Of a DNA stretch of 46,259 nt, positions 1 to 46,259 are shown one piece after another (within the stretch, counting starts at the first letter, position 1; every line of letters begins with the position of its first letter). A program made the position numbers and the translations under genes. The stretch is from positions 1-46,259 of the forward strand of contig JAQGIW010000058.1 of NCBI GenBank assembly GCA_028290905.1, in the 5' to 3' direction. The DNA is from Caulobacteraceae bacterium (GTDB taxonomy: Bacteria; Pseudomonadota; Alphaproteobacteria; Caulobacterales; Caulobacteraceae). The notes beneath the pieces are model-generated. The model did not search any database and was not told where the DNA came from. It was given only the letters and a program-made list of their open reading frames with translations.

Positions 1-1
1 G

Positions 2-238
2 GCGCGGTTCTACGCATCGGAAGCCGGGCATTGGCGAGACCTGGACGGCCGGGCGGCGTCCGACGCCTGCGCGCGGCGGGCCGGGACCCTGCGCGACGCC
101 GTGACCGCGGCGGAGATGTGGCGGCGCGCCGCCGGTTGGGCGGACCCCGACGCGGCGGACGACCCGCTCATCCGCGCACCGGCCCGCCGCCCCGAACGCC
201 ATGCAACCCCGCCCCCGCGTCGTCGGGCAGGCCGATGA
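2..238 (+). CDS. C-terminal part of an unrecognised protein (runs off the left edge)
   Basis: An open frame enters from the left edge and stops at the TGA at 236-238, giving about 78 residues. Codons over the first 160 bases end almost always in G or C and the peptide is balanced (W, F, Y, D, E present), as expected for real coding sequence here. The last 25 residues are Pro/Arg-rich. It would converge on, and overlap by about 70 bases, the 3' end of the MFS gene. I do not recognise the family. The minus-strand MFS frame is certain in the overlap, so the true end of this gene is less sure. Confidence 0.42.
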   Translation, partial: ARFYASEAGHWRDLDGRAASDACARRAGTLRDAVTAAEMWRRAAGWADPDAADDPLIRAPARRPERHATPPPRRRAGR

Positions 239-1652
239 AGAACAGGGCGGAGATCAGAGCGACGAAGCCGATGGCGATGAAGGCCGGGGCGATGGTGGAT
301 GCGCTCAGCCGCGCGGTGTGGCCGAGGGCCATCGTCAGGCGCAGCAGGGTCGCGGCGAGGCCGATGCCGATGCTCTGGGCGAGCTGCTGGCCCATGGTCG
401 ACATGGTGGAGGCGCGGCTCATCCGCCCCGGATCGATATCGGCGAAAGCCATGCCGTTGAGGCTGGTGAACTGCAGGGAGCGAAAGAAGCCGCCGGTGAG
501 CAAGACCGCGTAGATCACCCAGTGCGGCGTGGCGGGATTGAACAGGCCGTAGGCCATGAAGGTCGCGGCCACGATCACCGCGTTGACGCTGAGAGTGCGC
601 TTGAACCCGAACCGCGCCAGGATCGGCGGGGCGCAGGTCTTCATCACCAGGGCCGCCGCGGCGCTGGCGAAGGTCATCAGGCCCGCCTGCAGAGCGGAAA
701 GGCCGAACGCCACCTGCAGCAGCAGGGCCAGCATGAAGGGTGTCGCGCCGATACCCATGCGCAGGAAGGCGCCGCCGACCACCGAGGCGGTGAAGGTGCG
801 GATTTTCAGGAGCCCGAGGTCGAGGATGGCGTGTTCCGTCCGCCGGGCGTGCCAGACGTAGGCGGCGAGGCAGGCCGCCCCGGTCGCCATCATCGCCGCG
901 ACCGCCCACGCCGGAAAGGAACCCCGGCCGAGATTCTCGAATCCGAAAACGACCCCGGCCATGCCGATCCCGGTCAGAAAGAGCCCCGGCCAGTCAAGGG
1001 GGCGCGCCACTTCCTCGCGAACGTTGGGAATGAACCGTGTCACGAGCACGATGCCCATCAGAGCGATGGGCAGGTTCAGGAAGAAGATCCAGCGCCACGA
1101 ACCATAGGTGACGATGAGGCCGCCGATCGGCGGCCCTAGCACCGGCCCCAGCAGGGCAGGCATGGTCAGGACCGACATCGCCCGGACCAAGTCGTGCCTG
1201 GGCGTCGAGCGCAGCAGCACCAGCCGGCCCACCGGCACCATCAAGGCTCCCGCCGCGCCCTCGAAGCACCGGGCCACCAGCAGCTGAGTGAGATTCTGGG
1301 CAATGCCGCAGCCGGCACAGGAGGCCGCGTAGGCGACAATGGCGAACAGCAACACCTTCTTTGCGCCGAACCGGTCCGCGGCCCAGCCGCTGATCGGCAG
1401 GAACACCGCCGAAGCCAGGAGGTAGACGGTGATAGCGGTGTTGAGGCGGACGGGGTCCTCGTGCAGCGAACGCGCCATGGTCGGCAGGGCGTTGGCGAGC
1501 ACCGTGGCGTTCAGCGTCTGCATCAGCAGCGCGGCGCCGATGATCGCCGGCACAAGGGAAGAGAAGGGCTTGTCTTCGACCTCCGGCGGGGCGGCGGCGA
1601 GGGGCTGGGCGGCGCCTGAATTGGGATCGAGGGGGGCGGCGTCGTCCATCAC
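168..1652 (-). CDS. DHA2-family (EmrB/QacA-like) MFS drug:H+ antiporter
   Basis: 494 residues with many hydrophobic helices, the length expected for 14-helix DHA2 exporters. Near residues 80-95 it has the loop signature GWAADRFGAKKV (MFS motif A), and the glycine/proline-rich stretch LGPVLGPPIGG around residue 170 matches the antiporter motif C. These proteins expel hydrophobic drugs or dyes across the inner membrane using the proton gradient. The ATG overlaps the stop of the upstream MarR gene by 4 bases, so the two are translationally coupled and the regulator probably controls the exporter. The substrate cannot be read from sequence. No EmrA-like adaptor is adjacent. Confidence 0.9.
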   Translation of the reverse strand: MMDDAAPLDPNSGAAQPLAAAPPEVEDKPFSSLVPAIIGAALLMQTLNATVLANALPTMARSLHEDPVRLNTAITVYLLASAVFLPISGWAADRFGAKKVLLFAIVAYAASCAGCGIAQNLTQLLVARCFEGAAGALMVPVGRLVLLRSTPRHDLVRAMSVLTMPALLGPVLGPPIGGLIVTYGSWRWIFFLNLPIALMGIVLVTRFIPNVREEVARPLDWPGLFLTGIGMAGVVFGFENLGRGSFPAWAVAAMMATGAACLAAYVWHARRTEHAILDLGLLKIRTFTASVVGGAFLRMGIGATPFMLALLLQVAFGLSALQAGLMTFASAAAALVMKTCAPPILARFGFKRTLSVNAVIVAATFMAYGLFNPATPHWVIYAVLLTGGFFRSLQFTSLNGMAFADIDPGRMSRASTMSTMGQQLAQSIGIGLAATLLRLTMALGHTARLSASTIAPAFIAIGFVALISALFFIGLPDDAGAGLHGVRGGGPVRG

Positions 1653-2113
1653 CGATCCCCGGCCAGCTGGCCGAGCGCCCCGGCGGCGGCGGCGATCGCC
1701 GCGCGCGCCTCGGGGGACAGCGCGGCGAGGTGGGCGGCCAACCAGTCGTTGCGGCGCCGGCGGATGGTCGCAAGGGCCGCTTGCCCCGCCGCCGTGAGCC
1801 TGACGCCCACTCGCCGGCGATCCTCGGCGCGCGCCGGATCGCGGTTGATCCAGCCCGCCGCCTCCAGGCGCTTCAGATGGCTGCTCATCGAGGGGCGCGT
1901 CATCTGTTCGAGCTCGGCGAGCTCGCCGCCGCCTATGCCGGGGTTCTTCTTGATCACCGTGAGCAGCTGCGCATCGAGGGCGGAGACACCGGCCTTCAAC
2001 GCCTCTCGCCGCAGGTGGCGTGAGACGCGGAGCAGCGCCGGCCGAAGAGCCTCGGCGAGCGCGTGCACGTCGTCACGCGGTGGTGTGGGCCCTCGGGGCG
2101 GGACGGAACTCAT
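1649..2113 (-). CDS. MarR-family transcriptional regulator
   Basis: 154 residues with a winged helix: helix-turn-helix about residues 50-80 (LAELEQMTRPSMSSHLKRLE) followed by the wing with DRRR near residue 98, typical of MarR/SlyA proteins. Such dimers repress a neighbouring exporter and release DNA when they bind a small aromatic or lipophilic ligand. It is the first gene of a two-gene operon with the MFS exporter (4-base overlap). A short dyad lies just upstream of its start (2128-2144), consistent with autoregulation. Ligand unknown. Confidence 0.88.
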   Translation of the reverse strand: MSSVPPRGPTPPRDDVHALAEALRPALLRVSRHLRREALKAGVSALDAQLLTVIKKNPGIGGGELAELEQMTRPSMSSHLKRLEAAGWINRDPARAEDRRRVGVRLTAAGQAALATIRRRRNDWLAAHLAALSPEARAAIAAAAGALGQLAGDR

Positions 2114-2127
2114 GACAGGATCAAACC

Positions 2128-2144
2128 AGTTAGGGTTAATAACT
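2128..2144. promoter_or_regulatory. Candidate MarR operator (inverted repeat)
   Basis: AGTTA (2128-2132) and TAACT (2140-2144) form an exact 5-bp dyad with a 7-base AT-rich spacer, 15 bases upstream of the marR-like start and in the only AT-rich patch nearby. Position and size fit a MarR-type operator, but a 5-bp arm can occur by chance. Confidence 0.4.
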
Positions 2145-2228
2145 ATCTATCCGCGCGATCCACATTTCAAGCGCAATCCGCGGGCCTGCGATCATGGTAT
2201 GGTGTCACCCCTGGGAAAGGAGCAGGCC

Positions 2229-2569
2229 ATGCAGGCGAGATTGACGTACGCGATCAAATACGGCGGCCACATGGACAGGGCCGTGGCCTTCCATCGCGAC
2301 AGCCTCGGGCTGAAGCTGCGCTTCGCCTCGCCCAGCTGGAGCGAATTCGACACTGGAGAGGTGACCCTGGCGCTCCAGGCGGCCGGCGAGGGGCATCCGC
2401 CGGCTGCGTCGAGATCGGCTTCACGACGGACGACCTGCGCGCGGTCTGCGAGGCGAGAGCCGAGAACTGACTGACCTTCAGCAATCCGCCCAGGCCGCTG
2501 CACGGAACCCTGCTGTCGAGCCTGATGGACTGCGAGGGCGCCGAGGGCTCGCTCAGCGGACCCCCGTAG
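2229..2569 (+). pseudogene. Broken VOC/glyoxalase-fold protein
   Basis: From the ATG at 2229 the frame reads as a glyoxalase/bleomycin-resistance (VOC) domain: an N-terminal strand, then MDRAVAFHRDSLGLKL and SEFDTGEVTLALQ. Around 2396-2402 the frame is lost; continuing in the -1 frame gives GCVEIGFTTDDLRAVCEARAEN, the expected second half. That frame meets TGA at 2468-2470, and beyond it in the same frame comes LHGTLLSSLMDCEGAEGSLSG, a typical VOC C-terminus, ending with TAG at 2567-2569. Restoring one base and reading the TGA as Gly (GGA) would rebuild a protein of about 113 residues. Two independent lesions argue for a genuine pseudogene rather than one sequencing slip. Confidence 0.8.
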
Positions 2570-2589
2570 ACGCGTGGGTCGCTAGCCTC

Positions 2590-4218
2590 TCAGTAGGCGA
2601 CCTGGGCGCGGAGGGCGACGGCGTCGAAGCTGGAACCGACGCGGGCGCCCAGCGGCGCGCCGATAACGGCCGTCCCGTTGGCCTTGCTGTACACGATGCG
2701 TTCGTAGTCCAGCAGGAACCGGATGAGATCGTTGGGATACCAGTTCACCCCGAAGCTGTAGCCGCGCTGTATCCCGCCATCGACGGCCGCAGGATTGGCC
2801 GAGAGCGCCTGCCCGGCGAGGAAATTACTGTTCAGGTCAACATAGCTGACGCGGGCCGCCAGCTCCCAGGCCCCCCACCCACCATCCTTTAGCGAAAACG
2901 GATGTCTCGGCGAGACCCGGAAATAGGAGGCCGCCTGAGGATTGTAGCGGTGATTCTCTCCCGTCAGGACCCAGCTCAGCTCGCCGTAGCCGCCGTCAAA
3001 ATTGGCGTTGGGCAAGCCCAGCCGGTCGACCCGGTAACGATAGTACTCGCCCTGCCAGAAGAAGTTCCTGAAGGTGGCCGCCGTCTCGAAGTCGAGTACG
3101 TAGCCGCTCGTAACCGGATGGATGCTCGTTCCGATCACGCCGGTGCTCAGCAAGCTCGTGGGATCGATTCGGAGTTCCGGCTGGTCGCTGAGAGTGAGCA
3201 CGTTGGGCGTCCCATTGCCGGTGTTGGGCGCCCGGATCAGCTGGTCGAAGCCGAAGCCCAGGTGAAGCGTGTAGTCGGGGCCCTTGAGCGCCTGCACCGC
3301 CACGCGCTCGAAGGCGCCAAGACGTTCGCCCGTAAGGGTATGCGAGTCGCCGCTGGCCGGGCCGGTCAGATAGCCCCCGATCCAATAGCGGTCGCCGAAA
3401 AAGCGCACGCCGGCGTTCGCCCGGTTGTCTCCAGCGTTGAAGTTGGTGGCGATGTTGGAGGGGCTCGCGCGTTCCAGGAACAGGGTGTCGTTGGAACCGG
3501 TCGCCCGGTCCAGGGTGAAGAAAGTGTTCGAGTAGCCAAGCTCGAAGGCGGCGCCGCGCAACCCGTTGTAGATGATCTGCGCGGTCTCGATGCCACTGGC
3601 GGTCTGGTCAGAGGAATTGCCGACGTCGTAGACGAGGGCGAAGGCGAAGTTGCCGCCCGCGGTGCCCGTGATCCCGATGCGGGCGCGACGCGCATTCACG
3701 CCGTTGGACAGTTGTTGAGGTCCGACAAAGCGCGAGTCGGGATGAAAGTTATAGAAGCCCGAATCGAACTGCACGTCTCCGGTGAGGCCGATGGAGTATT
3801 TCCCGTCCGCGCTCCGGAGTTCGAAGCGGCGGGCGGCGTTCTGAACGACCCGTGGCTGGGCGACGCCGTTGTCCGGGGCCGGATTGCCGCCCTGGATGGC
3901 CATCTGCCCGGTGGCGTTCTGAGTCGCGCGCGGCAGCGCCTGCTGACCGGCCGCCTGCGCTGTCGCCTGCGTCTGGTCCAGCCGCGCCTTCAGGGCGGCG
4001 ACCTGGGCCGCGAGGGCCTGGATCTGGTCTTGGTCGCGCCGCTGGAGGTCCTGCAGGAGCGTGGTCAGGTTGGCGACCTCGGCGCGCAGCTGCGCCGCAT
4101 CCGAGCCCTGCGGCGGGCTCTCGTCGGCGGCGAACACCGGGCTCGCGCAGAGCGCCAGGCTCACCGACCCGAGCAGGATCGCCAGACCCCTGCCCTCTCG
4201 CCGTCTCGCCAGAAACAT
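2590..4218 (-). CDS. OprO/OprP-like outer-membrane porin with N-terminal coiled coil
   Basis: 542 residues. A signal peptide (residues 1-30, ending PVFAA) is followed by a heptad-like stretch at about 37-85 (QLRAEVANLTTLLQDLQRR), then a Pro/Gln-rich linker, then a barrel beginning near residue 130 (ADGKYSIGLTGDVQFDSGFY) with alternating hydrophobic strands and RRARIGITG, as in the phosphate-selective porin O/P family. The last residues (ALRAQVAY) end in an aromatic, the usual barrel-assembly signal. Trimeric porins of this type pass anions across the outer membrane. It is divergent from the response-regulator gene, which may control it. Substrate unproven. Confidence 0.85.
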   Translation of the reverse strand: MFLARRREGRGLAILLGSVSLALCASPVFAADESPPQGSDAAQLRAEVANLTTLLQDLQRRDQDQIQALAAQVAALKARLDQTQATAQAAGQQALPRATQNATGQMAIQGGNPAPDNGVAQPRVVQNAARRFELRSADGKYSIGLTGDVQFDSGFYNFHPDSRFVGPQQLSNGVNARRARIGITGTAGGNFAFALVYDVGNSSDQTASGIETAQIIYNGLRGAAFELGYSNTFFTLDRATGSNDTLFLERASPSNIATNFNAGDNRANAGVRFFGDRYWIGGYLTGPASGDSHTLTGERLGAFERVAVQALKGPDYTLHLGFGFDQLIRAPNTGNGTPNVLTLSDQPELRIDPTSLLSTGVIGTSIHPVTSGYVLDFETAATFRNFFWQGEYYRYRVDRLGLPNANFDGGYGELSWVLTGENHRYNPQAASYFRVSPRHPFSLKDGGWGAWELAARVSYVDLNSNFLAGQALSANPAAVDGGIQRGYSFGVNWYPNDLIRFLLDYERIVYSKANGTAVIGAPLGARVGSSFDAVALRAQVAY

Positions 4219-4431
4219 CGCCGGTCACCCCATCCACCACAGTTGCGGGTGATGGGGCCAAAGGCAGGGCCGGGAAAATTAGAAGTGCTGAGCCTGAGAT
4301 TAGATTCCCTGACGATGCGGCGCCGTATCGGCGAAGCTCAACCAGACGCCGCCTGGCCTGGACGCTGGTTTCCTCGCCGAAGGCCGCCTATCTTCGAACG
4401 CGCCGGGGTGGATTTCGCGCGCAACGGTGGG

Positions 4432-5118
4432 GTGTCGGCTTTGCCCAAGCTTCTCACCATCGAAGACGACGCGGCCACGGCCGCCGAGATCGCCCGGGAG
4501 ATGTCCGGGCGCGGCTTCGAGGTCGACTGCGTGGAGGACGGCGAGGAAGGCCTGCGCCGGGCCGCCACCAACACCTACGACGCCATCACACTGGATCGGC
4601 TGCTGCCCGATCTCGACGGTCTCACCATCGCCTCGTCGCTGAAGGAGAAGGGTATCCTCACCCCCATCCTGATGATCAGCGCGCTGGACGACGTCGACGA
4701 GAGGGTGCGGGGCCTGCGCGCCGGGGGCGACGACTATCTGACCAAGCCCTTCGATCTCAAGGAGATGGCGGCGCGGGTGGAAGTGCTGATCCGGCGGCGT
4801 AACGCCGACCGGAAGAGCCTGCGCCTGGAGTACGCCGACCTCGAACTCGACCTGGTAGCCCAGGCCGCGCGCCGAAAGGGCCAGGACCTCCGGCTGTTCC
4901 CCAAGGAGCGCCAGCTGCTGGAGCTGTTCATGCGCAATCCGGGCCAGGTGCTCACCCGCATGATGATCTTCGAGTCGGTGTGGGGCTACCGGTTCGACCC
5001 GGGGACCAACCTCATCGACGTCCACGTCCGCGCCCTGCGCCAGAAGCTCGACGCCGTTGATCCCGCGCCCCTGGTCCACACCGTGCGCGGCGTCGGGTAC
5101 TGCTTGCGTGCTGAGTAG
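4432..5118 (+). CDS. OmpR/PhoB-type response regulator
   Basis: About 228 residues from GTG 4432; a TTG at 4441 is an alternative, and an upstream ATG at 4315 would add an unlikely 39-residue tail. The receiver domain has the acidic pocket EDD (11-13), phospho-acceptor Asp55 in TLDRLLPD, and the conserved Lys of LTKPFD. The C-terminal winged-helix domain (about 130-225) ends RQKLDAVDPAPLVHTVRGVGY, typical of OmpR/PhoB. The sensor kinase gene begins 11 bases before this stop, so the two are coupled. Because that kinase is truncated, this regulator may now lack its cognate phosphodonor. Confidence 0.9.
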   Translation: MSALPKLLTIEDDAATAAEIAREMSGRGFEVDCVEDGEEGLRRAATNTYDAITLDRLLPDLDGLTIASSLKEKGILTPILMISALDDVDERVRGLRAGGDDYLTKPFDLKEMAARVEVLIRRRNADRKSLRLEYADLELDLVAQAARRKGQDLRLFPKERQLLELFMRNPGQVLTRMMIFESVWGYRFDPGTNLIDVHVRALRQKLDAVDPAPLVHTVRGVGYCLRAE

Positions 5119-6475
5119 CGGCCTGTGGCGGTCGGCCACCTTCCGCCTCACCCTGCTGTTCGGCGCAGTGTTCGCTACTGGCATCGCCCTGCTGCTGAGC
5201 CTGGTCTACGCTCAGACCGCCGGCTACCTCACCCGACGCGTCGACCGCGCTCTGATCGCCGAGGCCAGGCTGCTGGAGCGGAGCGGGCCGGACTTCATCA
5301 TCCGGCGCTTTCGGCAGGAGGTGGCCCGCGATCCCCTCAACAGCCTGGGGCTGTTCTCCGCCAGCGGAGAGAAGGTGGCCGGCGACACCGGTCTGCGGCC
5401 CTCTGATCTCAATCTCGACGGTCGGCCCCGTGACGCGCCGCACCGCCCGGGGGCCGCTCCGTCGCAAGCGTTGGGCGAGCGCACGCCCTGGGGAGAAATC
5501 CTGATCGTCGAGCGGGACACCCGACAGCTGGTCGCGCTGAGGCGGATCATCGTGGGGGCCCTGTGGTGGAGCGGGGGCGCCATCGCCCTTCTGGGCCTCG
5601 TCTCGGCGGTGGCGCTGAGCCTACGTCCCCTCGCCCGCATCGCCGCCATGCGGCGGGCGAGCGACGCCATCAGCGCCGGCGACTTCGCCAGGCGCCTGCC
5701 TGTCACCGGCAGCGGCGATGAGCTGGACGAACTGGCGCAGATCACCAACCGCATGATGGACGAGGCGGAACGGCTGATGATAGAGGCGCGGACCGTCGGC
5801 CAGGGGCTGGCGCATGAGCTGCGGTCCCCCCTGACGCGGCTGCGGGCTATGCTCGATCACGCGGGCGCCTCCTTCGGGGCCGACGATCCACGCCGGCGCC
5901 TGCTGGAGAACTGCGTCGCCGAGGCGGACACCCTGCTCACGCGCTTCCAGGCCCTGCTGCGCATCGCCGCCCTCGAGGCGCGTGGCCGGCGCACCGCCAT
6001 CGAACGGGTCTCCCTGAGCGACATCGTCGAGCAGATCGCCGAACTCTACGCCCCGCTCGCCGCCGACCTGGGGATTGAGCTGACGGCCCACGTGGACGAG
6101 GGGGTGGTGATCCACGGCGACGGCGAACTACTGTTCGAAGCCGTCTCGAACTTGGTCGACAACGCCCTGAAGTTCATCGACGCTGGCGGCCATGTCGCCG
6201 TGAGCGCGATCCGCGACCCCGATGGGGCGCGGCTGGAGGTCAGCGACGACGGCCCGGGCATCCCCGAAGCCGAAAGACCGCTCGTCACCAAGCGTTTCTA
6301 CCGCGGGTAGCGCCACGCCGCGACGCCCGGCCACGGCTTGGGCCTCAGCCTCGTCGCCGCGGTCGCCGACCTGCACGGCTTCGACCTCACCTTCCACGAC
6401 GTCGCGCCCGGGGCTCTGGTCAGGATAACCGTCGGCCGCGATGCTCTCGCCTCGCCCAAGGCGGGAACGGCCTAA
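5108..6475 (+). pseudogene. Sensor histidine kinase interrupted by an in-frame amber codon
   Basis: From GTG 5108 the frame encodes a first membrane helix (FRLTLLFGAVFATGIALLLS), a periplasmic segment of about 110 residues, a second helix, a HAMP linker, and the H-box HELRSPLTRL with phospho-acceptor His236. The ATPase domain has the N-box (NLVDNALKF), G1 (DDGPGIP) and F-box (KRFYRG). Immediately after, TAG at 6308-6310 ends the frame at 400 residues. The same frame continues as RHAATPGHGLGLSLVAAVAD, the missing G2 box, and ends at TAA 6473-6475, so the full protein would be 455 residues. Loss of the G2 lid should abolish kinase activity. A single TCG-to-TAG change would explain it; sequencing error or amber suppression are alternatives. 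Confidence 0.85.
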
Positions 6476-7950
6476 CGCGACGAAAGCGCCCGCGCGGCCG
6501 GGATATCGGGGTGGGCAGCGACGGCGAGAGTGGGGAGGTCGGCGCGGGTCCAGCCGCCGCCAAGGGCTTCGACGAGGTTGATGCTGGCCTGCTGGCGGCG
6601 GGTCTCGAGGGCCAGGGCCGTCTGCTCGGCCTGGAGCTCGGTGGTCTGGGCCGTGACCACGTCAAGATAGTTGGTGGCCCCTTCCCGATAGCGCACCAAC
6701 GAAAGGCGGGTGGTGGCCTGGTCCGCCCTCACCGTGTCAGCCTCGTCGCGGGCCTCCTGGGCCAAGTGATTGGCCAGGGCGAGCTGGTCCTCGACCTGCT
6801 GGAACGCGGTCAGGACGGTGGCGCGATAGCCCGCGCCAGCCACATCGAACGCCGCCCGCGAAGCGGCCAGCCGCGCACGGCGAAGGCCGCCGTCGAACAG
6901 GGTCAGGGCGACCTGCGGCCCCAGGGTCCAGAAGCTGTTGGGGGCGATCAGCAGGCCCTGGCCGCCGGTGTTCTGGAAGCCGCCCTCGCCGCCCAGGCTG
7001 ATGGTGGGGAATAAGGCGGCTCTCGCCACCCCGATCTCGCGGTTGGCGGCGTAGGCCCGCCTCTCCGCCGCGGCGATGTCCGGCCGCCGCTCGATGAGGG
7101 TGGAGGGGACGCCGGCCGGAACGACCGGGATGACCGTCGGCGTGGTCGCAGGCGCGATCGCGAAGCTTGGCGCGGGCTTGCCCACCAAGCTGGCGATGGC
7201 GTGCTCATAGAGCGCCCGCCGGGCGGCGATCTCCGAGACCTGGGCCTTGGCGCTGGAGAGTTGCCCCTGGGCCCGGTCCTCGTCGAGCCCCGAGGAGACG
7301 CCGCCGCCGTGGCGGGTCCAGGTGAGGTCGTAGGCGCGCTGGTAGGCCGCGACGGTGGTCTCCAGCAGCCGCGCCTGGGCGTCCAGGCCGCGCAGGTTCA
7401 CATAATCGTTGGCCAATTCGACCTGCAGGCCGAGCCGCGCCGTCTCCAGATCGGCGGCGGTGGCCTGAGCCTTAGCCCGGCCGGCCCTGACGAGGTCGCG
7501 GACGCGCCCCCAGAAGTCCAGCTCATAGTCGGTTTGGGCGCCGAAGGTGTTGGTCCAGTAGAAGTCGGGCTGATTGCGGCTGCGCAGGGGCCGGTTGTCT
7601 GACTGCCGGTTATAGGTGTTGCTGTCGAGGGCGGTAATCGTCGGCGCCTGGGCGGACGCCGCCTCGGCGGCGAACGCGCGGGCCTCGTCATAGGCGGCCA
7701 GGCAGGCGGCCAGAGTGGGATTACTGGTCTCCACCTGCCGCTCGAGGTCGCCCAGGACCGGATCCTGGAAAGCCGTCCACCAGGCGCCACGAGGAAGGGC
7801 GTCGCCCGGTTGGGCCTCCGTCCAGGGCCCCACCTCCTTGTAGTTGGCCGGCACGGTGATGGTGGGCGGCCGGTAGCCGGGAGCGAGTTCGCAGCCGGCG
7901 AGCGCGGCGACGCAAGCCGCCGTAACCAGCAGCAGCTCAGCTGTTCGCAT
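6472..7950 (-). CDS. NodT-family outer-membrane lipoprotein of an RND efflux system
   Basis: 492 residues with a lipoprotein signal peptide and lipobox LAGC (Cys20), then GYRPPTITVPANY and the WWTAFQDPVL motif near residue 57 typical of NodT/OprM channels. Two long helical OEP repeats follow (about 70-260 and 280-470), including ANDYVNLRGLDAQ and the RRPDIAAAERR loop around residue 288. It would form the trimeric outer-membrane duct for the pump encoded upstream. Its start overlaps the membrane-fusion-protein gene by 14 bases, making it the last gene of a three-gene minus-strand operon. Its 3' end overlaps the end of the broken kinase gene by 4 bases. Confidence 0.93.
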   Translation of the reverse strand: MRTAELLLVTAACVAALAGCELAPGYRPPTITVPANYKEVGPWTEAQPGDALPRGAWWTAFQDPVLGDLERQVETSNPTLAACLAAYDEARAFAAEAASAQAPTITALDSNTYNRQSDNRPLRSRNQPDFYWTNTFGAQTDYELDFWGRVRDLVRAGRAKAQATAADLETARLGLQVELANDYVNLRGLDAQARLLETTVAAYQRAYDLTWTRHGGGVSSGLDEDRAQGQLSSAKAQVSEIAARRALYEHAIASLVGKPAPSFAIAPATTPTVIPVVPAGVPSTLIERRPDIAAAERRAYAANREIGVARAALFPTISLGGEGGFQNTGGQGLLIAPNSFWTLGPQVALTLFDGGLRRARLAASRAAFDVAGAGYRATVLTAFQQVEDQLALANHLAQEARDEADTVRADQATTRLSLVRYREGATNYLDVVTAQTTELQAEQTALALETRRQQASINLVEALGGGWTRADLPTLAVAAHPDIPAARALSSR

Positions 7951-9163
7951 TGGGACCTTCCGACGTCGGCGCCCTGTGGGACGAGACGACCCAGACGAGT
8001 TGGCCGTCGGATATCGAATCGGGCGGATTGTCGATCACCCGATCCGACGGGCTGAGGCCGGAGGCCACCTCGATGGTCGCGCCCAGGTCGCGGCCCACGG
8101 TCACCCGCTTCAGCCGCACGTGATTGTCCGGCTCGACGACGGCCGCCTGGGTTCCGGCGCGGCGGAACAGCAGGGCGCTGGCCGGCAGCACCAGGGTCGT
8201 CACGCCGGCCGAGCGCTGTCCCTCCAGCGTGAACTTGACCTGGGCGTAGTCGCCGTCCTTGAGCAGCTGGTCGTGATTGTCGACCATCAACTCCACGAGC
8301 AAGGTGCCGGAATTGTTGCTGATCGAATTGGCCGTCGTGTCGAGCCGGGCGCGGAACGTCCGACCCGGATACTCCGGAACGGTGAGCTCGGCGGTCATGC
8401 CCGAATGGATCTGCGACGAATAACTCTGCGGCACGTGAACGTAGAGGCGAAGCTGATCGATCTTCGCCACGTCGAACAGTTCCGAATTGGGCGCCGCGGC
8501 CGCCCCGGCGTTGACCAGGGTCCCGATGTCGATCTTCCTCGCCGTCACGACGCCGTCGAAGGGCGCCACGATCCGCGCGAACGCCTTGAGCGCCAGCAGC
8601 CGGTCGACATTGGCCCTGGCGGCGTTCACCTGCGCCGTCTTGGTCGCCAGATCGCCGGTCTTCTCGTCCGACTCCTGTTTGGAGACGGCGTCCTGCGCCA
8701 GCATCTTGCTCCAGCGATCGGCGGTGATGCGGGCGAGCTGCATGTTGGCCTGGGCGCTGGCGAGGTCGGCGCGCGCCTGAACCAGCTGTTGATCCAGCTC
8801 GGGGGTATCGATGGTCGCCAGGTTCTGACCCGCCCTGACGTGGGCGCCGATGTCGGCGTACCAGCCATGAACGTAGCCCGGCACGCGGGCGTAGATCGGC
8901 GCGTTGTAGAAGGCCTGGAGCGCGCCCGGCAGCACCAGAGACGCGCCACCTGACGAGGTTGTAGGGGTCACCAGACTGACCGTGGGAATGGCCTGGGCGG
9001 ACGTCCAGCTCTTTACCAACGACGCGTCGTGCGCGCGGCTGATCAGGCCAGCGGCGACGACGACGGCCGCCACGCTTCCGGCGATGATCGCCGCCAGGCG
9101 CAGGTTTCGGCCGGTCCGCGGCGCCGCCGCCCCGACGCCGATGGCTGTCGATTGATCACGCAT
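7937..9163 (-). CDS. RND efflux membrane-fusion protein (MdtA/AcrA-like)
   Basis: 408 residues. One membrane anchor lies near the N-terminus (about 23-45, LRLAAIIAGSVAAVVVAAGL). Next come the split lipoyl/barrel-sandwich halves (ARVPGYVHGWYADIGAHVRAG at about 93 and RIVAPFDGVVTARKIDIGTLV at about 197), separated by an alpha hairpin, then beta-barrel and membrane-proximal domains. This periplasmic adaptor links pump and outer-membrane channel. Its start overlaps the pump gene by 8 bases. It lacks the His/Met-rich N-terminus seen in the CusB-like protein at 17946, so it belongs to an organic-compound exporter. Confidence 0.93.
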   Translation of the reverse strand: MRDQSTAIGVGAAAPRTGRNLRLAAIIAGSVAAVVVAAGLISRAHDASLVKSWTSAQAIPTVSLVTPTTSSGGASLVLPGALQAFYNAPIYARVPGYVHGWYADIGAHVRAGQNLATIDTPELDQQLVQARADLASAQANMQLARITADRWSKMLAQDAVSKQESDEKTGDLATKTAQVNAARANVDRLLALKAFARIVAPFDGVVTARKIDIGTLVNAGAAAAPNSELFDVAKIDQLRLYVHVPQSYSSQIHSGMTAELTVPEYPGRTFRARLDTTANSISNNSGTLLVELMVDNHDQLLKDGDYAQVKFTLEGQRSAGVTTLVLPASALLFRRAGTQAAVVEPDNHVRLKRVTVGRDLGATIEVASGLSPSDRVIDNPPDSISDGQLVWVVSSHRAPTSEGPNANS

Positions 9164-12100
9164 AGGCAGGCTCTTCCGGAAGGGACTGGCTGGGGGCGGT
9201 CGCCACCCGCGGCTTGCCGTGAACGAGGCTGAAGACGACCGGCACGAAGAGCAGGGTCGCGAAGGTGGCGAAGACCAGCCCGCCGATGACCGCCCGGCCG
9301 AGCGGCGCGTTCTGTTCGCCGCCTTCGCCGAGCGCCAGGGCCATCGGCGCCATGCCGATGATCATGGCGAGTGCCGTCATCAGCACGGGGCGGAAGCGGG
9401 TGAACCCCGCCTGCAAGGCGGCCTGGACCGCATCCCCTGTGATTTCCAGCTGTTCGCGGCAGAAGCTCACCACCAGGATGGAGTTGGCGGTCGCCACGCC
9501 CATACACATGATCGCGCCGGTGAGGGCGGGCACCGACAGCGTCGTGCCGGTGGCGAACAGCATCCACACGATCCCCGCCAGCGCCGCCGGCAAGGCGGTG
9601 ATGATCACGAACGGGTCCAGCCACGACTGGAAGTTCACCACGATGATCAGATAGATCAGCGCGATCGCGGCCATCAGGCCGAACATCAGGCCCGAAAACG
9701 CGCTGTTCATCGTGGTCACCTGGCCCCGCAAGGTGACGGTGGCGCCCTTCGGCCGGTCCTTGGCCGCCGCGTTGAGGATCTTCTGGACATCCGAGGCGAC
9801 AGCGCCGAGGTCCCGGCCCTGGATGGCCGCGTAGAGGTCGTAGGCGGGCTGAATCGCGTAGTGGGAGACGACGGCGGCGCTCTCCTCCGGCCGCAGCGTG
9901 CCCAGCGCGCCCAGGACCTGCATGTCGCGCCCACTGGCTCCAGTGACGGGAATGTTCTCCATCTGTGAGATGCTGTCGATGCGGTACTGGGGGGTCTGGG
10001 CCACGATTGGATAGGAAACGCCGTTCCGGGGGTTGAGCCAGAAGGCCGGCGCGGTCTGGAAGCTGCCCGACAGATTGGTCACCAAGGTGTTGGTGACGTC
10101 GCGTTCGGTGAGGCCGAGCTCGTCCGCACGGGTCCGGTCGACCTCGACGCCGATCTGCGGGTAGTTGCTGGCCTGTTGAAGCCTGGCGTCGGCGACGCCG
10201 GGAACCTTGCGGAGGCGTTGCAGGAGTTCATCGGCGTAGGCGCGGTCCTGATCGCCGTTAGGCCCCGTGATCTGCAGGTCGATGGGCGCCGGCGCCCCGA
10301 AGTTCAGGATCTGACTGATGATGTCGGCCGGCAGGAAGGAGAAGCTGGTCCCCGGAAACGCGCGCGGCAGGGCGGCCCGCAGCGTCTTGACGTAGTCGGC
10401 GGTGGGACCGTGGTCCTTCTTCAGGCTGACCAGGATGTCGCCGTCCATCGGGCCGATGCTCCCGCTATTGCTGTAGGCGCGGTTGATGCCGCTGACGGGC
10501 AGGCCGATGTTGTCGACGATGACGGCGAGCTGGTCGGGCGGAATGGCCCCTCGGATCACCTCCTCGATTCGGTCGAACAGTGCCGCGGTCTCCTCGATGC
10601 GCATGCCCACCGGCCCGCGGACATGGAGGTTGATCTCGCCGGCGTCGACGGTGGGGAAGAAGTTCTGACCCAGCAACGGGACGAGGGCGAACGACAGCAG
10701 CACCACGCCCAGGAAGCCGGCGACGAACTTGCGCGGGCTGGCGAGGGCGAGGCCGAGCAGGTCGCGATAGCCGGCGCGGATCGCCTCGAAACGCCGCTCG
10801 AAGGCGTGCTGGAACCGGACCATGGGATTGCGCGACGCGGCCCGGCCCGCCTGGGAATCGTGTTCCACCATGACCTCGCGCTCGTGGACCCCGACGCGCG
10901 ACTTCAAAAAATAGTTGGCGAGGGTCGGCACCAGGGTGCGGGAGAGCACGAAGGAGGCGATCATCGCGAACACGACGGCCTCCGCCATCGGCACGAACAG
11001 GAACCCCGCCACCCCCTGCAGCATGAACATCGGCACGAAGACGATGCAGATGCACAGGAGGGAGACGAAGGCCGGCGTGACGATCTGCTGGGCGCCGTCG
11101 AGGATGGCCGCCTGGACGGGCTTTCCCTGCTCCAGGTGGTAGTTGATGTTCTCGATGGTCACGGTGGCGTCGTCGACCAGGATGCCGACCGCCAGGGCGA
11201 GGCCGCCGAGTGTCATCACGTTGAGGGTCTGGCCGAGGGCCGACAGGGCGGCGATCGAGGAGAGCACGGCCAGGGGGATCGATACCGCGATGATCAGCGT
11301 CGATCGCCAGCTGCCCAGGAACAGCAGGATCATCAGGCTGGTCAGGGAGGCGGCGATCACGCCTTCCCTGACTACGCCGGAGACCGCGGCCTTCACGAAC
11401 AGCGACTGGTCGCCGAGCGGAATGATCTTCAGCGAGGACGGCAGGGTCTCCTGGATCTTGGGCAGCAGCGCCTTGACGCCGGCGACGATGGCGAGGGTCG
11501 AGGTCGAACCGCTCTTCAGCACGGTCATCAGCACCGAGCGGCGCCCGTCGACGCGCACGACGTTGCGCTGCGGCGGCGAGCCGTCGTGCACGTGGGCCAC
11601 GTCGCGGATGTAGATGGTCGCGCCGTTCACCGTCTTGATCGGCAGGTCGTTTAGAGCGGCCACATCCTCCGGGCTGTTGTTGAGCTTCACGTTCCACTCG
11701 TAGAGGCCGATCTTGGTGGTCCCGGCCGGGACGATCTGGTTCTGCGCGGCGATGGCGTTCTCGACGTCCTGGGCTGAGAGGCCCTTGGCCTGCAGGGCGA
11801 CCGGATCGATGTCGATCTGGATCTGCCGTTCCTTGCCGCCGTAGGGCGAGGGAATGGCGGCGCCTTGCACGGTGGCGAGGGCCGGGCGGATGAAGTTCTG
11901 GCCGGTGTCGAACAGTTTCTGTTCGCCGAGCTCAGGGCTGGAGAGCGCCAGCTGCAGGATCGGGACGGTCGAGGCGTTGTAGTTGAGGATCGTCGGCGGC
12001 GTGATGCCCGGCGGCATCTGCTTCAGCACCGTCTGCGAGATCGAGGTGACCTGGGCGGTGGCGGTGCGGATATCGACGCCGGGCTGGAAGAAGATCTTGA

Positions 12101-12377
12101 CGACGCCGAGCCCGTTCACCGACTGGCTCTCGATGTGCTCGATGTCGTTGACGCTCGAGGTCAGGGTGCGCTCGTAGTAGTAGATCACCCGCCCCGCCAT
12201 GTCCTCGGGCGGCAGGCCGCGGTAGGTCCATACCACCGCGATCACCGGGATCCTGATGTCGGGGAAGATGTCGACCGGCGTGCGGACCGCCGCCAGCACC
12301 CCGCCCAGGACGATGAATATGGCCATGACGATAAACGTCAGCGGCCGCGCGAGTGCCAATCGCACCAGATAAAGCAT
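9156..12377 (-). CDS. RND multidrug efflux pump, HAE type (AcrB/MdtB-like)
   Basis: 1073 residues, normal for an HAE pump. The first helix follows MLYLVRLALARPL, and the N-terminal porter segment has VDIFPDIRIPVIAVVWTY. The proton-relay helix reads VGILVDDATVTIENI near residue 405, with the paired aspartates that distinguish drug pumps from the single Asp of metal pumps. The second half repeats the topology, and the C-terminal helices include TGAIMCMGVATANSILVV. It exports lipophilic or cationic compounds by proton antiport. It is the first gene of the pump-adaptor-channel operon. No local regulator is adjacent; a dyad at 12474-12493 is the best control-site candidate. Confidence 0.94.
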   Translation of the reverse strand: MLYLVRLALARPLTFIVMAIFIVLGGVLAAVRTPVDIFPDIRIPVIAVVWTYRGLPPEDMAGRVIYYYERTLTSSVNDIEHIESQSVNGLGVVKIFFQPGVDIRTATAQVTSISQTVLKQMPPGITPPTILNYNASTVPILQLALSSPELGEQKLFDTGQNFIRPALATVQGAAIPSPYGGKERQIQIDIDPVALQAKGLSAQDVENAIAAQNQIVPAGTTKIGLYEWNVKLNNSPEDVAALNDLPIKTVNGATIYIRDVAHVHDGSPPQRNVVRVDGRRSVLMTVLKSGSTSTLAIVAGVKALLPKIQETLPSSLKIIPLGDQSLFVKAAVSGVVREGVIAASLTSLMILLFLGSWRSTLIIAVSIPLAVLSSIAALSALGQTLNVMTLGGLALAVGILVDDATVTIENINYHLEQGKPVQAAILDGAQQIVTPAFVSLLCICIVFVPMFMLQGVAGFLFVPMAEAVVFAMIASFVLSRTLVPTLANYFLKSRVGVHEREVMVEHDSQAGRAASRNPMVRFQHAFERRFEAIRAGYRDLLGLALASPRKFVAGFLGVVLLSFALVPLLGQNFFPTVDAGEINLHVRGPVGMRIEETAALFDRIEEVIRGAIPPDQLAVIVDNIGLPVSGINRAYSNSGSIGPMDGDILVSLKKDHGPTADYVKTLRAALPRAFPGTSFSFLPADIISQILNFGAPAPIDLQITGPNGDQDRAYADELLQRLRKVPGVADARLQQASNYPQIGVEVDRTRADELGLTERDVTNTLVTNLSGSFQTAPAFWLNPRNGVSYPIVAQTPQYRIDSISQMENIPVTGASGRDMQVLGALGTLRPEESAAVVSHYAIQPAYDLYAAIQGRDLGAVASDVQKILNAAAKDRPKGATVTLRGQVTTMNSAFSGLMFGLMAAIALIYLIIVVNFQSWLDPFVIITALPAALAGIVWMLFATGTTLSVPALTGAIMCMGVATANSILVVSFCREQLEITGDAVQAALQAGFTRFRPVLMTALAMIIGMAPMALALGEGGEQNAPLGRAVIGGLVFATFATLLFVPVVFSLVHGKPRVATAPSQSLPEEPAYA

Positions 12378-12629
12378 GAATGAGGGCTCGCTGATCAGAC
12401 CGCCGGCGCCCGGTCATCGCGCACGACGAGCGGACTCAGGAGGCGGTAGATAGAAGCGCCCGACCGGGCGAGCGAATGAAAACTTTCTCATTCAAGGGGA
12501 TACGGCCCCTTCGTTACCGCGCGGAGTTCATCCTCGGGCCGGCCTTCGGCCGGACCGGGAGGCGCCGCGCCTCCTCCCTCGCGTAGCGGGGCAGGTGGCC
12601 GACCGACGGGAGGACCGAGGGAGCGCTCC
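12378..12629. other. Intergenic region upstream of the RND operon
   Basis: No gene supported. It holds the presumed promoter of the minus-strand RND operon, the dyad at 12474-12493, and two GC hairpins: CCGGCC/GGCCGG with a 3-base loop at 12539-12553, and GGAGGCGC/GCGCCTCC just after it. The hairpins lie directly downstream of the nitronate-monooxygenase remnant on its strand and may be that gene's former terminator. Confidence 0.5.
12474..12493. promoter_or_regulatory. Candidate operator of the RND operon
   Basis: GAATGA (12474-12479) and TCATTC (12488-12493) form an exact dyad around an AT-rich 8-base spacer, about 100 bases upstream of the pump start. TetR- or MarR-type repressors often bind such sites before RND operons. 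No regulator gene adjoins the operon, so the binding protein would be encoded elsewhere. Short arms keep confidence low. Confidence 0.38.
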
Positions 12630-12716
12630 TTACGCCTCCGCGGAGGCCAGGGCTTTGCCGGCAGTGTAGCTGGTCTTGGTCGCGAGGGCGGACTTGGCGG
12701 CCTCGTATCGCCGGAC
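12630..12716 (-). pseudogene. 3' remnant of a nitronate monooxygenase gene
   Basis: Reading the minus strand to TAA at 12630-12632 gives RRYEAAKSALATKTSYTAGK followed by ALASAEA. This aligns without gaps to the last 26 residues of the intact nitronate monooxygenase at 24046-25053 (EYEAAKASLAAKTSFTAGK, then ALAFADA): 19 of 26 identical by my count. Homology is lost to the right of about 12716, just where the ars promoter region begins. The remainder of the gene is missing, as if replaced by the ars block. Divergence from the intact copy indicates a paralogue or old relic, not a recent duplicate. Confidence 0.75.
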
Positions 12717-12720
12717 ACCG

Positions 12721-12749
12721 TTGACCCCATCGATCATTCGAGATAGGCA
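12721..12749 (+). promoter_or_regulatory. Possible promoter of the ars operon
   Basis: TTGACC at 12721-12726 is a good -35 hexamer. Seventeen bases later TAGGCA (12744-12749) is a weak -10. It ends 5 bases before the arsR ATG, so a transcript from it would have almost no leader. The AT-richer ATCGATCATTCGAGAT between the boxes could hold the ArsR operator, though no strong dyad is visible. Confidence 0.35.
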
Positions 12750-12754
12750 GAATC

Positions 12755-13114
12755 ATGGAATCGTCTCGCGTCGTCAAGCGCCTGTCCGCCCTCGCCCAGG
12801 ACTCTCGGCTAGCTGTGTTCCGCCTGTTGGTAAGGGCCGGGCCCGAGGGTGTAGCCGCGGGCGAGATCGCTCGGCAGTTGAAGATCACCCCGAATACGCT
12901 GTCCACTCATCTCGGCATTCTGGCGAACGCCGACCTGGTCACGAGCCGGCGCGACGGTCGCTCGATCATCTACGCCGCCGACTATGACAGCATGAGCGCG
13001 CTGCTTCTCTATCTCATGGAAGATTGCTGCCAGGGCCGCCCCGAAGTGTGCGCGCCGCTGGCCGAAGTGGCGCGCGCCGCATGTTGCATTGAACCCGAAG
13101 GAGCCCCGTCATGA
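12755..13114 (+). CDS. arsR: ArsR-family arsenic-responsive repressor
   Basis: 119 residues with an ArsR/SmtB winged helix (recognition helix about 45-58, TPNTLSTHLGILANADLV). The metalloid site is not the E. coli helix-3 CVC type: cysteines cluster at the C-terminus as Cys91-Cys92 and Cys99 (EDCCQGRPEVC), with Cys110-Cys111 further on, like Acidithiobacillus/Corynebacterium-type ArsR. As(III) or methyl-As(III) binding would release DNA. Its stop overlaps the arsI start by 4 bases and it leads the operon arsR-arsI-arsC-acr3-arsN, fitting autoregulation. The organoarsenical genes make a trivalent methyl-arsenical inducer plausible. Confidence 0.9.
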   Translation: MESSRVVKRLSALAQDSRLAVFRLLVRAGPEGVAAGEIARQLKITPNTLSTHLGILANADLVTSRRDGRSIIYAADYDSMSALLLYLMEDCCQGRPEVCAPLAEVARAACCIEPEGAPS

Positions 13115-13584
13115 AACGCTTTCACGTCCACGTCGCCGTCGACGATCTCGGTCAGTCGACCCAGTTCTATTCCAACTTGTTTGGAGCTGAACCCGCCGTT
13201 CTCAAAGACGACTATGCCAAATGGATGCTCGACGATCCGAGGGTCAACTTCGCTATCTCGACCCGGTCCGGCGCGCCTGGCGTCGATCACCTGGGGATCC
13301 AGGTCGAATCCGGCGAGGAGCTCGGCGAGCTGGCAGGCCGGCTGAAAGCCGCTGGCGAGACGACGCGCGACCAGGAGGCGACGACCTGTTGCTACGCCAG
13401 GTCGGATAAGGCGTGGGTGAACGATCCCTCCGGCTTGCGTTGGGAGACGTTCCACACCTTCGGCGAAGCCACCCACTACGGCGAGGATGAACCGGGCGCT
13501 GCGCTTGCGGCCAAGCCTCAGACGGCATGCTGCGCTCCCGCCACGACAACCAAAGCGCCGGCGGCCGCCACGTCCTGCTGTTGA
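13111..13584 (+). CDS. arsI: ArsI-like C-As lyase (VOC-fold dioxygenase)
   Basis: 157 residues with a VOC fold. His7 or His5, His60 (VDHLGIQVES) and the Glu of RWETFH are candidate Fe(II) ligands. The vicinal cysteines Cys93-Cys94 in TTCCYARSDKAWVNDPSG are the diagnostic trivalent-arsenical-binding pair of ArsI. The family uses O2 to cleave the C-As bond of methylarsenite and aromatic arsenicals, giving As(III) that the downstream Acr3 can export. A Cys-rich tail (TACCAPA...TSCC) adds two more cysteine pairs, possibly for arsenite handling. It starts 4 bases inside arsR and ends 8 bases before arsC. CadI-type names refer to the same family. Confidence 0.88.
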   Translation: MKRFHVHVAVDDLGQSTQFYSNLFGAEPAVLKDDYAKWMLDDPRVNFAISTRSGAPGVDHLGIQVESGEELGELAGRLKAAGETTRDQEATTCCYARSDKAWVNDPSGLRWETFHTFGEATHYGEDEPGAALAAKPQTACCAPATTTKAPAAATSCC

Positions 13585-13592
13585 GGCGCGCC

Positions 13593-14117
13593 ATGACCGG
13601 CGAACCTCAACCCCTCCTCAACGTGCTGTTTCTCTGCACCGGAAACTCGGCGCGATCGATCCTCGCCGAGGCGATCATGAACAGGCTCGGCGGCGGTCGG
13701 TTCAAAGCTTACTCTGCGGGCTCGACGCCCAAGGGCGCGGTTCATCCGCAGGCGCTCAGTCTCCTTGGCTCTCAAGGATTCGCGCTTGGCGAGTTTCGGT
13801 CGAAGCCCTGGGATGAGTTCGCCGCGCCGGACGCGCCGCGGCTCGATTTCGTGATCACCGTTTGCGACAACGCCGCGGGCGAGGTCTGCCCGATATGGCC
13901 AGGCCAGCCGATCACCGCCCACTGGGGCATGCCCGACCCTGCAGCCGTGGAAGGCGATCCGGCGGCGATCGCCCTCGCCTTCGCCGACACCTACCGCATG
14001 CTTACCAACCGCATCCGCCTATTCACCAGCCTGCCGATCGAAAGCCTCGACCGGCTCGCCATCAAGCGCCGCATGGACGACATCGGCCACAGCCAGGACT
14101 CCCCGCAGCCAGCATGA
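13593..14117 (+). CDS. arsC: Arsenate reductase, low-molecular-weight phosphatase type
   Basis: 174 residues from ATG 13593; the open frame extends upstream inside arsI without homology. The P-loop CTGNSAR (Cys15 to Arg21) is the CX5R motif of LMW protein-tyrosine phosphatases. Cys91 and Cys99 in TVCDNAAGEVCPIWPG supply the disulfide relay of ArsC, so it should use thioredoxin or a related thiol to reduce As(V) to As(III). AHWGMPDPA supplies the usual conserved aspartate. It is coupled to acr3 by a 4-base ATGA overlap. Phosphatase activity is the less likely alternative given the three-Cys pattern and the context. Confidence 0.9.
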   Translation: MTGEPQPLLNVLFLCTGNSARSILAEAIMNRLGGGRFKAYSAGSTPKGAVHPQALSLLGSQGFALGEFRSKPWDEFAAPDAPRLDFVITVCDNAAGEVCPIWPGQPITAHWGMPDPAAVEGDPAAIALAFADTYRMLTNRIRLFTSLPIESLDRLAIKRRMDDIGHSQDSPQPA

Positions 14118-15181
14118 GCATCTTCGAACGTTACCTCACCCTTTGGGTCGCACTGTGCATAGTGGCCGGTGTCGCGCTCGGTCACTTCTTCGCGCCGGCG
14201 TTCGCGGCGATCGGCGGGATGGAAGTCGCCCACGTCAATCTGCCGGTCGCGGTGCTGATCTGGCTGATGATCATCCCCATGCTGATGAAGGTCGATTTCG
14301 CGGCGCTCCGCGAGGTCGGCCGCCACTGGCGGGGGATCGGTGTCACGCTGTTCATCAACTGGGCCGTGAAGCCGTTCACCATGGCGGCGCTCGGCTCATT
14401 CTTCATCGCCTATCTGTTTCGCGCCTGGCTGCCGGCGTCGCAGATCGACAGCTATATCGCCGGACTGATCTTGCTCGCCGCGGCGCCATGCACCGCGATG
14501 GTATTCGTCTGGAGCCATCTGACCGACGGCGAACCCAACTTCACCCTGAGCCAGGTCGCCCTGAACGACACGATCATGGTCGTGGCCTTCGCGCCGATCG
14601 TGGGACTCTTGCTCGGCCTCTCGGCGATCACCGTGCCTTGGTCGACGCTGACGCTGTCGGTCGTGCTCTACATCGTCGTCCCCGTGATCATCGCGCAAGC
14701 CATACGCGCCCTCCTGCTGAAACAAGGGGGTCCGGCGGCGCTCGCCAAGACGCTGGCGACAATTCAGCCGCTCTCGATTTCGGCCTTGCTCGCGACGCTC
14801 GTCCTGCTGTTCGGATTCCAGGGCCAGCAGATCATCGCCCAGCCGGTCATCATCGCGCTGCTGGCCGTGCCGATCCTGATCCAGGTCTATTTCAATGCGG
14901 GTCTGGCCTATCTCCTGAACCGTCTGACTGGCGAGGCGCACTGCGTCGCCGCGCCATCGGCCCTGATCGGGGCCAGCAATTTCTTCGAACTCGCCGTCGC
15001 CGCCGCGATCAGCATCTTCGGCATCCGATCGGGCGCCGCCCTCGCGACGGTGGTGGGGGTGTTGATCGAGGTCCCAGTGATGCTGTCGATCGTCGCGATC
15101 GTGAACCGCTCGCGGGGTTGGTACGACCGAGGCGCGGCGGTCAGCCGCCGTGCTCGCCAAGCCGCCCCCGCCAAGGCGTGA
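14114..15181 (+). CDS. acr3: Acr3 arsenite efflux permease
   Basis: 355 residues and about ten membrane helices. It starts MSIFERYLTLWVALCI, and the signature LLAAAPCTAMVFVWSHL carries Cys126, equivalent to the essential helix-4 cysteine of Acr3 proteins. A later helix has GASNFFELAVAAA with the conserved glutamate. It exports As(III) across the inner membrane by proton antiport, without the ArsA ATPase, and none is present. The start overlaps arsC by 4 bases and its end overlaps the acetyltransferase start by 4 bases. It completes both routes, arsenate reduction then export and methylarsenite demethylation then export. Confidence 0.95.
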   Translation: MSIFERYLTLWVALCIVAGVALGHFFAPAFAAIGGMEVAHVNLPVAVLIWLMIIPMLMKVDFAALREVGRHWRGIGVTLFINWAVKPFTMAALGSFFIAYLFRAWLPASQIDSYIAGLILLAAAPCTAMVFVWSHLTDGEPNFTLSQVALNDTIMVVAFAPIVGLLLGLSAITVPWSTLTLSVVLYIVVPVIIAQAIRALLLKQGGPAALAKTLATIQPLSISALLATLVLLFGFQGQQIIAQPVIIALLAVPILIQVYFNAGLAYLLNRLTGEAHCVAAPSALIGASNFFELAVAAAISIFGIRSGAALATVVGVLIEVPVMLSIVAIVNRSRGWYDRGAAVSRRARQAAPAKA

Positions 15182-15744
15182 CGACTGCCGATCAACTCGA
15201 GGTGAGGATCGCCCGCGCGAGCGACGCGGTCGCCATCGCGGCCATCTATGCGCCGATCGTGACCCAGACGGCGATCTCGTTCGAGAGCGCGGCGCCAAGC
15301 GTTGAGGAGATGGCCGAGCGGGTGCGGTCGACCTTGCGAACCCACCCCTTCCTTGTCGCGGACCGTGGCGGCGAGGTTGCGGGCTACGCCTACGCTGGCG
15401 CTCACCGGACGCGCGCCGCCTATCAATGGTCGACCGATGTCACCGTCTATGTGGCGGCCCACGCCCGGCGACAAGGTGTCGCTCGCCGCCTGTACGGCGA
15501 TCTGCTCGCCATCCTGGAGGCGCAGGGCTTTCACGCCGCCTTCGCCGGCATCGCGCTGCCCAATGACCCTAGCGTGGCGATACATGAAGCGGTCGGGTTT
15601 GAGCCGCTTGGCGTCTACCGTGAGGTCGGATTCAAGCTCGGCCGATGGCATGATGTTGGGTGGTGGCGACGGGGTCTCAGCGCATCGAAGCCGCCAGCCC
15701 CGCCGACGCCCTTCGCGGAATTTGCCCCTGGGTGGCGCCGGTGA
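15178..15744 (+). CDS. arsN: GNAT N-acetyltransferase, ArsN1/phosphinothricin-type
   Basis: 188 residues from GTG 15178, which overlaps the acr3 stop by 4 bases. A GNAT fold is visible: ITVEERV-like N-terminal segment (IAAIYAPIVTQTAISFESAAP), strand TDVTVYVAAHARRQGVARRLY with the acetyl-CoA loop RRQGVA, and VGFEPLGVYREVGFKLGRWHDVGWW, the hallmark of phosphinothricin/methionine-sulfoximine acetyltransferases. Family members encoded in ars operons (ArsN1) acetylate the alpha-amino group of arsinothricin, an organoarsenical antibiotic. The operon position next to arsI supports that role, while phosphinothricin or another amino acid analogue remains possible. The last 20 residues are Pro-rich and atypical. 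Confidence 0.82.
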   Translation: MTTADQLEVRIARASDAVAIAAIYAPIVTQTAISFESAAPSVEEMAERVRSTLRTHPFLVADRGGEVAGYAYAGAHRTRAAYQWSTDVTVYVAAHARRQGVARRLYGDLLAILEAQGFHAAFAGIALPNDPSVAIHEAVGFEPLGVYREVGFKLGRWHDVGWWRRGLSASKPPAPPTPFAEFAPGWRR

Positions 15745-15781
15745 TGGACTCTAACCGGCGGTGGAGTGTAGCCTGACGCCG

Positions 15782-16183
15782 ATGCGCTTGGTGCTCGCCC
15801 TTCTGGCCGTGATGGCCCTGCTGGTCAGCCCGGTGACCGCCGCGGCCGCCCAGGCGGCCTGCGGACACGACGGGCCGATGGCTATGGCGATGGCCGGTGG
15901 CATGGCGGACATGGACGGGGCGGCAATGGCCGCCTCGAACCACGCCAAGCTTCAGAAGGCCGCGTCCGATCCGTGTTGTGATCACGCCAAGCATGGCAGG
16001 ATGAGCAACAAGAGCTGCGCCCAGGCCTGTGCGGCTTCGTGCGCGGTAGCGGCGGCCTTGCCCAGCGGGCTGTCGAGCGTCGAACTAACATTCACGCGCC
16101 AGGCCGCCCCACTGGCTCGTCTGGCTTCGGTCAAGGGCAATATACCCGCGGGACCCGAGCGACCTCCAAAGTCGATCGCCTAG
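15782..16183 (+). CDS. Small secreted Met/Cys/His-rich protein, putative metal-handling
   Basis: About 133 residues from ATG 15782, chosen because it opens directly on a signal peptide (MRLVLALLAVMALLVSPVTA); an upstream GTG at 15761 would put polar residues first. The mature part has a Met-rich patch (GPMAMAMAGGMADMDGAAM) and a Cys/His cluster (DPCCDHAKHGRMSNKSCAQACAASCA), a composition common in periplasmic copper-binding proteins near cus/cop genes. No named family is recognised. It begins 37 bases after the acetyltransferase gene, between the ars and cus blocks, so it may be read with the ars operon or belong functionally to copper efflux. Confidence 0.7.
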   Translation: MRLVLALLAVMALLVSPVTAAAAQAACGHDGPMAMAMAGGMADMDGAAMAASNHAKLQKAASDPCCDHAKHGRMSNKSCAQACAASCAVAAALPSGLSSVELTFTRQAAPLARLASVKGNIPAGPERPPKSIA

Positions 16184-16318
16184 ACCGCCGGCCCAGGGGC
16201 CGCGGTTCTCGAACCCGCCGTTTGGCGAGGCTCGCGGCTCCATGACCGCGCTTCTCCTCGGCGATTTCCCGCCGGTCCGATCGGGCCGGCAAGGTATCGA
16301 CTTTCAGGATTCATCAAA

Positions 16319-16624
16319 ATGACCAGCTACAAACTTGCCGCCGCCGGCGTAGGCGCGGCCCTGCTCACTCTGTTCGCGGGCTCCGTGGCCGCCGCGCGAT
16401 CGGGAGACGGTTACGGGTGCCTGCTCTCGCGCGCCTCGTCCAACGTCCATCGCATTGTTACTATCTGCACGGCTCGCACGCCGTCGGCGTTGACCCGCCT
16501 TGCTGCGGTCGGGTGCGACCCCGCGTCGATGAGTGACGCGGCCATGCGGGCTCAGTGCGCAGGCATGACGCGTGAGTCTCCGGAGCACTTCGGCGATCAC
16601 CCGGGCGGCGTCGGCAGCCGATAG
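16319..16624 (+). CDS. Small secreted protein of unknown function
   Basis: 101 residues: signal peptide (YKLAAAGVGAALLTLFAGSVAAA) and a short mature part with four cysteines (GCLLSR, TICTAR, GCDPAS, QCAGM) that could form two disulfides. It is not recognised as a family. A strong terminator hairpin starts 6 bases after its stop, supporting it as a real transcription unit end. Its place before the cus operon suggests a periplasmic metal-related role, but nothing in the protein itself proves this. Confidence 0.55.
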   Translation: MTSYKLAAAGVGAALLTLFAGSVAAARSGDGYGCLLSRASSNVHRIVTICTARTPSALTRLAAVGCDPASMSDAAMRAQCAGMTRESPEHFGDHPGGVGSR

Positions 16625-16629
16625 CAGCG

Positions 16630-16666
16630 GGCGCCGGCGGAGGGATGATCAGCCTCCGCCGGCGCC
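16630..16666 (+). terminator. Strong hairpin terminator between the 101-aa gene and the cus operon
   Basis: A perfect 14-bp stem (16630-16643 with 16653-16666, both GC-rich) closes a 9-base loop and is followed by TTCCCCCGTCTTCTTT. It lies 6 bases after the stop of the 101-residue gene and about 50 bases before the cusC-like start. The pyrimidine-rich tail is not a pure T run, so efficiency is uncertain. Confidence 0.75.
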
Positions 16667-16719
16667 TTCCCCCGTCTTCTTTGACAGTCCCGGACTCAAT
16701 CGTCCGGAGGGAGACCATC

Positions 16720-17949
16720 ATGCGCCCTGCCTGGCTCTTCGCCATGTCGGCCCTGCTTGCCGGCGCCGCCCCGGCCGCGCCGCTGACATATGAGGCGGCC
16801 CTCAAAGCCGCCGACCAGACCGCGCCCAGTCTTCAGGCCAAGGCCGCGGACGTACGGGCCGCCCGCTCATCCGCCATCGCCGCCGGCCGGTTGCCCGATC
16901 CGAAACTGGAGTTTGGCGTCGAGGGGTTTCCGATCTCCGGGCCGCTCGCCGGCCATCCGGAGCGGGACGACTTCAGCGACGCCCGCGTCGGCCTCATGCA
17001 GGACGTGCCGAACCTCGCCAAGCGCCGGTCGGCGCGCGAGCGCGCGGCCGCCGATATCGGCGCGGCGGAGGTCGGCCGGACGGCGCAGGCCCGCGAGGTC
17101 CGCGTTGGCGCGGCGCTGGCCTGGATAGGCCTTTACTACGCCGGACGGCGGCTGGCGGCGCTGGACGACATCAACCAGACCCTGGCCAGGCTGCGCGCGG
17201 CGGCCCCGTCGCAACTCGCGTCCGGGTCGATGCGTCCGGCTCAGACGCTGGAGCCGGAGCAAATGACCGCCGCGCTCGGCGACCGGCGGGCCGATCTGGT
17301 GGCGGCCGTGGCGACGGCGCGGGCGGACCTGGCGCGCTGGACGGGTGACGGCCAGGCCGAGGTCGCCGGCCGCCCGCCCGACTACGCGCTCGATCCGGCC
17401 GCGCTGCGGGCCGGGGTCGATCAACTTCCGGCGCTCGCGACCTACGACGCCATGGGCCGGCAGGCCGACGCCGACGTCGACGCCGCCAAGGCCGACAAGC
17501 ACTCCGACTGGAGCTGGGAGCTGGCCTATCAACACCGCGACCCGAGATTTGGCGACATGGTGATGGTGCAAGCCACCGTCAGCCTGCCATTGTTTGCCGC
17601 CACCCGGCAGGATCCGGTCATCGCGGCGCGCGCCGAAACGGCCGCCGGCGTGCGCCTCCAGCGCGAGGCGGCGCGGAGGGAGCTGCTGGCGGCGCTCGAG
17701 GCCAGCTTGGCCGATCACGCCATGCACCACGACCGGCTGCACCGGGCGTTGGAGACCCTCGTGCCACTGGCCAGGCGCCGGGCGGAACTGGAAACCGCCA
17801 GCTATGCGGCAGGGACCGCCAGCCTCTCCGATGTCCTGCAAGCCGAACTCGGCCTCGCCGAAGCGGTCACCGACGCCTTCGACCGCGAAGCCGACGTCGC
17901 GCGCGACGGCGCCCGCATCGTCCTCACCTTTGGAGTCGACGCCCAATGA
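16720..17949 (+). CDS. CusC-like outer-membrane channel of a metal RND system (TolC superfamily)
   Basis: 409 residues from ATG 16720, preceded by GGAGG at 16706-16710. The signal peptide (MRPAWLFAMSALLAGAAPAA) has no lipobox, unlike the NodT lipoprotein at 6472. The mature protein is largely long alpha-helices in two OEP repeats with the usual DPKLEFGVEGFPISGP region near residue 60 and a second-half signature SLPLFAATRQDPVIAAR. It should form the outer-membrane duct for the adaptor and pump downstream, with which it overlaps by 4 bases. Length is slightly short for CusC but normal for CzcC-like members. Confidence 0.85.
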   Translation: MRPAWLFAMSALLAGAAPAAPLTYEAALKAADQTAPSLQAKAADVRAARSSAIAAGRLPDPKLEFGVEGFPISGPLAGHPERDDFSDARVGLMQDVPNLAKRRSARERAAADIGAAEVGRTAQAREVRVGAALAWIGLYYAGRRLAALDDINQTLARLRAAAPSQLASGSMRPAQTLEPEQMTAALGDRRADLVAAVATARADLARWTGDGQAEVAGRPPDYALDPAALRAGVDQLPALATYDAMGRQADADVDAAKADKHSDWSWELAYQHRDPRFGDMVMVQATVSLPLFAATRQDPVIAARAETAAGVRLQREAARRELLAALEASLADHAMHHDRLHRALETLVPLARRRAELETASYAAGTASLSDVLQAELGLAEAVTDAFDREADVARDGARIVLTFGVDAQ

Positions 17950-19205
17950 CCCCCCCGACCTCAGCCGGCGCGACCTCGTCCGGCGGGTGGCTCGCGCTAT
18001 CGGCCGCCGCCATCGCCCTGGTGGCCGGGAGCGCGGGGTACTTCCTCGCCCACCTGCAAAAGCCTCCAGCGCCGGCGGCCGGAGCCGCAACGAGCGACGC
18101 CCGCAAACCGCTCTACTGGTACGACCCGATGGTTCCGGCCCAGCACTTCGACAAGCCGGGCAAGTCGCCGTTCATGGATATGCAGCTCGTGCCCCGCTAC
18201 GCCGACGAGGCGGGCGGCGGGCCGGCCGCGGGGGTGAAGATCGACCCCGGCACGGTCCAGAACCTGGGCGTGCGGCTCGCGAACGTCCAGCGCGGCGACT
18301 TCGCGCAGAGCCTCGACGCAACGGGCGTGCTGGATTTCAATCAACGCGACGTGGCGGTGGTCCAGCCCCGCGCCGCCGGCTTTGTCCAGCGGGTCTACGC
18401 CCGCGCGCCCGGCGACCTCGTGCGCGCGGGCGCGCCGATCGCCGACTTGCTGGTTCCCACCTGGGGCGGCGCCCAGGCCGAATTCCTCGCGGTCCAGAAG
18501 ACCGGCGATACCGCCCTGCTATCGGCCGCCCGCCAGCGGCTACGGCTGCTCGGCATGCCTGACTCCCTGATCGACCAAGTGGCGCAAACCGGGCGCGCGC
18601 ATACCGTCGTCACGGTGACAACGCCGGTCGGCGGCGTGATCCAGACGCTGGACGTGCGCCAGGGCATGACCGTGAACATGGGCCAGAACCTGGCCCAGGT
18701 CACCGGACTGGCAACCGTCTGGCTGAACGCGGCCGTGCCCGAGGCGCAGGCCGGCCAGGTGAGGGCGGGCCAGGGCGCGCGGGCCGAGCTCGCCGCCTTC
18801 CCGGGCGAGGCCTTCGTCGGCAAGGTCACCGCCGTCCTGCCGACCGCCCAGGCCGACAGCCGCACGCTGACCGTCCGGGTCGAGCTGCCGAACCGCGACG
18901 GCCGTCTGAAACCGGGGATGTTCGCCACAGTTCACATCGCCGGCGCGACCCGGCCGGCCCTTTCCGTGCCTTCGGAGGCGGTGATCCGCACCGGCGCGCG
19001 GGCGCTCGTCATGCTTGCGGAGCCCGGCGGCCGGTTCCAGCCGGTCGAGGTCCAGGTGGGCCGTGAAGCCGGCGACCGCAGTGAAATTCTGGCGGGGCTC
19101 GCGGAAGGGGACAAGGTGGTCGCGTCGGGCCAGTTCCTCATCGATTCCGAGGCGAGTCTCGCCGGCCTTCAAGTCCGGCCGATCGCTGGTGGAGCGGCCC
19201 AATGA
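17946..19205 (+). CDS. cusB: CusB-like periplasmic adaptor with heavy-metal-binding domain
   Basis: 419 residues. A membrane anchor (about 16-38) is followed by a heavy-metal-binding domain at about 55-90: [29 protein letters not shown], the Y-x-C/D-P-M ... PG-x-SPFMDM-x-LVP pattern of CusB/CzcB adaptors. Then come the barrel-sandwich ([25 protein letters not shown]), alpha hairpin, beta-barrel and membrane-proximal domains. In E. coli the CusB Met-rich N-terminus passes Cu(I)/Ag(I) to CusA. Overlaps of 4 bases join it to the channel gene before and the pump gene after. Confidence 0.9.
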
Positions 19206-22200
19206 TCGCCGGCTTGATCCGCTGGTCGGTCCTCAACCGCTTCTTCGTCCTGCTGGCCGTCGTCGTCCTGCTCGTCGCGGGCCTGATCGCGGTGCGCACC
19301 ACACCGATCGACGCCCTGCCGGACCTTTCCGACGTGCAGGTGATCATCCGCACGCCCTACCCCGGCCAGGCGCCGCAGATCGTCGAGAACCAGGTCACCT
19401 ATCCCCTCGCCACCACCATGCTCTCGGTGCCCGGCGCCAAGACGGTGCGCGGCTATTCCTTCTTCGGCGACAGCTTCGTCTATGTGATCTTCGAGGACGG
19501 GACCGATCTCTATTGGGCGCGCTCGCGGGTTCTGGAATATCTGAACCAGGTGCAAAGCCGGCTGCCGCAGAGCGCCAAGCCGGCGCTCGGTCCCGACGCC
19601 ACCGGCGTCGGCTGGGTCTATGAATACGCCCTGATCGATCGGACCGGCCGGCACGACCTGTCGCAGCTTCGATCGCTGCAGGACTGGTTCCTTCGCTTCG
19701 AGCTGAAGACCTTGCCGGGCGTCGCCGAGGTCGCCTCGATCGGCGGCATGGTGAAGGAGTACCAGGTGGTGCTCGACCCGGTGAAGCTGGCCGGCTACGG
19801 CGTCACCCAGGGCCAGGCGGTGCAGGCCATCCAGCGCGCCAACCAGGAGACGGGCGGCTCGGTCCTGGAGCTGGGCGAGGCGGAATACATGGTCCGCGCC
19901 GGGGGTTACCTGAAAACCCTCGACGACTTCCGGGTCATCCCGGTGAAGACCGCCATGGGCGGCGTTCCCATACGCCTGGGCGACGTGGCGACGATCCAGA
20001 TAGGTCCGGAGATGCGCCGCGGCGTCGCGGAACTGAACGGTCAGGGCGAGGTCGCCGGCGGCGTCGTGATCCTGCGCTCGGGCAAGAACGCGCGCGCGAC
20101 CATCGCGGCGGTCAAGGACAAGCTCGTGGAGCTGAAGAAGAGCCTGCCGCCCGGCGTCGAGATCGTGCCGACCTACGACAGATCGCAACTCATCGACCGC
20201 TCGATCCAGAACCTCACGGAGAAGCTGATCGAGGAGTTCCTGATCATCGCGCTGGTCTGCGCCCTCTTCCTCGGCCACCTGCGCTCGGCCCTGGTGGTGA
20301 TCATCTCCCTGCCCCTGGGCGTGCTGGCGGCCTTCGTCGTCATGCGGCTGCAAGGCGTGAACGCCAACATCATGTCGCTGGGCGGCATCGCCATCGGGGC
20401 CATGGTCGACGCCGCCGTGGTGATGATCGAGAACGCCCACAAGAAGATCGAGCGCTGGGAGCATGAGCATCCGGGCGAGCCCTTGGCGGGTCAGGAGCGC
20501 TGGCGGATCGTGACCGAGGCCGCCGGCGAGGTGGGTCCGGCGCTGTTCTTCAGCCTTCTGATCATCACCCTGTCCTTCGTGCCGATCTTCACCCTGCAGG
20601 AGCAGGAGGGACGGCTGTTCAAGCCGCTCGCCTTTACCAAGACCTATGCGATGGCCGCCGCCGCCGGCCTGTCGGTGACCCTGATCCCGGTCCTGATGGG
20701 CTATCTGATCCACGGCCGGATCCCGGCGGAGGCCTCCAATCCGCTCAACCGCGGCCTGACGGCCCTCTACCGCCCGGCTCTCGCCGGGGTTATGCGGCGC
20801 CCCCGCCTCACGCTCGGGCTGGCGGTCCTGGTCTTCGCGACCACGGCCTGGCCGCTGAGCCACCTGGGCGGTGAGTTCATGCCGCCGCTCAATGAAGGCG
20901 ACCTGCTCTACATGCCCTCGGCCCTTCCGGGCATTTCGACGGCCAAGGCTTCGGAACTGCTTCAGCAGACCGACCGGTTGATCAAGACCGTGCCCGAGGT
21001 GGCCAGTGTCTTCGGCAAGGCCGGACGCGCCGAGAGCGCCACCGACCCGGCGCCGATGGAGATGTTCGAGACCACCATCCAGTTCAAGCCGCGGGACCAG
21101 TGGCGGCCGGGGATGACTCCGGAGAAGCTGGTCGACGCGCTGGACCGGACGGTCAGGGTTCCAGGACTGACGAATGTCTGGGTGCCGCCGATCCGCAATC
21201 GCATCGACATGCTGGCCACCGGCATCAAAAGCCCGATCGGGGTCAAGGTCGCCGGCTCCGACATCGCCGAGATCGACCGCGTCGCCCGCGACATCGAGCA
21301 GGTGGCCAAGACCGTTCCGGGCGTGAGCTCCGCCCTGGCCGAACGGCTGACCGGGGGGCGCTACATCGACGTGGACATCGATCGCGCCGCGGCGGCGCGC
21401 TACGGACTGAATATCGCTGACGTCCAGGACATCGTCTCCGGCGCGATCGGCGGCGACGAGGTCGGCGAAACGGTCGAGGGCCTGGCCCGCTACCCGATCA
21501 ATGTCCGCTATCCGCGCGAGATCCGCGACAGCCTGGCGGGCTTGAGAAACCTGCCGGTGCTGACGCCGTCCGGCCAGCAGATCACGCTCGGAACCGTCGC
21601 CGGCATCCAGGTCGCCGAAGGCCCGCCGATGCTGAAGAGCGAGAACGGCCGGCCGACGACCTGGGTCTATGTGGACGTGCGCGGCCGGGACCTGACCTCC
21701 GTCGTCGGCGACCTGCAACGGGCGATCGCCCACGACGTAAAGCTCTCGCCGGGCATCAGTCTAGCCTACTCCGGCCAGTTTGAATTCCTGCAGCACGCCC
21801 TCGCGCGGCTGAAGCTAGTCGTGCCGGTGACCCTCGCGATCATCTTCATCCTGCTCTACCTGACCTTCCGCCGGTTCGACGAGGCCGCCCTGATCATGTT
21901 GACCCTGCCGCTCGCCCTGACCGGGGCGATCTGGACCCTCTATCTGCTGGGATTCCACCAATCGGTCGCCACCGGCGTCGGCATGATCGCCCTTGCCGGG
22001 GTGTCGGCCGAATTTGGCGTGGTCATGCTGGTCTACATTCGCCAGGCGCTGGAGGAACAGACGGAAGCGGGATCTGCGCCGACGCCGGCGCAGGTCGAAG
22101 AGGCCGTTCGGAGTGGCGCGGCGCTTCGCGTGCGCCCGCTGGCCATGACCGTGGCGGTGATCATCGCAGGATTGGCTCCGATCATGGTCGGCCACGGCGC

Positions 22201-22360
22201 AGGTTCGGAGGTGATGAGCCGCATCGCCGCCCCGATGATCGGCGGCATGGTCACCGCGCCGCTCCTGTCGATGCTAGTCGTGCCCGCCGCCTTCCTGCTG
22301 ATGCGGCGCCGACACCCCAAGTCCATCCCAGCCTCTCAACCCCAAAGGAGATCATCATGA
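19202..22360 (+). CDS. cusA: CusA-like heavy-metal RND pump (Cu(I)/Ag(I))
   Basis: 1052 residues, close to E. coli CusA. The proton relay is [16 protein letters not shown] with a single Asp403, as in metal (HME) pumps. The three methionines that form the CusA metal site are conserved: Met571 ([10 protein letters not shown]), Met621 (APMEMFETT) and Met670 ([14 protein letters not shown]), each two residues before E. coli Met573/623/672. The C-terminus has [18 protein letters not shown]. These points favour monovalent copper or silver rather than Zn/Co/Ni. The gene is coupled by 4-base overlaps to the adaptor before it and the CusF-like gene after it. Confidence 0.95.
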
Positions 22361-22701
22361 GAGCTATCGCCTGCGCCCTGATCGGCGCTCTGACCCTCGC
22401 CACCGCTGCCGCCGCCGCCGCCGCCGCGGCGGATGACATGTCGAACATGCCCGGCATGTCGGCCGCGCCGGCGGCCAAGCACGGCAAGGGCGTGGGGGTC
22501 ATCACGGCCATCGACGCCAAGGCCGGAACCCTGACCATCCACCACGGCCCAATCCCGGCCGTCTCCTGGCCGGCGATGACCATGACCTTCAAGGCCAAGC
22601 CCGCCAACCTGCTCGCGGGCCTGAAGGTCGGCCAGACCATCGGGTTCGACACGACCGTTCGCGGAATGTCGGCGGATGTGACGGCGGTACGACCGCAATA
22701 G
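22357..22701 (+). CDS. cusF: CusF-like periplasmic copper/silver chaperone
   Basis: 114 residues: signal peptide with a long Ala run (to about residue 25), a short Met-rich stretch ([10 protein letters not shown]), then a CusF OB-fold. The metal residues are all present with CusF spacing: His63 (TIHHGPIPA), Trp71, Met74 and Met76 (SWPAMTMTF), equivalent to E. coli His36, Trp44, Met47, Met49. It should hand Cu(I)/Ag(I) to the CusB/CusA proteins. It overlaps the pump gene by 4 bases and closes the operon. In E. coli cusF lies between cusC and cusB, so the order differs here. Confidence 0.92.
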
Positions 22702-22739
22702 CCTCGAGCCCCGGATGGCGGCCCGCGCTTGGCCGGGCC

Positions 22740-22916
22740 GCCGCCGGGGCTTCCGCACTCAACGACGTCCTGATGCTCACGGCGTTCTACGTCGACAACG
22801 GCAAGAACCTGCCGCTCTGGAGGGTTTTGCCGCCGATAGCCTACTGGTTGTTTCCAACGGCCGTTCGGGCGCCCATTGCGCTCTGGTCGATCTGGCGGCG
22901 CATGAAAGCTGTGTGA
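22740..22916 (+). pseudogene. Probable C-terminal fragment of a membrane protein gene
   Basis: An open frame ending at TGA 22914-22916 reads LNDVLMLTAFYVDNGKNLP followed by LWRVLPPIAYWLFPTAVRAP and IALWSIWRRMKAV: a plausible protein end with one amphipathic or membrane helix and a basic tail. No credible start exists upstream before the cusF stop; the internal ATG at 22773 would leave only 47 residues. It looks like the 3' end of a gene whose front was lost at the right edge of the metal-resistance block. A genuine 47-residue protein is the alternative. Family not identified. Confidence 0.45.
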
Positions 22917-23106
22917 GCCGCGCGTTCCCTTGCAGTGACACCATCGCGCGAGCGGACCATTCGAACGGCCGCTCAGAGCGATCTTCCAGCCCGCCGGCGA
23001 CCTGGAGCGTGAACGTACTGGATGCGCAGCCGGGCGGAAACGACATGGGGCCATCGGGCCCGCGATGGCGCGCGTCCCGCGTCATATCATTTTGCAAAGA
23101 TTCCTC
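22917..23106. other. Gap between the metal-resistance block and the 252-aa gene
   Basis: No gene supported. The right 15 bases begin the run of TGCAAA motifs (first copy 23093-23099) belonging to the promoter region of the gene at 23144. Nothing else stands out. Confidence 0.5.
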
Positions 23107-23135
23107 TTGACGCGCAATATGCAAAGTCTTATCCT
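23107..23135 (+). promoter_or_regulatory. Sigma70-type promoter with TGCAAA repeats; transcript apparently leaderless
   Basis: TTGACG (23107-23112) and TATCCT (23130-23135) are separated by exactly 17 bases, an excellent housekeeping-type promoter. The expected start site, 6-8 bases after the -10, falls at 23141-23143, immediately before the ATG at 23144, so the mRNA would have essentially no leader and no Shine-Dalgarno. TGCAAAG occurs at 23093-23099 and 23120-23126 and TGCAAAT at 23139-23145, flanking and overlapping the promoter, possibly as a regulator's direct repeats. Confidence 0.65.
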
Positions 23136-23143
23136 ATCTGCAA

Positions 23144-23902
23144 ATGTCCAAGTCCGCCTCCCTCGACGCCCCGGCGTCCCTGCCCGATGCGGCCGCCGGA
23201 GACCCTGCGGCGGTCGACGAGGCCGACCGCCTCGCTGAGCGCGTCGCCCGGGCCGAAAGCCGGCTGCGGGTTCTGGAGGAGATCCGCGAGATCGGCATGC
23301 GCCTGATGCGCAAGCTGGAAGAGGCGCCGGCCGCCGGGTCCGACGCGCCCCGTCCCGACCCGGCGGTGGCCTTCGCCAAGCTCTCCCGCGCCGTGCGCCT
23401 GACCCTCGATCTCGAGATTCGCGCCGAAGAGGATCTGCGCGCCGCGCTGGCGGGCGAGGTTACGGCCCACGAAATGCGCCGCGAAACGCGCGATCGGGTC
23501 GCCGGTGAAGCGAAGGAACGCGTCTACAAGGCGGACGAGAGGGCGCGGCACGCCGCCCGGGACCGGGTCGAGGACCAGGTCGACATCGCCATCGTCCGCG
23601 AGGCGGAGAACGAGAAAGACTTCTTCGAGCGCTGTGCCGCCATGCACGAGCGCTTCGAAGAGGACGAAGCCTACGACGACGTCAGGGACCAGCCGTTCCG
23701 CGAGGTCGTCGAGCGGCTTTGCAAGGATATCGGCCTCACCCCCGACTGGTCGGACTGGACCGACGACGGCTGGCCCGAGCCGCCGGTGCGCGGACCGGAG
23801 GCCCGCCCTCCCTGGTCGCCCTTCCACCAGCCCAGCCCCAGGCCGCTCCTCAAGAAGTATCGGCAATACCACCAGCCGATCTACGAACTCGCCGACCCCT
23901 AG
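23144..23902 (+). CDS. Hypothetical cytoplasmic coiled-coil protein
   Basis: 252 residues, no signal peptide or membrane helix. Residues about 28-62 are strongly helical and charged (LAERVARAESRLRVLEEIRE), likely a coiled coil. A second Arg/Glu-rich helical region spans about 95-190. The C-terminal 60 residues are Trp/Pro-rich (DWSDWTDDGWPEPPVRGP, then PFHQPSPRPLLKKYRQYHQ). I do not recognise a family and infer no function. Strong promoter, hairpins after the stop and clean codon use support it as a real gene. It stands alone, convergent with the nitronate monooxygenase gene. Confidence 0.75.
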   Translation: MSKSASLDAPASLPDAAAGDPAAVDEADRLAERVARAESRLRVLEEIREIGMRLMRKLEEAPAAGSDAPRPDPAVAFAKLSRAVRLTLDLEIRAEEDLRAALAGEVTAHEMRRETRDRVAGEAKERVYKADERARHAARDRVEDQVDIAIVREAENEKDFFERCAAMHERFEEDEAYDDVRDQPFREVVERLCKDIGLTPDWSDWTDDGWPEPPVRGPEARPPWSPFHQPSPRPLLKKYRQYHQPIYELADP

Positions 23903-23911
23903 CCCTAGGCG

Positions 23912-23927
23912 CGCCGCCCAGGCGGCG
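23912..23927. terminator. Short GC hairpin after the 252-aa gene
   Basis: CGCCGCC (23912-23918) pairs with GGCGGCG (23921-23927) across a 2-base gap, 10 bases after the stop, followed by ACCGGTCTTTGCC. Placement suggests a terminator, but the tail is only weakly T-rich. Confidence 0.45.
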
Positions 23928-23961
23928 ACCGGTCTTTGCCATCGTCAATCATCGGATCTCG

Positions 23962-23987
23962 TCGATCCCTGGCGCACCAGGGATCGA
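23962..23987. terminator. Perfect 11-bp hairpin between convergent genes
   Basis: TCGATCCCTGG (23962-23972) and CCAGGGATCGA (23977-23987) pair perfectly around a 4-base CGCA loop, midway between the convergent 252-aa and nitronate monooxygenase genes. It is a likely bidirectional transcription or RNA-stability barrier; neither side has a T run. Confidence 0.55.
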
Positions 23988-24045
23988 CCGCTACCTCGCG
24001 TTCGTGGGGGAGCTGTCGCCCGAATGCCGGCTGAACGAGTGCTTC

Positions 24046-25053
24046 TCAGGCGTCCGCGAACGCCAGCGCTTTGCCGGCGGTGAAGCTGGTCTTGGCGGCC
24101 AGGGAGGCCTTGGCCGCTTCGTATTCGGCCGCCAGGCGGGCCACCAGCTCGCCGGCGGAGAGAATCTCCTTCACCGCGCCGATGCCCTGGCCGCAGCCCC
24201 AGATGTCCTTCCAGGCCTTGGCGCTCTGGTTGCCGCCGGAGGCGAAGTTCATCTTCGATGGATCGGCCTGCGGCAGGTTGTCGGGATCGAGGCCGGCGCG
24301 CTCGATGCTCGGCCGCAGGTAGTTGCCGTGAACGCCGGTGAACAGGTTGGTGTAGACGATGTCCTCGCCGCCGCGTTCGACGATCATGTCCTTGTAGCCC
24401 TGCATCGCATTGGCCTCCTTGGTGGCGATGAAGGCCGAGCCGATGTAGGCGAGGTCCGCGCCCATGGCCTGGGCGGCCAGGATGGCGCCGCCGTTGGCGA
24501 TCGAGCCGGAAAGCGCGATCGGGCCGTCGAACCACTCGCGTAGTTCCTGGATCATGGCGAAGGGTGAGAGACGCCCGGCGTGACCGCCCGCCCCCGCGGC
24601 CACCGGGATGAGGCCGTCGGCGCCCTTCTCGATCGCCTTGCGGGCGAAGAAGTTGGAGATCACGTCGTGCAGGACCACCCCGCCCCAGCCGTGGACGGCG
24701 TTGTTGACGTCCTCCCGCGCGCCCAGGGAGGTGATGACCACCGGAACCTTGTACTTGGCGCACAGCTCGACGTCCTCCTCGAGCCGGTTGTTGGTCTTGT
24801 GGACGATCTGGTTGACCGCGAACGGCGCGGCGGGCGTCTCCGGATGCGCCTTGTCCCAGGCCGCCAGTTCCTCGGTGATCCGCGCCAACCACTCGTCGAG
24901 CTGCGATACCGGGCGAGCATTCAGCGACGGAAAAGAGCCCACGACGCCGGCCTTGCACTGGGCGATCACCAGATCGGGGCCGGAGACGATAAACAGCGGC
25001 GAGCCGATCACGGGCAGGCGCAGGCGATCACGAAGAACGGGCGGAAGCGCCAT
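24046..25053 (-). CDS. Nitronate monooxygenase (2-nitropropane dioxygenase family)
   Basis: 335 residues, an FMN-binding TIM barrel. Visible landmarks: the N-terminus PVIGSPLFIVSGPDLVIAQC, AVNQIVHKTNNRLEED, the flavin/phosphate loops AGAGGHAGRLSPFAM near 195 with the catalytic-type His, and ANGGAILAAQAMGADLAYIGSAFIAT near 225. The family oxidises nitronates such as propionate-3-nitronate to aldehydes and nitrite. It is monocistronic here. Its last 26 residues match the remnant at 12630-12716, showing that a second copy once existed. Enoyl-ACP reductase FabK is a related fold but fits less well. Confidence 0.88.
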   Translation of the reverse strand: MALPPVLRDRLRLPVIGSPLFIVSGPDLVIAQCKAGVVGSFPSLNARPVSQLDEWLARITEELAAWDKAHPETPAAPFAVNQIVHKTNNRLEEDVELCAKYKVPVVITSLGAREDVNNAVHGWGGVVLHDVISNFFARKAIEKGADGLIPVAAGAGGHAGRLSPFAMIQELREWFDGPIALSGSIANGGAILAAQAMGADLAYIGSAFIATKEANAMQGYKDMIVERGGEDIVYTNLFTGVHGNYLRPSIERAGLDPDNLPQADPSKMNFASGGNQSAKAWKDIWGCGQGIGAVKEILSAGELVARLAAEYEAAKASLAAKTSFTAGKALAFADA

Positions 25054-25139
25054 GCGGGGGGTCTCTCCAAGTCTTAACGGCGGCCCATCCGTAGCGGCTC
25101 AGCCGCCGCTGACAAGGCCAGAAAAGACCCCCGCCGCTA

Positions 25140-26906
25140 TCAGAAGGGGTAATAGCGGATACTCGTGAACACCATGCTCTCGCGGGCGATCGGCGCCGGG
25201 TTGCCGGCGAGCGGGCTCGCCATCCCGCCGTTGCCGTAGAAGGCGTGCCGCTCGGTGTAGGAGTATTGGATCCCCCACTGGAACTTGCCGAACCGCAGCG
25301 CGACCGGGCGGTCCCAGAAGCCGGCGGTGATCTGGTCGATGTAGTGGGTATTACCGACGCAGACCGTGGAGCCTTCGGTCTCGCAGCCGAGATTGTTGTA
25401 GTTAGGATTGCCGTACCCGTTGTAGACGATCGACGTTCCGTTCAATCCTGAGTAGTTCTGAGGATTCTGGCGCTCCTCACCGGCGTAGGCATAGACGTCG
25501 AGCGCTTTGCCGTAGTGGAAGACGCCGCCGGCGAGGATCTCGTATTCCTGGACGGGATGAATCTGCCCATCGACGCCGAAGCTGACGTCGGGGAGTTGTC
25601 CCGAGCCGTACCGGCCGATCCCACGGCCGGCGAGACCGGAGAACTGCACGTCCAGCATCTTGGGGATGACTCCCAGGATAATGCCGCCCCCGAAGCCGCC
25701 GCCGGCGACGTGGCCGTTGTAGGGGGCTCCGGCGTAGTTCAGACGGTCGTAGAAGTCGCGATAGATGCCGAAAGCCTCCAGGTGGAGGGTATGTCCCATC
25801 ACCGGGTTGTCGTAGGCGACCTTGCCGATCACGTCAGGGACGTCGTTGAGCGACAGGACATTGGCGGCGTTGAACCCGGAGCCGCCGGGGATGGTGACGG
25901 TCGGGACGGGCGAAACGGCGGGAAGGAACTTGCCGCTGCTGTAGAAGGTGGTTTGAGGATTCTCGACCGAGACGGCGAACCAGAGCTGCTTGTTGAGGTT
26001 GGCGGTCAGGCGAACCTGCGGCTGCCGCGTCCAGTTGAAGCCGGGGACGTACTGCGCGTCGATGGTCAGCGGCACCTGCTCGTTGCGGGGGGTGATTCCC
26101 TTGTTGTTCAGCGTCGCCAGCGACCAGTTCTGGCCGGCGAGCAGCGAGAGGCCGCCAAAACTGCGGTCCCAGTCGACCGCCGCGTAGATGTTGCGGATGC
26201 GCGGATTGTAGGAATTGCTCTCGTTCGAGTTGGCGTTCTGGGCGGCGCCCTGGAAGTCCATCTCGTAGTAGCCGGTCAGGTGGAGGCCGTATCGGGGCAC
26301 TTCGCCCTGGGCCAGAATGGCCAGCCGGCTCTGCCGGGCGGTGAAGCGGGTTTCCTTCAGGTGGGAGGTCACCACGTTCCCGAATGGAATGCCGCTGAAC
26401 GTCGAGCTGATGTCGGCGCCTTCCTGGTGGTTGCGGTAGATGGTTGCGAATTCCAGGAAGCTGCCCGCCAAACTGAGGCTCAGGGCGCTCTTGCCGGTGT
26501 CGGGATCGACGCCGAAGTGGACGGCGTCGTCCTTCGGCGCGGCGGCCAGCACTTCATGATGGACCACGCCCGGGATGGTCTGGATCTGGGCGTCGACCTT
26601 GGCCTGGGCGGCCTGGGCCTGGACCTGGGCGTCGGCGAGCTGCTGCTTCACCTGGGCCAGCTGAGCCTCGGACTGCGCCTGATTCGCCGCCTGGGAATCG
26701 CGCCAGGCCTTGAGGGCGTCGACCTGGGCGCGCAGTTCGCTGACCTCACTGCGGAGCGCCGCGGTCTCATTGACCTTTTCGACGTGCTCCGCGTGTTTGG
26801 CGACGTGGTGGCGCTTGACGGTTTTCGCCTCGGCGGCCGAGCCCACCCCGATCAAGAGTACGGACGCGACGGCGGCGCCGCCGAGCAGCGACGTTTTGAA
26901 CTTCAT
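25140..26906 (-). CDS. Outer-membrane porin divergent from pstS, probably Pho-controlled
   Basis: 588 residues: signal peptide (SLLGGAAVASVLLIGVGSAAEA), a His/Lys-rich stretch, a long coiled coil at about 48-110 (ALRSEVSELRAQVDALKAW, then Ala/Gln-rich QVKQQLADAQVQ), then a barrel rich in aromatic strand pairs to the C-terminal RYYPF, whose final Phe is the classical barrel-assembly signal. Architecture resembles DcaP/OprP-like porins. Its start lies 197 bases from the divergent pstS start with putative PhoB sites between them, so I infer phosphate or organophosphate uptake. The substrate itself is not visible. Confidence 0.82.
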   Translation of the reverse strand: MKFKTSLLGGAAVASVLLIGVGSAAEAKTVKRHHVAKHAEHVEKVNETAALRSEVSELRAQVDALKAWRDSQAANQAQSEAQLAQVKQQLADAQVQAQAAQAKVDAQIQTIPGVVHHEVLAAAPKDDAVHFGVDPDTGKSALSLSLAGSFLEFATIYRNHQEGADISSTFSGIPFGNVVTSHLKETRFTARQSRLAILAQGEVPRYGLHLTGYYEMDFQGAAQNANSNESNSYNPRIRNIYAAVDWDRSFGGLSLLAGQNWSLATLNNKGITPRNEQVPLTIDAQYVPGFNWTRQPQVRLTANLNKQLWFAVSVENPQTTFYSSGKFLPAVSPVPTVTIPGGSGFNAANVLSLNDVPDVIGKVAYDNPVMGHTLHLEAFGIYRDFYDRLNYAGAPYNGHVAGGGFGGGIILGVIPKMLDVQFSGLAGRGIGRYGSGQLPDVSFGVDGQIHPVQEYEILAGGVFHYGKALDVYAYAGEERQNPQNYSGLNGTSIVYNGYGNPNYNNLGCETEGSTVCVGNTHYIDQITAGFWDRPVALRFGKFQWGIQYSYTERHAFYGNGGMASPLAGNPAPIARESMVFTSIRYYPF

Positions 26907-26962
26907 TGTCTGGTATCCCCTGCCATGGCGCCCCGTTGCGCTAGCTGTCCGGCGCTAACAGA

Positions 26963-27029
26963 GTTTTGTGACAGTTTCGTTGGGCCCGGGCCTATCCGGG
27001 TGCGCGGGATCGGCGGGGTGTCACAAAAC
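26963..27029. promoter_or_regulatory. Divergent PhoB-like sites between porin and pstS
   Basis: TGTCACAAAAC occurs at 27019-27029 reading toward pstS, and its exact complement GTTTTGTGACA at 26963-26973, i.e. the same 11-mer reading toward the porin. TGTCAC is close to the Pho-box half-site CTGTCAT. The expected second half-site 11 bases on is only weak in each case (CTCTGTT; CCTATAC). Symmetric placement before both genes argues for co-regulation by PhoB, encoded at 31700. Confidence 0.62.
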
Positions 27030-27103
27030 CTATACGCTGCCGAGGTAGACGGCCATTATAAGCCGGCCGCTACGAGCCGCTACCGCGCCAATCGGAGAAA
27101 AAC

Positions 27104-28147
27104 ATGAAAATCCTGAGAGCCGCCCTGACACCTGTCAGTTGGGTGGCCGCCCTGGCCTTGGCCGCGCCCGCGACGGCCGCGAGCATTTCCGGCGCCGGCG
27201 CCACCTTCCCGGCGCCGGTCTACGCCAAGTGGGCCGAGACCTATAGGGCCCAGACCCACAACGACCTCAACTACCAGGCCATCGGATCGGGCGGCGGCAT
27301 CAAGCAGATCAACGCCGGCACGGTCGATTTCGGCGCCTCCGACAAGCCCCTGAAGCCGGACGTTCAGGCTGCGGACGGCCTGCAGCAGTTCCCCACCGTG
27401 ATCGGCGGCGTGGTGCCGGTGATGAACCTGCCGGGCTTCAAGCCCGGCCAGATCCGGCTGACGGGCAAGGTGCTCGCCGACATCTATCTGGGCCTGATCA
27501 AGAAGTGGAACGATCCGGTCATCGCCTCGTGGAACAAGGGCGTCGCGCTGCCGAACATCCCGATCACCGTGGTCCACCGTTCGGACGGCTCCGGCACCAG
27601 CTTCCTGTTCACCACCTACCTGTCGATGGAAGACCCCAAGTGGGCGGCCGGTCCGGGCGGGAACGACGCGGTGAACTGGCCGGTCGGGCTGGGCGGCAAG
27701 GGCAACGACGGGGTGGCCGCCTTCGTCAAGCAGACGGTGGGCTCCATCGGCTATGTCGAATACGCCTACGCCAAGCAGAACCAGATGACCTATGCGTTGA
27801 TGCAGAACAAGGCCGGCAAGTGGGTGGCTCCGAACGCGGCGAACTTCGCGGCCGCGGCGGCCTACGCCAAGTGGCCGGCGGCGCCGGGCTTCTACCTGCT
27901 TCTGCTCGATCAGCCGGGCGCGGCGTCATGGCCCATCACCGGTGCGACCTTCATCCTGATGCACAAGAAGCAGACCAACCCCCAGGCCGGCCACGATGTC
28001 CTGGCCTTTTTCGACTGGGCCTACAAGAACGGCGACGCGCAGGCCGCCGCCCTGGATTACGTCACCCTGCCGGCGCCGGTTAAGGCCCTGGTCCGCAAAT
28101 CGTGGAACACCATCGTCGGGCCCAACGGCAAGCCGGTTTACCCCTGA
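27104..28147 (+). CDS. pstS: Periplasmic phosphate-binding protein PstS
   Basis: 347 residues with signal peptide (about 1-26). The mature start SISGAGATFPAPVYAKWAE and the phosphate-pocket segments IGSGGGIKQI, DFGASDKPL and HRSDGSGTSFLFTTYLS are all characteristic of PstS. It delivers inorganic phosphate to the PstCA permease. It heads the cluster, and a weak hairpin (28191-28207) after it may give higher expression of PstS than of the membrane components. Caulobacter crescentus keeps pstS away from pstCAB, so the linked order here is a small departure from that species. Confidence 0.96.
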   Translation: MKILRAALTPVSWVAALALAAPATAASISGAGATFPAPVYAKWAETYRAQTHNDLNYQAIGSGGGIKQINAGTVDFGASDKPLKPDVQAADGLQQFPTVIGGVVPVMNLPGFKPGQIRLTGKVLADIYLGLIKKWNDPVIASWNKGVALPNIPITVVHRSDGSGTSFLFTTYLSMEDPKWAAGPGGNDAVNWPVGLGGKGNDGVAAFVKQTVGSIGYVEYAYAKQNQMTYALMQNKAGKWVAPNAANFAAAAAYAKWPAAPGFYLLLLDQPGAASWPITGATFILMHKKQTNPQAGHDVLAFFDWAYKNGDAQAAALDYVTLPAPVKALVRKSWNTIVGPNGKPVYP

Positions 28148-28190
28148 CGAACGAGGTTCGATCCGGTAGACCTCACGTCGCTTCGCGGGC

Positions 28191-28207
28191 GGCGGGGACC
28201 TCCCGCC
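28191..28207 (+). terminator. Possible attenuating hairpin between pstS and pstC
   Basis: GGCGGG (28191-28196) pairs with CCCGCC (28202-28207) across 5 bases, within the 99-base pstS-pstC gap. It has no T run, so at most partial termination or mRNA 3'-end protection, a common way to keep PstS abundant. Confidence 0.35.
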
Positions 28208-28246
28208 GACTCCGCGCAAGCCCATGAGACCTGCTCGAGAGGGGCC

Positions 28247-29206
28247 ATGTCGATCGTCTTGAACGCCCCTCCCCGCCGCGGCACGCCCCGCGGCGCCACC
28301 TTCGAGCCGGTCTTCGAGGGGCTCTGTTTCGGCGCCGCCACGGCCCTGCTGGTGGCGCTCGGCGGCGTGCTCGTCTCGCTCGCCATCGGCGGCTGGCCGG
28401 CGCTTTCCAGGTTCGGCCTGAATTTCATCACCGGGGTGACCTGGGATCCGAACCCGGACCACGAGGTCTACGGCGCCGCGGGACCGATCGTCGGCACCCT
28501 GATCACCTCGGCCGCGGCCCTGGCGATGGCCCTGCCGGTGGCCGGCGGCGTGGCCTTCTTCCTGGTCGAGCTCTGCCCGACGTTCCTGCGCCGGCCGATC
28601 GGCACGGCGGTGGAGCTTCTCGCCGGCATCCCCAGCATCGTCTACGGCATGTGGGGCCTCTTCGTCTTCGCGCCGTTCTTCGCCGCCCACGTGGAGACGC
28701 CCCTGATGAGCGCCGCCCCGCCGGGCAGCTTCTGGGAGACGCTGTTCTCCGGCATTCCCAACGGCTCGGGCATGCTGGCCGCGTCGATCATACTGGCGAT
28801 CATGATCCTGCCGTTCATGGCCGCCACCTTAAGGGAACTGCTCAACACCGTCCCGCCGCAGGTGCGCGAGAGCGCCTATGGCCTTGGGGCCACCACCGCC
28901 GAGGTAGTCCTGAGCGTGACCCTCCCCTACATCCGCCGGGGGGCGATCGGCGCGGTGATGCTGGGCCTCGGGCGCGCGCTCGGCGAGACCATGGCGGTGA
29001 CCTTCATCATCGGCAATTCGCATGCCTTCCCCAAAGGGCTCTTCGATTCGGGATCGACCATCGCCTCGACCATCGCCAACGAGTTCAACGAGGCCAGCGG
29101 CCTGCAGTCCGCCGCCCTCATCGCCCTGGGCCTGGTCCTGTTCGTGATCACCTTCACGGTGCTGGCGCTCGCCCGCCTGCTCTTGCGCACCCAGGTGAGG
29201 GCCTAG
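28247..29206 (+). CDS. pstC: Phosphate ABC transporter permease PstC
   Basis: 319 residues with about six membrane helices. After a cytoplasmic N-terminus come VELLAGIPSIVYGMWGLFV and the EAA loop ESAYGLGATTAEVVLSVTLP near residue 205, which contacts the PstB ATPase. It forms the inner-membrane channel with PstA. It stops 5 bases before the pstA ATG, so the genes are co-translated. The length is normal for PstC. Confidence 0.95.
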   Translation: MSIVLNAPPRRGTPRGATFEPVFEGLCFGAATALLVALGGVLVSLAIGGWPALSRFGLNFITGVTWDPNPDHEVYGAAGPIVGTLITSAAALAMALPVAGGVAFFLVELCPTFLRRPIGTAVELLAGIPSIVYGMWGLFVFAPFFAAHVETPLMSAAPPGSFWETLFSGIPNGSGMLAASIILAIMILPFMAATLRELLNTVPPQVRESAYGLGATTAEVVLSVTLPYIRRGAIGAVMLGLGRALGETMAVTFIIGNSHAFPKGLFDSGSTIASTIANEFNEASGLQSAALIALGLVLFVITFTVLALARLLLRTQVRA

Positions 29207-29211
29207 AGACC

Positions 29212-30060
29212 ATGGCCGTCTCTCCCAGCCGAATCGCCAGCCGCCGCGCCGGCAACGTCCTTTTCGTCGCCTTCTGCGTCCTGGTGACGTTCATCGCCCT
29301 GGCCGCCCTGGCGCTGATTCTCTATTCCCTGGTCAGCCAGGGCGTGGGCGGCCTGAACCTGAACATCTTCACCAAGTCGACGCCGGCGGCAGGGACGCCC
29401 GGAGGGCTGATCAACGCCATCGTCGGCTCGATCCTGATGTCGGTGGCGGCCATGATCATCGCCCTGACCATCGGCATCCTGGCCGGCACCTGGCTGGCCG
29501 AGTACGCCGGCGAGAGCCGGTTCGGCTCGGTGGTGCGCTTCCTCAACGACGTCCTGCTCTCAGCCCCGTCGATCCTGATCGGCCTGTTCGTCTATGAAAT
29601 CCTGGTGGCGCCCTTCAAGACGTTTTCGGGATTCGCCGGGAGCGTGGCTCTCGCCCTGCTGGCCGCGCCGGTGATCACCCGCACCACCGAGGACGTGTTG
29701 AAGCTGCAGCCCACCGCCCTGCGCGAATCGGGCGTGGCCCTGGGAGCGCCGGTCTGGCACGTGATCCGCACCATCCTCTGGCGGGGTTCGACGAGCGGCA
29801 TCCTGACCGGGGCCCTGCTGGCCTTCGCGCGCATCAGCGGCGAGACCGCCCCCCTTCTCTTCACCGCCCTCAACAACCAGTTCTTCAGCTGGAACATGGC
29901 CCGCCCCATGGCGAGCCTGCCGGTGGTGATCTTCCAGGACGCCCTGACCCCCTACCCCGACCTCAACCGCCTGGCCTGGGCCGGCGCCCTGCTGATAGCC
30001 GCCTCCGTCCTGGCCGTGACCATCATCGCCCGCGCCTTCTCGCAGGAGCCCCGACGCTGA
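29212..30060 (+). CDS. pstA: Phosphate ABC transporter permease PstA
   Basis: 282 residues from ATG 29212 (the open frame extends upstream inside pstC without meaning). About six helices are visible, with [20 protein letters not shown] and the EAA loop [21 protein letters not shown] near residue 175. It pairs with PstC in the membrane. The stop overlaps the pstB ATG by one base. A phosphate-specific rather than other ABC permease is indicated by sequence and by its place between pstC and pstB. Confidence 0.95.
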
Positions 30061-30869
30061 TGACCCTGGCTGCACCCGTGCTTCCGGCGGTCTCCATCGC
30101 CGACGTCGACAAATCGAGAGTGAAGATCGACGTCCAGCACCTGGATTTTTACTACGGCAAGAGCCACGCCCTGAAGGACATCTCGATCCCCTTCGAGGCC
30201 AACGCCGTCACCGCCCTGATCGGACCGTCGGGCTGCGGGAAATCCACCCTGCTGCGCACCCTGAACCGCATGTACGCCCTCTATCCGGGGCAGAAGGCGA
30301 CGGGGCATGTCATCTTCGATGGCGAGGACATCCTGCGGCCCGGTGTCAACCTCTCCATGCTGCGGGCCAAGATCGGCATGGTGTTCCAGAAGCCGACGCC
30401 GTTTCCGATGTCGATCTTCGACAATGTCGCCTTCGGCGTGCGTCTGTACGAGACTCTGGGCCGGACCCAGCTCGCCGAGCGGGTGGAGGAGTCGCTGCGC
30501 CGCGCCGCCCTGTGGGACGAAGTGAAGGACAAGCTGCCGACCTCGGGCCTGGGGCTCTCGGGCGGCCAGCAGCAGCGCCTGTGCGTGGCGCGCTGCATCG
30601 CCGTGCGGCCGGAGGTCCTGCTCCTGGACGAGCCGACCTCGGCCCTCGATCCGATCTCCAGCGCCAAGCTCGAGGAGACGGTGACCCAGCTGAAGAACGA
30701 CTACACGATCGTCATCGTCACCCACAATCTCGGCCAGGCCGCCCGGCTGTCGAAGTACACGGGCTTCATGTATCTTGGCGAGCTGGTCGAGTTCGGCGAA
30801 ACCGCCGAGATGTTCACCAAACCGGTGACCACCCGCGCTTCCGACTACATCACCGGCCGGTTCGGCTAG
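30060..30869 (+). CDS. pstB: Phosphate ABC transporter ATPase PstB
   Basis: 269 residues. Walker A is GPSGCGKST at 55-63, the Q-loop lies in [21 protein letters not shown], the signature is [16 protein letters not shown] and Walker B is [12 protein letters not shown], followed by the switch histidine in [14 protein letters not shown]. The sequence [15 protein letters not shown] is typical of PstB. It energises phosphate import and, with PhoU, signals phosphate status to the PhoR/PhoB pathway. Confidence 0.97.
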
Positions 30870-30914
30870 GAAACGTGAAATGCCGTCTAGTGAATAGTGC
30901 CGTTAACAATTGAG

Positions 30915-30949
30915 TGTCACAATCCCAGCCTAGGTTCGATTGTCGAACC
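30915..30949 (+). promoter_or_regulatory. TGTCACA motif and perfect dyad before phoU
   Basis: The 109-base pstB-phoU gap has TGTCACA (30915-30921), like the PhoB half-sites before pstS, followed by a perfect dyad GGTTCGA (30933-30939) TTG TCGAACC (30943-30949). It could be an internal PhoB-responsive promoter, an operator, or an mRNA processing hairpin separating transporter and signalling genes. There is no T run to mark it as a terminator. Confidence 0.4.
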
Positions 30950-30978
30950 GGCTGAAGTGATTCGAATGCGTGAAAGTC

Positions 30979-31677
30979 ATGGAACATACCGTTCGAGCGT
31001 ATGACGAAGAATTGGACGCCATCACCGCGGAACTGGCCAGGATGGGCGGCCTCGCGGAGGCGGAAGTCGCCGATTCGATCCAGGCGATAGCCACCCGCGA
31101 CATGGCCCTGGCCTCCTCGGTGATCCTCCGCGACGCCCGGCTCGACGGGCTGGAGATGGACATCGAGCGCAAGGCGGTGCGCCTGATCGCTCTTCGCCAG
31201 CCGGTGGCCGACGACCTGCGCCGGACGGTGGCGGCGATGAAGATCAGCTCCAACCTCGAGCGCATCGGCGACCTGGCCAAGAACATCGCCAAGCGGGCCA
31301 TGGTGATCGCCGAGTCGGAGCCGGTGACTCCGCTCACCAGCTCCATCGAGCGCATGGGCGAGCTGGTCACAACGAGGCTCAAGGACGTCCTCGACGCCCT
31401 GACCTCGCGGGAGGTGGAACAGGCCATCGCCGTCTGGCGCCAGGACCACGAGGTCGACGAGCATTACGACGCGATCTTCCGCGAACTGCTGACCTACATG
31501 ATGGGCGATCCCCGGATGATCACCGCCTGCGCCCACCTGCTGTTCGTGGCCAAGAACCTCGAGCGGATCGGCGACCACGCCACCAACATCGCCGAGATCC
31601 TGCATTACGAGATCACCGGCGTCGAGCTCACCGAAGAACGTCCGAAGTCGGACGCCCTGCAGCCCCAGACCTTCTGA
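30979..31677 (+). CDS. phoU: Phosphate-signalling regulator PhoU
   Basis: About 232 residues from ATG 30979 (MEHTVRAYDEELDAITAELA); a GTG at 30970 would add three residues. Two three-helix PhoU repeats are visible: MGGLAEAEVADSIQAIATRD with LERIGDLAKNIAKRA near 97-111, and its duplicate LERIGDHATNIAEILHY near 197-213, the metal-binding E/DxxxD motifs. PhoU keeps PhoR in its inhibitory state when phosphate is plentiful and restrains Pst transport. It is followed 22 bases later by phoB. Confidence 0.95.
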   Translation: MEHTVRAYDEELDAITAELARMGGLAEAEVADSIQAIATRDMALASSVILRDARLDGLEMDIERKAVRLIALRQPVADDLRRTVAAMKISSNLERIGDLAKNIAKRAMVIAESEPVTPLTSSIERMGELVTTRLKDVLDALTSREVEQAIAVWRQDHEVDEHYDAIFRELLTYMMGDPRMITACAHLLFVAKNLERIGDHATNIAEILHYEITGVELTEERPKSDALQPQTF

Positions 31678-31699
31678 GCCCCCGGAACCCGCTGACCCC

Positions 31700-32407
31700 A
31701 TGGCCACCGAAGCCCCCGCCCCGCTCCGGCCCTACATCCTGGTGGTCGAGGACGAGGATTCGCTGGCCACCCTCCTGCAGTACAACCTCGACAAGGAGGG
31801 CTATCAGGTCGGCCAATGCGCCGACGGCGAGGAGGCTCTGATTCGGATCGACGAGAAGCAGCCCGACCTCGTCATCCTCGACTGGATGCTGCCGACGGTT
31901 TCGGGCATCGAGGTCTGCCGGCGTCTGCGCCAGCGCACCGACACCCGCAACCTGCCGATCATCATGCTCACCGCCCGCGGCGAAGAGAGCGACCGCATCC
32001 GTGGCCTCGACACCGGGGCCGACGACTATGTGGTCAAGCCGTTCTCGATGACCGAACTTTGCGCCCGGGTGCGCGCGGTGCTGCGCCGGATCCGCCCCGG
32101 TCTCGCCGAGGACCGGGTCCGCCACGGCGACCTGATGATCGACCGGGTGGCGCACCGGGTGAAGCGCGGCGCCCAGGAGGTCCACCTGGGACCCACCGAG
32201 TTCCGCCTGCTCGACTATTTCATGCAGCACCCGGGACGGGTGTTCTCCCGTGAGCAGCTGCTCGACGCGGTGTGGGGTTCCGACGTCTATGTCGAGACCC
32301 GCACGGTCGACGTCCACATCGGGCGCCTGCGCCGGGCCCTGAACACCGAAGACAACAACGATCCCATCCGCACCGTCCGCTCCGCCGGCTACGCCCTCGA
32401 CGTCTGA
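31700..32407 (+). CDS. phoB: Phosphate-regulon response regulator PhoB
   Basis: 235 residues. The receiver domain has VEDEDS (16-21), phospho-acceptor Asp61 in VILDWMLPTVSGIEVC, and YVVKPFSMTELCARV. The C-terminal winged helix includes HLGPTEFRLLDYFMQHPGRVFSREQLLDAVWG and RTVDVHIGRLRRALN, both typical of PhoB. When phosphorylated it activates pst and other starvation genes at Pho boxes such as those proposed at 26963-27029. Its kinase PhoR is not in the window. Confidence 0.95.
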   Translation: MATEAPAPLRPYILVVEDEDSLATLLQYNLDKEGYQVGQCADGEEALIRIDEKQPDLVILDWMLPTVSGIEVCRRLRQRTDTRNLPIIMLTARGEESDRIRGLDTGADDYVVKPFSMTELCARVRAVLRRIRPGLAEDRVRHGDLMIDRVAHRVKRGAQEVHLGPTEFRLLDYFMQHPGRVFSREQLLDAVWGSDVYVETRTVDVHIGRLRRALNTEDNNDPIRTVRSAGYALDV

Positions 32408-32477
32408 CGCGCATCCGGGCGCTTGACCTGACGCGACGGCTGGAGTGCAAGACGCGCGTCCCACAAGGATCGAGCGC

Positions 32478-33926
32478 GTGACGACATCGACCATTCCCCT
32501 CGCGGACGGCTTTCCGGCCGCCACCCGCGCCGACTGGCTTGCCCTGGTGGCCAAGACCCTCAAGGGCGCCGGGGTCGAGACCCTCGTCGGCCGGACCGCC
32601 GATGGCCTCGAGCTCGACGCGCTCTATACCGACGAGGATGGCGCGGCCGCCCTCCCCTTCGCGCCCGCTCCGCGCGGCGGCGAACGGGGGTGGGACGTGC
32701 GCGCCCGGGTGGCGGCGTCGGAGCCCGCCCTGGCCAACCGCGAGGCGCTGGACGCCCTGGCCGGCGGCGCAGGCTCGATCCTCATCAAGCTCGACAGCGG
32801 CGCTGGCGGCGTCGCCGTGACTTCGGCCGGGGACCTTGACCGGGTGCTGGCGGGGGTGGAAGCGGAGCTCGCCCCCATCGCCCTGGACGCGGGCTTCCTC
32901 GGGACCGGGGCGGCCGACTGGTTGCACGACGTCGCCAAGGCTTCCCCCCGCGCGCGCCTTGCCTTCCACCTCGATCCCCTCTCCGCCTTCGCGGCGACGG
33001 GCGCGAGCCCGGGACCCATCGCGGCCCACGTTTCCGCCGCCGCCGCCCTGGCCGCGACGCTGGCCGAGACCTATCCGACGGCCAGCCTGTTCCTGGCCAG
33101 CGGCGGGGTGGTGCACGAGGCGGGCGGCTCGCCGGCCTGGGAGCTGGCTTTCGCCGCGGCGGCGGCGGTCGCCTACGCCAGGGCCCTGGTCGGGGCCGGC
33201 CTCTCGATGGCCGACGCCTTCGGCCGCCTGACCCTCGGCCTGCACGTCGACGCCGAACCCCTGGCCGCCATGGCCAAGCTGCGCGCGGCGCGGGTGGTGT
33301 GGACGCGGATCGTGCGGGCCTGCGGGACCGACGTCCCGGCCCGCATCGAGGCCCGATCATCGGGGCGGATGCTGACCCGCGCCGACCGCTGGACCAACCT
33401 TATCCGCCTCACCAGCGCCGGGTTCGGCGCGGCGGTGGGCGGGGCGGACGCCGTCGTCCTGGGCGCGTTCACCGACGCGCTCAATGAAGGATCGGGGGCG
33501 CCCGCGGACGCCTTCGCCCTGCGCTTGGCGCGCAACACCCAGCTGATGCTGATGGAAGAGGCGCAGCTCGGCCGCGTGGCCGATCCGGCCGGCGGATCGT
33601 GGGCGCTGGAGGCCCAGACCGACGACCTGGCGCGCGCCGCCTGGGAAGCCTTCGTCGCCATCGAGGTGGCCGGCGGACTGGCGGCCGCCCTGAAAGGCGA
33701 GATCGTCGCCGACGCCGTCGCCCGCTCCCGCGAGGCGCTGAAGGGGGCCATCGACGATCGCGCGATGCGGATCATCGGCGTGACCGACTTCCTTCCCGCC
33801 GAGGAGACCCCCCAAGCGGCCGCGGCGGCGGCGCCGTCGTCGGCCCCGCCCGCCGCGCGTCAGCCCGGGCCGGACGACGCCTGTCCGCCGCTGACCCCGA
33901 TCCGCCTGGAGGAGATGGCGACATGA
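32478..33926 (+). CDS. mutA: Methylmalonyl-CoA mutase small (beta) subunit
   Basis: 482 residues from GTG 32478, with AAGGA at 32465-32469. An alternative GTG at 32445 would add 11 residues. The TIM-barrel part resembles the mutase family ([65 protein letters not shown]), but catalytic and cobalamin residues are lacking, as in the non-catalytic subunit. It is shorter than the Propionibacterium small subunit and ends in an Ala/Pro linker where a degenerate B12 domain would begin. It overlaps mutB by 4 bases. Confidence 0.9.
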
Positions 33927-36091
33927 GCGGCTTTCCCGACTTCACCCGCCTGGCCCTTGAGGACCCGGCCGCCCCGACGACTCGCGAGGCGCCCCAGTCC
34001 GGCGAAGGGTTCGCAACTCCGGAGGGGATCGTCCTCGAGCCCGCGTACGGCCCCGAGGACACCGCCGGCCTGGACTTCCCCCGCGGCTATCCTGGGATCG
34101 CGCCGTTCCTGCGCGGCCCCTACCCGACCATGTACCTGACCAACCCGTGGACGATCCGGCAGTACGCCGGCTTCTCCACCGCCGAGGACTCCAACGCCTT
34201 CTATCGCCGCAACCTGGCGGCCGGGCAGATGGGCCTGTCGGTGGCCTTCGACCTGGCCACCCACCGCGGCTACGACAGCGACCACCCCCGGGTGAAGGGC
34301 GATGTCGGCATGGCCGGGGTGGCCATCGATTCCATCCTCGACATGAGGACCCTGTTCTCCGGCATCCCGCTCGACAAGATGAGCGTGTCGATGACCATGA
34401 ACGGCGCGGTGCTGCCGATCCTGGCCCTCTATATCGTCGCCGCCGAGGAGCAGGGCGTACCGCACGCCGCCCTGTCCGGCACGATCCAGAACGACATCCT
34501 CAAGGAATTCATGGTGCGGAACACCTACATCTATCCGCCCGAACCCTCGATAAGGATCATCTCCGACATCTTCGCCTATACGGCCAGGGAGATGCCGAAG
34601 TTCAACAGCATCTCGATCAGCGGCTACCACATGCAGGAGGCCGGCGCCTCGCTGGACCTCGAGCTGGCCTACACCCTGGCGGACGGCGTCGACTATGTGC
34701 GCGCCGGGGTCGCGGCTGGGATGAGCGTCGACGCCTTCGCCCCGCGCCTGAGCTTCTTCTGGTGCGCCGGCATGAACTACTTCATGGAAGTAGCCAAGCA
34801 GCGGGCGGCGCGGCTGTTGTGGGCGAAGCTGCTGAAGGAACACTTCGACCCGAAGGACTCCCGCTCCCTCTCCCTGCGCGCCCATACCCAGACCAGCGGC
34901 TGGAGCCTGGCGGCGCAGGACGTGTTCAACAACGTCGCGCGCACGACCATCGAGGCGATGGCGGCGGTGGGCGGCCAGACCCAGAGCCTGCACACCAATT
35001 CGCTGGACGAGGCCCTGGCCCTGCCCACCGACTTCTCGGCGCGCATCGCTCGCAACACCCAGCTGTTCCTTCAGATCGAGAGCGGCCTGACGAAAGTGAT
35101 CGACCCGTGGGGCGGCAGCTGGTTCGTCGAGCGGCTGACCCACGACCTCGCCGCCCGGGCGCTCGGCCACATCGCCGAGGTCGAAGCGGCGGGCGGCATG
35201 GCCAAGGCGATCAGCCAGGGCCTCCCCAAGCGTCGCATCGAGGAGGCGGCCGCGCGCACCCAGGGGAGCATCGACAGCGGCGCCCAGACCCTGGTGGGGG
35301 TGAACCGGTACCTGAACGAGGACGGCGACGACATCCCGATCCTCACGGTCGACAACTCGGCGGTGCTGGCCAGCCAGATCGCCAAGTTGGAGCGGCTGCG
35401 CGCCGAGCGCGACCCGGCGGCGGTGGAGGCGGCGCTGAACGCTCTGGAGGCCGGCGCGCGGGGCAAGGCCAATCTCGTCGAGCTGGCGGTGGAGGCGGCG
35501 CGGGCCAAGGCCACTGTGGGCGAGATCAGCCTGGCCCTGGAGAAGGCCTTCGGCCGCCACCAGGCCAAGCCCGAGGTGGTGCGCGGGGTCTATGGCGCGG
35601 CGGTGGGCTCGGGTCCGAAGGTGACCCGCGCCCGGCAGATGATCGCCGCCTTCGCCGAAGCCGACGGCCGGCCGCCGACCATCCTGGTCGCCAAGATGGG
35701 CCAGGACGGCCACGACCGCGGCCAGAAGGTGATCGCCACCGGCTTCGACGACCTTGGCTTTGCGGTGGACGTCGGCCCCCTGTTCGCCACGCCCGCCGAG
35801 ACGGCGAAGGAGGCGGTGGCCAAGAACGTGCATGTGATCGGGGCCAGCTCCCTGGCGGCCGGCCACCTGACCCTGATCCCCGAGCTCAAGGCCGAGCTGG
35901 AGAAGCTGGGGCGGGACGACATCGTGATCGTGGTCGGCGGGGTGATCCCCAAGGGCGACTTCGAGGCCCTAAAGGCCGCTGGGGCACGGCTGATTTTCCC
36001 GCCCGGGACAGTGGTCGCCGACGCGGCCGTCGCCATCCTCGACGCCCTGAACGCCGACCTCGGCTACGCCCAGACCAACGCCGCGGCTTAG
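33923..36091 (+). CDS. mutB: Methylmalonyl-CoA mutase large (catalytic) subunit
   Basis: 722 residues from ATG 33923. The barrel starts [20 protein letters not shown], and [21 protein letters not shown] with the active-site histidine region lies near residue 115. The C-terminal Rossmann-like cobalamin domain has [14 protein letters not shown], the DxHxxG motif, with His597 as lower axial ligand. It converts (R)-methylmalonyl-CoA to succinyl-CoA using adenosylcobalamin, the last step of propionate, odd-chain fatty acid and branched amino acid breakdown. No MeaB/ArgK G-protein or epimerase gene is adjacent. Confidence 0.96.
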
Positions 36092-36115
36092 AAAGTAAGC
36101 AAGGGAAGTAGGTTC

Positions 36116-36251
36116 ACCACAGAGGACACAGAGGACACGGAGAAGAAAGATACGTTGCTTCGCGCCGGAGGCGCTATAAGTCGGTAGTTGGTGTTGGACT
36201 GCGGCTTCGCCGCAACAATATGATCTCCGTGTCCTCTGTGTCCTCTGTGGT
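36116..36251. repeat. 136-bp palindromic element with 27-bp perfect arms
   Basis: Arms 36116-36142 and 36225-36251 are exact reverse complements over 27 bases. Each arm contains the tandem GAGGACACA GAGGACACG pattern. The 82-base interior holds GCGGCTTCGCCGC (about 36209-36221), a smaller hairpin. It fills the gap between convergent mutB and the carboxymuconolactone-decarboxylase-like gene, so it may terminate both. Similar CCACAGAGGACACAGAG-type arms are common dispersed elements in many bacteria; no transposase is present. Confidence 0.85.
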
Positions 36252-36267
36252 TAAATCTCTTTCTGCT

Positions 36268-36813
36268 TCATCGTTCGCCCGAGACGCGGACGGCGCCGGT
36301 GGGGGCGTCTTCTATGTCGACGTCGAAAGTCTCCAGGAAGCGGGAGACCAGCATGTAGAAGCCGATGGTGACGGTCAGCTCCTGCAGGGCCTTGGGGCCC
36401 AGCGCCTCGCGCAGCGGGTTGAAGGTGGCGTCGCCGGCGCGGACGTTCGCCACCACGTCGTCGGTGAAGGCCATCACCTGGCGCTGGAGGTCGGTGAAGG
36501 CGGCGGCCCGCGGGCCCTCGTGGATCGCCGCGATCAACTCGTCCGACATCCCCAGGCGGCGGGAGATCGCCTCGTGCTGGTGGACCTCGTAGCTGGCCTT
36601 GGAGAGGACGCCGACGCGGACGATGGCGATCTCGCGCAGGATCGGGTCGAGGGCGGTGCGGTTGAGCAGATAGCCGCCGAAGCGGCTGAAGCCCTCGAGC
36701 AGATCGCCGGAGTGGCCGAGCATGCGGAAGATGTTGAGGTTCGGCAGCGCGGCGTAGGCGTTCACCGCCTTCCCCGTCGCCTGCGCGGGGTCGAAATAGG
36801 GGATCCGGGCCAT
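36268..36813 (-). CDS. Carboxymuconolactone decarboxylase-like (AhpD-fold) protein
   Basis: 181 residues from ATG 36813, preceded by GGAGAGA; the longer open frame to 36939 runs into repeat DNA. The all-helical domain contains LREIAIVRVGVLSKASYEVHQHEAISRRLGMSDELI, the family's conserved E...H...H core, but with Ser where the redox CxxC cysteine of AhpD would be. This favours a gamma-carboxymuconolactone decarboxylase-type hydrolase/lyase or a protein of unknown substrate over a peroxidase reductase. It is alone on the minus strand between two repeat clusters. Confidence 0.82.
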   Translation of the reverse strand: MARIPYFDPAQATGKAVNAYAALPNLNIFRMLGHSGDLLEGFSRFGGYLLNRTALDPILREIAIVRVGVLSKASYEVHQHEAISRRLGMSDELIAAIHEGPRAAAFTDLQRQVMAFTDDVVANVRAGDATFNPLREALGPKALQELTVTIGFYMLVSRFLETFDVDIEDAPTGAVRVSGER

Positions 36814-36851
36814 GGGTTTCTCTCCGCGTCTGGTTTTGCGGAGAGCCTTAG

Positions 36852-36972
36852 CGTCTCTTCCCCCACCGGGGGAAGTCCCGGCGAAGCCGGGGAAGGGGGC
36901 GACGCTCGGCGAGGCCCTGGCTGCGGCGGCCCCCTCCACCCCTTCGGGGTCCCCTCACCCGGGGAGGAGAGC
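36852..36972. repeat. Composite GC-rich palindromic repeat, copy 1 (modules I+II)
   Basis: Module I (36852-36903) pairs CCCCCACC/GGGGGAAG-type arms and contains CCCGGCGAAGCCGGGG. Module II (about 36930-36972) contains CCCCTTCGGGGTCCCCTCACC then GGGGAGGAG. The same two modules recur at 37824-37922 and 39958-40068. It lies upstream of the carboxymuconolactone-decarboxylase-like gene. Confidence 0.75.
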
Positions 36973-36981
36973 GTGGGGGCC

Positions 36982-37100
36982 CTAGAGCAAACTCGGATCT
37001 AGTGGAATCACCTGATCCGAGATGATTTGCTCTAGAATCAAACATTTGGAGCGCTTCCTGGTCGCCGAACCAGTACCCACTTCGGCGGGAAGCGCCCTAG
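36982..37100. repeat. CTAGAGC-bounded two-hairpin element, copy 1
   Basis: Hairpin A: CTAGAGCAAA (36982-36991) pairs with TTTGCTCTAG (37026-37035), and CTCGGATC (36992-36999) with GATCCGAG (37014-37021), leaving a 4-base bulge and a loop with TGGAATCA. Hairpin B: GCGCTTCC (37051-37058) pairs with GGAAGCGC (37088-37095), and CGCCGAA (37063-37069) with TTCGGCG (37081-37087). The terminal CCTAG provides the stop codon (37097-37099, minus strand) of the following gene. A second copy ends the window (46146-46250). Confidence 0.8.
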
Positions 37101-37735
37101 GCTTGGGTGGCGAAGCGCTTCGCCTGGGCGCGCCACTTGTCGCGGGCGCTGCGGCCCTTGAGGCTCATCTCGGCGTCGAAGGCGGCCATCTGTTCGTTGG
37201 TCCAGGCGGCGAGCTGGGCGAAGCGGGTGACGCCGCGCTCGGCGAGGGCGGCGGCGGTGCGCGGGCCGATCCCGACCAAGAGGGTGAGGTCGTCGGCGAC
37301 CTCCTCGGCCCCGGCCTTGGCGTCGGCCAGCGCCTCGGCGACGGCTTCGGAAACGGCGGCGGTTTGGGCCTGGACGGCTTCGAGGGCGGCCTCGACCGGC
37401 GCGGCGACCGCCTCGATGACGGCGGGGGCAACCTCGAGGGCGACCTCGAGGACCACGGGCGTGGTCTCCGGCGTCTTCCCGACCGCCGTCTCCGCCGCCT
37501 TCGGGGCCTTCTTCGCCGGTGTCTTCCCGACGGCGGCCGTGGCGGCCGCGCCGAACATCGCCTCGGCGTTGAACGGGTTGACCAGGCGGGTCATCAGCCA
37601 CCAGGCGGCGCCGGCGCTGGCGGCGGCGCCGAAGGCCAGCCACAGGGGATTGGCCAAGCCGATCGGCATGCTGAGGCTCTTCATGGTGCGTTCGCGAAGG
37701 GCGGTGGGATCGGCGATATCGCTCATCCAAGACAT
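37097..37735 (-). CDS. Membrane-anchored protein with C-terminal helix-hairpin-helix
   Basis: 212 residues. One membrane segment (about 28-50, NPLWLAFGAAASAGAAWWLM) precedes a long Ala/Glu/Val-rich low-complexity region with a duplicated AVGKTP (68-73, 84-89). A C-terminal helix-hairpin-helix at about 148-185 follows (DDLTLLVGIGPRTAAALAER then GVTRFAQLAAWT), the GIGPRTA turn resembling the fused HHH domains that trail some ribosomal or NADH-dehydrogenase-associated proteins. The function is unknown; DNA or protein contacts by the HHH are possible. Its stop codon is supplied by the adjoining palindromic element. Confidence 0.78.
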   Translation of the reverse strand: MSWMSDIADPTALRERTMKSLSMPIGLANPLWLAFGAAASAGAAWWLMTRLVNPFNAEAMFGAAATAAVGKTPAKKAPKAAETAVGKTPETTPVVLEVALEVAPAVIEAVAAPVEAALEAVQAQTAAVSEAVAEALADAKAGAEEVADDLTLLVGIGPRTAAALAERGVTRFAQLAAWTNEQMAAFDAEMSLKGRSARDKWRAQAKRFATQA

Positions 37736-37823
37736 TCAGTTTGCTCCTGAGGCCGACGAATGTTGCAGCGCAGCATAACCGCTTTTGGCGGGATCGAACA
37801 GACCCAAATTCAAGGGGGTGGCC

Positions 37824-37922
37824 CCCCTCCCCGGCTTCGCCGGTACTCCCCCCAGAAGGGGGAGAGACGCGCTCCTCCTCCCCCACGGGAGGAGCGGGAC
37901 CCCGAAGGGGTGGAGGGGGCGC
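37824..37922. repeat. Composite GC-rich palindromic repeat, copy 2 (modules I+II)
   Basis: Module I (37824-37867) reads CCCCTCCCCGGCTTCGCCGG then TACTCCCCCCAGAAGGGGGA. Module II (37871-37922) reads CTCCTCCTCCCCCACGGGAG then GGACCCCGAAGGGGTGGAGG, the reverse complement of module II at 36930. It lies upstream of the HHH protein gene. Confidence 0.78.
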
Positions 37923-37943
37923 GGCTCGCGAGATCTCGCCCGG

Positions 37944-38834
37944 TCAGCCCCCCTCCCCGCCCCCGCGTCCGCGGGGGTCGCCGGTATTCCCCCCAGAGCG
38001 GGGAGAGATCCTGGTCACGCGGCCCGCGGCCCCGGCTTCGCCGAGGTTGCGGGCGATCCAGTCCACCACCGTGCGGGCGTGATCGTCGAGGGCGGGCGGG
38101 GGGTTGACGACGACCATCGCGCAGCCGTTGAGGCGCATGGGGTCGGTGAGCGGGCGCAGGCGGACTTCGGCGGCGAGGAGCGAGGCGCCGTGAGCGGCGT
38201 CCTCCAGGTTCCCGAGGAAGGCGTCGAAGGTCGCCAGGTCCTTGATCGGGGTCCAGATGGCGACGGCCGCGCCGCGGTTGATGCGCAGCAGGCGCGCGGT
38301 GAGGCGCACGGCCTCGGCGTAGTCGTCGCCACGTTCGAACGGCGGGTCGATCAGGACCAGCAGGGCGGCGGGCGCCGCGAGCGCGGCCTTGGCCGCCTGC
38401 GTCCAGCCGTCGCCTCGATGCACGAGGGCTCCGAGCTCGCGGGGCAGAACCCGCTTCAGCGCCAGGGCGTCGTCGTCCCGCAGTTCGCAGAAGATCGAGC
38501 GGTCCCGCGGGCGCAGGGCGCCAGCCACGAGCACCGGCGAGCCCGGGTAGTAGCGCCCCTCCCCCGGCGCATTGACGCGGCGCACCGCGGCCTTGAGGTC
38601 GTCGAAGGCGGCGGGCGCGTCGAGAGCGGCCATCAGCCGGGCGATACCCGCCTGCCCTTCCCCGGTGCGGCGCGACGCCTCGGCGGCGAGGTCATAGAGG
38701 CCGGCGCCGGCGTGGGTGTCGATCACCGTCAGGGCGGCGGGCGTGGCGGTCAGCTCGCGCAGCAGGCGGGTGAGGATGGCGTGCTTGGCGAGGTCGGCGA
38801 AATTGCCGGCGTGGAAGGCGTGGCGATAGTTCAT
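37944..38834 (-). CDS. rlmJ: RlmJ, 23S rRNA m6A2030 methyltransferase, with repeat-derived C-terminus
   Basis: 296 residues from ATG 38834, MNYRHAFHAGNFADLAKHAI, the RlmJ signature start. VIDTHAGAGLYDL is the SAM-binding motif and LLVLIDPPFERGDDY holds the DPPF catalytic motif of N6-adenine methyltransferases. It methylates A2030 of 23S rRNA during ribosome assembly. The final 20 or so residues (SPRSGGNTGDPRGRGGGEGG) are encoded by a module-I repeat at 37948-38008 and are not family sequence; the natural end was probably near GRVTRI. The frame continues upstream past 38834 only as an antisense shadow of the dehydrogenase. Confidence 0.92.
   Translation of the reverse strand: MNYRHAFHAGNFADLAKHAILTRLLRELTATPAALTVIDTHAGAGLYDLAAEASRRTGEGQAGIARLMAALDAPAAFDDLKAAVRRVNAPGEGRYYPGSPVLVAGALRPRDRSIFCELRDDDALALKRVLPRELGALVHRGDGWTQAAKAALAAPAALLVLIDPPFERGDDYAEAVRLTARLLRINRGAAVAIWTPIKDLATFDAFLGNLEDAAHGASLLAAEVRLRPLTDPMRLNGCAMVVVNPPPALDDHARTVVDWIARNLGEAGAAGRVTRISPRSGGNTGDPRGRGGGEGG
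37948..38008. repeat. GC-rich palindromic repeat, module I, inside the rlmJ 3' end
   Basis: CCCCCTCCCCGCCCCCGCGT then CCGCGGGGGTCGCCGGTATT then CCCCCCAGAGCGGGGAGAGA: the same plan as module I at 37824 (CCTCCCCGGC...CCGGTACTCCCCCCAGA...GGGGGAGAGA) with an extra CG-rich insert. It supplies the last roughly 20 codons of rlmJ, whose stop (37944-37946) adjoins it. Confidence 0.78.
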
Positions 38835-38882
38835 CGGCTTCCGTACAAGTGTTCCCGAACGATGGTCAGGGAGAGAAGCATC

Positions 38883-40136
38883 ATGAGGGCGGTAATTCGG
38901 CGCGGCGGAGCACTGGTGGTGGACGAGATGGCGACGCCGGTCGCCGCAGCCGGCCAGGTGCTGTGCAAGACCCTGGTGTGCGGCATCTGCGGCTCCGACC
39001 TGCACGCCCTGGACCACTACGACCACATGATCGACCTGACCCAGAGGATCGGCGGCTTCAGCCATATGAAGAAGGGCGCCGACACGGTGTTCGGCCACGA
39101 GTTCTGCTGCGAGGTGCTGGAGGCGGGGCCGGACACGGCCGGGCGATTCAAGGCCGGGGCGCGGGTCGTCTCGATGCCGGGGCTGATGGGCCCCGACGGC
39201 ATGGAGACGATCGGCTATTCCAGCCGAATCCCCGGCGGGTTCGCGCAGGAGCTCCTGCTCTCCGAGATGCTGATGCTGGAGGTTCCCAACGGCCTCAGCG
39301 CCGAGCACGCCGCCCTGACCGAGCCGCTGGCGGTGGGCGAGCACGCGGTGGCCAAGGCCGAGGCGACGCCCGATCACGCCCTGATGGTGGTGGGATGCGG
39401 GCCGGTGGGGCTGGCGGTGATCGCGTCGCTGAAGGCGCGGGGCCTGGGGCCGATCGTGGCCGCAGACTATTCGGCCGAGCGGCGGGCTGCAGCGCAGCGG
39501 ATGGGGGCGGAGATCATCGTCGATCCGGCCCAGGTGTCGCCGCACGACTCCTGGGCGTCACTCGGCGTCCCCGCCTCCCGCGCCGACGGGGTCATCGCCG
39601 CGGCGCAGGGCAAGGACGTGCGCCGGCCGCTGATCTTCGAATGCGTCGGGGCGCCGGGCGTCGTCCAGTCGCTGGCGATGGCCGCACCGCCGGGGGCGCG
39701 GATCGTAGTCGCCGGGGTGTGCATGGAGACCGATGCGATCGAGCCGCTGGTGCTGATCAGCAAGGAGATCGAGCTGCGCTATGTCCTGGGCTATACGCCG
39801 GAGGAGTTCGGGGCGTCGCTGAGGAACCTCGCCGAGGGGGTGACGGCCTACGCCGGGGCGATCACCGGCGTGGTGGGCCTGGACGAGACGCCCGACGCGT
39901 TCAAGCGCCTGCAGACCGACAAGAGCCAGATCAAGATCATGGTGGCGCCGGGGAAGTGGCCCCCACCACCCCCTCGGGGGCCCCCTCCCCCTGTGGGGGA
40001 GGAGAGGCGCCCTGCTGAACTCTCTCCCCCCTCTGGGGGGAGTAAGGCCGAAGGCCGGGAGGGGGGCTACGGTTTGCGCAACCTCGTCAGCCCCTCCTGG
40101 GCCGTCGACGCCACCAGCCTGCCGTCGATGTTGTAG
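38883..40136 (+). CDS. Zinc-type medium-chain alcohol dehydrogenase with repeat-derived tail
   Basis: 417 residues from ATG 38883 with GGGAGAGAAG just upstream. The N-terminal GroES-like domain has CGICGSDLH (catalytic Zn Cys) and GHEFCCEV (His-Glu). An insert between them (DHYDHMIDLTQRIGGFSHMK) is longer than usual, and the four-cysteine structural zinc loop is not seen. The nucleotide fold has GCGPVGLAVIA near 165. The substrate is unknown. Family sequence ends at KSQIKIMVAPGKW; the following 57 residues (PPPPPRGPPPPVGEERRPA and on) come from a composite repeat and then from antisense tesB, so the native stop has been lost. Confidence 0.88.
   Translation: MRAVIRRGGALVVDEMATPVAAAGQVLCKTLVCGICGSDLHALDHYDHMIDLTQRIGGFSHMKKGADTVFGHEFCCEVLEAGPDTAGRFKAGARVVSMPGLMGPDGMETIGYSSRIPGGFAQELLLSEMLMLEVPNGLSAEHAALTEPLAVGEHAVAKAEATPDHALMVVGCGPVGLAVIASLKARGLGPIVAADYSAERRAAAQRMGAEIIVDPAQVSPHDSWASLGVPASRADGVIAAAQGKDVRRPLIFECVGAPGVVQSLAMAAPPGARIVVAGVCMETDAIEPLVLISKEIELRYVLGYTPEEFGASLRNLAEGVTAYAGAITGVVGLDETPDAFKRLQTDKSQIKIMVAPGKWPPPPPRGPPPPVGEERRPAELSPPSGGSKAEGREGGYGLRNLVSPSWAVDATSLPSML
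39958..40068. repeat. Composite GC-rich palindromic repeat, copy 3 (modules II+I)
   Basis: Module II (about 39958-40007: CCCCCTCGGGGGCCCCCTCC then CCCTGTGGGGGAGGAGAG) and module I in reverse orientation (40020-40068: CTCTCTCCCCCCTCTGGGGG then GAGTAAGGCCGAAGGCCGGG). It lies inside the 3' end of the dehydrogenase frame and touches the stop of the convergent tesB gene. Confidence 0.78.
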
Positions 40137-40882
40137 ATCTCGCCGAGGTTGAAGCCGCGCGCGCCCGAGGCGGAGGGGCTCTTCTGGGCGTAGAGGTGCC
40201 AGGCGTTGAAGTCGGACGGACGGTGGAACCAGATGGCGTGGTCGAGGCTGGCCGACTGGAAGCCGGGGGTGCGCCAGTTGACGCCGTGCGGGCGCATCGA
40301 GGTGGAGAGCAGCGACATGTCCGACGCGTAGGCCAGCGCGGCCTGCTGGATGGCGATGTCGTCCTCCGGCAGGGGCGCGGCGGCGCGCATCCAGACGTTC
40401 TGCACTGGCGGGCCGGGGGTGGGTTTCTCGGTATGGCGCCCTTCGACCCAGCGCATCTCGATGTCGCGGCGCCAGTCGCCATTGCCGTTCTCGTCGGTGA
40501 GGGCCTCGGGGCGCAGGACGTTGGGCATCGGATCCTGGTGCTCCATGCCGCTCTCCGGCTCCTGGAACGAGGCGGCGAGGTTGAAAATCTGCGCCCCGTG
40601 CTGGATGGCGATGACGCGGCGGGTGGTGAAGCTCTTGCCGTCGCGGGCGCGGTCGACCTCGTAGACGATGGGGACCGAGGGATCGCCCGGGCGGATGAAG
40701 TAGCAATGCAGGGAGTGGCAGACCCGCCCCTCCACCGTGCGATAGGCGGCCAGCAGCGACTGGCCGATCACCAGGCCACCGTAGATGCGCGGGCCCTGGT
40801 CGGCGGTGGCGACACCGCGAAACAGGTTCACCTCGATGCGCTCGAGCGCCAGGGTCTCGATCAGGTTCTCGGTTTCCGCCAT
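40067..40882 (-). CDS. tesB: Acyl-CoA thioesterase II
   Basis: 271 residues from ATG 40882, with GGAGG five bases upstream. Double hot-dog fold: the first half has PRIYGGLVIGQSLLAAYRTV and SLHCYFIRPGDPSVPIVYEV, then the GMEHQDPMP loop; the second half has SLDHAIWFHRP with the catalytic-type Asp and VASTAQEGLTR with the Gln. It hydrolyses medium and long acyl-CoAs to free acids. Its 3' end overlaps the repeat-extended tail of the convergent dehydrogenase by 70 bases, although the tesB frame itself looks complete. Confidence 0.94.
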   Translation of the reverse strand: MAETENLIETLALERIEVNLFRGVATADQGPRIYGGLVIGQSLLAAYRTVEGRVCHSLHCYFIRPGDPSVPIVYEVDRARDGKSFTTRRVIAIQHGAQIFNLAASFQEPESGMEHQDPMPNVLRPEALTDENGNGDWRRDIEMRWVEGRHTEKPTPGPPVQNVWMRAAAPLPEDDIAIQQAALAYASDMSLLSTSMRPHGVNWRTPGFQSASLDHAIWFHRPSDFNAWHLYAQKSPSASGARGFNLGEIYNIDGRLVASTAQEGLTRLRKP

Positions 40883-41692
40883 GCCGCCCTCCAAAGCGCG
40901 CGTGGGGCTTAGCGGGGGCGGCGAGGTGGGGCAAGGCGCCGCTCCGGCGGCCCCGGGCAGGTTTGGGCGGGCGCCGGGCAGGCTCCTGGCAGGTCACAGG
41001 CAGGTGAATGCGCGATCGCGGCTGGGATCAGGCTGGCGCCGGGCAGGTTCCCGGCGGCGGCTGGCAGGTTCGAGGCAGGTTCCCGGCAGGCGCCAGGCAC
41101 TGCATCAAGCCGGGACCGGCGCCGTCGCCGTGGCTTGGCCTCAAATTCATTAACGATATCAGCCTCGTCGAAGCCACGCGCGCGCGCCACCCGGCTGCCT
41201 AGGCGAGCACTCTTGGCCCGCACGTGGGCGACGCCTAGCAGCCCGGATTTTCCAGGGTGGGCATGATGCTGCAAGCTCCAGCGCGAGCCAATGACGTCGA
41301 GAAACATTGCATTATCTAGTTGACCCGAGTCCTGTCCCGACCACCCGCTGCGCTGCACCTTGATTTTCACCGTAAATGGACCGTTGATACGGTGCGGTCG
41401 CGCCCGGTGGCGCCGCACCCGCGAAGGGAACTGGGAAATCGGCGCCGGCTTTCCGCGGCCCCGAATGTTCAGACGATGAGAAAGATCAGGGAGATTGTTG
41501 CATATTGCATGGTCTCCCGTCAAGTCGTTCGGCGGTGTTTGTGCCAGCGCCGATGACATAAAGGGCGACCGGGAAGCGCGCGCGATTTCGATCAGCCTGT
41601 TGCCTCGAAGAACGGACGACGAAACGGTGCTCCTGTCGGCGCATCGACGGTCGCGCCTCGCCGGAACATGGCTGGCGAAGCGTCCATTGTTT
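40883..41692. other. 810-bp gap, no convincing gene
   Basis: Contains the GGCAGG repeat tract (40956-41098). From 41100 to 41692 base composition is visibly less GC-rich than the neighbours, and no frame shows family resemblance or consistent G/C-ending codons. A 7-bp dyad CTAGGCG/CGCCTAG (41199-41205, 41232-41238) is the only other structure. On the minus strand a 34-codon frame starts at 41696, overlapping the stop of the HsdR-tail fusion gene by ATGA, but its codon use is poor. The region could be degraded foreign DNA downstream of a former restriction locus. Confidence 0.55.
40956..41098. repeat. Degenerate GGCAGG repeat tract
   Basis: GGCAGG occurs eight times between 40956 and 41090, mostly in the wider form CCGGGCAGGTTCCCGG or TGGCAGGTTCG, with irregular spacing of about 10-40 bases, ending in CCAGGCA. 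It looks like an eroded tandem array with a repeat unit of about 15 bases. It does not encode a convincing protein on either strand. Confidence 0.6.
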
Positions 41693-42514
41693 TCATAGGA
41701 CGCGTTGCTCCGCCCGGTCCCTGAGCGCCTCGTACAGCTGGCCTGGGCCGAGCAGGACTTCCTTCAGCCCTTCGCGAACGGACTGAGAGCCGAGGGCCTG
41801 GCGGCTCATCGTTTCGTGAGCGGCCAGAGCATCCATGACAGCGTTCATGATCTCAGTGCTGAGGGTCGGGGAGTTGGCGAACTGGGCCTTGGTGTTGTTG
41901 CTTGCCTGCAGGACAAGCTCCCTGGATTCCAGGAGTTTCCCCTTGATGACGTTGTTCACGTAGACGAGTTGGTCGTCGTCCGTCAGGTCGCCCTCGAACA
42001 ACTCGTTCACCCGCGCGATGATCTCGGCGAGCAGGGCGTTCTCTTTCTCCTGGACGCTCCCGGACCCCAACTCCGCGACGCCGCTGAGCTTGGGCGCGTC
42101 GTTGGAGGCGATCACCCGGATGCCCAGCTGGCCGCTCTTACCCAGCATGCCGTTCCTCTCGGCGACGGTCACCTCGCCCCGGCCGCTATAGCCGGTCGGC
42201 AGGATCGTGCCGTCGGCCAGCGTGATCTCCTCGTCGGAGATGATCTCGAAGGTGTCACCCACTGCTGCCGTGGCGGACGAGAGGCGCTCGCCCAGGCGGA
42301 GTTGAACCTCCGTTCCCTCGGGCATCTTGACGCTCGCAGGGGCCGAGGGAGCCGGGAGTGGCGCGGCTGGAGGAACAGGGGTGGGAATCGTCAGGATCAG
42401 GGACCTCGGCGCGGCCGAAGGACCGGCAGCGTGAGCCGCCGACACAACGGCCCATAGCGCAAGGGCAGCGGCCGCCACGGCTGGACCGTGGCGCATCGAG
42501 TGTCGGATCAGCAT
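41693..42514 (-). CDS. Exported beta-rich domain fused to a type I restriction HsdR C-terminal tail
   Basis: 273 residues from ATG 42514 (GGGGGG four bases before). Signal peptide about 1-30; Pro/Ala linker 45-62; domain 63-135 with MPEGTEVQLRLGERLSSATA, VGDTFEIISDEEITLADGTI and GRGEVTVAERNGMLGKSGQL, a compact beta domain common in exported proteins. From about residue 145 the sequence changes to GSGSVQEKENALLAEIIARV, NELFEGDLTDDDQLVYVNNV, QASNNTKAQFANSPTLSTEI and REGLKEVLLGPGQLYEALRD. To my recollection this is the end of HsdR subunits of type I restriction enzymes, where it contacts the methylase core. No helicase, nuclease, hsdM or hsdS is nearby. A deletion fusion is the simplest origin. 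Confidence 0.72.
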   Translation of the reverse strand: MLIRHSMRHGPAVAAAALALWAVVSAAHAAGPSAAPRSLILTIPTPVPPAAPLPAPSAPASVKMPEGTEVQLRLGERLSSATAAVGDTFEIISDEEITLADGTILPTGYSGRGEVTVAERNGMLGKSGQLGIRVIASNDAPKLSGVAELGSGSVQEKENALLAEIIARVNELFEGDLTDDDQLVYVNNVIKGKLLESRELVLQASNNTKAQFANSPTLSTEIMNAVMDALAAHETMSRQALGSQSVREGLKEVLLGPGQLYEALRDRAEQRVL

Positions 42515-42633
42515 TGTTCCCCCCAGGGTCCGGTGATCCGGACGGCTCGGCCTAGACCCGCGAGGTCCGACTAGCCAGCATGGTCGAGGGGCCCAGGCGC
42601 ATCTGCCGCAGCTCCGCGGTCTCCTCCCGCTCG

Positions 42634-43992
42634 CTACTTCACGGCCACCGCCGGCGCGGAACGCGGCGATGGCTGCGTAATGTCCGCTTCGCCATAGTGC
42701 GCGCCGATCCGGCCGTTGCGAATGAAGTCGGCCATCATCTGGAAGTAGCCCGGCGCGTAGCGGGTCGAGACCCGTTTGCCGTTCGCGTTCAGCTCATATT
42801 CGGTCATACCGTGTTCGGCGCCGGGGTACAGGGCGAGGGTGTAGTCTTTGCCGTCCGCAATCAGCGATCTGATACGCCTGGCGGTTTCGGCGCTCGGCGC
42901 CTCGAGGTCGTCGCTGCCCGAAATCCACAGTTGCGGCGTGGTCGAACGTCTGAGCGCCGGCATCGGCTCGTACCGGAACGGCGTGCGGAAATCGAACTGC
43001 TTCACCGCAGCGTCGATCTGCGCCTTGTCGAGCGGCAGAACCATGAACACGAAGTCGCCGTGCACATCCTTGTACCAGGGCTCGTTCCTGTATTTCTGTC
43101 GCAGCGCGTCGAACTCGGCATAGCCCTCCTTGCCGCCGGTCTCGATGACCCGTTCGCCCGCTCGAGCCAGCTCCAGCGCCTTCTGCGTATCGGCTTCGTG
43201 GTGATGAAAATGCATGTCGAGCGCCACGCCTTGCTGGTCTTCCTCCAGCACGGTGACGGCCAGGCCGAAGCTGACGATGGTGAAATCCACTCTGGCCTTG
43301 TTCGCCGCCAGCGGCGCCACCCATCCCCCTTCGCTGCCACCCTGATAGCCGATACGGCCCGCGCGCGCGCCGCCAAGCCTGCGCGCCTCGTTCATGGCGA
43401 GCACCGCATCATCGGCGAGCGTCTCGAAGTCCTGGGTGTAGACCCCTCCAGACGCCCCGGTCCCGCGTTTGTCATAGACGAACGCGCCGATGCCCTGCGC
43501 CGGGAACATCCGTTGCAGCGAATAGAAGTCTCGGGCGGAGTCGTGCTCCGAGCCGTGCACCAATACCACCACGGGGACCTTGTCCTCGCCCCTGGGCATG
43601 ACGAGGCGGCCGACCAGCTTCACGCCGTTGCTGACGAACGTCGTATCGGTGACGTCGAATGCGATGCGATGGCCGACGTCGGCGCCGAACGTGACGTCGC
43701 CCGTCTCGCAGTCGGAAAAGGAGACCGACTTGCCGTCCGGCCGATTGGTCCAGCCGAACGTGCTGTTCCATGCGCCGTCGGCCTGCGGGTGAAGCTGCCC
43801 GGTTTCGCCGGTGAACATTCGCCAGCGCAGCGTGTCTCCCTCCGACGGAGCGATATCGACAACCGAGCCGTTCGGCAGTCGATACGAACCCACGTGACAG
43901 TTCGCCGTGGAATCCGCGAACGCCGATACGGAGGACAGCAGCCCGACACCACAAATCGCTCCGTTGAGCATTGCCCACACAGTGCTTGCCAC
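42634..43992 (-). CDS. Secreted alpha/beta-hydrolase (S9/acyl-esterase-like)
   Basis: 452 residues with a signal peptide (WAMLNGAICGVGLLSSVSAFA). An N-terminal beta domain (about 30-125) precedes an alpha/beta-hydrolase core: oxyanion region VPVVVLVHGSEHDSARDFY, YDKRGTGASGG, nucleophile elbow GYQGGSEGGW (Ser near 246), acid in SGSDDLEAPS and histidine in YPGAEHGM. Between strands lies a helical cap with FHHHEADTQKALELARAGE. The fold suits an esterase or peptidase acting in the periplasm; the substrate is not evident. It stands alone, 119 bases upstream of the fusion gene on the same strand. Confidence 0.85.
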   Translation of the reverse strand: MASTVWAMLNGAICGVGLLSSVSAFADSTANCHVGSYRLPNGSVVDIAPSEGDTLRWRMFTGETGQLHPQADGAWNSTFGWTNRPDGKSVSFSDCETGDVTFGADVGHRIAFDVTDTTFVSNGVKLVGRLVMPRGEDKVPVVVLVHGSEHDSARDFYSLQRMFPAQGIGAFVYDKRGTGASGGVYTQDFETLADDAVLAMNEARRLGGARAGRIGYQGGSEGGWVAPLAANKARVDFTIVSFGLAVTVLEEDQQGVALDMHFHHHEADTQKALELARAGERVIETGGKEGYAEFDALRQKYRNEPWYKDVHGDFVFMVLPLDKAQIDAAVKQFDFRTPFRYEPMPALRRSTTPQLWISGSDDLEAPSAETARRIRSLIADGKDYTLALYPGAEHGMTEYELNANGKRVSTRYAPGYFQMMADFIRNGRIGAHYGEADITQPSPRSAPAVAVK

Positions 43993-44116
43993 CTGGCGTC
44001 CCCTTCGTGATCCCCGGCAGCGACCACGCTCGCTTTTCGGTGAGCGACTGTCCCGTTAAACCTTCTCCACTTTTCGGTTCGCCGTACTTGCGAAGGCGCC
44101 GCCAAGCCCAGAGCTG

Positions 44117-44641
44117 CTACGAGCGCCGCTCCTCCAGGGTGATGTCGACCATGATCTCGGCGGAGAGGCGCTCCAGGGCGGCGGCGACGTCGCGGGCGTC
44201 CAGGGCCCAGGGCGCGATCAGCTCGGCCTGCGCGCGGAAGAGAGGGACGCCGGACTGGGCCATGGGCTCGACGCTTGTCTCGAACGCCTCGATGTTGACG
44301 CCCAGGTCCGCGAGCGCCGTGGTCACCTCGCGGACGATGCCGGGGTGGTCCTGGCCGACGAGAGAGAGCCGCAGCGCCTGGCCGGAGGCCTGGATCGGCT
44401 CGCCGGCGTCGGCGATCGACACGCTGAGGCCGACCGGGTCGATGTTGCGGATCGCCGCCTCCAATCGCTTCACGTCCTCGCCGGCGACCTGGATCAGGAT
44501 CGAGCCGACGTACTTGCCGGCCATGCGGCTCAGGTGGCTCTCCAGCCAGTTGCCGCCCGCCTCGTGCACCGCCGCCGCCAGGGCCGAGGTCAGGCCCGGC
44601 CGGTCGCTGCCGATGGCGGTGAGGATGAGGGTGCGGTCCAT
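44117..44641 (-). CDS. GcvR-like protein with two ACT domains
   Basis: 174 residues with tandem ACT domains: LILTAIGSDRPGLTSALAAA (about 4-80), and LRLSLVGQDHPGIVREVTTA with LADLGVNIEAFETSVE (about 90-170). The G-x-DRPG and G-x-DHPGI turns are the amino-acid-binding loops of ACT modules. E. coli GcvR, with the same layout, binds glycine and restrains the activator GcvA; other members may only sense amino acids. No gcv genes are nearby, so the precise role is open. Confidence 0.85.
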   Translation of the reverse strand: MDRTLILTAIGSDRPGLTSALAAAVHEAGGNWLESHLSRMAGKYVGSILIQVAGEDVKRLEAAIRNIDPVGLSVSIADAGEPIQASGQALRLSLVGQDHPGIVREVTTALADLGVNIEAFETSVEPMAQSGVPLFRAQAELIAPWALDARDVAAALERLSAEIMVDITLEERRS

Positions 44642-44949
44642 GACGGATCTCCGTGGGCGATGCGCTCATCCTCTATCCCGCCCGCCGCGCCCACGCGATC
44701 CGCGCCAGGATCGCGCCGAGGGACGTCGTCATTCCGCGCGGTCATGAGGACGGCCGCACCGACTGAGATAGCCGGGGGCGGCGACCAGGACGATCAGCTT
44801 CGCCACCAGGGCGGAATCCCCGAGAACAGCGATGCGCAATGCGCCAGCACATCGGTTGGATCGGACATGGTCGCCCCGCACGCGCAACCGTGCTTCAGTC
44901 GCGATTGATGAGTCGTCGCTGATCCCACGCGGCGATCGGGGGGATCGGA
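44642..44949. other. 308-bp gap, nothing firm
   Basis: No family resemblance. A 24-codon minus-strand frame beginning MSDPTDVLAHCASLFSG (start about 44868) reads plausibly for 17 residues and then becomes unlike protein; a frameshift there would lead into ALVAKLIVLVAAPGYLSR. It may be a small gene relic, but I cannot support it. Confidence 0.4.
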
Positions 44950-46149
44950 TTGACGCGTACGCGAGCGGTTCCGCCGACCTGGCTGCTGGGGTTCGGCTTC
45001 TGGCCCCTCGGGGCGTTCGGGGCCTTGCAGCTGCTCACCGTGCCGCAACTGCTGGCGGCTGATCGTGTGCCGGAGCCGCAGATCGCCGCCGTCACCGCCA
45101 TCAGCCTCCTGCCGGGCTTCGGCGCCTTCGTGCTGGCCCCGATCCTCGACTGGCGCCTCAGCCGGCGCGCCTACGCGGTCGGCTTCGCCCTGCTGGCGGC
45201 CCTGTGCATGGCCGCGGCGCTGGCCTCCATCCGCGACCTGCCGGTCCTGACGGCCCTGCTGTTCGTCGGCAATACGGCGATCGCGCTCTGCGTCTTCGCG
45301 GTCGGCGGCTGGTTCGGCAGCATCACCCGCAAGGAGGACGAGGGTGCGCTCGGGGCCTGGTTCACCGTCGCCAACATCGGCGCCGCCGGCCTGGTCGGCG
45401 CCAGCGGGATCCACTTCCTGCGCGGCCTGCCGCCCGGGCTGGGGGCCGGGGCGGCCGGCCTGACGGTGCTGGCCGCCCTCCCCCTCTACCTGTGGGTCCC
45501 CTGCCCGCCCGCCGACGACCGCCTCGCGCACGAGAGCTTCCGCGCCTTCGCCCGCGATGTCGCGGCGCTGCTGCGCCGCCCGGCGGTGGTCTGGACCCTG
45601 CTGCTGTTCCTGGCCCCGGCCGCCGCCTTCGCCCTGACCAACATCATGGGCGGGGTCGGACGCGACTTCCACGTCTCGGAGGGTTTCGTCGGCCTGATCA
45701 GCGGCGTCGGCGTCACCCTCGCCGGGGTGTTCGGCAGCCTGATGATTCCGCTGCTTAACCGCAGGGTGGCGCCCAGGCCGCTCTATTTGATGGTCGGCGG
45801 CGCGGGCGCCCTGTTCTCCGCCGCACTCGCCCTGGCGCCGCACATTCCGGCGACGTTCGCCCTGGCGGTGATCGGCGAGAACATCTTCCAGGCCGCGTCG
45901 TTCTCGGTGCAGAACCTGATCATCCTGCGCACCATCGGCCAGAACAATCCGCTGGCGGCCACGCAGTTCGGAGTGCTCAACGCGGCCGGCAGCCTGCCGC
46001 TCAGCTATATGCAGTGGGCCGACGGCCAGGGCTATGGGGTCAACGGCATCGCCGGGGCCTACGTCGCCGACGCCCTGATCAGCGGCGGCGCCTGCGCGGT
46101 GCTGGCGCTGATGCTGGTCCTGCTGCGCCGGCGCATCCCGGCGATCTAG
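44950..46149 (+). CDS. MFS permease, possibly AmpG/PAT-like
   Basis: 399 residues from TTG 44950, chosen for GGGGGG at about 44938-44943 and because the first helix starts shortly after (WLLGFGFWPLGAFGALQLL). About 12 helices are visible, with ILDWRLSRRAYAVGF between helices 2 and 3 as the MFS motif-A equivalent and a second-half repeat RDFHVSEGFVGLISGVGV, then SLMIPLLNRRVAPRPLYL. The plan resembles AmpG/acetyl-CoA-type (PAT) permeases that carry muropeptides or CoA esters, but the substrate is unknown. Its stop codon TAG (46147-46149) lies within the left arm of the palindromic repeat that ends the window. Confidence 0.8.
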   Translation: MTRTRAVPPTWLLGFGFWPLGAFGALQLLTVPQLLAADRVPEPQIAAVTAISLLPGFGAFVLAPILDWRLSRRAYAVGFALLAALCMAAALASIRDLPVLTALLFVGNTAIALCVFAVGGWFGSITRKEDEGALGAWFTVANIGAAGLVGASGIHFLRGLPPGLGAGAAGLTVLAALPLYLWVPCPPADDRLAHESFRAFARDVAALLRRPAVVWTLLLFLAPAAAFALTNIMGGVGRDFHVSEGFVGLISGVGVTLAGVFGSLMIPLLNRRVAPRPLYLMVGGAGALFSAALALAPHIPATFALAVIGENIFQAASFSVQNLIILRTIGQNNPLAATQFGVLNAAGSLPLSYMQWADGQGYGVNGIAGAYVADALISGGACAVLALMLVLLRRRIPAI

Positions 46150-46250
46150 AGCGTGTTGCGATCCGATGGAATCAGATCGCAACACGCTCTAGTTCTTTGT
46201 GTTGACGCGCGTTTTGTCCCGAAAACCGGTTCCCACTTTTCGGAACGCGC
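46146..46250. repeat. CTAGAGC-bounded two-hairpin element, copy 2
   Basis: Hairpin A: 18-bp perfect arms CTAGAGCGTGTTGCGATC (46146-46163) and its complement (46175-46192), loop CGATGGAATCA. Hairpin B: GCGCGTT (46207-46213) with AACGCGC (46244-46250) and CCGAAAA (46219-46225) with TTTTCGG (46237-46243), loop containing CCGGTTCCCAC. It has the same order, TGGAATCA loop core and CCAC-containing B loop as 36982-37100. The B module resembles the short CCGAAAACCGGTTCCCACTT repeats dispersed widely in alphaproteobacteria. Confidence 0.85.
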
Positions 46251-46259
46251 TCTAGTTCT

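Follow-up and report, generated by a model that had tools for sequence, protein, structure and literature searches.

An in-frame fusion of an hsdR 3′ end to the front half of an exported-type beta-domain gene in a Caulobacteraceae genome, probably a relic of restriction locus decay

In EcoR124I, the C-terminal region of HsdR takes part in the assembly of the complex. Nothing concerning the HsdR C-terminus was found in passages of PMC12707154. The closest HsdR considered here is encoded by an open 1046-codon gene of a congener, G003 (L041:2916-6056, 1046 aa), and contains HSDR_N (PF04313), SWI2_SNF2, ResIII (PF04851) and T1R_D3-like (PF22679) domains. Its score against the TIGR00348 hsdR model was 158.2 bits, which is under the cut-off of 284.55. 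In the type I locus (L041 1-6056), this hsdR lies on the downstream side of an HsdS-type domain, with an AbiEii-type gene between the two. The second system of relevance is a family of small exported beta-domain proteins of Caulobacterales (e.g., L075:1298-1861, 187 aa), which possess a signal-peptide-like start, a PEGTEV...GKSG.L block and a C-terminal part of about 65 residues (YLKIGD...TAYVDQD...PPP).

The window, i.e., the whole stretch of DNA analysed (46,259 nt), is an entire contig of a 317-contig assembly and contains no N. Its minus strand carries a chimeric open reading frame (ORF) at 41693..42514, which starts with ATG and comprises 273 codons plus a stop with no internal stops, so the frame has remained open as the original prediction stated. 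By eye, approximately the first 29 residues (42428..42514) resemble a signal peptide with an Arg/His n-region, a hydrophobic run and the end AHA|A. Next come a linker rich in proline and a beta-rich block, PEGTEVQLRL...GRGEVTVAERNGMLGKSGQLGIRVI. Alignment with relatives showed that residues 1-135 (42110..42514) represent the front half of a protein of the exported beta-domain family, and sequence comparison assigned residues 139-273 (41696..42100) to the 3′ end of hsdR from a type I restriction system. The character of the sequence shifts at residue 139, and the final region closes with LLGPGQLYEALRDRAEQRVL.

The junction between these parts can be placed precisely. DNA homology to hsdR covers 41707-42100 in the best relatives, reaching 42102 in one of them, and homology to the beta-domain gene begins at 42110 and continues upward. 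Therefore, the junction is 42101..42109, nine nucleotides encoding Ala-Ser-Asn (residues 136-138) that are foreign to either parent. This lies inside the range of approximately 42080-42115 expected previously. The last residue of the beta half is Ile135, and HsdR homology starts from Asp139/Ala140. No microhomology was visible at the junction in the comparison with diverged relatives.

The assignment of the tail to HsdR is well supported. Residues 137-267 of the ORF share 86% identity over 131 residues with residues 903-1033 of the congener HsdR (225 bits); 100 shuffled versions of the tail scored no higher than 23.1 bits. The three segments by which the C-terminal part had been recognised as an HsdR end, QEKENALLAEII, NNTKAQFANSP and LGPGQLYEALRD, are all found in the tail. 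Like the C-terminal end of the congener HsdR, to which residues 139-268 correspond, the tail is unchanged at each of the 38 positions that do not vary among 29 HsdR tails. Unlike this protein, the ORF lacks the nuclease, helicase and following domains, approximately 900 residues in total. The 27 plasmid records matching the tail are annotated as “type I restriction endonuclease” (12) or “DEAD/DEAH box helicase family protein” (11) or carry no annotation (4). The profile search suggested earlier for the tail turned out to be uninformative: no Pfam or NCBIfam model matches this region. For this reason, the assignment is based on the congener open frame, where the last ~135 residues occur together with HSDR_N, ResIII, SWI2_SNF2 and T1R_D3-like domains. 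None of Pfam, NCBIfam and PADLOC recognised the ORF as HsdR, and neither the HSDR_N nuclease domain nor SF2 helicase motifs were found in it; PADLOC yielded a weak PDC-S15 line (E = 0.03, ORF residues 178-252). For the tail, the sequence search of solved structures returned one chance-level line (E = 0.81). The match of the congener HsdR to EcoR124I HsdR is confined to residues 121-435, and the tail is therefore not mappable by sequence on the solved structure. In the AlphaFold2 model of the fusion (pLDDT 42.4), helices are predicted within residues 154-270, at a confidence too low for the model to be used.

The front half of the ORF has a different parent. Its residues 51-133 are 55% identical over 83 residues to the L075 protein (99.4 bits), whereas 100 shuffles of the N part gave at most 23.5 bits. 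The family members and the ORF share the signal-peptide-like start and the beta-rich block, but the ORF lacks the C-terminal ~65 residues (YLKIGD...KGT..TAY.D.D...PPP), which are present past the break point in all 11 aligned beta relatives. Hence, the prediction of an exported-type beta domain cut short is borne out. Among seven further beta loci, L039 contains the C-half and L011, situated where a contig of G003 ends, contains a part of it; the C-half gave no match at 1e-3 in the other five, all distant (L007, L008, L009, L013 and L052). A search for the lost C-half within the window found short weak matches only, the best of them (E = 0.002, 32610-32678) in an unrelated long ORF. The family member compared with Pfam and NCBIfam matched no model significantly, and NCBIfam gave two weak lines for the ORF N part (E = 0.055 and 0.13). 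Solved structures yielded a single chance-level line for a beta relative (E = 0.57), and the structure prediction of this relative had a pLDDT of 40. Two beta-domain gene copies were noticed at contig ends of G003 (L011 2-469, L014 1279-1599). One of them has no segment between two GKSG motifs, which resembles the outcome of a deletion between repeats or of a collapse during assembly.

Comparison of the sequences thus identifies the ORF as a fusion of two parents, an HsdR end and the front of an exported beta-domain protein. The fusion was found in a single genome. In the family set of 390 genomes, 69 showed any match; in the order set of 398 genomes, drawn evenly from a larger group and overlapping the family set, 30 did so. 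The junction was spanned only in the window’s own genome, which is counted in both sets, and no second genome with the fused architecture was found. Up to six candidates per genome were scored in these searches, so a miss is possible. In the family set, N-part matches above 50 bits stop at residues 131-136. The 21 other places where the tail was found start at residues 127-139 in 19 cases, and the remaining two are scraps starting at 217 and 229. Seven weak N-part matches across the two sets run beyond residue 136; three of them contain the beta C-half and none contains the HsdR tail. Among 23 loci of named genomes, the tail occurs alone in 22, including loci of Caulobacteraceae, Bradyrhizobium, Mesorhizobium and Sphingomonas, and the N part alone in one, and none is fused. 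Phage records gave no match, and viral contigs contain one HsdR tail, unfused.

If the ORF belonged to a conserved family of exported proteins resembling HsdR by chance, its halves should not be separate in every other matching genome or locus, nor should the similarity reach 225 bits when shuffled sequences do not exceed 23.1. No supporting points were found for such a family, the probability of which is practically negligible, and it was rejected on the basis of the family-set distribution and the shuffle test. Accordingly, the outcomes named in advance as refuting the chimera were absent: HsdR similarity is strong, and the whole protein does not form one family in any other genome examined.

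The genome containing the fusion is estimated to be 96% complete and contains the tail in one copy. The 895-aa HsdR body had no match in this genome. In a control with this query on five genomes, G003, G009 and G026 matched, and G012 and the window’s own genome did not. Neither HSDR_N nor the HsdS domain Methylase_S (PF01420) was found in the window’s own genome, while the control searches found each of them in 9 of 14 genomes. As far as the HsdR body and HsdS are concerned, the tail is thus without a visible type I partner. This bears on the supposition that the ORF encodes a dominant-negative HsdR fragment, the tail of which still binds the methyltransferase subunits of type I systems entering the cell and thereby disturbs these systems. 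The intact tail sequence and the assembly role of the EcoR124I C-terminal region agree with such an activity, but the signal peptide would remove the tail from the cytoplasm, no resident HsdS was found, and the fusion is limited to one genome. This explanation appears highly improbable.

The remains of hsdR are not unique to this genome. The hsdR tail sequence was found in 4 of 16 genomes of the genus, namely G003, G009, G012 and the window’s own (G000), and the gene is open in G003. In G009 (L042 5102-6542), hsdR is internally deleted, with residues 1-186 joined to 741-1038 and the frames overlapping; a zeta-toxin-like gene adjoins it. G012 retains a 39-residue 3′ scrap (L046:2267-2383, residues 996-1034). 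In G281, which belongs to another genus of the family, a 48-residue 3′ scrap (residues 984-1031) is located on the minus strand (L077:4220-4363), and a gene of a phage-type integrase lies about 1.6 kb from it. In G277, hsdR contains an in-frame stop. Altogether, 16 of the 22 tail places in the family set are within frames of at least 1038 codons, one (G209) is cut by the contig start, and five (G000, G009, G012, G281 and G277) are disrupted. The scraps of G012 and G281 are similar to the tail in the window in that only the 3′ end is present, joined to unrelated DNA. They differ in having no in-frame signal-peptide-like stretch ahead and in their 5′ breakpoints, at HsdR residues 996 and 984, respectively, as opposed to 903 in the window. 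Given these other breakpoints and the internal deletion in G009, the simplest reading of the tail is a leftover of hsdR decay. Loss of hsdR with survival of its 3′ end has occurred more than once, as is to be expected if the fusion is a relic.

The tail has retained the features of a coding sequence. Over 129 codons, it differs from the congener tail (L003) by 50 synonymous-only and 16 nonsynonymous codon differences. The comparison of L003 with L004, the tail of the disrupted G009 gene, gave 36 and 17, respectively. None of the 38 invariant positions is changed in the window, and the substitution pattern is comparable to that of other HsdR tails. In a home-made codon model for 11 tails, log-likelihoods for the window branch were −2486.6 with omega = 1, −2481.9 with one omega and −2481.4 with a free omega; the branch lengths show synonymous saturation, which makes the difference of ~5 units weak. 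Because of this saturation, simple codon counts were relied on. They indicate that nearly all divergence of the tail arose under HsdR-like constraint. GC3 is coding-like both in the tail (0.87) and in the N part (0.80). Since the tail still looks like constrained HsdR, either the fusion arose recently or selection continues to act on the frame. The open frame, the same strand and phase of the two parts, the undecayed tail and the coding-like GC3 are compatible with a young relic and equally with a gene that has been retained.

Of the two outcomes offered by the original prediction, a neutral relic and a new exported use, the former is favoured, and no positive support emerged for the latter. 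The signal-peptide-like N-terminus suggests that the HsdR module, if produced, would now be exported. The helical C-terminal region of HsdR could then have been recruited into a new protein that starts with a signal peptide and is under selection in the periplasm or envelope. The open frame, signal-peptide-like start, undecayed tail and coding-like GC3 of the ORF are compatible with this. Nonetheless, the ORF occurs in a single genome with no detected HsdR body or HsdS, its beta domain is cut ahead of the C-half, and hsdR scraps elsewhere have different breakpoints. The lack of a sigma-70-like site in the 0.3 kb scanned upstream of the start also counts against it, albeit weakly. Recruitment of this kind seems quite unlikely. 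Gene birth in one step, in which an assembly region of a cytoplasmic DNA enzyme, combined with a secretion leader, became an exported helical protein kept by selection, can be considered very unlikely.

It is also conceivable that the contig joins two unrelated pieces of a fragmented assembly. The large number of contigs and the position of the junction, 4.1 kb from the contig end, raise this concern, as does the gene order upstream of the thioesterase gene, which is unlike that in G015 and G012. The latter two have a common neighbour, which we take from its sequence to be glpK-like. However, this neighbour is absent within 2.7 kb in G009, so the order at this place varies among relatives anyway. 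Moreover, the window contains no N, the join is in frame and on the same strand, the hsdR body is on no other contig of the genome, and the junction, as judged from relatives, has no long word common to the parents, which assemblers need. An assembly artefact is therefore unlikely.

Several repeats were noted in the window. Upstream, the acyl-CoA thioesterase gene is preceded by degenerate GGCAGG-type direct repeats (40949-41101). Inverted copies of one element, ~100-125 bp in length (37818-37920 and 39959-40070), flank a gene presumably encoding a dehydrogenase-like protein. A separate dispersed element at 46135-46259 is present on many contigs of the same genome.

The ORF is most probably a young chimeric relic, left by a chance rearrangement that destroyed a type I locus, rather than an exported machine maintained by selection. 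Such a rearrangement would have taken place in a Caulobacteraceae lineage, most simply as a deletion, otherwise as an illegitimate joining. The ~135 codons at the 3′ end of hsdR, which encode roughly the final tenth of the enzyme, would have landed in frame behind the first 135 codons of the beta-domain gene, and the 3′ half of the latter would have been lost in the same event. Joining by deletion, as proposed originally, is plausible. No relative in which the two parent genes are neighbours was found, nor any sister species that retains the ancestral arrangement, and the deletion step is therefore unseen. The product, if made, would start with a signal peptide and continue through an incomplete beta domain into the helical C-terminal region of HsdR, in a cell with no visible type I partner, and it is presumably devoid of function.

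It seems that the fusion is most likely ordinary genome decay, and alone it leaves the picture of restriction biology unchanged. At the same time, it illustrates cleanly how 3′ ends shed during the decay of restriction loci can come to lie in frame after other genes, in this case after a signal peptide, and it is useful as a case of raw material for gene birth by fusion.
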